This document shows, in pieces, positions 1-38,698 of a stretch of 38,698 nucleotides of DNA; position 1 is the first letter of the stretch; each line of letters opens with the position of its first letter. A program made the position numbers and the translations under genes. The notes under the pieces are model-generated. The model was given only the letters and a program-made list of their open reading frames with translations, was not told where the DNA came from and searched no databases. Origin of the DNA: a virus. Location of the stretch: the IMG/VR virus record IMGVR_UViG_3300035099_000166, positions 1 to 38,698 of that record. The stretch is one strand, 5' to 3'.

Positions 1-1827
1 TTCGGCGAGACGGCCTTGGACGTACTTGACAACGAGCCGGAGCGCCTGGAGACGGTCGCTGGCATCGGCAAGAAGAAATTAGCCGCCATCCGCGAGCAGT
101 GGGAGGCGCAGAGCCGCTACCGGGAGGCCGTGGTCTGGCTTCTGTCCCTGGGGATCACCATGTCCCTGGCGGTGAAGGTCATCAAGCACTTCGTCCATGC
201 CCAGCGAGACCCCCAGGAGGCTGTGCAGTCCAACCCGTACTGTCTTACGGAGCTGTGGGGTGTCGGTTTCCTCAAGGCGGACGCCATCGCCCGCCGGCTG
301 GGCTTCGCGGTGGACCATCCGGCGCGTCTGCGGGCGGGCCTCGTCTACATGTTGCAGCAGGCCCGCGACGGGTACGGCCACTGCTACCTGCCCCGACACA
401 AGGCCATTGAGGCCACGGCGGAATTATGCGGTGTGGATGGCTCCCTGGTCGAAGCGCTGGAGGAGGATCTCGCCAACCTGTCCGCCATCACCGTGGATGG
501 TGGCGATGCCTACTATCTGCCGCGGATGCACTTCGAGGAGACCGACTTGGCGAAGCGGCTGTCTGCGCTGGCCGAGACCAGGTCCAGGAAGCTACGGTGG
601 ATGGACCGGGAGCGCCTACAAGCGGCATTCCGGGCGGAAGTGGGCTATCAGCTTACTCAGGAGCAGATTGGTGCGGTCTACGCCGTTCTGGGCGCGAATC
701 TGGCCGTCCTGACGGGCGGTCCCGGTGTCGGAAAGAGTAGCGCGGTCCGCGCCATGGTCATGCTGATTGAGGCGGCCAACCTGCGCGTGGAGTTGACCTC
801 TCCCACCGGGCGCGCGGCGAAGCGACTGGAGGAACTGTCCAAGCACGGCGCCCGGACCATCCATCGGCTGCTCGGCTGGTCCCAGGAGAAGCACTGCTTC
901 ACGCACGACGCTGGGACTCCGTTGGAAACTGACTTCGTGATCGTGGATGAGGCCAGCATGGTGGATGTCGGCCTGGCGCAGGCTCTGGTGTCCGCCATTG
1001 ACCCCAAGTTCACACAGCTCCTGCTGGTGGGGGACAAGGACCAGCTTCCCTCCGTGGGCCCCGGCAGCGTGCTCAACGACATCATTCGCAGTGGCCGCGT
1101 GCCTGTCTGCGAGCTGACGCAGATCATGCGCCAGGCGGAGGGCAGCGGGATCATTCTCGATGCCCACAACGTGAATGAGGGCCGGCTACCCGCTCTGAAC
1201 ACGCCCGAATGCACTTGGTGGCAGGCCGATGATGCCGACCGTATCCGCAAGGAGATCATGCGCGTGGCGCTCGACTACCGCGGCACCGACCTGCAGATCC
1301 TGACACCCATGCGCAAGGGGCCGGTAGGCACGTTCGCGCTCAACCGGATGCTGCAGGAGGCGTTGAACCCGGCCGGGCTGGACAAGCCCCAGATGAAGCG
1401 CGGGATGGGGGACACGGAGGTGGTCTATCGGCTGGGTGATCGGGTGATCCAGACGCGCAACGACTATGATCGCGGCGTGATGAATGGGGACATCGGGCAG
1501 GTCGCGGATGTGAACCCGAAGGACCGCGAGCTGAGCATCGAGTTCTCAGACACGGTGGCGACCTACGGGCCTGACGACCTGCGGAACGTGGACCTGGCCT
1601 ATGCGCTGACGATCCACAAGGCCCAGGGAAGCGAGTACGACACGGTGGTCATCGTGGCCTGCTGGGCGCACTGGGTGATGTTGCAGCGGAACCTATTGTA
1701 CACGGCGCTGTCGAGGGCGCGGGAGCGGGCGGTAGTGATCGGGGAGTGGCGGGCCATCGAGCGGGCGGTATCCAACAACAAGCCGAGCAAGCGGCACACG
1801 AGACTGAGAGAGAGGCTGAAGGAATGA
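1..1827 (+). CDS. recD2: RecD2-type DNA helicase (5' end outside window)
   Basis: This is a superfamily 1B 5'-3' DNA helicase of the RecD2/TraA type, probably acting in phage replication or recombination. The frame is open from the first base of the window, and the residues before the first possible start codon (FGETALDVLDNEPERL) match the usual RecD2 sequence, so the gene begins upstream. In order the fragment shows helix-hairpin-helix segments (VAGIGKKK near residue 25), Walker A GGPGVGKSS near 238, Walker B VIVDEASMVD near 313, the motif GDKDQLPSVG near 344, and the C-terminal helicase motifs TIHKAQGSEYD near 537 and LYTALSRARER near 566. The catalytic core is complete. Its stop codon overlaps the start of the next gene (ATGA), which indicates translational coupling. 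The family call is secure; the exact role in this phage is inferred. Confidence 0.93.
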   Translation, partial: FGETALDVLDNEPERLETVAGIGKKKLAAIREQWEAQSRYREAVVWLLSLGITMSLAVKVIKHFVHAQRDPQEAVQSNPYCLTELWGVGFLKADAIARRLGFAVDHPARLRAGLVYMLQQARDGYGHCYLPRHKAIEATAELCGVDGSLVEALEEDLANLSAITVDGGDAYYLPRMHFEETDLAKRLSALAETRSRKLRWMDRERLQAAFRAEVGYQLTQEQIGAVYAVLGANLAVLTGGPGVGKSSAVRAMVMLIEAANLRVELTSPTGRAAKRLEELSKHGARTIHRLLGWSQEKHCFTHDAGTPLETDFVIVDEASMVDVGLAQALVSAIDPKFTQLLLVGDKDQLPSVGPGSVLNDIIRSGRVPVCELTQIMRQAEGSGIILDAHNVNEGRLPALNTPECTWWQADDADRIRKEIMRVALDYRGTDLQILTPMRKGPVGTFALNRMLQEALNPAGLDKPQMKRGMGDTEVVYRLGDRVIQTRNDYDRGVMNGDIGQVADVNPKDRELSIEFSDTVATYGPDDLRNVDLAYALTIHKAQGSEYDTVVIVACWAHWVMLQRNLLYTALSRARERAVVIGEWRAIERAVSNNKPSKRHTRLRERLKE

Positions 1828-2396
1828 GCGTCCCCTTCCCGGAGGGCAAGTTTGGTGCGATGCTCTGGGACCCGCCGTGGCGATTTAGGACCTGGTCTGA
1901 GACTAACCAACGCAAGAGCGCGAGCAAGCACTATGCCCTGATGATGCTCGAAGAGATCAAGGCTCTGCCCGTCTCTGACCTGGCGCTGCCCGATTGCGTT
2001 CTATTCCTGTGGGTGATCGCTCCGATGTTCCCGCAGGCACATGAGGTCATCGTGGACTGGGGCTTCGAGTATAAGACAGTTGCCTTTGTCTGGGACAAAG
2101 GGCGCATGGGACTTGGCTACTGGACGCGCCACGAGACGGAGCAATGCTGGCTAGCGACGCGCGGACAACCAAGACGCCGGCCAGGCGCGACCTCCGTAAG
2201 GCAGAAAATCACTGAGAAGCCCCGGGAGCACAGCCGCAAGCCGGACTGCGTTCACGACCGCATCGAGGCGCTGGTGACAGGGCCCTATCTGGAGGGTTTC
2301 GCGCGCGGCCCTTGGCCCGGTTGGACCGTCTGGGGCGACGAGTGCGGCAAGTTCGCCGACCCACAGCAAGCCCTCGCGCTCGGAGAAGACCACTGA
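1824..2396 (+). CDS. MT-A70 family DNA N6-adenine methyltransferase
   Basis: This 190-residue protein is an MT-A70-like S-adenosylmethionine-dependent methyltransferase, expected to methylate adenine at N6. The catalytic DPPW motif is at residues 16-19, followed by family landmarks LFLWVIAPM, FVWDKGRMGLGYW and, near the C-terminus, RIEALVTGPYLEGFAR. The frame is open further upstream, but ATG 1824 is preferred because it forms an ATGA overlap with the helicase stop, has a purine-rich GAAGG just before it, and gives the normal family N-terminus. Phage members of this family usually modify phage DNA to escape host restriction. A second, unrelated DNA methyltransferase is encoded near 35694, so the phage has two. 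Confidence 0.9.
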   Translation: MSVPFPEGKFGAMLWDPPWRFRTWSETNQRKSASKHYALMMLEEIKALPVSDLALPDCVLFLWVIAPMFPQAHEVIVDWGFEYKTVAFVWDKGRMGLGYWTRHETEQCWLATRGQPRRRPGATSVRQKITEKPREHSRKPDCVHDRIEALVTGPYLEGFARGPWPGWTVWGDECGKFADPQQALALGEDH

Positions 2397-2639
2397 GAGC
2401 TAACCTCGTGGCAAGGGCTTGCTGGAGAAAAACTGTTGGCTATTGACTTCTGAAATGCAATCTTGTAGGCTCAGGCTGCTCCGGTCAGAGCGTAAAGGAC
2501 GGTTTTCATCATGTCCGGCTACCGTGCTACAATAACCAGAAAGCGACCTTTGGGCCTCGCGCCCGTGGACCGTCCTGCTCTGACCGGAGCGGCCGGACCC
2601 GGCGCGGGGCTCTTTGCTTTGGGGGAGGCAAGTGCCTGA
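2397..2639 (+). promoter_or_regulatory. Regulatory gap with inverted repeat and extended -10 promoter
   Basis: This 243-base non-coding gap lies before the replication genes. It holds a perfect 14-base inverted repeat (2478-2491, GCTCCGGTCAGAGC, against 2577-2590). Inside it a second matching pair, 2497-2503 GGACGGT and 2569-2575 ACCGTCC, extends the dyad with a small bulge. Between the arms is an extended -10 promoter: TG at 2525-2526 and TACAAT at 2528-2533. A weak -35 (TTCATC, 2505-2510) stands 17 bases upstream. A GGGGGAGG Shine-Dalgarno begins near 2621. The arrangement suggests an operator pair or a structured leader controlling the replication operon; this is inference. Confidence 0.5.
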
Positions 2640-3683
2640 ATGGACGGCTGGACGAAGCTCCACGCGAGCACAACCCAAAGTCTCAAGATTGGCAACCTCA
2701 TTGACGAGGAACCGGAGGCGTTTATCCTCTTTACGCTGATGATCGCCAAGGCTGGGGTCTGGGGCCGGTTCCCCGCGCATCCCAAACTCCTGAAGGGCAT
2801 TGTCGCGCCGCTATCTGACCGGCTCAGCGCGCAGAAGATCACTGAACTCCTGGCCGTACTTGAGAATAGCACCTACGGATTGGTTACGCGGTACGAGGTG
2901 GACGGGCAGGAATACCTCTACAACACAGGCCATTTTGAGAATAACCCTGACCAGTCCTGGCACCGTGTCGGGAAGTTGGAGTTACCGCACCCGCCGGATT
3001 GGTCTCCTCCTCCGTCACTTGTCCTATACTTGGCGAAGGTCAGGGAGGGAGTCTACAAAGGCAAGAAGTTCATGGCAGAATGTGTCAAGTTCTGTATCAG
3101 TCCCCAGGACGTACCGACCTTGCAGGAGCTACAGTCCCAAGACGACTCTCAAGAGCAGTCCCGGGACCGCTCCCCGGACCAAGTGCCCCAGACTACAGAC
3201 GTGAGACGTGAGACTTCAGACTTCAGACATGAGACAAAGGATAAGGCAACGACAAAGGCCTCGCGCGCGCGCGCGCGACCCCCGGCCTTCGGCTCTCCTG
3301 ATGCGCCCCCAGAACCCGAGCCCGAGCCCGAGCCTCCTTCCCTCAACCCTCAGCAGCAAGCCATCCAGGACGCCTATGAGGCCTTCGGCCTGCAGGGGGT
3401 GGCCACCGACCCGCCAGGAGCTAAGCGCAATCTGTACTCCGGCTTGACCGCGGCGATTGCCGCCAAGGGCATTCCCCTGGTACAGGAGTGGGTCAACTGG
3501 CTGAGAGACAACCGCCCCCAGGCCATTCCCGAAGGGGCCAAGCGCTGGCCGTACTTCTGCTCGCAGTTCCACAAGGCGATGAACCAGCCCTGGACCTGGC
3601 AAGGCAGCAACGGCCGCTCGCGGGCCTCGCCACGACTGCCAAAGCGGATCGCCGACACGAAGTTCAAAGAGGGACGTGTCTGA
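2640..3683 (+). CDS. Replisome organiser, DnaD-like replication initiation protein
   Basis: The 347-residue protein resembles phage replisome organisers. Its N-terminus (MDGWTKLHASTTQSLKIGNL) has the W.KLH...KIG pattern of the winged-helix domain that opens many phage initiator proteins. After about residue 150 comes a long, charged, low-complexity linker with repeated Pro-Glu (about residues 220-235). A C-terminal globular part (about 240-330, AIQDAYEAFG and WPYFCSQFHKAM) may contact DNA or the loader. The start is ATG 2640; a GTG at 2632 has better spacing from the Shine-Dalgarno but is out of frame. The stop overlaps the start of the DnaC-like gene by one base, and this pairing is the main functional evidence. 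The role is therefore inferred from N-terminal resemblance and context. Confidence 0.62.
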   Translation: MDGWTKLHASTTQSLKIGNLIDEEPEAFILFTLMIAKAGVWGRFPAHPKLLKGIVAPLSDRLSAQKITELLAVLENSTYGLVTRYEVDGQEYLYNTGHFENNPDQSWHRVGKLELPHPPDWSPPPSLVLYLAKVREGVYKGKKFMAECVKFCISPQDVPTLQELQSQDDSQEQSRDRSPDQVPQTTDVRRETSDFRHETKDKATTKASRARARPPAFGSPDAPPEPEPEPEPPSLNPQQQAIQDAYEAFGLQGVATDPPGAKRNLYSGLTAAIAAKGIPLVQEWVNWLRDNRPQAIPEGAKRWPYFCSQFHKAMNQPWTWQGSNGRSRASPRLPKRIADTKFKEGRV

Positions 3684-4501
3684 TGGTAGCAGAGAGAGTA
3701 CCTCGGGCCCATGGGCCACAGGAGACAATCAGGGAGCACACCAAAGAGCCGGCGCGGGTCATCACCGAAGCCGACCGCCTGCGCATAGAGGCCTTCATCG
3801 CCAGTCAGAAGGCGGCCGCGGCTCGGAGGGAAGAGCGCCAGGAGCAGCGCCCGCCAGACCGCGAGCAGCGGGAGAAGCGCGTCCGGGCGGGCCTCGAGGA
3901 AATCGGCATCCCCAGGCGCTTCTGGTCGGCGACGTGGGACAACATCCCGGCCACACTGCCGGCGAGCTGGGGGGAGGACGTGAAGCGGTACTGCGATGGT
4001 CTGGCCCAGCACGTGGGGCAGGGCGCCGGGCTCTACCTCGGGGGCGACCTCGGGGTCGGCAAGACCTGCTTGCTGGCTCTGATTGCGCGAGTTGCCTGGG
4101 AACAGGAGGTCTCCTGTGTCTACGTGGAGTGCGGGATGGTGTTGGCGCAACTCATCTTCAACTCGCTGGACGACTGGCGGGAGGACGACATCGGCTGGCC
4201 CTACCGCGACAAGGCCCTCGTGCTACTGGACGACCTGGATGACATCCGCGATGCAGCACCCGGAGCGGCCAACCCCTCCCTGCAAGCGATCTGCCGCTGG
4301 CTGAAGTGGCGCCACGCTCATCGGCGGGCGACGGTGATCGCCAGTAATAGGTCGTGGAATGACCTGGTGGCGATCCCGGAGTTCGAGCGTATGGCCGACC
4401 GCTGGAAGGAGAACATGCCGATCCGGCTGGAGACCGGGATCGAGAGCCAGAGACGCTGCGACCCTAACGGTTCAGCGATAGACAGTCGGACCCTGAGCTG
4501 A
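3683..4501 (+). CDS. DnaC-like AAA+ helicase loader
   Basis: This is a 272-residue AAA+ ATPase of the DnaC/IstB type, expected to load the replicative helicase at the phage origin. Walker A is GGDLGVGKT at 120-128, Walker B is ALVLLDDLDD at 178-187, and a sensor-1-like TVIASN follows about 30 residues later. The basic, helical N-terminal 75 residues fit a helicase-interaction region. Start choice: ATG 3683 shares its first base with the TGA of the upstream gene and has GAGGGA about nine bases upstream; the frame is open earlier only as a shadow of the organiser gene. No phage helicase is seen in the window, so it probably recruits the host DnaB, or one encoded outside. Confidence 0.87.
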   Translation: MVAERVPRAHGPQETIREHTKEPARVITEADRLRIEAFIASQKAAAARREERQEQRPPDREQREKRVRAGLEEIGIPRRFWSATWDNIPATLPASWGEDVKRYCDGLAQHVGQGAGLYLGGDLGVGKTCLLALIARVAWEQEVSCVYVECGMVLAQLIFNSLDDWREDDIGWPYRDKALVLLDDLDDIRDAAPGAANPSLQAICRWLKWRHAHRRATVIASNRSWNDLVAIPEFERMADRWKENMPIRLETGIESQRRCDPNGSAIDSRTLS

Positions 4502-4601
4502 TCCGGCAGCATCGCGCGGAGATCGGCAAGGGGTAGGTGGGCCCAGATGCGTAAGCGGACCGCGTACCAGGACACTGAGGTTTCTACGGAGCTGTCCCCA
4601 T

Positions 4602-4901
4602 ATGTGTGACACGCCGATGCTTCCCTGCCAGGTTTGCGGCAAGCGCCTACCCGTCCATATTGGTGACTTCTGTACGGCACGCAAGAACATCGGTGTCCGC
4701 TGCGGTCGGCACAAGCCCAAGCAGCCCGGTTGGACCAAGTTCTCCGGCTGCTCATTGGGGAAGGGCCGACCCTTCGTGATGTACCTGGCCTACATCGGCC
4801 CGGCGGAGGAACTGGAGGAGGGGTACGGGATCGGAGACGCGGGCGACATCGTACCCAACTGCTTTGAGTACGAGGAGGAGTCATGCACCGCAGCACCCTA
4901 G
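4602..4901 (+). CDS. Small cysteine-rich protein of unknown function
   Basis: A 99-residue protein I do not recognise. It has a CQVC pair at residues 9-12 and further cysteines at about 23, 34 and 49, which suggests a small zinc-binding fold. The C-terminal third is acidic (ELEEGYGIGDAGD). The Shine-Dalgarno is weak. Its 3' end overlaps the next gene by 19 bases, and a strong GAGGAGGAG ribosome site for that gene lies inside its coding region, so the two are probably translationally linked. The 100 bases before it show no clear promoter. No function is proposed. Confidence 0.55.
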   Translation: MCDTPMLPCQVCGKRLPVHIGDFCTARKNIGVRCGRHKPKQPGWTKFSGCSLGKGRPFVMYLAYIGPAEELEEGYGIGDAGDIVPNCFEYEEESCTAAP

Positions 4902-5623
4902 CTGTAGCCGCCGCCCTGGCGGTTCTCTTGGCGGGGAGCACCAGGACGGCGGCGGATGCAGCAAGCGAAGTAGGGAATCCTTGGCCTGCCGCGCTGCTGG
5001 ATTCCCCTCAGGGCGAGCCGGGACCTGCCGTCGCGCCGTCGGACCTCGGGCCGGAGGAGGGCGATGGTCAGCGCCTACTCAACCTGTCACTGGCACTGCC
5101 TATGCCACCCCCTGCACCAAGTGCCTCTGAGTTGCGCCGCGCCAAGTGCGCCTACCTGTGGGCGAGGGTGGCTCCCTGGTCATACAGCAAGGGCCTGTGC
5201 GGGTTCTTCGTCAACGAGCACGAGCGCATTGGCCTGGGTTCAGACTGGTACTACAGCTTCTGCAACGCGGCGCACGCCTCGGGGTTGAACCCGCGCATGT
5301 CCTTCCGTAAGGGCGGCATGTGGGCGCGGGGCCTAATGGACTGTACGCAGCGCAATGGCCCACGTAGCGCCTTCCGTGACCTGGGATCATGCGACCTGTT
5401 CAAGCCGAAGGTGAGCATCCGCAACCACTGTCTGGAAATGAACTCCCTGCACAGGCAAAGCAGGCGCGAGGGGTGGAGCCTGCAACGGGCCGTCTTCCTG
5501 CCGCGGTCGCCAGACGGATGGCGGGCAAGAAGGGAGCAGAGGAAGTGGCAAGCCAAGGACAGGGCATTCCGGGCGATCATGGCGGACTGGTATAGTGCAC
5601 AACCGAAGGAGCGATGCAGATGA
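4883..5623 (+). CDS. Secreted lytic-transglycosylase-like protein, catalytic Glu apparently missing
   Basis: A 246-residue protein with a classic signal peptide (MHRSTLAVAAALAVLLAGS, cleavage probably near residue 25) and a Pro-rich linker to about residue 80. Residues 120-190 follow the lytic transglycosylase (SLT) pattern: ASGLNPRMS at 132-140, then GMWARGLMD at 145-153, then DLFKPKVSIRNHC at 171-183, matching ESGFNP, GAxGLMQ and DLFDPxxNI in the family. At the place of the catalytic glutamate there is Ala132. Six cysteines in this part would suit disulphides outside the cytoplasm. It may be an inactive or altered muramidase, or a wall-binding protein. The GAGGAGGAG at 4872-4880 fixes the start. 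It overlaps the peptidase gene downstream by ATGA. Confidence 0.5.
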   Translation: MHRSTLAVAAALAVLLAGSTRTAADAASEVGNPWPAALLDSPQGEPGPAVAPSDLGPEEGDGQRLLNLSLALPMPPPAPSASELRRAKCAYLWARVAPWSYSKGLCGFFVNEHERIGLGSDWYYSFCNAAHASGLNPRMSFRKGGMWARGLMDCTQRNGPRSAFRDLGSCDLFKPKVSIRNHCLEMNSLHRQSRREGWSLQRAVFLPRSPDGWRARREQRKWQAKDRAFRAIMADWYSAQPKERCR

Positions 5624-6348
5624 AGTACCTGACGACAGCGAAGACCAGCCGTGACATCCTGGCCACCGCGGCCGAAGTCTGGAGGCAGTACAAGCAAGGT
5701 CTGATCCCGGTCATCGGGCATGTGCGGTTCGAGAGCGTCCACGAGCTGGGCCACTGCCAGCAGAACATCCGGGAGCTGATCGAGGGTACGGTGTACGGCG
5801 AGGAGTGGCGTTGGCCAGAAGCGCGGTGCTGCGCTGGCGCGACGTGTCGAGCCATCAAGAACGCTGGCTACCCGACCATTGCCTTCGCGGCGATGGAGCC
5901 CGGGGACCTGGTCTACATGGGCGGCGGCAAGAAGTGCAAGACCTGTGGCGGCGCCGTAGGGCACACGGGTATGTACCTGCGTCCTCAGGGGCCAGAGCGC
6001 ATCCTGTGGCAGAATACGAGCGCTGGCGGGATGGGCTTGTGTGAGCGGGCGCTGACGGGCGACCAGATTGGCCGCATCAACGGCATCTTCCGCCTGCTGC
6101 CCCTGGCCGAGGTAGCCGCCGCCGACGAGGCCGTGAAGACGGTCTGGCTGCCCACGGGCCAGCTCCTGATGGGTGTGCAAACACGGTGGGCAGGCGACAA
6201 GATCGTGGGCAACGTGCGCGAGCTGGCGGAGGGGATCGCGGAGTTGGTGGCGACCTGGCAGCAGGAGACGGCCCAGACGCTGGAGGGCATCAAGGTGCAT
6301 GCCGAGCACCTGGCGGACCAGGACAAGCTCTACCTGGAGCCGTACTGA
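5620..6348 (+). CDS. NlpC/P60-like cysteine peptidase, candidate endolysin
   Basis: The 242-residue protein has the order of an NlpC/P60 or CHAP-type peptidase: a cysteine opening a helix (RCCAGATCRAIK, Cys70/71), the strand signature PGDLVYMGGG at about 94-103, a histidine in GHTGMYL (His115), and a polar residue in WQNTS at about 130-134. Such enzymes cut peptides in bacterial cell walls. The KCKTCGG insertion (about 105-111) is unusual. A helical C-terminal tail (about 180-242) could bind the wall or multimerise. Start: AAGGAG at 5606-5611 stands 8 bases from ATG 5620, which also makes an ATGA overlap; the in-frame ATG at 5614 is too close. Cell-wall enzymes beside replication genes, far from the holin-like gene at 35300, is an unusual arrangement. 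Confidence 0.6.
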   Translation: MKYLTTAKTSRDILATAAEVWRQYKQGLIPVIGHVRFESVHELGHCQQNIRELIEGTVYGEEWRWPEARCCAGATCRAIKNAGYPTIAFAAMEPGDLVYMGGGKKCKTCGGAVGHTGMYLRPQGPERILWQNTSAGGMGLCERALTGDQIGRINGIFRLLPLAEVAAADEAVKTVWLPTGQLLMGVQTRWAGDKIVGNVRELAEGIAELVATWQQETAQTLEGIKVHAEHLADQDKLYLEPY

Positions 6349-6362
6349 GAGGTCGTATATCT

Positions 6363-6740
6363 ATGAGCACCCGGGCCATGGATACCACTCAGGCCAACGT
6401 CAGTATCCTTGAATGGCTGCGCGAACGGGCCAAGACTCCTCCTTGCGACTGCTGCGCGGCCCGTTGCAGTCAGAAACTGGAGATGTTGCAGGAGCAAGGG
6501 CGGTGCAAGGAACGCCAGGAGCCGGACGATCCCAAGGAAGAGGGCAAGGGTTTGATGGTCCCTCGCGCCGCGCTGGAGTGGGCGGTTTTGGAGGCGGTAG
6601 CTTGTGAGCTGGAATGGCGTTGCCGGGTCGGACCTGGCCGCTGTTTGGGAGCTGAGACGTGTGACCGGGTTCGTGGCAGCGAGAGCTGCGTTGCTAGCCT
6701 GTGCGAGGCAGCGATCCGCGAGGGAGGGAAGGGAAGCTAG
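6363..6740 (+). CDS. Cys-rich small protein, first copy of a duplicated gene
   Basis: A 125-residue protein of unknown function. The N-terminal half carries CDCCAARC (about residues 28-35). The C-terminal 61 residues, from MVPRAALEWA, are duplicated in the next gene, with five cysteines spaced through RCRVGPGRC, CDRVRGSE and SLCEA. That pattern suggests a small metal-binding or disulphide-rich module. ATG 6363 follows the peptidase stop by 14 bases with a poor ribosome site, so translation may be coupled. The DNA of the duplicated part, 6555-6740, aligns without gaps to 6851-7036. Confidence 0.6.
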   Translation: MSTRAMDTTQANVSILEWLRERAKTPPCDCCAARCSQKLEMLQEQGRCKERQEPDDPKEEGKGLMVPRAALEWAVLEAVACELEWRCRVGPGRCLGAETCDRVRGSESCVASLCEAAIREGGKGS

Positions 6741-7036
6741 AAATGCTAGTCATCATTCGCCAAGTCAAGGATGGTCGACCTGAAGAGGACATGTTCCGAA
6801 AGTCCATTGGCTCCCTGGCGGGCCGCGAGGGCAATCAGCGGATCGGGCCGATGGTCCCGAGGGCGGCGCTGGAGTGGGCCGTCCTGGAGGCGGTAGCTTG
6901 TGAGCTTCAGTGGCGTTGCCGGGTCGGACCCGGCCGCTGCCCGGGAGCCGAAAGGTGCGACCGGGTTCGTGGCAGCGAGAAGTGCATTGAGAGTCTGTGT
7001 GAGGCGGCGATCCGCGAAGCCGAGAAGGGGAGCTAA
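6555..7036 (+). repeat. Tandem direct repeat of a 186-base coding module
   Basis: Bases 6555-6740 and 6851-7036 are two equally long copies with no insertions or deletions between them, separated by 110 bases. The encoded proteins are about 87 percent identical (8 differences in 61 residues). The reading frame is kept in both copies, so this is gene duplication followed by divergence under coding constraint. Confidence 0.9.
6743..7036 (+). CDS. Cys-rich small protein, second copy
   Basis: A 97-residue protein whose last 61 residues match the upstream gene at about 53 of 61 positions, with cysteines conserved. Its first 36 residues differ from that gene but resemble the start of the gene at 7835: MLVIIRQVKDGRPEEDMF here against IILLVRQLKDGQP there. 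Thus three neighbouring small genes share two modules in different combinations. ATG 6743 was chosen because a purine-rich stretch (GGGAAGGGAA, about 6726-6735) precedes it and because the homologous N-terminus begins there. Function unknown. Confidence 0.6.
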   Translation: MLVIIRQVKDGRPEEDMFRKSIGSLAGREGNQRIGPMVPRAALEWAVLEAVACELQWRCRVGPGRCPGAERCDRVRGSEKCIESLCEAAIREAEKGS

Positions 7037-7038
7037 TT

Positions 7039-7929
7039 GTGCCGAATCTACGCATAATCTACCGTCCCTCGCCGAGCAGTCGTAGCGGAGAATACGGCTT
7101 CCCGCTGGCGTGCTCCCTCTATCGCGGTTGTACGGGCGGCTGTAAGTACTGCTTCGCGCCGGCAACCGTCCGGCTTGACAAGGCCGAGTTTCACGAGAGT
7201 CCGAGACCCCGCGAGGGGGCACTGAAAAAGTTTGCGTCTGACCTGGGTGACTTGGCGAGGGAAGGCAGCCGCGAGCGGGTTCTTTTGTCGTTTACTACGG
7301 ATCCGTTTCAACCCTTAGAGGCCGCTTATGGGCTGACGACGAGGGCGTTGCGGCTCTGTCACGCTTACGAGCGGCCCGTGGCGGTCTTGACGAAGTTCGG
7401 GACTGCCGCCTGTGAAGCGTTCGCGCTATTGGAGAAAACTAGCGGTTGGTTTGGAACGTCGTTAGTGTGGGATAGCGAGCGTAAGCGGGAAGAATGGGAG
7501 CACGGCACCGCCCCGCTTGCCAGTCGCTGCACCGCTATCGCCCACGCGGTCTCCTGCGGCATTTATACCTGGGCCTCAGTAGAACCCGTCATCGAGACGG
7601 CAGAGGCCCTAGCGGCGATACAGGTCCTGCTCACCCTGGGTGTCCAGGACATCCGCGTCGGGCTCATAGAGCACCACCCGGAATGGCGCGAACCGGGAGA
7701 CAGGTTGCTTGCATTCGGTAGAGACCTTGCGGCGGTGATGCGGGACGCGCCGGGCACGAAATGGCTGGTCAAGAAGAGCCTACAGCCGTGGATGCCGTGG
7801 GCGAACGCGCGAGCAAGGTCGGAGGTGATGCAAAATCATACTCCTAGTTCGGCAACTGAAGGACGGTCAGCCCTGCCAGGAGGAGCACTTCGCCAAGGTA
7901 TGGGTAAGAGGGAGGAGGGACCCGCGTAA
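7039..7929 (+). CDS. Radical SAM protein, SplB/COG1533-like
   Basis: A 296-residue radical S-adenosylmethionine protein. The iron-sulphur cluster motif is CTGGCKYC (Cys31, Cys35, Cys38), preceded by the typical LACSLYRGC. Later conserved stretches include LSFTTDPFQPLE, GTSLVWDSE and ASVEPVIET, as in the spore photoproduct lyase-like COG1533 group often found in phages. The substrate is unknown; the annotation 'photolyase' should not be assumed. Start is GTG 7039, three bases after the previous stop, with AGAAGGGGAG upstream. The sequence after about residue 262 does not look family-like and overlaps the next gene by 95 bases in another frame, so the true fold probably ends near PWMPWANARA. 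Confidence 0.82.
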   Translation: MPNLRIIYRPSPSSRSGEYGFPLACSLYRGCTGGCKYCFAPATVRLDKAEFHESPRPREGALKKFASDLGDLAREGSRERVLLSFTTDPFQPLEAAYGLTTRALRLCHAYERPVAVLTKFGTAACEAFALLEKTSGWFGTSLVWDSERKREEWEHGTAPLASRCTAIAHAVSCGIYTWASVEPVIETAEALAAIQVLLTLGVQDIRVGLIEHHPEWREPGDRLLAFGRDLAAVMRDAPGTKWLVKKSLQPWMPWANARARSEVMQNHTPSSATEGRSALPGGALRQGMGKREEGPA

Positions 7930-8116
7930 AGCGCCAGCCACCAAGCTTTGCGACGGCACCGAGTTGCAGTCTCGTGAGTGGGTTGACGCCGAGCAGGCGC
8001 AGTCTTGGCCCACCGAGCGGACCTGCGATGGGCTGCGCCCTCTGCGCTATCTTTGCCCCGAATGCGCCGCGCTAACTGCAGAGGACCTATTCCGACGGGC
8101 GCGTTCCTGGCGCTGA
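7835..8116 (+). CDS. Small Cys-rich gene with apparent ATC (or ATA) start
   Basis: This frame is open from 7829 to TGA 8114-8116 and has no early ATG, GTG or TTG. Translation from ATC 7835 gives 93 residues. The first residues (IILLVRQLKDGQP) align position by position with the start of the gene at 6743 (MLVIIRQVKDGRP), so the ATC stands exactly where ATG would be. A near-perfect Shine-Dalgarno, GGAGGTGAT at 7821-7829, is placed five to eight bases ahead. The C-terminal half holds LCDG, TCDG and LCPEC cysteine pairs, a likely zinc-binding arrangement. It fills what would otherwise be a 219-base gap. Alternatives are a point mutation or sequencing error in the start codon. Confidence 0.55.
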   Translation: MILLVRQLKDGQPCQEEHFAKVWVRGRRDPRKAPATKLCDGTELQSREWVDAEQAQSWPTERTCDGLRPLRYLCPECAALTAEDLFRRARSWR

Positions 8117-8148
8117 GCGGCGGCAGTTGAGCGCGGAGGAGGCTAAGG

Positions 8149-8718
8149 ATGCCTGATCGCCTCACCCTCGGCTTCGACCTGGGCCGTCGGCTGGCCTGGG
8201 CGCTGGTCTTGGACTGGCAGCTTCTTGATCATGGCTGCTTTTATCTGGCCAGCCCCGGCCCTGGGCCGCCGCGTGACGCTATCCGAAGGCGCACTTTGGG
8301 GGACGAGTGCCGCCTCTGCGAACAGGCTGCCGGCTATGTGCGCAACCTTCTCGCAGAAAAGCGGCCAGCAGTCGTGGCGCTGGAGAAGCCGCAGGTGCCG
8401 ACCTGGCTGACGACCGGCGCCGAACTGCGGCGCAAGGCGCGAGACACGGAGTGGCTTTGGCTGCTCGGTTGGTATATCGCGCGGGAGGCCGGCGCTGCTG
8501 GGGCGGAATTGGCGGTCGTCACGGCACAGGAGGGCTTCGCGGCGTTGACGGGCAGCGTCAGCGGTGATAAGGTTGCTCACGTCAGGTTGGCTAACCTCCG
8601 CTTCGGGCTGAAGCTAAGGGCAGGGGAGCATCACGTGGCCGACGCCATAGGCGTGGCCCTGGCGGGGGAGGCGCGGGAAGGCCATCAGGAGCTGTTGAGG
8701 CGATTGGGAGCGTATTGA
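8149..8718 (+). CDS. RuvC-like nuclease (RNase H fold)
   Basis: The 189-residue protein has the layout of RuvC-type Holliday junction nucleases. A first acidic residue lies in GFDLGRR (Asp10), a second in VVALEKP (Glu79), and the C-terminal HHVADAIGVAL gives the His-x-x-Asp pair (His161, Asp164). Together these form the metal-binding active site. The size fits RuvC (about 170-190). In phages such enzymes resolve branched DNA before packaging, which suits the position just before the packaging genes. GCGGAGGAGG lies ahead of ATG 8149. I infer the fold from motifs only; a more distant RNase H-like role is possible. Confidence 0.72.
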   Translation: MPDRLTLGFDLGRRLAWALVLDWQLLDHGCFYLASPGPGPPRDAIRRRTLGDECRLCEQAAGYVRNLLAEKRPAVVALEKPQVPTWLTTGAELRRKARDTEWLWLLGWYIAREAGAAGAELAVVTAQEGFAALTGSVSGDKVAHVRLANLRFGLKLRAGEHHVADAIGVALAGEAREGHQELLRRLGAY

Positions 8719-8741
8719 ACACTTGCCGAGGAGCGACTACT

Positions 8742-9221
8742 ATGCCGTTATCGGAACTACTGTACTGCGGCACCGAACGTGACTGCCCCGGCAGGCCGGC
8801 ACTGCGCGAGACGCTGAGTGCCGATCAGGAAAAGCGCGTCAAGGTCCTCCTTGCCTCCGAGTTCGGGGGGTCGCGCTCTGATGCTACGAGCCGGCAAAAG
8901 CCGCGCCTGGCTGGCCTCTACTCCTCGCCGCCTCGCGAGCCGCTGCCCGAGCCGAAACTGCCAGAACTGCGCGATCTGATCCGCTACGTGTGCAAGCTGG
9001 AAAGCGGCGAGTTGCTCTCTGGCGAGGGGCCTGACGACCGACGCAAGCGCCGCGAGGAAGTGGCCGTGGAGAGCGGGATAGAATCATTCACGAAGGGCGA
9101 GCACCTGGCTTGCCTTGCCGCCGCCTCCCGCCTTGTGCGACTCTGCATTTTCGAGGGAGGCGAGGAAATCGCGATCCTTGACCGCGAAGGCCGGCGCAAG
9201 ATTCTACGGGAGGGGTCTTGA
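8742..9221 (+). CDS. Hypothetical phage protein
   Basis: A 159-residue, charged protein I do not recognise. It has CGTERDCPG near the N-terminus, a basic middle (residues about 60-110) and a helical C-terminal part (HLACLAAASRLVRLCIF). ATG 8742 was chosen over an earlier TTG because CGAGGAG at 8727-8733 is eight bases away. The last bases of the gene are shared with the -35 element of the promoter at 9218. It is the last gene before the late module. Confidence 0.5.
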   Translation: MPLSELLYCGTERDCPGRPALRETLSADQEKRVKVLLASEFGGSRSDATSRQKPRLAGLYSSPPREPLPEPKLPELRDLIRYVCKLESGELLSGEGPDDRRKRREEVAVESGIESFTKGEHLACLAAASRLVRLCIFEGGEEIAILDREGRRKILREGS

Positions 9222-9246
9222 CAAAGCGCACATCGGTCACTACAAT
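9218..9246 (+). promoter_or_regulatory. Promoter P1, consensus sigma-70 type
   Basis: TTGACA (9218-9223) and TACAAT (9241-9246) are separated by exactly 17 bases. The -35 box overlaps the stop codon of the preceding gene. Transcription would begin near 9253, inside the repeated leader segment. This is one of the two best promoters in the window and faces the terminase genes. Confidence 0.8.
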
Positions 9247-9287
9247 CACGGTTGCATAACACCTATCACCGTGCCTGGACGACGGCC
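9246..9287 (+). repeat. Leader repeat, copy 1
   Basis: A 42-base segment beginning at the last base of the P1 -10 box. It is repeated at 9478-9519 with three transitions. It folds as CCGT (9269-9272) with ACGG (9282-9285), and CCTAT (9262-9266) with ATAGG (9288-9292) outside it. As both copies start at the same place relative to their promoters, this is the start of two transcripts. Confidence 0.8.
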
Positions 9288-9449
9288 ATAGGGCTTTAGC
9301 TCCAGTAGATAGGACGCCATTCGCAGGCTGAAAACGCCGCTAATGGCATCAATGAACCAGATCCACAAGAGGCCTGGACGAGGCCATCGCGGACTGCCCT
9401 TCAGGGGCGGGACGAAGCGAGAAGCCCCGCCGATTCGTCGGCGAGGAGT
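9288..9449 (+). ncRNA. Structured non-coding stretch between P1 and P2
   Basis: No coding frame of note. It holds several inverted repeats: GCCATT 9316-9321 with AATGGC 9342-9347; GGCCT 9371-9375 with AGGCC 9381-9385 (loop GGACG, similar to the loop of the leader repeat); GGCGGG 9406-9411 with CCCGCC 9426-9431; and CGCCGA 9428-9433 with TCGGCG 9438-9443 around a TTCG tetraloop. The last two compete for the same bases. A P1 transcript would cross all of these, so it may be a regulatory leader or small RNA. Confidence 0.4.
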
Positions 9450-9478
9450 GTCACAAAGCTGCCGGCGCTCGCTATAGT
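9450..9478 (+). promoter_or_regulatory. Promoter P2, matched to P1
   Basis: TATAGT (9473-9478) with GTCACA (9450-9455) 17 bases upstream. The -35 is weaker than in P1, but ACAAAGC at its end and TCACGG after the -10 box are shared with P1 at identical spacing. Transcription would begin near 9485, about 55 bases before the end of the terminator. Confidence 0.6.
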
Positions 9479-9519
9479 CACGGTTGCATAACACCTATCA
9501 CCATGCCTGGATGATGGCC
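9478..9519 (+). repeat. Leader repeat, copy 2
   Basis: Matches 9246-9287 over 42 bases with three differences. The hairpin is kept: CCAT (9501-9504) pairs with ATGG (9514-9517), where copy 1 has CCGT and ACGG. Its end runs into the terminator stem. Confidence 0.8.
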
Positions 9520-9540
9520 GCCTCTACCGAGGCGGCTTTT
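9517..9540 (+). terminator. Intrinsic terminator before the terminase gene
   Basis: Perfect 8-base stem GCCGCCTC (9517-9524) and GAGGCGGC (9529-9536), loop TACC, followed by TTTT (9537-9540). It would stop P1 and P2 transcripts before the late genes unless read through. Confidence 0.85.
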
Positions 9541-9600
9541 CTCATTCCAGCCGTGGTGCCAGACTAGCAACTATTAGCGTTTCGGGTAGCACGATGCGCC

Positions 9601-10068
9601 ATGTATACCTACCCCGCAAAATTGCAAGTAGCCTATGTGCGCCATAAGGAAGGCGGCACTTGGGCCGAGTCCGCTGCCGTCATTGGGGCTGCCGAAAGTA
9701 CGATCCGCCTCTGGGATAGCAACCGCGACGAGGAATGGGAGCGGGCGTGCGCAGAGGTCCTTGAGGACATGCGCCGCGAAGCGCACGGCGCGGCGTGGCG
9801 TTGCCTCGTGGAGGCTGCTAAGGCTGGTGACGTGGGTGCCGCCAAGGAGATTCTGAACCGGACGGAGGGCGCGGTGAAGCAGACAATCGGCCTCGGCCAG
9901 GACCCGAACGCCGGGCCGCTGCGGCATGACCATCATATGCGGGAGGTCGTTAGCAACGAACGCGCTAGACGAGCGCTATGTGACCTGGTTGAGGCAGTTG
10001 CCGGTGGCGAAGGCGACGCCGGCGGGGTATGCGAGGGAGATGAGTCGGGGCCGGTGGAAACTTGCTAG
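9601..10068 (+). CDS. Terminase small subunit
   Basis: A 155-residue protein placed directly before the large terminase. The N-terminal part reads as a helix-turn-helix DNA-binding domain (KLQVAYVRHKEGGTWAESAAVIGAAESTIRLWDSN, positions 6-40, motif described in part), followed by a helical centre (AAWRCLVEAAKAGDVGAAKEILNRTEG) typical of small terminases that oligomerise. It would recognise the packaging start site. The ribosome site is weak. The last 143 bases overlap the large subunit ORF if that starts at 9926. The terminator at 9517-9540 lies 60 bases upstream. Confidence 0.7.
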   Translation: MYTYPAKLQVAYVRHKEGGTWAESAAVIGAAESTIRLWDSNRDEEWERACAEVLEDMRREAHGAAWRCLVEAAKAGDVGAAKEILNRTEGAVKQTIGLGQDPNAGPLRHDHHMREVVSNERARRALCDLVEAVAGGEGDAGGVCEGDESGPVETC

Positions 10069-11374
10069 GCACCTGAACTACCTCAATCGCAAGCTGATGG
10101 ACACTGCCGCTGGCGCTTGCCGGCGGCTTTTGGTGTTTATGCCGCCCCGGCACGGCAAAAGCGAAATGATCTCCCACTACCTGCCGGCGTGGTATCTCGG
10201 TTGGTGGCCGGAGCGTCACGTGCTGCTGTGCAGTTACGAGGCGACGTTCGCGGCAAGCTGGGGCCGCAAGGCACGGGATACCTTTGCCGAAGCGGCAGAG
10301 GCGGGCTTATTCAAGCACAAGTTGAATCCCGACCGGGCGGCGGCGTCGGAGTGGGAAATAGCGAGGCACGGGGGCGGCATGGTGACTGCCGGCGTCGGCG
10401 GCGCAATCACGGGGCGCGGCGCGGACCTGCTGATCCTGGACGATCCGGTGAAAAACGCCGAGGAGGCGCAGTCCCTCACCTACCGAGAGAAGTCCTGGGA
10501 CTGGTATCTGAGCACCTTTGCAACACGCTGTGAGCCTGGCGCGGCCGTCATCATCATCGAGACGCGCTGGCACTATGATGACATAGCCGGGCGCATTCTG
10601 GCAACGGCGGACGGCAATGGGGAGCGCTGGGAGGTTGTAAGCCTGCCGGCCATCGCCGAGGAGAACGATCAGTTGGGGCGGCTGCCAGGCGAAGCGTTGT
10701 GGCCGGCCCGTTATCCAGTCCCGAAGCTGGAAAGTATCCGTCACAACCTCGGTAGCTACTGGTGGTCGGCCCTATACCAACAGCGGCCCTCGCCGCGAGA
10801 GGGGGGCATGTTCAAGCGGCAGTGGTTTCCGATCGTGGAGGCCGGCCCCGCCGTGGTTGACGTCGATGTGCGCTTCTGGGACAAGGCGGCCACTGCCGGC
10901 AGCGGGGACTGGACTGTCGGCCTCCGTATGCAACGCCGAGGTGGCGAATACTACATAGTTGACGTACAACGTTGCCAGGAGAGCAGCGGGGCGGTCAAGG
11001 CGCTTATCAGGCAGACGGCGGCGCTGGACGGGCCGACAGTCCGCATAGGCATGGAGCAAGAGCCGGGCAGCAGCGGCAAGGACGTTATCGAGGACTACCG
11101 CCGCGAACTGGCCGGCTATGCGTTTCAGGGGGTGCCGGCCACCGGTAGCAAGCAAGTTCGCGCCGAGCCGCTAGCGGCGCAGGCCGAGGGCGGTAACGTG
11201 AAGTTACTACGTGCTCCCTGGAACCCCGGCTTTTTAGACGAGATCTGTAGCTTCCCGACGGGGGCACACGATGACCAAGTTGACGCGGCGGCAGGAGCCT
11301 TCAGGGTGATACACCTCTTGGCCGCAAGGCCGCAGGTTGTCACCATTCAACTAACGGAGCCGGTAACGATATGA
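9926..11374 (+). CDS. terL: Terminase large subunit
   Basis: ATP-driven DNA packaging motor and nuclease, 482 residues. Walker A is MPPRHGKSE near residues 71-79, Walker B is LLILDDP near 168-174, and an arginine/coupling region follows (IIIETRWHYDD). The RNase H-like nuclease half begins with FWDKAATAGSGDWT near 316, with a second acidic site GMEQEP and a C-terminal DDQVDA near 449. All catalytic parts are present. The start is uncertain: ATG 9926 gives a family-like N-terminus with a 143-base overlap, while ATG 10039 (MSRGRWKLARHLN) has GAGGGAG before it. It overlaps the portal start by ATGA. Confidence 0.93.
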   Translation: MTIICGRSLATNALDERYVTWLRQLPVAKATPAGYAREMSRGRWKLARHLNYLNRKLMDTAAGACRRLLVFMPPRHGKSEMISHYLPAWYLGWWPERHVLLCSYEATFAASWGRKARDTFAEAAEAGLFKHKLNPDRAAASEWEIARHGGGMVTAGVGGAITGRGADLLILDDPVKNAEEAQSLTYREKSWDWYLSTFATRCEPGAAVIIIETRWHYDDIAGRILATADGNGERWEVVSLPAIAEENDQLGRLPGEALWPARYPVPKLESIRHNLGSYWWSALYQQRPSPREGGMFKRQWFPIVEAGPAVVDVDVRFWDKAATAGSGDWTVGLRMQRRGGEYYIVDVQRCQESSGAVKALIRQTAALDGPTVRIGMEQEPGSSGKDVIEDYRRELAGYAFQGVPATGSKQVRAEPLAAQAEGGNVKLLRAPWNPGFLDEICSFPTGAHDDQVDAAAGAFRVIHLLAARPQVVTIQLTEPVTI

Positions 11375-12942
11375 GCCTCCGCAATCTGATCTTAGACCGC
11401 CTGTCCGGCGGCGAATACGGCGGCGCTATTCGCGAGTTGCGAGAAGCTGCCGCTGTCCTCAGCGAGGCCGCCGCCAACTGGGCAGTGGAGCGGGCCAAGG
11501 AAGACGCCGCTTGGCGCAACCTGACTGTTGACGGTACCAAGGTCGCCGCGCCCATTGACCGGTCGGTCATGATCCCGCTGGCGCGGCGGGCGTTTCTCAC
11601 CGATCCGTTCCTCAAATGCGGCATCTGGACTATGACCAGGTTCGCGTTTGGGGCCGGCATAGATGGGCCGCGTGCCGCGCGCGCCAAGGATCAGACCGTC
11701 GAGGAGGCAAGGCAGGCTGTTCAGCCGCTGACGGACTTCTGGAACGAGGCGAGCAATCAAGCGGCGCTTTTCTCCGTACCGAGACAGTACCAACGCAGCA
11801 ATCAACTGCTCATTGACGGCGACTTGTTTCTGGCGCTGTTCGTGGCGGCGGATAAGACGGTGCGGGTGCGCCGCGTTGGCTCCCTCCTTGTGAAGGACAT
11901 CCTCTTTGACCCGGACGACGCCGAGCGACCGCTGTACTACGTGATCGAGGAGAAGCAGCGTCGTTTCGATCGCACGCGCTCAAGCGGCGACTGGTGGGTT
12001 GAGGCACCACTTGGCAACTACACCTTCCGACGGGACTACGCCAATACCGACCCTAGCCTCGACCCGCTGGCAGGTCAGATTGACGCGCCCGACGACATTT
12101 ACATGATGCACGTGGCAATTGACTGCATTGACGAGACCGGCTTCGGCCACTCCGCGTTGATGGCGTCGTTGCCGTGGAGTATAGCCGCGAAGAATATAGC
12201 GGAGGATCAGGCCACCATCAGCCGAGCGACCGCGGCGCTGATGAACCGCCTGCAGGTGCAGGGCAACGCGCAGGCGGTTGAGACGCTGAAACAGGCGTTG
12301 CAAAGCACGTCGGACAGCAGCAGTCCGCAGCCGCCGTTGACAGCAAGCCTCAATCTGATGACGCCGGGAATGGACCTGAAGGTGGACAGGGCCTCAACGA
12401 ATGCCGGTGACGCCTGGCAGAACTCACGCCTGATGCGCATCGCGAGCGCCGCCGGCATGGGCCTGGCGTTGCACTACCTGGCGGACCCTGAGAATGCTAA
12501 CCTCGCCACAAGCAGAAGCATGGAGCTTCCCATTCTGCGCCACCTGGAGGCGTACCAGTCCCTCTGGCTCTGGGTTTATCGCTCACTTTTCGGCTTTGTC
12601 ATGCAGCAGCGCGGCATAGCCGCCGAGGACGTTGCCTATGATATTCCCGCCTTGCGGATGGTGGAGCCGGACATTGCGAGCGTGGGCAAAGCGATCATGG
12701 ACGGCTATGATGCGGGCCTATTGACCAAGGAGCAGGCGGCGCAACGGTTACTTGAGCTGCTGAGCTTCGACGACATCCCCGCGCGGCTCGAGGAGCTACT
12801 CAACGAGGAAAAGGACGAAGACGAGACCAAGACTGCGAAGCTGGAGGCGGTGCTCAGTGGGCCGTCACAAGAGCAAGCGCCGGCCACAGCGCCCGAAGTC
12901 GGCGCGGGATCGGCGGCGAGACCGTCACTGGAAACATTCTGA
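11371..12942 (+). CDS. Phage portal protein
   Basis: A 523-residue portal protein, forming the ring at one capsid vertex through which DNA passes. Signs are its size, position after the large terminase, the N-terminal membrane-of-capsid segment (FLKCGIWTMTRFAFGAGI), the central LLIDGDLFLALFV and IDETGFGHSALMASLPW stretches, and the late helical region SRSMELPILRHLEAYQSLW typical of portal stems. The acidic C-terminal tail (EELLNEEKDEDETK) is low in complexity. It starts within the terminase stop (ATGA). Motif identity is moderate; context makes the call strong. Confidence 0.88.
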   Translation: MSLRNLILDRLSGGEYGGAIRELREAAAVLSEAAANWAVERAKEDAAWRNLTVDGTKVAAPIDRSVMIPLARRAFLTDPFLKCGIWTMTRFAFGAGIDGPRAARAKDQTVEEARQAVQPLTDFWNEASNQAALFSVPRQYQRSNQLLIDGDLFLALFVAADKTVRVRRVGSLLVKDILFDPDDAERPLYYVIEEKQRRFDRTRSSGDWWVEAPLGNYTFRRDYANTDPSLDPLAGQIDAPDDIYMMHVAIDCIDETGFGHSALMASLPWSIAAKNIAEDQATISRATAALMNRLQVQGNAQAVETLKQALQSTSDSSSPQPPLTASLNLMTPGMDLKVDRASTNAGDAWQNSRLMRIASAAGMGLALHYLADPENANLATSRSMELPILRHLEAYQSLWLWVYRSLFGFVMQQRGIAAEDVAYDIPALRMVEPDIASVGKAIMDGYDAGLLTKEQAAQRLLELLSFDDIPARLEELLNEEKDEDETKTAKLEAVLSGPSQEQAPATAPEVGAGSAARPSLETF

Positions 12943-13042
12943 GGACGAGTCGCCGAGCGCGGAGAGCTGGCGCATTCGCCGGGCGGTGTTACTGCATGAG
13001 GAGCCGATAAGACGGTGGAGAGCTACCGAGGAGGACTACTAG
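12857..13042 (+). CDS. Possible small basic protein between portal and head genes
   Basis: A 61-residue frame starting at GTG 12857, with TGGAGGCGG about 9 bases upstream. It is very rich in Arg and Lys in the first 27 residues and then turns mixed (SPSAESWRIRRAVLLHEEP). It overlaps the portal 3' end by 86 bases and the next gene by 28, and fills the only gap between them. The basic half could be a shadow of the portal tail, but the part outside the portal keeps a good frame. Function unknown. Confidence 0.4.
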   Translation: MGRHKSKRRPQRPKSARDRRRDRHWKHSEDESPSAESWRIRRAVLLHEEPIRRWRATEEDY

Positions 13043-13818
13043 CTGAGGCCCCGACCATAGGCGGGCAGTTCAAGCTCAGCCTGCCGAGCGCCGACAAGTT
13101 GCAGGCGGCTATCTATGCGGACCTGCGGCGCAAGTATGAGGCGAACGCTAAGAACATGCAGGGCCTACTCGGTGGGCGCAAGGACTTCGAATTGCGGGCG
13201 GCCTGGAAAGACCGCGAGTTGCAGAAGCAGGCGAAGCTCATGGCGCGCAGCCTGCACCGGACTATGCAGAAGGAGCGGGCGCGCATTGACCAGTTGCCCG
13301 CCGCCGAGAGGAGGGCGGCGTGGGAGAAGACTAAGGCGTACAAGCAGGAGCAGCTTGAGGCCCTTGTCAACAAGGAGGCCGCTTTCCAGGCCGACACTGA
13401 TATGCTCGTGCACAGCGGCATCGTAAACGTGGCGAAGGCGCGGGTGATGTACTTCGGCGGGTCGCCAGCACCTTGCCCGGTCTGCGAGCAGATCACGTGG
13501 GGGAACCCGTACACGATACAGCAGGCAACAAGCCTTGGGGCGGTCGCGCATCCTGGCTGCCGGGACGTTTGGGAGCAGGAGTGGGATGTAGACGCGGCAG
13601 CCCTCGAGAATACCCGCCGACAAGTCCGGGACGGCGAGGTCAAGCTCTGGAATGGCCGGCCACAGACGCCGGCGCGGGGGCGGGCGGCGGATAAGGTGGA
13701 ACTGATGCAGCAGGCCAAGGGCGGCTGGAAAGGTCGGGCCACGTACCAGAAGCGGGTGGCGACGCAGAGGGTGGGGCAGATCGCCTTGGCTCGGCGGAGG
13801 GCTAGTGGCGGACTGTAG
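13015..13818 (+). CDS. Head morphogenesis protein (Mu gpF-like minor capsid)
   Basis: A 267-residue protein with the C-terminal signature of phage head morphogenesis proteins: CPVC at 154-157, then WGNPYTIQQATSLG and HPGC at 179-182 followed by DVW, a probable zinc site. Residues 40-125 are strongly helical and charged. In related phages such proteins sit inside the capsid and are needed for assembly or are ejected with DNA. Start is GTG 13015 with GAGGAG 10 bases upstream; no better ATG is available. The last 30 residues contain GRATYQKRVATQR, which is repeated in the short frame that follows. Confidence 0.75.
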   Translation: MESYRGGLLAEAPTIGGQFKLSLPSADKLQAAIYADLRRKYEANAKNMQGLLGGRKDFELRAAWKDRELQKQAKLMARSLHRTMQKERARIDQLPAAERRAAWEKTKAYKQEQLEALVNKEAAFQADTDMLVHSGIVNVAKARVMYFGGSPAPCPVCEQITWGNPYTIQQATSLGAVAHPGCRDVWEQEWDVDAAALENTRRQVRDGEVKLWNGRPQTPARGRAADKVELMQQAKGGWKGRATYQKRVATQRVGQIALARRRASGGL

Positions 13819-13867
13819 CAAACGGAAAGCGCGAAGCAGCAACCGTCCTTCTGGGCGGATAACAGAT

Positions 13868-13933
13868 ATGGCGACAGGTCGGGCCACGTACCAGAAACGG
13901 CTGGCCACTAAGCGGGCGAAGGGAAGAGGATAA
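13868..13933 (+). pseudogene. 21-codon fragment duplicating the end of the head gene
   Basis: ATG 13868 to TAA 13931-13933 encodes MATGRATYQKRLATKRAKGR plus one Gly. The block GRATYQKRLATKR repeats GRATYQKRVATQR of the preceding protein, and the first 21 bases of the DNA repeat (13876-13896 against 13731-13751) are identical. It is probably a duplication remnant, or a small basic peptide; I cannot show that it is translated. Confidence 0.4.
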
Positions 13934-13936
13934 ACT

Positions 13937-15493
13937 GTGCCGGCCATTCGCTGCTCCAATGGGAAGTGGAAGTGGGGCGAGAAGGGTTCTTGTATCTTCG
14001 AGACTAAAGCTAAGGCAGAAGAAGTAGGGCGAGCCATCTGGGCGCGACGCCGGGCCGCCGGGCTCACCGAAGCCGAAAGAGGTGGTACTATGCCATACCC
14101 GAACGAACATGCCTGCCGACTCAAGCAGCCCGAACAGGACGCGCAGTATAACCGTACTGCGCGCACTTTCAATGGCAAGCAAGCCGACGTGATCTGGATG
14201 AAACCCAAGGGCGCAGATACCGTAGAAATGCAGGCGGTCCGCTTCCCGAAGGACAGGTGGTCGGCGGCGGAGGCGCGGGCCGTTTGCGAGGGCCTGAAGG
14301 GTAGGTTCGAGGCAGCGGCGGAAGTCGCAGAGGGAGGGAGGTCGCAGGAGCCGATTAGATCGGATCGCACCTTCTCCGCTGGACCTCTGCGCGAGGCCAG
14401 CATCGAATTGGCCGCGCTCTCGGAGGAGAACCTGCCCGAGGGGGTCATCGCCGTGGCGCGGGATTCGGTGCTTCTGCGGACCGGCGTGAACAAGACGAAG
14501 ACGCGCCTCTATCGGCCTGAGTTCGTCCGGTCGCACCTGGGCTTTTTGGAGGGCGGGTTCTCGCATGTAGACCATCCCTCAGCCAGCGAGGCGCGCGACC
14601 GGCCCGAGAGAAGCCTGGGGACATTGGCGGCGTATGTCGGCAATGCGCGGTATGATCGGTGGACTGATGCGGATGGTCGTCAGGCGGAGGGGGCGCGAGG
14701 CGACGTTTACATACTGGGGACGGCGGCGGGGCGGGAAATGCGGGAGGCTTTCCGCAACGACGTGGTGCGGCAGACGGCGGGCCTGAGCATTTATTGGCCG
14801 CACGGGTACAGGGCGAGGCGGGAGCGGTTGCAGGAAGGGAGTTGGGTGGATGTGCCCGTCGCCCTTGTGGGCGACGGTAAGTTCTCCGTGGATTTCGTGA
14901 CCGCGCCCACTGCGGGCGGACAGGTCGGAACAATCCGCGAAGCACAAGGAGGCGTAGACGATATGGACTTCGAGAAGCTGAGTATCGAGGAGCTGGCGGA
15001 CAAGCGCCCCGACCTGGTAGAGAGCTTGCAGGAAGCGGCGCGGGAAGGCTATGTGAAGCTGGAGGACATGCCTGACGAGCCGAAGGTCGAGCCGGACCGA
15101 AAGGTCGCGGCAGGAAGCGGCGAGGAGGGCAAGGCGTTAGCGGAGGTGCAGCGGTTGGAGACGGCCCTGGCGGAGGCGACGAGGCGCACAGAGGCGCTGG
15201 AGCGGCGCAACCGGCAACTGGAGGCGGCGGAGATTGTGCGCACAAAGCTGACGGAGGCGGACCTACCGGACAAGGCGCGGGTGATTGTGGAGGCGCACTT
15301 TGCCGGGAGTGACTGCCAGGACGCCGCCAAGTTCACCAAACTGGTGGAGGCGGAGATTCAGTACGTGAAGGACCTGGGGGCGGCCCTTAGCGAGACTGGG
15401 CGAGTGCGGGGTGTTGTGGCGGAGGGGAAGACAGGGGACGAGCCGATCAACGTGCTAGAGGACGTGAAGAGGGTGGAGGGGCTGGCGAAGTAG
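13937..15493 (+). CDS. Prohead maturation protease with scaffold domain
   Basis: A 518-residue multi-domain protein. Residues 1-40 (AIRCSNGKWKWGEKG, FETKAKAEEVGRAI) form a small domain common at the start of phage capsid-associated proteins. Residues 52-130 (PYPNEHACRLKQP, VRFPKDRWSAAEARAVC) form a second such domain. Residues about 160-340 resemble a prohead protease: GGFSHVDHPSASEARDRPERSLGTLAAYVG matches the conserved DHP...RS region (described in part). The remainder, from about 345, is acidic, predicted coiled coil (LAEVQRLETALAEATRRTEAL) and fits a scaffold, so protease and scaffold are fused. GTG 13937 is preceded by GAAGAGGA. Catalytic residues cannot be assigned with certainty. Confidence 0.72.
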   Translation: MPAIRCSNGKWKWGEKGSCIFETKAKAEEVGRAIWARRRAAGLTEAERGGTMPYPNEHACRLKQPEQDAQYNRTARTFNGKQADVIWMKPKGADTVEMQAVRFPKDRWSAAEARAVCEGLKGRFEAAAEVAEGGRSQEPIRSDRTFSAGPLREASIELAALSEENLPEGVIAVARDSVLLRTGVNKTKTRLYRPEFVRSHLGFLEGGFSHVDHPSASEARDRPERSLGTLAAYVGNARYDRWTDADGRQAEGARGDVYILGTAAGREMREAFRNDVVRQTAGLSIYWPHGYRARRERLQEGSWVDVPVALVGDGKFSVDFVTAPTAGGQVGTIREAQGGVDDMDFEKLSIEELADKRPDLVESLQEAAREGYVKLEDMPDEPKVEPDRKVAAGSGEEGKALAEVQRLETALAEATRRTEALERRNRQLEAAEIVRTKLTEADLPDKARVIVEAHFAGSDCQDAAKFTKLVEAEIQYVKDLGAALSETGRVRGVVAEGKTGDEPINVLEDVKRVEGLAK

Positions 15494-15543
15494 GACGGCA
15501 TCAGCGGGGAGGGTCAGGCAGGAAGACGGGCGCGCGACGCGTG

Positions 15544-15572
15544 AGGTCGTCCCGCGAGCGGGGCGGCTTTTT
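15544..15572 (+). terminator. Terminator after the protease gene
   Basis: Stem CCCG (15551-15554) and CGGG (15559-15562), loop CGAG, extended outward by seven further pairs including G-U pairs to about 15544 and 15569, with a T tract 15568-15572. On the opposite strand, the hairpin AGCCGCC/GGCGGCT at 15600-15620 followed by eight T's would act as a terminator for minus-strand transcription. Confidence 0.65.
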
Positions 15573-15637
15573 GCGTTCTGCGGCGTCAAAAAAAACAAGT
15601 AGCCGCCTGAAATGGCGGCTTGAAAGGACGGATGACA

Positions 15638-16033
15638 ATGGCAGCGACGTATAAGTGGACTTGGCTGCGGGGGCAGAAGTTGACCGCGAAGTTCGATAAC
15701 GGCACAACCGCTCTTGGAATCACGTGGAGTCCGGTCGGCTTCACCAGTAACTTGCTGGCCGTCCCGAAGGCGGGTAGCGCGTTGCTCGGCGTGGCCATGC
15801 CGAATGCAGCGGCCAGCGCGAGCAACGTGCCGGTCATCATTAGCAACGACGTGTTCCAGGTGCAGGTCGCTGGCACTACGGACCTGGGTCTGGGGAACGC
15901 GGTGGCCGTAGAAGCCAACGGGTCCGTGGATGCCGTAGGCACGGGTGAGACCACCGTCGGTTACGTGGTGGATTATGACCCGGCAGCCGGGGGCATCGCG
16001 CATATCAGGGCGCGCTTTACGGCGCTGCCGTAA
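15638..16033 (+). CDS. Head decoration/stabilisation-like protein
   Basis: A 131-residue, beta-rich protein just before the major capsid gene, where decoration proteins normally lie. The sequence alternates short hydrophobic strands and glycines (LLGVAMPNAAASASNVPVII, VGYVVDYDPAAGGIAHI), in the style of capsid-decorating proteins of the DUF2190 kind. Start: AAAGGA at 15623-15628 is 9 bases from ATG 15638 and only 3 from the in-frame ATG 15632. It stands alone between two hairpins and may be made from its own message. Confidence 0.55.
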   Translation: MAATYKWTWLRGQKLTAKFDNGTTALGITWSPVGFTSNLLAVPKAGSALLGVAMPNAAASASNVPVIISNDVFQVQVAGTTDLGLGNAVAVEANGSVDAVGTGETTVGYVVDYDPAAGGIAHIRARFTALP

Positions 16034-16056
16034 GGTGCTGCGCGAGTGACAGACGA

Positions 16057-16083
16057 GGGCCGGCCATGAAGCAGCGGCCCTTT
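16057..16083 (+). terminator. Hairpin between decoration and capsid genes
   Basis: GGGCCG (16057-16062) pairs with CGGCCC (16075-16080), followed by TTT. A weak terminator, or a stabilising hairpin at the 5' end of the capsid message. The Shine-Dalgarno of the capsid gene follows directly. Confidence 0.45.
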
Positions 16084-16107
16084 CGGATTCTGAAAGGAGG
16101 CATTTCC

Positions 16108-17244
16108 ATGCCTGAGAGACTGATTCCGCAATTGAGTGCGAGCGAAGCCGCAATGTTCAATCGCGACTTCCTACACGTAGAAAAGCTCATTGAGAGCTAC
16201 CGACCGCGCGACGTATACGAGTACCGGCGCAGCTTGGACTTGTTCACGCGCGGGAGCCTGCGCGAGGCGATGGTCACCGATGACCTGCCCGTGCTCCTGG
16301 CAGCCAGCACTGACGTGCACGTGAGGGAAGCGTTCGGGGCCGTGCCGAAGACGTGGACGGCGTGCTTCAAGGACGGCGTACCGTTTACGAACTTTCGACA
16401 GCAGAAGCTCCTGGATATGCTGGAGCTAATCACTGATGACGAGGCTGGTGGCACGTCGGCGAGCGGTCGCATTCCGATCGTTCCTGAGAACCACGGCTAT
16501 AACGAGGCACGTATCAGCGAGAACTACGAGGTCGCGACGATGGCGACCTACGGCATCACCTTCTTCCTCACGAGGCAGATGCTTATCAACGATGATAAGC
16601 GCAACCTAGCACGAGTGCCGGAGATCATGGGTCGAGCGATGGCGCGAACCATCAACTATCGGGTGGCCCAGGTGCTGGAGGCCAACGCCACGACTACGGT
16701 GAGTGGCCCAGTTATGCACGACGGCTACAACCTGTTCGAGACCAGCACCTCTGCCGGCCATCACGGCAACATGGTCAGCGGGGCTTATGGGCTAAGCGCA
16801 GACAACCTGAAGACGCAGATTGCGGGTTTCGAGAATCAAAAGGACCCGTCGGGCGTGTCGCTCAAGAACCTGGGCATCAAGCCCAAGTACCTGATCGTGC
16901 CGACGGCCTTGGAGCCGACTGCGCAGGAAATCACCAGTCGGTCTCTGCGCATCACCGGCTCGGACATCATCACCTCCAGCGAGAATGTGCTGTCCTACAT
17001 ACAGGTGGTGACGATTCCGCAACTGACCTCCGATGTAGACTGGTACCTGGCAGCCGACCAGAACGAGGCACCAACCGTCGAGGTTGCCTACCTGAATGGC
17101 AAGACAGACCCCGATGTGTTAGTGCGGGCACAGGACATGGGCAACTTGAGTGATGCGGATGGCCAGCAGTACAAAATCCGGCATGACTTCGTTGCTTACC
17201 CGGCGGCGTGGTCGTTCATGCGCAAGGTGGATGTCACGAGCTAG
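16108..17244 (+). CDS. Major capsid protein (Mu gpT-like)
   Basis: A 378-residue protein resembling the Mu-like major head subunit gpT family. The N-terminal helix region (SRDVYEYRRS-like RPRDVYEYRRSLDLF) leads to FGAVPKTWTACFKDGVPFTNFR, and there follow EISENYEVATMATYGITFFL-type strands, LGIKPKYLIVPTALEPTA and a C-terminal RHDFVAYPAAWSFMRK; all are typical of the fold. Start ATG 16108 has AAAGGAGG at 16092-16099, an optimal ribosome site expected for the most abundant virion protein. The frame is open upstream (ATG 16066), but that stretch contains the ribosome site and the hairpin and is probably untranslated. Confidence 0.88.
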   Translation: MPERLIPQLSASEAAMFNRDFLHVEKLIESYRPRDVYEYRRSLDLFTRGSLREAMVTDDLPVLLAASTDVHVREAFGAVPKTWTACFKDGVPFTNFRQQKLLDMLELITDDEAGGTSASGRIPIVPENHGYNEARISENYEVATMATYGITFFLTRQMLINDDKRNLARVPEIMGRAMARTINYRVAQVLEANATTTVSGPVMHDGYNLFETSTSAGHHGNMVSGAYGLSADNLKTQIAGFENQKDPSGVSLKNLGIKPKYLIVPTALEPTAQEITSRSLRITGSDIITSSENVLSYIQVVTIPQLTSDVDWYLAADQNEAPTVEVAYLNGKTDPDVLVRAQDMGNLSDADGQQYKIRHDFVAYPAAWSFMRKVDVTS

Positions 17245-17249
17245 TCTCT

Positions 17250-17291
17250 GGGGGCCGGCCCCGGCGCCGGCGAGGCGGGGGCCGGCCCTTT
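17250..17291 (+). terminator. Strong hairpin after the capsid gene
   Basis: GGGGGCCGGCCC (17250-17261) is repeated in inverted form at 17277-17288, followed by TTT. Each arm is also nearly self-complementary, so either one long or two short hairpins can form. It probably ends or protects the capsid message. Confidence 0.6.
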
Positions 17292-17313
17292 GGGATAACA
17301 GGACAAAGCAAAA

Positions 17314-17694
17314 ATGCCTAGGCAAACATATGACCTGTCAACCGACATCGGCAAAGTGCGGCTGAAGATCGGCGACAAGGACGTAGACCAGAACGGCGCG
17401 CACTTCGAGGACGGCGAGATACGAGCCTTTCTCGACGAGGGCGGCTCGGTGTTGGCCGCGTCGGGGTTGGCGCTTACGGCGTGGGCCGCCGAGGTGTCAC
17501 GTGCCGACGAAGTGGTGGACACGGGCTCGTGGAGGGGCGATACCCGTGACGTAGTCGCAAAGATGACGAAGCTGGCGAAGCAGTATTTTGACCTGGCTGG
17601 TTACGCGCCGGGGCAGGACCTAGCCTTCGTCAGCGCGGCGCTGGACTGGACGCCGCAGGTAGCAGCCGGAAGGCAAGTGCAAGAAGATGACTGA
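17314..17694 (+). CDS. Head-tail connector (gp6-like adaptor)
   Basis: A 126-residue, mainly helical protein following the major capsid gene. YDLSTDIGKVRLKIGDKD, FEDGEIRAFLDEGGSVLAASGLAL and the closing KMTKLAKQYFDLAG follow the pattern of HK97 gp6/lambda-type adaptor proteins that dock on the portal. Position and size agree. Its end overlaps the methyltransferase start by 8 bases, so the accessory genes that follow are co-translated with the neck genes. Confidence 0.7.
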   Translation: MPRQTYDLSTDIGKVRLKIGDKDVDQNGAHFEDGEIRAFLDEGGSVLAASGLALTAWAAEVSRADEVVDTGSWRGDTRDVVAKMTKLAKQYFDLAGYAPGQDLAFVSAALDWTPQVAAGRQVQEDD

Positions 17695-18349
17695 AGTCGG
17701 TGGGACGCGCTGCTACGTCTGCGGGGGCGACACCGCGCCAGTCAGCGAGCGCGACGGCGTGACCTACTCGGCCTGCGCGGACGGGTGTTGTCTACAGTGT
17801 CCGCTGCAGTCGGTACGCTATCCCGACGAGACGGACCGAGAGTTGTGGCAGGGTGGGCGCAATAGCTCCTCCGCTTTTGAGGCAAGGTGGCATACACTTC
17901 TAGGCGTCGCAGGTGTGCCCGAGAAGCGTTGGGTGCAAACCTACGCCTTGTTGGACTATGGCTGCGGCCTCCGCCAATGGGTGGACTGGCTGCGGGAGCG
18001 CAACTGCCTAGCCGTCGGCTATGATCCGTGGACTGCCGGCGAGGCGCACCCGGCAGTCGGCGTCTACGGGGCAGTGACCATGATTGAGATCGTCGAGCAC
18101 CTCGGACCAGACCTAGCAGGCGCGTTTGAGTGGATAGCGCGGGAGAAGCTAATGCCCGGCGGTTGGCTCTACGTACAGACGCAACTGTGGCGTGGCGAGG
18201 ATATGCACGCCTGGTGGTACGTCAGACCGAAGGCCGGCCATATCAGCATTGTATCGCTAGCCGGACTGGAGCGACTTGGCGCGATGCTGGGCCTCCGCCG
18301 GCTCGCCCTTGGCAGTGATCACACTATCTGGCAGAAGGAAGGCGAATGA
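17687..18349 (+). CDS. Class I SAM methyltransferase with N-terminal zinc-ribbon-like part
   Basis: A 220-residue protein inserted among neck genes. Cysteines at 9, 12, 30, 34, 35 and 38 (CYVCGG, then CADGCCLQC) form a zinc-ribbon-like head, as in sugar C-methyltransferases. The S-adenosylmethionine-binding motif I is LLDYGCG at 88-94, then VGYDP, and MIEIVEHL and KLMPGGWLYVQT mark the central sheet. It overlaps a glycosyltransferase gene (ATGA), so modifying a sugar or sugar-protein product is a reasonable inference. No substrate can be read from sequence. Confidence 0.72.
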   Translation: MTEVGGTRCYVCGGDTAPVSERDGVTYSACADGCCLQCPLQSVRYPDETDRELWQGGRNSSSAFEARWHTLLGVAGVPEKRWVQTYALLDYGCGLRQWVDWLRERNCLAVGYDPWTAGEAHPAVGVYGAVTMIEIVEHLGPDLAGAFEWIAREKLMPGGWLYVQTQLWRGEDMHAWWYVRPKAGHISIVSLAGLERLGAMLGLRRLALGSDHTIWQKEGE

Positions 18350-19617
18350 TGGCGTCCGAGACGGGCAGAAGCTGTAGCCTCGTGGAGTTCGTGCCGACCA
18401 ACGGCGGCAACGCGGTCGCGCTTGGCCTCAAGCCCGGCGTCTGCTATCTGGTGTTCCGACCCGTGCTTGAGCAACTCCGCAAGAACGGGGTGGTCGGGAG
18501 GCATAAGCCTTACGAGGTGCCGAACCCGTGGGATGGCGGCAAGGTGAGGAACCTGCTGCTCATTGCGGGCGGGGGGCTGGGTGACCGTATCCAACTGACG
18601 CCGGCCCTCCGTGAGATAGCTAGGGCGGCCACCTGCCAGGTAGACGTGTGCAACGTGGGGAGCAGCGCGCCGGAATGGCGCTACCTGCCATACCTTGGCA
18701 ACGTCAGCGCCGGTCTTGTGCCGAGGATTTTGGCCGAACAGTACGAGGCCGTCGTCTCAATGGGAGGAGTCATCGGCGCTCCGCAGGCACAGCAGTTGCC
18801 GATGCATCAGCTATTCGCCGAGTGGTTCGGCGTCAAGCTGGAAGACGAGACGCCGGACTATTGTCTGATGCCGGGCGAGGAGCGTCTGGTCTGCTTGCCG
18901 GAGCAGCGGTTCCCGCGTGTCGGCGTGCACTTCGGCTTGCAGTCCCCGGCCAGGGTCTGGCCGGGCGAGAGATGGTTGTATCTGATTGACGAACTAAGCG
19001 CTCAGTTTGAGGTGGTGTTGCTAGGCCACGCTAGCGAGGCTCCGCTATGGACCGCCGAGGTAGGGGGGCATTCGTATAGCGTGCCGCCGCCGAGGGATAC
19101 CATTCTGGACTACACGGGGTTCACGCCCTCTGTGAGGGCGCTGGCTGTAGCCCTCAAGACCTGCGACGCCTTTGTCGGCTCAGATAGCGGCCCGCTGCAC
19201 CTGGCGGGGACGTTGGGGGTGCCGAGCGTCGGCTTGTACGGCACCTTCCCGTGGGAATTGCGCGGCATCAACTTGCCGAGCATTGTGCCTGTCCAGCATC
19301 CCGGGACCTGCCCCCAACACGAGGAGGGCTGTTTCACACATGCCCAACACGGCGAGAAGCTGCCATGCGGCAGGCCGACGTGTGCGATGATGGAAGCGAT
19401 AGAGGTGGGGGAGGTCCTTGACGCCGTGAGGAGAGTGATAACACGTGGCAAACGACAGACTGACGGAGGAGCAGGCGGCCAGTGGCGAGCCGAAGGCGCC
19501 GCCGGACGCGGCAACGGATGGGGCAACAGCGGGGTCCCCGACCTCGAACTCGTCCGTGACGACAACGGAGACGGCAGGCAAGAAGGCGTCGAAGCCGTCG
19601 TCGACCGAGAATGCTGA
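18346..19617 (+). CDS. Family 9 glycosyltransferase, heptosyltransferase-like
   Basis: A GT-B-fold transferase of the ADP-heptose:LPS heptosyltransferase family. The N-terminal signature is GGGLGDRIQLTPALREI (residues 75-91, Asp80 the likely catalytic base), followed by ARVWPGERW (202-210) and the nucleotide-sugar site FVGSDSGPLHLAGTLGVPS (277-294). Four cysteines, 322, 329, 341 and 346, form a metal-finger-like cluster; such a cluster is also known in protein heptosyltransferases of the TibC type. Residues after about 366 look unlike the family and overlap the gene at 19445. The donor is probably ADP-heptose since two ADP-heptose synthesis genes are nearby. The acceptor (virion protein or host surface) is unknown. 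Confidence 0.82.
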   Translation: MMASETGRSCSLVEFVPTNGGNAVALGLKPGVCYLVFRPVLEQLRKNGVVGRHKPYEVPNPWDGGKVRNLLLIAGGGLGDRIQLTPALREIARAATCQVDVCNVGSSAPEWRYLPYLGNVSAGLVPRILAEQYEAVVSMGGVIGAPQAQQLPMHQLFAEWFGVKLEDETPDYCLMPGEERLVCLPEQRFPRVGVHFGLQSPARVWPGERWLYLIDELSAQFEVVLLGHASEAPLWTAEVGGHSYSVPPPRDTILDYTGFTPSVRALAVALKTCDAFVGSDSGPLHLAGTLGVPSVGLYGTFPWELRGINLPSIVPVQHPGTCPQHEEGCFTHAQHGEKLPCGRPTCAMMEAIEVGEVLDAVRRVITRGKRQTDGGAGGQWRAEGAAGRGNGWGNSGVPDLELVRDDNGDGRQEGVEAVVDREC

Positions 19618-19666
19618 TGCCGAGGCAGAAAAGCCAGTGCGCTTGCCGATGGGGGCATTCCGCTAA
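19445..19666 (+). CDS. Small low-complexity protein overlapping the transferase gene
   Basis: A 73-residue protein from GTG 19445, rich in Ala, Thr, Ser and Glu, ending in KPVRLPMGAFR. GAGGAGAG lies about 10 bases upstream, and its stop TAA shares a base with the ATG of the next gene, the normal coupling in this operon. It overlaps the end of the transferase frame by 173 bases. I judge this frame to be the older one and the transferase tail to be overprinted. The Ser/Thr-rich composition would suit a glycosylated or flexible virion peptide, but that is speculation. Confidence 0.5.
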   Translation: MANDRLTEEQAASGEPKAPPDAATDGATAGSPTSNSSVTTTETAGKKASKPSSTENADAEAEKPVRLPMGAFR

Positions 19667-20034
19667 TGGCAGTTGGCAACGCGAGGGAGCGCTTTGAGGC
19701 GAACCTGACGCAGGCGTGCCGGGTCAAGCGCCGACCGGTCAGTGCGGATACGGACCTGGATATGGTGCTGGGCGAGGAGGCCATCGAAGAGCGGAGGATC
19801 GCCTGTTTGATCTGCCCGCTGGCGTTGACCGACGACATGATTGCGGCGGGCAAGGAAGGTACGCTGCTGGCGCGGCTGCTAGCAACCTATGACGCCGACG
19901 TACAGGCGCGGGATACTGTGGTGGACTTGGGTAGCGGCGAGGAGTGGATTGTGACCGAGAAGCCGGTGGTGCGTAGGCTGCGAGGAGAGCCGCACCACCT
20001 CGAAGCGCTGATTGAACGGAGGCGGGCGCAGTGA
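19666..20034 (+). CDS. Head closure (stopper)-like protein
   Basis: A 122-residue protein in the neck module. RFEANLTQACRVKR, a central DDMIAAGKEGTLLARLLATYDADVQARDTVVDLGSGEEW (quoted in parts) and the closing EKPVVRRLRGEPHHLEALIERR suggest the small beta-barrel of head-closure proteins, which typically end with a statement of 'dimension' and 'relation' strands. Recognition is mainly by size and gene order. It shares TAATG with the gene before and GTGA with the gene after. Confidence 0.5.
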   Translation: MAVGNARERFEANLTQACRVKRRPVSADTDLDMVLGEEAIEERRIACLICPLALTDDMIAAGKEGTLLARLLATYDADVQARDTVVDLGSGEEWIVTEKPVVRRLRGEPHHLEALIERRRAQ

Positions 20035-20525
20035 GCTTCGCGCTAGGCACCGACGAGGCGCTGGACGACTTGCGGGCGGCTATCGGCACAAGCGTCACCG
20101 TGGGCAGTCATACGTTCACGTGGCAGCACATGATTGAGGGGCCACTCCTGCGTTGCCTGGAGGACCTGGATCAGGACTATCCGAGTATTGTGATCGAGGT
20201 GGCGGATACGGATGCGGCCATGCAGGGCGGGGCCAAGTGGCGGATGGAGTTGCCAGTGACCGTATGGGTTATCCTGCCGACCGGCGCGGCGAGCGCGACA
20301 GGAGTGAGCGCGCGCATATATCAGATGACGCGCAAGGTCGGCGAAGCGGTACTGAGCGCGATTATGGACGCCGGCCCGAAGCTAGATGGGAGCGTCGTTT
20401 CTGATCGGCAGCTAGGCAGGTTCGGCGTGGACTATGCGACAACGCATGACCTGGCGGACCACAACCTCTGCCTATACCACATAGACCTCACGTTGGTCTA
20501 CTATCAGGACGAGGTGCGCGGGTGA
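20031..20525 (+). CDS. Tail terminator/completion-like protein
   Basis: A 164-residue protein with alternating helix and strand (LDDLRAAIGTSVTVG; KWRMELPVTVWVILP; DHNLCLYHIDLTLVYYQDE). The closing beta strand and size fit proteins that cap the tail tube next to the head. No catalytic motif is visible. GTG 20031 lies in a GTGA overlap with the previous gene, and the same overlap is used downstream. Identity is inferred from position. Confidence 0.45.
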   Translation: MSFALGTDEALDDLRAAIGTSVTVGSHTFTWQHMIEGPLLRCLEDLDQDYPSIVIEVADTDAAMQGGAKWRMELPVTVWVILPTGAASATGVSARIYQMTRKVGEAVLSAIMDAGPKLDGSVVSDRQLGRFGVDYATTHDLADHNLCLYHIDLTLVYYQDEVRG

Positions 20526-20977
20526 CAGTTAGCAATGCGGGCTATCTCGTGACGAGGTTACGCAGCCGCTCGGACAAGTACGTGGAGGAGGTCAGGGCGG
20601 CTGTGCGGGACAACGCAAATCTGGTCTATGTCAAGGCCCGGCAGTTCTCGCAACGGCGCTTCTTCTCCCTAGCGCAACTGCGCAAGATGGGGCACCCCTA
20701 CGCGGTGCGGAATCCGCGACCGCCGGTAAGGGCGCACATCATCAACCGACAGTCCGGTGCGTTGTACGGTGCCTGGCGCGTCAATGTAAAGAAGAACCCG
20801 GATGGGATAACGTGCACGGTGATGAATACCGCGCCGTGGGCGAAGTACATGCTAGGCACCAAGAAGATGATTGCCCGGCCTATTCTGGACGAGGCTGTTG
20901 CGCGGACTAAGGCTGAGCGGGACCGGAACTTGCACAACGCCCGCCGACGGGGCTACTACAGGGAGACTGGCAAGTGA
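20522..20977 (+). CDS. HK97 gp10-like neck/tail protein
   Basis: A 151-residue protein. A helical N-terminal half with EEVRAAVRDNANLVYVKARQF leads to a GALYGAWRVNV strand and the family-like end APWAKYMLGTKKMIARPILDEAV. This G...A.Y...GT.KM.ARP pattern is common in HK97 gp10-type proteins of siphoviruses. It starts with GTG 20522 inside a GTGA overlap, and its stop overlaps the kinase gene by 4 bases. Confidence 0.65.
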   Translation: MTVSNAGYLVTRLRSRSDKYVEEVRAAVRDNANLVYVKARQFSQRRFFSLAQLRKMGHPYAVRNPRPPVRAHIINRQSGALYGAWRVNVKKNPDGITCTVMNTAPWAKYMLGTKKMIARPILDEAVARTKAERDRNLHNARRRGYYRETGK

Positions 20978-22074
20978 GGGGGCTGCTGGACGCAAGCAAT
21001 CTGGAACGGCTGCTTCGCGACATTGCGGGCCGGCGCGTGGTCGTTGTCGGGGACTACATGCTGGATGAATACCTGTTCGGCGAGGTGAGGCGCGTCTCGC
21101 CGGAGGCCCCGGTGCCGATCGTGTCGGTGAACGGAGAAGCAATTCTCCCTGGCGGGGCCGGCAATGTGGCCCGCAACCTAAGGGCGCTGGGCCTCGAGGT
21201 GACCTGTTGCGGCGTCCTCGGAGCGGACGAAACGGGGACTAGGCTCCAGCAGGAACTGATGAGAACGGGGGCAGTGACGGAGGGGCTACTAGTCGCGCCT
21301 GAAGTCCGAACCACACGCAAGACGCGCGTGCTCGCCAGGGGGCGGCAGGTGGCGCGGATTGACCGCGACAACGAGATGCCGTTGCCGCGAGAGTTGGAGA
21401 AGCAACTACTTGAGGCAGCAGCCGAAGCAACGAAGCGCTCTGAGGCCCTTGTCTTATGTGACTATGACAAGGGCGGCTTGAGTGCGAAGCTGACAACGGT
21501 GTTGATCGACCTGGCGCGGGCCAGTGGCGTTCTGATTGTAGCCGACCCCAAGCCGCAGAACATTCTGTACTGCAGGGGCGCGGACGTGATCTGCCCGAAC
21601 GCCTCGGAGGCCGGCCAAGCTACCGGCGCGCCTTGTGCGTCCGACGCGGAGGCGAGTGCTGCCGCCAAGAAGTTGTTGGAGATGTTGGGCTTGGCGGCGG
21701 TCCTGATAACGCGGAGCGAGAAGGGCTTGCTGGTGTTGGAGGCCGACGGGCGCGAGACGCGCCTGCGGGCAATCACAGGCCGGGCCCGCGACGTGACGGG
21801 CGCGGGCGACACCGTGACGGCTACGGTCACGGCAGCCTTGCTAGCGGGCGCGACTTACTCGGAGGCCGCCGTCCTGGCGAACCTAGCCGCAGGCTGTGCC
21901 GTGCAACGCCTCGGCTGTGCCGCAATATCTTGCGAGGAACTGAAGACACTTGTACAGACCAAAGGAGGACAAGGACAATGCCTGACCAGGTTTTCTACGC
22001 AAAGAGTGGTACTATCCACAAGCTGGGGACCGCCGACTTCCTTGGCAACTTCCGCAGTGCCCGCTTCACGGTGA
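20974..22074 (+). CDS. Heptose-7-phosphate kinase (HldE N-terminal domain-like, RfaE1)
   Basis: A ribokinase-family sugar kinase matching the first half of HldE, which makes heptose 1,7-bisphosphate from heptose 7-phosphate. Landmarks are GDYMLDEYLFGEVRRVSPE at 26-44, PGGAGNVARNLRALG at 59-73, IVADPKPQN near 190, PNASEAG near 210, and the catalytic RDVTGAGDT with Asp279 as base. The adenylyltransferase half, fused in bacterial HldE, is absent here and occurs as a separate gene at 38473. Residues after about 330 are unlike the family and overlap the next gene by 97 bases. GTG 20974 overlaps the neck gene. Base composition is like the neighbours. Confidence 0.87.
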   Translation: MRGLLDASNLERLLRDIAGRRVVVVGDYMLDEYLFGEVRRVSPEAPVPIVSVNGEAILPGGAGNVARNLRALGLEVTCCGVLGADETGTRLQQELMRTGAVTEGLLVAPEVRTTRKTRVLARGRQVARIDRDNEMPLPRELEKQLLEAAAEATKRSEALVLCDYDKGGLSAKLTTVLIDLARASGVLIVADPKPQNILYCRGADVICPNASEAGQATGAPCASDAEASAAAKKLLEMLGLAAVLITRSEKGLLVLEADGRETRLRAITGRARDVTGAGDTVTATVTAALLAGATYSEAAVLANLAAGCAVQRLGCAAISCEELKTLVQTKGGQGQCLTRFSTQRVVLSTSWGPPTSLATSAVPASR

Positions 22075-22364
22075 CGCAGAGGACCTTCGACCACTCCGGC
22101 CCGCGAGACAACTGGGAGTATGTGACCCCGACGCGCCTCGGGTGCAGGATCGAGACGAGCGCCTTCGTGCTGGCCAACGGGACTTGGGCGCTAGACCAGT
22201 TCCTGCCGCCCACGAGCAACTTGGTCACCGTCACCAGTGACCTGATGGACGGGCGCGAACTTGTGGGGACCTTCTGCATCACCGAGGCAGGCGGTAGTGT
22301 CGGCGACGAGGCCAACGAGCAGACCATCACCCTGCAATCGCATGGGACCTTTAGCATCAGCTAG
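21978..22364 (+). CDS. Major tail tube-like protein
   Basis: A 128-residue protein just before the tail-assembly chaperones, the usual place of the major tail protein. It is beta-rich, with FRSARFTVTQRTFD, TRLGCRIETSAFVLANGTW and the closing VGDEANEQTITLQSHGTFSI, similar in style to tail tube subunits. AAAGGAGG at 21961-21968 is nine bases before ATG 21978, one of the strongest ribosome sites in the window, as expected for an abundant structural protein. The frame is open upstream only as overlap with the kinase. Confidence 0.65.
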   Translation: MPDQVFYAKSGTIHKLGTADFLGNFRSARFTVTQRTFDHSGPRDNWEYVTPTRLGCRIETSAFVLANGTWALDQFLPPTSNLVTVTSDLMDGRELVGTFCITEAGGSVGDEANEQTITLQSHGTFSIS

Positions 22365-22375
22365 GAGAACGGATC

Positions 22376-22885
22376 ATGGGCACTGAAGAGGGACGCCACG
22401 ACGCTGTGGCAGACGAGCAAGCGCCGGCAGAGCCGTTGGCGGAGAACGAGTCTGCGGAGACCGGGGCGGCAGAAGCGCCTGCGAACGTCTTGACCAAGGA
22501 GGAGTTGCGAGCGCGGCACCGGGGCATGTATGAGGCGACCGAGGTCGTACACGGTTGCCGCATCGGCCCTATCTCTTGGGCAGATAGCGTTCGTCTGAAG
22601 ATGGAGCGAGGGCTCGCCTCCGACCGGACGAAAGGCGATGCATTGGCAAAGACTATTGCTATGCAGTTGAAAGAGCAGGCGTGCTATCTGGCCTACGGGG
22701 TGCGCGAGCCGAAGCTGACCGTGGCGGAGTGGGAAGAGGAACTCAGTTGTAGCAAGGCCGGTGAACTGGACGAAGTGGTGCAACGCATTCAAGAAATCTC
22801 CGGCATTGAGTCGCTGGAGATGATGGTCACAAAAAAAGTCTTCGACTCGATGGCCGGCGCTTCGCAGAACTCGACGCTTGCGTAG
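22376..22885 (+). CDS. Tail assembly chaperone, short form (G)
   Basis: A 169-residue protein between tail tube and tape measure, the position of lambda gpG. The first 45 residues are acidic and Ala-rich; then a helical domain (about 55-155, WADSVRLKMERGL, LAYGVREPKLTVAEW) leads to the end. Near its 3' end, at 22831-22837, a run of seven A's in the frame ACA AAA AAA GTC allows a -1 slip into the T frame. The short product is expected from most ribosomes. Confidence 0.75.
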   Translation: MGTEEGRHDAVADEQAPAEPLAENESAETGAAEAPANVLTKEELRARHRGMYEATEVVHGCRIGPISWADSVRLKMERGLASDRTKGDALAKTIAMQLKEQACYLAYGVREPKLTVAEWEEELSCSKAGELDEVVQRIQEISGIESLEMMVTKKVFDSMAGASQNSTLA

Positions 22886-23097
22886 ACCTACTTCACCGCC
22901 ATCCGGACGAGGTGCCGCTAGGCATTCGGCAGATGCAGGAGCTTCTGGCATTGCGCGATATGCGGAACGTGCGATTGTGCCCAGTCTGTCAGTACGAGGT
23001 GCTCAAGGAGAACCTGACCAAGGTTTGTGACCGGTGCGGGGACAAATTCAAGGATCCGCAGATAGAGCAGCAGTTGAAGGACTTCAACCCCGTTTAG
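22376..23097 (+). CDS. Tail assembly chaperone G-T fusion by -1 frameshift
   Basis: At A AAA AAA (22831-22837) a -1 slip joins 154 residues of G to an 86-residue T extension that runs without stop to TAG 23095-23097. This gives about 240 residues. The T part begins SLRLDGRRFAELDACVDLLH, continues EVPLGIRQMQELLALRD, and ends with two cysteine pairs (LCPVC and VCDRCG) that look like a zinc ribbon. In lambda, the G-T fusion keeps the tape measure soluble during tail tube growth. A GTG at 22912 could also start the T part alone. Confidence 0.75.
22831..22840 (+). promoter_or_regulatory. -1 ribosomal frameshift slippery site
   Basis: Seven A's followed by GTC, with the zero frame reading ACA AAA AAA GTC. 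Both the A- and P-site tRNAs can re-pair after a -1 slip. The destination frame is open from here to 23097. It lies in the conserved position for tail chaperone frameshifts, before the tape measure. Confidence 0.75.
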
Positions 23098-23106
23098 GAG
23101 CTTCCC

Positions 23107-31448: not shown

Positions 31449-32438
31449 ATGGCAGACTGGCTAGTGCAGGGCGCGGGGGATACGTCATACAACGGCGACT
31501 ACTACGAGGCCGGGACGTACAACGGGCACCCGTACTATACTGGGCCTGCCCCGACGGATGACAGGTACCTGTTCTGGGGCAGCGTCTGGAACTGCTGGAT
31601 ACTGGGCTTCTTCTTGGGCGAGCCGCCGCCGCCGCCGGACTATGCCAATGGCACGACGCTACCCGGAACATGGGTCGTCGAGGTGGGCATTCCTCCCGCG
31701 CCGCACGTCGCTGCCGGCAGCCTGCATCTTGAGACGCTAACCTCCGGCGGGGACGTTACAATCGAGGGGGGCGTCGCGGCGGAGCTACTAATCCAGACTA
31801 GCGGTGGGGACATCGAGGTTGAGGGGGGTGTTGCGGCGGAGCTACTAACGCAGATTAGCGGCGGGGACATCGAGGTCGAGGGCGGCTCGTCGGTGAACGC
31901 CGTTGAGCAGACCTCCGGCGGGGAGATTATCTGCGAGGGCGGCGTAGGGGGGGAGCTGCTAACCCAGACTAGTGCTGGGGAGGTTACAGTTGATGGCGGC
32001 GTAGCGGGGGAGCTGCTGACCCAGACTAGCGGCGGGGAGATCATAGTCGAGGGCGGGTCGCCGGTAGACCTCGCCGAGCAGACCTCCGGCGGAGACATCG
32101 AATCCGACGGCGGCGTGGCAGCCCAAGCGGCGGCGCAGACCTCCGGCGGGGAGATTATCTGCGAGGGCGGAGGCGTACTGCAACTAATCACCGACCTATC
32201 CGGCGGGGAGATCGAACTTGAGGGCGGCTGGACAAGCAAGTATACCGCGCCGCCCGTAGTAGTCTTGAGCCTTGCCGGGGGCGACATTGGCTTCGAGGGC
32301 AGTAGCCTGCCTCCGCTAGTCGCATACCTATCTGGCGGCGCTGTCCTTTGGGACGCTGGTCAGGAGGAGGAGGTCATCATCGGGCCGGGGACTTCAACGA
32401 GCTGGTGGGACTGGGTGAGGGCGAAGAAGGCGTCCTAA
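31449..32438 (+). CDS. Repeat-rich tail fibre/adhesin protein
   Basis: A 329-residue protein. The N-terminal 70 residues (NGDYYEAGTYNGHPYYTGPAP, quoted beyond family limits only in part) form a small aromatic domain seen at the start of phage tail-tip proteins. Residues about 95-290 are made of 19-residue repeats of the type xAAELLxQTSGGDIEVEGG, about nine near-perfect copies plus degenerate ones; the even spacing of Ser-Gly-Gly and Glu-Gly-Gly turns suggests a stacked beta-solenoid rod. A helical, charged C-terminus follows. It is probably a receptor-binding or fibre-shaft protein. GGAGGAGG lies 11 bases before ATG 31449. It shares TAATG with the next gene. Confidence 0.65.
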   Translation: MADWLVQGAGDTSYNGDYYEAGTYNGHPYYTGPAPTDDRYLFWGSVWNCWILGFFLGEPPPPPDYANGTTLPGTWVVEVGIPPAPHVAAGSLHLETLTSGGDVTIEGGVAAELLIQTSGGDIEVEGGVAAELLTQISGGDIEVEGGSSVNAVEQTSGGEIICEGGVGGELLTQTSAGEVTVDGGVAGELLTQTSGGEIIVEGGSPVDLAEQTSGGDIESDGGVAAQAAAQTSGGEIICEGGGVLQLITDLSGGEIELEGGWTSKYTAPPVVVLSLAGGDIGFEGSSLPPLVAYLSGGAVLWDAGQEEEVIIGPGTSTSWWDWVRAKKAS

Positions 32439-33472
32439 TGGAGTATCGCAGTCATACTATCTGTTGCGACGACGACGCCCGCAAGCCGGTCTGGCACTAC
32501 TACGTCCTGCGCGAACATAACCCAGAACCGGGCGTCGCGTGGCGCGACTACTTGTACGAGAGCGCAGACGAAGGGGCTATCAGCGAAATTGAGATGCTTG
32601 CTGAGCTGTGGGGCGACCCCTATGCTCCGCCTGGGGGGGCATGGGGGACGCAGGCAGTTGACCGTCTGAGCGCGGTCTCGCTTGGCGAAGGCCAGCGATG
32701 CGTAGCCTGCGCAGTCATGGGGCTAGCAGACAACAACAACCCATGGGACCGGTACAGCATTGTTGTGGATTTCGTGTATGGCACTAGCGATAGGCGGGTC
32801 AGCCATAGGCAGGAGTGCAGCGGGCGTGATCCGACGTTAGTGCGGCTGAGTCCGTCGCGGGACATATTAGTATTGTATCAGGGGAGGTATCAGGACCACA
32901 CGCTGTCGCTGAGGGCGCGACGCTACGCATGGAAACATAGTACCTGGCTGAAGGATTATTGGTGGGAGCCGACTGGCGCGGAGATAGATACCGGCTTCAC
33001 GGCCCAGCGCACGGGCGGGGCCTTCGCCGCCGATGACGGTCTGATCGGTCTAGTCACGCTGAAGATAGTGCACCGAACTGGCGAGTACTGGACTCCCTCG
33101 GACCTGCGGGTCATTGTCAGCCGGGACGGCGGGACAACCTGGGAGGCCGACTGCCAGTTCTCGGTGACTGGCGGCGTGAACAACGTCTCCGTTCTGCCCT
33201 TGCGACCCTCACAAGACCTGCTGTGTTGCTACGTGGTGCAACGACCGACTCCCGGCGCGCGCTACACTATAGTCTGCAGGAAGCTACTGTGGCAAGGGCA
33301 GGGCCAGCACTTCGCCGTGGGGGACGAGGTGGAGACGGCAATCGAGGCGTACAGCATCGGCGACGGCGTGATTGCCGACGACGGTCAACTCAAGGTGGGC
33401 TATCTGGATAGCTCGGAGGCACCGGGGATGATTGTCAGCGCCGACGGGGGCGCGACGTGGCAGCATACATAG
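32438..33472 (+). CDS. Sialidase-like beta-propeller tail protein
   Basis: A 344-residue protein with at least two Asp-box motifs (VSRDGGTTWE near residue 227 and VSADGGATWQ near 335), typical of BNR/sialidase-like beta-propellers. Other blade-like strands are DPTLVRLSPSRDILVLYQGRY (given up to 20 residues: DPTLVRLSPSRDILVLYQGR) and GLIGLVTLKIVHRTGEYW. It may bind or cut surface glycans, or be a non-catalytic tail spike part; catalytic residues of sialidases are not evident. ATG 32438 shares a base with the stop of the adhesin gene. Confidence 0.6.
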   Translation: MEYRSHTICCDDDARKPVWHYYVLREHNPEPGVAWRDYLYESADEGAISEIEMLAELWGDPYAPPGGAWGTQAVDRLSAVSLGEGQRCVACAVMGLADNNNPWDRYSIVVDFVYGTSDRRVSHRQECSGRDPTLVRLSPSRDILVLYQGRYQDHTLSLRARRYAWKHSTWLKDYWWEPTGAEIDTGFTAQRTGGAFAADDGLIGLVTLKIVHRTGEYWTPSDLRVIVSRDGGTTWEADCQFSVTGGVNNVSVLPLRPSQDLLCCYVVQRPTPGARYTIVCRKLLWQGQGQHFAVGDEVETAIEAYSIGDGVIADDGQLKVGYLDSSEAPGMIVSADGGATWQHT

Positions 33473-33498
33473 AGCAAGCGTTGAAATAGGAGTCCGAG

Positions 33499-34629
33499 AT
33501 GGCCGAACCTGCGGGCTGGACAGCACGGTTGCCAATCACGGCGGACCACACGAAGCTACCCGCTTCGATGCCGGATGCGGGTAACACCTTCGCTGCGGAC
33601 CTGGTGATTGATGAGGCGCTGTCCATCAACTTCGAGGGCGGGGCGGCCTCATTTATTGACGGACTGGCGGCGGACCTGTCGGACCTCCGCGTGTTCAACG
33701 CGGACGGCTCGGTGGAGCTTGCCTGGGGCAAGAAGCAGTTCTCGCAGGTGTCGGGCAATCGCAAGCTCGTGCTCGGCTTGGGAGTGCCTAGCACGGCTGC
33801 ACTGTCGGCGTCAGCGGATACCACGTACTGGCTGTACCGGGGCTGCACCGGCGGGCCGTTCGAGAGCAAGGCTGGAGTTGTGCCGACGGCGGACGGCTGG
33901 GTGCGGTATTGGCCGCTTGAGGAAGCCAGTGGTACGGCATACGACTGGACGACCAATGCCGGCCACCTTACGCCGTCCGGCGGCGCCACACAGGGCAGTG
34001 CCGGGGCCGTTGGCAAGGCGGTTGAGTTCGATGGCGTCAACGGTAAGCTATCTTGCGCAGGGCAGAGCACTGGGAGCACGTTCAGCATAGGGATGTGGAT
34101 CAAACCGCAGGCAGGCGACGGCTATGCGACACTGCTCACAATGGGGGACAGTCGGGGTATCTATTTTCTGTCAGCAGTGCGCAAGGTGGACTTTGTGGGC
34201 TACAGCGAGACGACTAGCTCGGCGCTCACGTATGGGGTTTGGGCTCACGTCGTAGTTGTGATGACGCCGTCTGGCGTGAGCATCTATAAGAACGGCGTGC
34301 TCGACGCGAGTTCGTCGGACTCCAGGGCGTTCACCGCCGATTCGCTCGGCGACAATGTGGGCGGTGAAACGTACAAGGGCATGATGGACGAGGTCTTGTG
34401 GTCGAACGTAGCGAGGTCGGCGAAGTGGTGGCTTGCGTACTATAACATGACCTCGGACAATGCGATGTTCTGGACGGTAGGGGACGAGGTGCTGGCGGGG
34501 GGGGCGCAGATTGTGTTCGGCGCGTGGGAGTCTCAATCTGATGAGCCGAGGTTCGCGTCCGCCTCGAACAGGCCGAGGTTCGCGTCCGGCTCGGACGAAC
34601 CGAGATTCACTTCGGAGGCGAAGTACTGA
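33499..34629 (+). CDS. LamG-domain tail protein with C-terminal repeats
   Basis: A 376-residue protein. Residues 10-110 (VIDEALSINFEGGAASFIDG; LSDLRVFNADGSVELAWG) resemble the DUF2341-like module often placed before lectin domains. Residues about 130-320 form a concanavalin A/LamG domain: YWPLEEASGTAYDWT, AVEFDGVNGKLSC, FSIGMWIKPQAGD, and GMMDEVLWSNVARS, the hallmark of Laminin G-3 lectins. The end has three 9-residue repeats (SDEPRFASA, SNRPRFASG, SDEPRFTSE; DNA 34537-34617). It is a likely glycan-binding fibre or spike component. The stop is coupled to the next gene by TGATG. Confidence 0.7.
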   Translation: MAEPAGWTARLPITADHTKLPASMPDAGNTFAADLVIDEALSINFEGGAASFIDGLAADLSDLRVFNADGSVELAWGKKQFSQVSGNRKLVLGLGVPSTAALSASADTTYWLYRGCTGGPFESKAGVVPTADGWVRYWPLEEASGTAYDWTTNAGHLTPSGGATQGSAGAVGKAVEFDGVNGKLSCAGQSTGSTFSIGMWIKPQAGDGYATLLTMGDSRGIYFLSAVRKVDFVGYSETTSSALTYGVWAHVVVVMTPSGVSIYKNGVLDASSSDSRAFTADSLGDNVGGETYKGMMDEVLWSNVARSAKWWLAYYNMTSDNAMFWTVGDEVLAGGAQIVFGAWESQSDEPRFASASNRPRFASGSDEPRFTSEAKY

Positions 34630-34949
34630 TGGCCTATGCGCGCGTGAAGTTTGGCGAGACTAGCGAAATCGGCGCGACCTTCACGGAGCGCGACGAAGCC
34701 GCATTCACAATCGCTGGCGCGACCGTCACTATAATCCCATCCGCTGGTGGGAGCCCGCTCAGAGACGGCGTGACAGCCGAGGTTGACGGTAGCAGCGTCT
34801 ACTACATAGACAGTTTCACCGCCGCCAACGGCTATGCCGAGGATACCGAATACATCGCGACGTTCAAGGCGACCATCGTCTTGGGGGGGACGACCTATGT
34901 AGAAAAGCATGAGGACACCTTCGTGGTGGAGGCCGTGGCCGACGAGTAA
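34629..34949 (+). CDS. Small beta-rich tail-associated protein
   Basis: A 106-residue protein with an Ig-like or baseplate-upper-protein-like character: ETSEIGATFTERDEAAFTIAGATVTII (in parts) and TEYIATFKATIVLGGTTYVEKHEDTF (in parts). The order of alternating strands with a closing EDTFVV is frequent in phage BppU-type N-terminal domains. ATG 34629 shares its A with the TGA of the LamG gene. It probably joins the fibre genes to the tail; function not shown. Confidence 0.5.
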   Translation: MAYARVKFGETSEIGATFTERDEAAFTIAGATVTIIPSAGGSPLRDGVTAEVDGSSVYYIDSFTAANGYAEDTEYIATFKATIVLGGTTYVEKHEDTFVVEAVADE

Positions 34950-34963
34950 GCCCTCGCGTCAAT

Positions 34964-34982
34964 GGCCGAACAGCGTTCGGCC
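34964..34982 (+). promoter_or_regulatory. Hairpin without T tract
   Basis: GGCCGAA (34964-34970) and TTCGGCC (34976-34982), loop CAGCG. No run of T's follows, so it is more likely a processing or stability element at the start of the lysis genes than a terminator. Confidence 0.4.
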
Positions 34983-35033
34983 GCTGCTCGCCATCTTGTG
35001 ACAATGAACAGTCGCACCGAGGGGTGTATGGTC

Positions 35034-35297
35034 ATGCAGAAGTCCACTAACAACAACGGCAGCAGGCTCTCGGCGAATAGCTACGTCAGTATCGGCCTGG
35101 TCATCATACTACTTGCGGCAGCAGTTGCGTATGGATGCCTCAGCGCGCAGGTATCCGCGCATAGCGACGCCCTGGCGCTGGTCAGGACTGATTACGTTTC
35201 TAAAGACGAGTACAATGCGACCATGACCGCAGTCAAAGAGACGCTCAAGCGCATCGAAGATAAGGTAGACAAGCTCAACGAAAAAAAGGAGAGATGA
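35034..35297 (+). CDS. Small membrane protein with coiled coil (lysis-type)
   Basis: An 87-residue protein with one membrane helix (YVSIGLVIILLAAAVAYGCL, residues about 16-35) and a charged, coiled-coil-like C-terminus (VKETLKRIEDKVDKLNEKKE). This layout is seen in holin helpers and other phage lysis or signal-anchor proteins. Start ATG 35034 follows GAGGGG by 9 bases; the frame is open from 34962 but the hairpin and spacing favour the later start. It overlaps no gene but is next to the holin-like gene. Confidence 0.5.
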   Translation: MQKSTNNNGSRLSANSYVSIGLVIILLAAAVAYGCLSAQVSAHSDALALVRTDYVSKDEYNATMTAVKETLKRIEDKVDKLNEKKER

Positions 35298-35299
35298 TA

Positions 35300-35614
35300 A
35301 TGGACAATCTGCCCGCCATCCCCGGTTGGTTGATTGCATTGTGTGTTTTGTTGGTCAACTTCGTGGTGGACGTCCTGAAGCAGTTCTGGTCAGCGATGCC
35401 GGGCTGGGTGAAGATGGTTTTGAGCCTGGGCATCGGGCAGGCCCTGGTCTGGTGGGCCGGGCTGGACGTATTCGCGGCGGCGAAGCTCATGCCAGGCGTG
35501 ACGCCGCTGGGCATCGCCCTGACCGGCTTGCTGCTGAGCGCCGGCGCAAGCGTGGCGGTGCAGCCGGTCAAGAAGCTGGCGCTAGGGCTTGCTGAGCCGC
35601 TGGGACCAGACTAG
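35300..35614 (+). CDS. Holin-like membrane protein
   Basis: A 104-residue protein with three hydrophobic segments: GWLIALCVLLVNFVVDVL, VKMVLSLGIGQALVWWAG and, after VFAAAKLMPG, LGIALTGLLLSAGASVAV. Size and three membrane helices suit a class I holin, which opens the membrane at lysis time. AAGGAG at 35286-35291 is 8 bases before ATG 35300; ATG 35294 is too near. The matching cell-wall enzymes would be those at 4883 and 5620, far away. Confidence 0.62.
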   Translation: MDNLPAIPGWLIALCVLLVNFVVDVLKQFWSAMPGWVKMVLSLGIGQALVWWAGLDVFAAAKLMPGVTPLGIALTGLLLSAGASVAVQPVKKLALGLAEPLGPD

Positions 35615-35633
35615 ATAGGGAAAGCCCTATTAT
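35615..35633 (+). terminator. Weak hairpin after holin gene
   Basis: ATAGGG (35615-35620), loop AAAG, CCCTAT (35625-35630), followed by TAT only. Possible weak terminator. Confidence 0.3.
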
Positions 35634-35639
35634 CGCGAC

Positions 35640-35651
35640 GGAATCGCGCCA
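35640..35651 (+). repeat. Direct repeat flanking the methyltransferase gene, left copy
   Basis: GGAATCGCGCCA, identical to 38397-38408. The surrounding 45 bases are also similar (CGAA, GCGCA and GGGCA pieces in the same order). The right copy stands before the adenylyltransferase gene. Confidence 0.6.
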
Positions 35652-35693
35652 GGACGAACCCTGGGCGCACGCAGGGGCACTCTAGGAGCAACC

Positions 35694-38375
35694 GTGAGTA
35701 GCGTTGCCGAGGTCTTAGAGGGGCGGCGGCGTTGGGCGGTCGTCGAGGGCGACTGCCTGGAGGTCATGGCGGGGCTACCAGAGAACAGCATAGACGCGAT
35801 TCTGACGGACCCGCCGTATGGCTGGTCGTTCATGGGGCTGGACTTTGACAAGGCCCTGCCCGACCCGGCCGTCTGGCGCGAGTGCCTGCGGGTCCTCAAG
35901 CCGGGCGGCTCTATGGTGGCGATGTCGGGCTCGCGGCTGGACTGCCTGTGGCGGGTGTGTCGTGACATAGAGGGCGCGGGGTTCGACCTGGGGCAGACGG
36001 CGTTCGTTCATGTCTACAGGTGCGTGAGTGAAGACACTGAAGTTCTCACGGAAACCGGGTGGGAACGGTACAGTAAATCAATTGCAACGAAGTTGGTGTT
36101 GTGCTATAATGTAGACGCTGGCACCTTCGAGTTTCATAGGCCCCGGAGGACCTTCGTCTATGACTACCAATATCCCGCCATCAGAGTACATTCGGATAAG
36201 ACAGATCAACTTGTCACCCCAAACCACCGCGTCCTTGTTGAACGCGAGGGAAGAATGGCATTTGAGGAGGCTCGGACGCTGGCACCCGAGGTGGAAGCAT
36301 CCGTACCCATTCTGGAAAGTTTGCATGATTTGCCAGACCATATTCCCTGCGGTGACACAGGCACAAGCATACAAAAAGAGGACCTGCTCGAAGCGGTGTG
36401 CCGACAGGTCCACCAGTATCAACAAGACTGGAAAGCCAGGGCCGAAGAAGGCTATGGAGGATCGGCCCGGCATGGTGCAGATCACCTGTGCTGTCTGCGG
36501 GGAGAAACGATGGAGGAACCGAGCCTGGGTGAAGCATGTTGCGAAGCCGACTTGTTCGCGTCGCTGCAACGGGGTTCTGCGAGCCAAGGCATTAGTCCCG
36601 CACCTGTCACGGGCCAGGTCGTGCTGGACGGAAGCAAGCATGGCGAGTTACCGGGAGAAGATGACCGGGGCGAACAATCCAGCCTGGAAGGGTGGCGTAA
36701 CCTACTTCCGCAAGCGCGGGAAGTACAAGCCAATCAAGTATGTGCGGTGCCCGCAGGAGTTCCTGCCGATGGCCCGCAAGGATGGATATGTGAGGGAGCA
36801 CCGCCTGTTTGTTGCTCAAGCACTCGGCAGGTGCTTGACCCGGATGGAAACAGTTCACCACGTCAACCACGATCCGACAGACAACAGCTTGGAAAACCTG
36901 CAAGTCTTCAGCAGCAATCAGCAGCACAAGCTCTTCGAGCGCCATGGGGAACCAGCACCACTTTGGCCGTAGCTGAAGAGGTCGAATACCACGGGCGGAT
37001 GTGGTGTATAGAGGTCCCGACTGGCGCCTTCGTCGCCCGGCGCAATGGGCAGATATTCATCACCGGCAACAGCGGTTTCCCAAAGGGACAGAATCTCAGT
37101 GCCGCCGCCAATGCCAAGGCTTTTCGGGCGTGGCTGGACAGCGTTGAGCACGGGCTGAGCGCGGCGGAGGTTCGGCAGGTGACGAGCGCGGCGGTGAACG
37201 GGAGCTACCCCTTGCACCACGGCGGCGGTACAGCGCCCAATCCGATGGACAGGGCGGCAGGACTAGGGGACCGCGAAGGAATGGCGAGAGGCAACGGCGA
37301 CGCTGCCCTCCTCTCCTCAATTCTCGCCCGGCACTGGCATCCTCTCCCGGAGGCGGAGAAGCGGGCGGCCTGGGAGGGCTATGGCGAGGCACACCTGGAG
37401 AGGCCACCGGGGGTGAGGGTGCGACTAGGGCCAAACATTAGCGGAGGCAGGGCGCGTGGCGATGAAGCACACGGCAAGACTATATATGAGATCGCTATGT
37501 ATGGCGAATGGAAGTCCGCTGGCGACGGTCTAACTACTCCTTCCACCACCCTCGCCCGCCGCCTCCAAGGCCAGTACTCGAAGGGCAAGGTCAAGCCCGC
37601 CTGGGAGATATGTATCTGGGCGAGGAAGCCCATCAGCGAGGGCAGCGAGCTGGCGAACGTGGTGAGGTGGGGCGTGGGCGAGGTGAACTGCGGGGAGGCG
37701 ATGATACCGTTTGAGGACGATCAGAAACCTAAGGGCGGTTACGGCGGTATGAGAGTCGGGATGGGCGCAGTAGGCGAGCATCAGGACTATTCTGGCCATC
37801 AGGAGTGCAACCCTGCAGGTCGCTACCCGCCGAACCTACTGGTGCAGGACGCCGCGCTGGGCGAGGAGGGCAGCAGGTTCTTCGACATTGAACGTTGGGC
37901 GCAGGAGCACGGCTTCACCGAGGACGGCTGGGCAGAGGCGGCAGAGGCGGGGCTGCTGCAGATCGCGAAGGCGAGCCGGGGCGAGAAGAATGCCGGGTGC
38001 GAGGGGCTGCCACAGATACAACGTCACAAGATGGCGAGCAGTGGCCGAACGCTGATAGATGGCGAATGGGTGGAAACACATAGCGAGCCGTGTTCGCGTG
38101 GCAATGACCATGCCACTGTCAAGCCGGTGCGTTTGTTCGGGTATTTTTGTGCTTTGCTCTGCCCGCCCGGAGGTGTCATCTTGGATACGTTTGCGGGCAG
38201 CGGCACTACTGGCGTGGCCACCCTCCTCGAAGGCCGTCGCGCTATTCTGATTGAGCGCGAGGCCGAATACTGCCGGATAGCCGAGGCGAGGTGCGCCCAT
38301 GCCGAACGCCAGGCCGAGGAGAAGCGCCGTCGCCGCGCCCAGCTCGCCCTTGAACTTGAGGCAGCGGGGGGATAG
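35694..38375 (+). CDS. Beta-class DNA methyltransferase interrupted by an intein
   Basis: A continuous frame of 893 codons. Its extein is a DNA methyltransferase: TDPPYG (residues 38-43, motif IV) comes first and LDTFAGSGTTG (about 831-841, SAM motif I) last, the order of beta-class N6-adenine or N4-cytosine enzymes. The conserved SGFPKG motif is broken just before its Ser by a 350-residue intein (110-459). Removal leaves a 543-residue enzyme reading VYR-SGFPKG. GTG 35694 has AGGAG 5 bases upstream. With the MT-A70 protein it gives the phage two DNA methyltransferases. The intein frame has no stop across a region that clearly codes for an HNH endonuclease in another frame. Confidence 0.85.
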   Translation: MSSVAEVLEGRRRWAVVEGDCLEVMAGLPENSIDAILTDPPYGWSFMGLDFDKALPDPAVWRECLRVLKPGGSMVAMSGSRLDCLWRVCRDIEGAGFDLGQTAFVHVYRCVSEDTEVLTETGWERYSKSIATKLVLCYNVDAGTFEFHRPRRTFVYDYQYPAIRVHSDKTDQLVTPNHRVLVEREGRMAFEEARTLAPEVEASVPILESLHDLPDHIPCGDTGTSIQKEDLLEAVCRQVHQYQQDWKARAEEGYGGSARHGADHLCCLRGETMEEPSLGEACCEADLFASLQRGSASQGISPAPVTGQVVLDGSKHGELPGEDDRGEQSSLEGWRNLLPQAREVQANQVCAVPAGVPADGPQGWICEGAPPVCCSSTRQVLDPDGNSSPRQPRSDRQQLGKPASLQQQSAAQALRAPWGTSTTLAVAEEVEYHGRMWCIEVPTGAFVARRNGQIFITGNSGFPKGQNLSAAANAKAFRAWLDSVEHGLSAAEVRQVTSAAVNGSYPLHHGGGTAPNPMDRAAGLGDREGMARGNGDAALLSSILARHWHPLPEAEKRAAWEGYGEAHLERPPGVRVRLGPNISGGRARGDEAHGKTIYEIAMYGEWKSAGDGLTTPSTTLARRLQGQYSKGKVKPAWEICIWARKPISEGSELANVVRWGVGEVNCGEAMIPFEDDQKPKGGYGGMRVGMGAVGEHQDYSGHQECNPAGRYPPNLLVQDAALGEEGSRFFDIERWAQEHGFTEDGWAEAAEAGLLQIAKASRGEKNAGCEGLPQIQRHKMASSGRTLIDGEWVETHSEPCSRGNDHATVKPVRLFGYFCALLCPPGGVILDTFAGSGTTGVATLLEGRRAILIEREAEYCRIAEARCAHAERQAEEKRRRRAQLALELEAAGG
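36021..37070 (+). mobile_element. Intein in the methyltransferase gene
   Basis: Residues 110-459 of the gene at 35694. It begins with CVSEDTEVLTETGW (Cys1 nucleophile), has TPNHRVLV with Thr175 and His178 (block B), and ends with VEYHGRMWCIEVPTGAFVAR and NGQIFITGN (blocks F and G, each quoted separately), followed by Ser460. The usual penultimate His is Gly here. The part between about 36340 and 36960 does not resemble an intein endonuclease in this frame. GC content looks lower than in the neighbouring genes, suggesting transfer. Confidence 0.85.
36160..36972 (+). CDS. HNH homing endonuclease nested out of frame in the intein
   Basis: In the +1 frame relative to the intein, a 270-residue protein with two zinc-ribbon-like sets (CMIC at 55-58 with CSKRC at 76-80; CAVC at 110-113 with CSRRC at 132-136) and a C-terminal HNH domain: DGYVREHRLFVAQALGR, then METVHHVNHDPTDNSLENL (residues 229-247). 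It ends with TAG 36970-36972, ten codons before the C-terminal intein block. ATG 36160 has a strong Shine-Dalgarno, CGGAGGA, with about nine bases of spacing, inside the intein gene. It would cut intein-free alleles and drive homing. A later start nearer the first zinc site is possible, as residues 1-50 overlap intein block B. Confidence 0.8.
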   Translation: MTTNIPPSEYIRIRQINLSPQTTASLLNAREEWHLRRLGRWHPRWKHPYPFWKVCMICQTIFPAVTQAQAYKKRTCSKRCADRSTSINKTGKPGPKKAMEDRPGMVQITCAVCGEKRWRNRAWVKHVAKPTCSRRCNGVLRAKALVPHLSRARSCWTEASMASYREKMTGANNPAWKGGVTYFRKRGKYKPIKYVRCPQEFLPMARKDGYVREHRLFVAQALGRCLTRMETVHHVNHDPTDNSLENLQVFSSNQQHKLFERHGEPAPLWP

Positions 38376-38396
38376 GCGAACCCCTACTGTCCGACC

Positions 38397-38408
38397 GGAA
38401 TCGCGCCA
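38397..38408 (+). repeat. Direct repeat flanking the methyltransferase gene, right copy
   Basis: Identical 12 bases to 35640-35651. It sits in the 97-base gap between the methyltransferase and the adenylyltransferase gene, which otherwise shows no clear promoter or terminator. Confidence 0.6.
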
Positions 38409-38472
38409 CGGCGAAACCTCGCGCAATTCACGGGCATTCTGATCTGAGGACGGAGCGAAGGAGCGTCAGGGC

Positions 38473-38698
38473 TTGTCGAACGCTAAGGTTGTCCCCCTTG
38501 CCGAAATCGCCGAAATCGCCGCAGGGCATCGTGCACGCGGCGAGACCGTCGTCACGACCAACGGCTGCTTCGACCTGCTCCACGCCGGCCACATCCTCTA
38601 CCTGCAGGCCGCGCGAGCCCACGGTGATGTGTTGGTGCTGGGGCTCAACTCAGACAGCTCGGTCTCGCTGCTCAAGGGTCCCTCCCGGCCCCTGGTCC
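38473..38698 (+). CDS. Heptose-1-phosphate adenylyltransferase (RfaE2-like), 3' end outside window
   Basis: Matches the second half of HldE, which converts heptose 1-phosphate and ATP to ADP-heptose. Visible are [20 protein letters not shown] (nucleotidyltransferase HxGH motif in HAGH) and [18 protein letters not shown], typical of RfaE2. The start is TTG 38473, with AAGGAG (38458-38463) nine bases upstream; there is no ATG after the last upstream stop. The gene runs past the window end. It complements the kinase at 20974. GmhA and GmhB are not seen in the window. Confidence 0.87.

Follow-up and report, generated by a model that had tools for sequence, protein, structure and literature searches.

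The late genes of the uncultivated phage in IMG/VR record IMGVR_UViG_3300035099_000166 are preceded by two predicted promoters that share one promoter-proximal terminator, and this arrangement would act as a switch for the late genes like those worked by Q or AlpA, a reading to which we give about an even chance. The order of the parts, together with a distance from promoter to terminator like that found with AlpA, favours antitermination. From comparison of the sequences it is evident that the parts stand in this order and that a single-copy form of it occurs in a relative, L082, with homologues of the upstream gene (ORF168) and of TerS. Activity of the promoters, termination of their transcripts, regulation of the read-through and the part of ORF168 in it are our inferences.

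Gene order around the late promoters

The window analysed is the whole record (38,698 bases, about 63% G+C). All identifiable genes are on the + strand, where the replication genes are followed by terS, terL, portal, capsid and tail genes. At the border, a RuvC-like Holliday junction resolvase gene (8149..8718; phrog_159, E 1.8e-5) is followed by ORF168 (8715..9221, with an alternative start ATG at 8742), the candidate late regulator in the position of Q. Then come promoter P1 (9218..9246) with leader copy 1 (9247..9287), promoter P2 (9450..9478) with leader copy 2 (9479..9519), and an intrinsic terminator common to both (9516..9541). The first late gene is terS, coding for the terminase small subunit (9601..10068; 35% identity to TerS of L082 and a weak match to phrog_2538, E 0.015), followed by terL for the large subunit (9926..11374; phrog_38, E 2.9e-95).

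Promoters and duplicated leader

The two promoters with equal 17-base spacing that had been predicted were both recovered by the promoter scan. P1 consists of TTGACA (9218-9223), the spacer and TACAAT (9241-9246), agreeing with the consensus at 11 of 12 positions, and P2 of GTCACA (9450-9455), the spacer and TATAGT (9473-9478), agreeing at 9 of 12. The scan gave no other promoter-like site in 8500-10200, where the shuffle mean is 0.2, and the pair is thus beyond chance. Since only these two were found, no further promoter that might drive the late genes is predicted between 9540 and 9601, a point on which the original prediction had been exposed and stands. In the whole 38.7-kb record just two sites, at 9218 and 29444, fit TTGACA-N16-18-TANNNT exactly. 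Given their near-consensus boxes, P1 and P2 would probably need no activator, and with +1 taken as the seventh base after the -10 box, transcription would start at 9253 (P1) and 9485 (P2).

P1 and P2 lie inside an 88-base direct repeat with 75% identity (9200-9287 and 9432-9519), and no further repeat of this kind was found upstream of 9200. From the -10 box onward 42 of 47 bases agree, so the 42 shared bases claimed at the outset hold as matching positions and not as an exact run, the longest of which has 25 bases (9246-9270). In the repeat comparison the leader copies are identical at 38 of 41 bases, with differences at 9271 (G/A), 9280 (C/T) and 9283 (C/T), and the -35/-10 spacers, the region bound by Q and AlpA in their own systems, agree at 10 of 17 positions. 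The two copies are thus much more alike from -10 to +35 than in the spacer, which recent duplication with drift of the spacer would explain as well, and a short binding site could hide in the spacer AAGC or elsewhere. A -10-like NANNNT pause hexamer before +15 is absent from both copies.

The similarity of the two copies ends at 9287/9519, beyond which the score is at shuffle level. Because it stops where the terminator starts, one terminator seems to serve two promoters, and the idea that copy 1 once had a terminator of its own, since decayed, was dropped on the same score past 9287. A 44-aa basic ORF (9343-9477, pI 12.0) was considered as a gene and dropped, as no support was found for it.

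Terminator and leader RNA

The terminator, found by scanning and folding, has a stem at 9516-9537 with 9 pairs, a loop of 4 and -17.7 kcal/mol, followed by a tail of TTTTCTC that includes the last stem base; the description of it as perfect fits the stem and not the U tract. It lies promoter-proximal and before the late genes, as in switches of the Q type, and begins 31 nt after the assumed P2 start. Scanning both strands of the record gave no promoter-to-terminator unit other than P2 with this terminator. RNAs ending here would be about 57 nt long from P2 and about 289 nt from P1, counted from the assumed starts; the small RNA which had been proposed, at about 55 bases, follows from the layout as a prediction. 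Another strong terminator-like stem (10106-10127, 9 pairs, then TTTTGG) was observed inside terL.

The three leader differences keep a 4-pair stem common to both copies. Random draws of three transitions keep it in 6.6% of cases, or 12.8% if only G-to-A and C-to-T changes are drawn, so a compensatory leader hairpin was dropped as within chance. Conserved leader hairpins of the put type were likewise not found, the 4-pair stem being within chance and absent in L082. The idea that the repeated leader is a recognition site fared poorly, since L082 has a single copy whose leader is not detectably similar and the hairpin change is within chance. Nor did the leader turn up elsewhere: an exact 20-mer of it gave no stretch among the viral contigs, and it is undetectable in L082. 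A factor might even so recognise it, as DNA or as RNA.

The relative L082

L082 was the sole relative found in searches with ORF168 and with TerS. Its order is RusA-like resolvase, ORF143, promoter, terminator and TerS, in a single copy, and no repeat or duplication was found in its promoter region. The unit consists of TTGACA-17-TAGCCT, 29 bases and a terminator with a 12-pair stem (-20.5 kcal/mol). The stop codon of ORF143 overlaps TTGACA, just as the stop codon of ORF168 lies inside the -35 hexamer of P1. In the L082 record (19.5 kb) the exact pattern TTGACA-N16-18-TANNNT occurs once, at this site, and in L163, a longer piece of the same record, the homologous unit is the only promoter-to-terminator unit. 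In alignment A1 ORF143 has 37% identity to ORF168. TerL belongs to phrog_2 in L082 and to phrog_38 here, and yet the layout is kept, as the same order of parts and the homologous ORF168 and TerS indicate.

The leaders of L082 and of the window have no detectable similarity, 0.56-0.57 of shuffles scoring equally. In L082 no hairpin precedes the terminator, and a -10-like hexamer, GATACT, occurs at +6. It seems from this comparison that the promoter-to-terminator layout behind a gene of the ORF168 type is what matters, the doubled leader being a feature of the lineage. The late switch of a new type originally proposed is supported only in part, for the promoter-proximal terminator before the packaging genes, behind a gene in the position of Q, which is kept in L082, and not for the duplication and the leader sequence, which are not conserved there. 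The motif ACTCACG follows the -10 box in both the L082 promoter and the promoter at 29444. It was rejected as a phage signal: the scan gave three stretches including L082, and no terminase unit was seen in the stretches inspected around the other two promoters, so it looks like an ordinary promoter flavour.

ORF168 as candidate regulator

ORF168 is the gene directly upstream of the late promoter, an arrangement repeated in L082, and from this place we infer its role as a regulator. That it is the factor giving read-through is a tentative assignment, which we hold at clearly less than even confidence. The gene with the start at 8742 had been named as an antitermination candidate; its position agrees with this, but no search ties it to a known antiterminator. 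ORF168 gave no Pfam, PHROG or PDB match, no detectable match to a Q, helix-turn-helix or zinc-finger family, and none to phrog_36, phrog_248 or a sigma-R4-like domain. Its AlphaFold model was unusable (pLDDT 40). The isoelectric point is 7.6 (6.6 from 8742), against 5.2 for the L082 homologue, 9.4 for lambda Q and 8.9 for phi 11 RinA, so ORF168 is not basic and differs in this from the small basic regulators of the RinA/Ltr kind. Comparison with the phrog_6836 protein of L137, with the upstream genes of L049 and L045 and with lambda Q gave no similarity.

A pattern search for relatives of ORF168 gave one real match of eight, and a search with alignment A1 one of 57, both L082. With TerS, neither of two matches of the single-sequence search was a relative, and one of 40 in the alignment search was, again L082; the TerL search with L082 gave two relatives of six, one being L082 itself. 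No relative was found among GenBank phages, and the profile A1 found none in sets of 6, 301, 251 and 249 genomes, some counted twice, an empty answer that carries little weight. If ORF168 is the read-through factor, it founds a further unrelated Q-like family.

Comparison with known systems

In lambdoid phages the order is resolvase, regulator, promoter, terminator and late genes. As a control, the Q part of this order was seen in lambda, and pR' (TTGACT-17-TAAATT) was recovered by the same promoter scan, with a -10-like hexamer, AACGAT, at +1. The window is like the Q-pR'-tR' region of lambda and the Q region of phage 21 in having a late regulator gene (here a candidate), a sigma-70 promoter, a terminator and then the late genes. 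It is unlike lambda in that ORF168 is unrelated to lambda Q, no pause hexamer occurs before +15, the spacer is poorly conserved and the promoter is duplicated. The leader to the terminator, about 31 nt here, is shorter than that of lambda. ORF168 may act like Q, and it is not classed as a member of Q; PMC6606751 describes lambda Q and 21 Q as not homologous to each other.

According to PMC6606751 and PMC9371919, proteins of the Q/AlpA kind bind at the promoter during an early pause of the polymerase and then block formation of the terminator hairpin. The terminators controlled by AlpA at PalpB and PA0807 of Pseudomonas aeruginosa are given in PMC7969949 as starting 26 and 54 nt after the transcription starts, compared with 31 nt here, and in both cases one regulator opens the terminator, as is proposed for the window. 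PMC9371919 names two elements on which AlpA depends, a -10-like CACGAT at -1 to +5 and another located between -35 and -10, but neither is clearly present here. In RNA antitermination of the HK022 put kind the signal would lie within the transcribed leader, the part in which the copies agree best; unlike put, the window has no stable shared hairpin, and there is none before the terminator in the L082 leader.

RinA/Ltr regulators of Gram-positive phages resemble the candidate in that their gene immediately precedes the terS promoter. Among Gram-positive phages, three that carry a late regulator gene were picked by hand. Phi 11 has a 10-pair terminator in the interval from rinA to terS (L172:2455-2478), and in TP901-1 a terminator lies 24 bases before terS (L173:4519-4539), behind the annotated, experimentally shown late activator gene. 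In A2 no terminator was found in the scanned stretch behind the annotated transcriptional regulator gene, which does not adjoin the terminase genes. The phi 11 and TP901-1 terminators may just close the early operon, giving a lead rather than a test.

Survey of terminase loci

Promoter-to-terminator units were counted with loose and strict limits in 160 TerL-related loci and L082. The loose limits gave 11 rows in 278 kb upstream of TerL (some sharing one terminator) against 30 in 2,793 kb elsewhere. Under the strict limits 4 units remained upstream of TerL (215 kb), in L015, L049, L082 and L116, and 4 elsewhere (2,856 kb). Both counts set mostly non-coding against mostly coding DNA. No strict unit appeared in 10 rounds of shuffling of 153 upstream stretches. 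L043 passes the loose limits only, and L062, L065 and L081 are other loose rows near TerL. Conditioned on a promoter and without L082, a terminator follows in 3 of 36 cases near TerL and in 4 of 300 elsewhere (p 0.029), and if only promoters lying outside long ORFs are taken, in 3 of 25 and 3 of 200 (p 0.019); these p values are modest, and the conditioning corrects the coding bias only in part. The majority of the surveyed loci have no such unit, and since the scanner misses lambda tR', the counts are lower bounds.

Of the four loci L015, L043, L049 and L116, three have directly in front of the unit a gene with a match to a family of phage transcription regulators: phrog_79, "anti-termination protein Q-like", in L015 (E 7.9e-5), a phrog_36 regulator in L043 (E 2.6e-9) and a phrog_248 regulator in L116 (E 8.7e-5). 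The gene in L049 had no family match. No -10-like pause hexamer was seen within the bases scanned in L015. Homology to the L043 regulator led to L045, where a unit is present, and to L065 and L117, where none lies directly behind the regulator. Three of the six regulators were seeds chosen for adjoining a unit, so for these the comparison is circular and its p value is given no weight; of the independent three, L045 has a unit and L065 and L117 have none. ORFs unmatched as regulators have a unit behind them in 9 of 4,927 cases, including L049 and L082. A similar layout not adjoining TerL was observed at L137:620-740, where TTGACA overlaps the stop codon of a phrog_6836 gene (function unknown) and has a -10-like box and then a terminator behind it.

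The pairing of a regulator with a unit in L015, L043, L116 and L045, and the terminators of phi 11 and TP901-1, hint at a wider reading, which we consider unlikely. Promoter-proximal terminators before terminase would be a widespread and largely unrecognised late switch, and the upstream regulators, of unrelated families (sigma-R4-like RinA/ArpU-type, Q-like and ORF168), would wholly or partly be antiterminators, with the duplicated -10 to +35 leader as loading site here in place of the -35/-10 spacer. In titles and the openings of abstracts listed by searches of an open library, no treatment of RinA/ArpU regulators as antiterminators was found. The question raised for the RinA/Ltr "activators" is whether they start transcription or let it through.

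Proposed mechanism and alternatives

In the switch proposed here, a host RNA polymerase of the sigma-70 type would start at P1 and P2, and without a phage factor most transcripts would stop at 9537-9541, giving the short leader RNAs. With the build-up of a phage factor, for which the product of ORF168 just upstream is the likeliest candidate, the polymerase would be modified at or near the promoter and would continue past the terminator to transcribe terS, terL and the structural genes. The promoter and leader would have been duplicated in this lineage, with both promoters feeding one terminator. If this is right, the duplication offers a natural test, with two copies, of what is recognised by a factor of this sort, and late regulators in other uncultivated phages could be located by the layout, in which the stop codon of the regulator gene, the promoter, a stretch of about 30 bases, the terminator and terS follow one another.

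ORF168 might instead be an initiation activator of the RinA/Ltr type, the terminator merely closing the early operon and late transcription leaking through or starting from an unseen promoter. Regulators of this type are encoded upstream of the units in L043, L116 and L045, but we think this rather improbable for the window. The RinA/Ltr proteins are described in PMC13123087 as activators that bind to repeats located upstream of the promoter (for Ltr, -107 to -42 at P23), whereas here the repeat spans and follows the promoter and is best kept from -10 to about +35. The consensus -35 box of P1 would be unusual for an activator-dependent promoter, ORF168 has neither a sigma-R4 match nor a basic character, and no promoter is predicted past the terminator. 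A stable small RNA of about 57 nt, or 289 nt from P1, acting in trans with unregulated late read-through is less probable again. The 61-nt P2 stretch is indeed more stable than all 200 of its shuffles (z -4.3), but this is mostly the terminator's own stability, the leader is not kept in L082, and no Rfam family matched at gathering thresholds.

The repeat could also be read as DNA by other proteins. A phage repressor acting on the two copies of the -10/leader region as operators, and so repressing late initiation, would account for the palindrome CACGGT-N15-ACCGTG across the start region of copy 1, and two spaced copies suit looping or a cooperative repressor. We hold it to be slightly less probable than the small RNA: copy 2 breaks the palindrome (ACCATG), the L082 promoter region has no repeat, and the terminator is left unexplained. 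Packaging sites are often near terS, and the repeats, 80-360 bases upstream of it, might be TerS-binding sites (pac or cosB-like) that overlap the promoters by accident. This is the least probable of all and very unlikely, for no more than two copies exist, they agree best from the -10 box onward, and L082 has a homologous TerS, yet no repeat and no leader similarity.

Other features of the genome

The second exact promoter of the record (TTGACA-17-TATGCT, at 29444) and its long 5' leader occupy 29444-29605, and the leader folds into a long hairpin (-33.4 kcal/mol for 29521-29605). Arrays of AGCNN pentamers were seen at 29601-29701, 30409-30489, 30523-30638 and 31198-31303, mostly intergenic and near the tail end of the genome, and the gene at 31449-32438 contains coding repeats with a 57-base period (31740-32138). 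A direct repeat of 186 bases, 83% alike (6554-6739 and 6850-7035), lies at the ends of two consecutive ORFs.

An 893-aa DNA methyltransferase is encoded at 35694-38375, with an N-terminal phrog_6025 part and a C-terminal phrog_67 part about 500 residues apart. The middle of about 500 residues has weak matches to phrog_85 and phrog_12229, families of thymidylate synthase and of ribonucleotide reductase in which inteins are frequent, and this insert looks like an intein. The gene is flanked by a 70-base repeat with 70% identity (35614-35683 and 38371-38440), and a 32-base inverted repeat was also seen (34971-35002 and 38023-38054).
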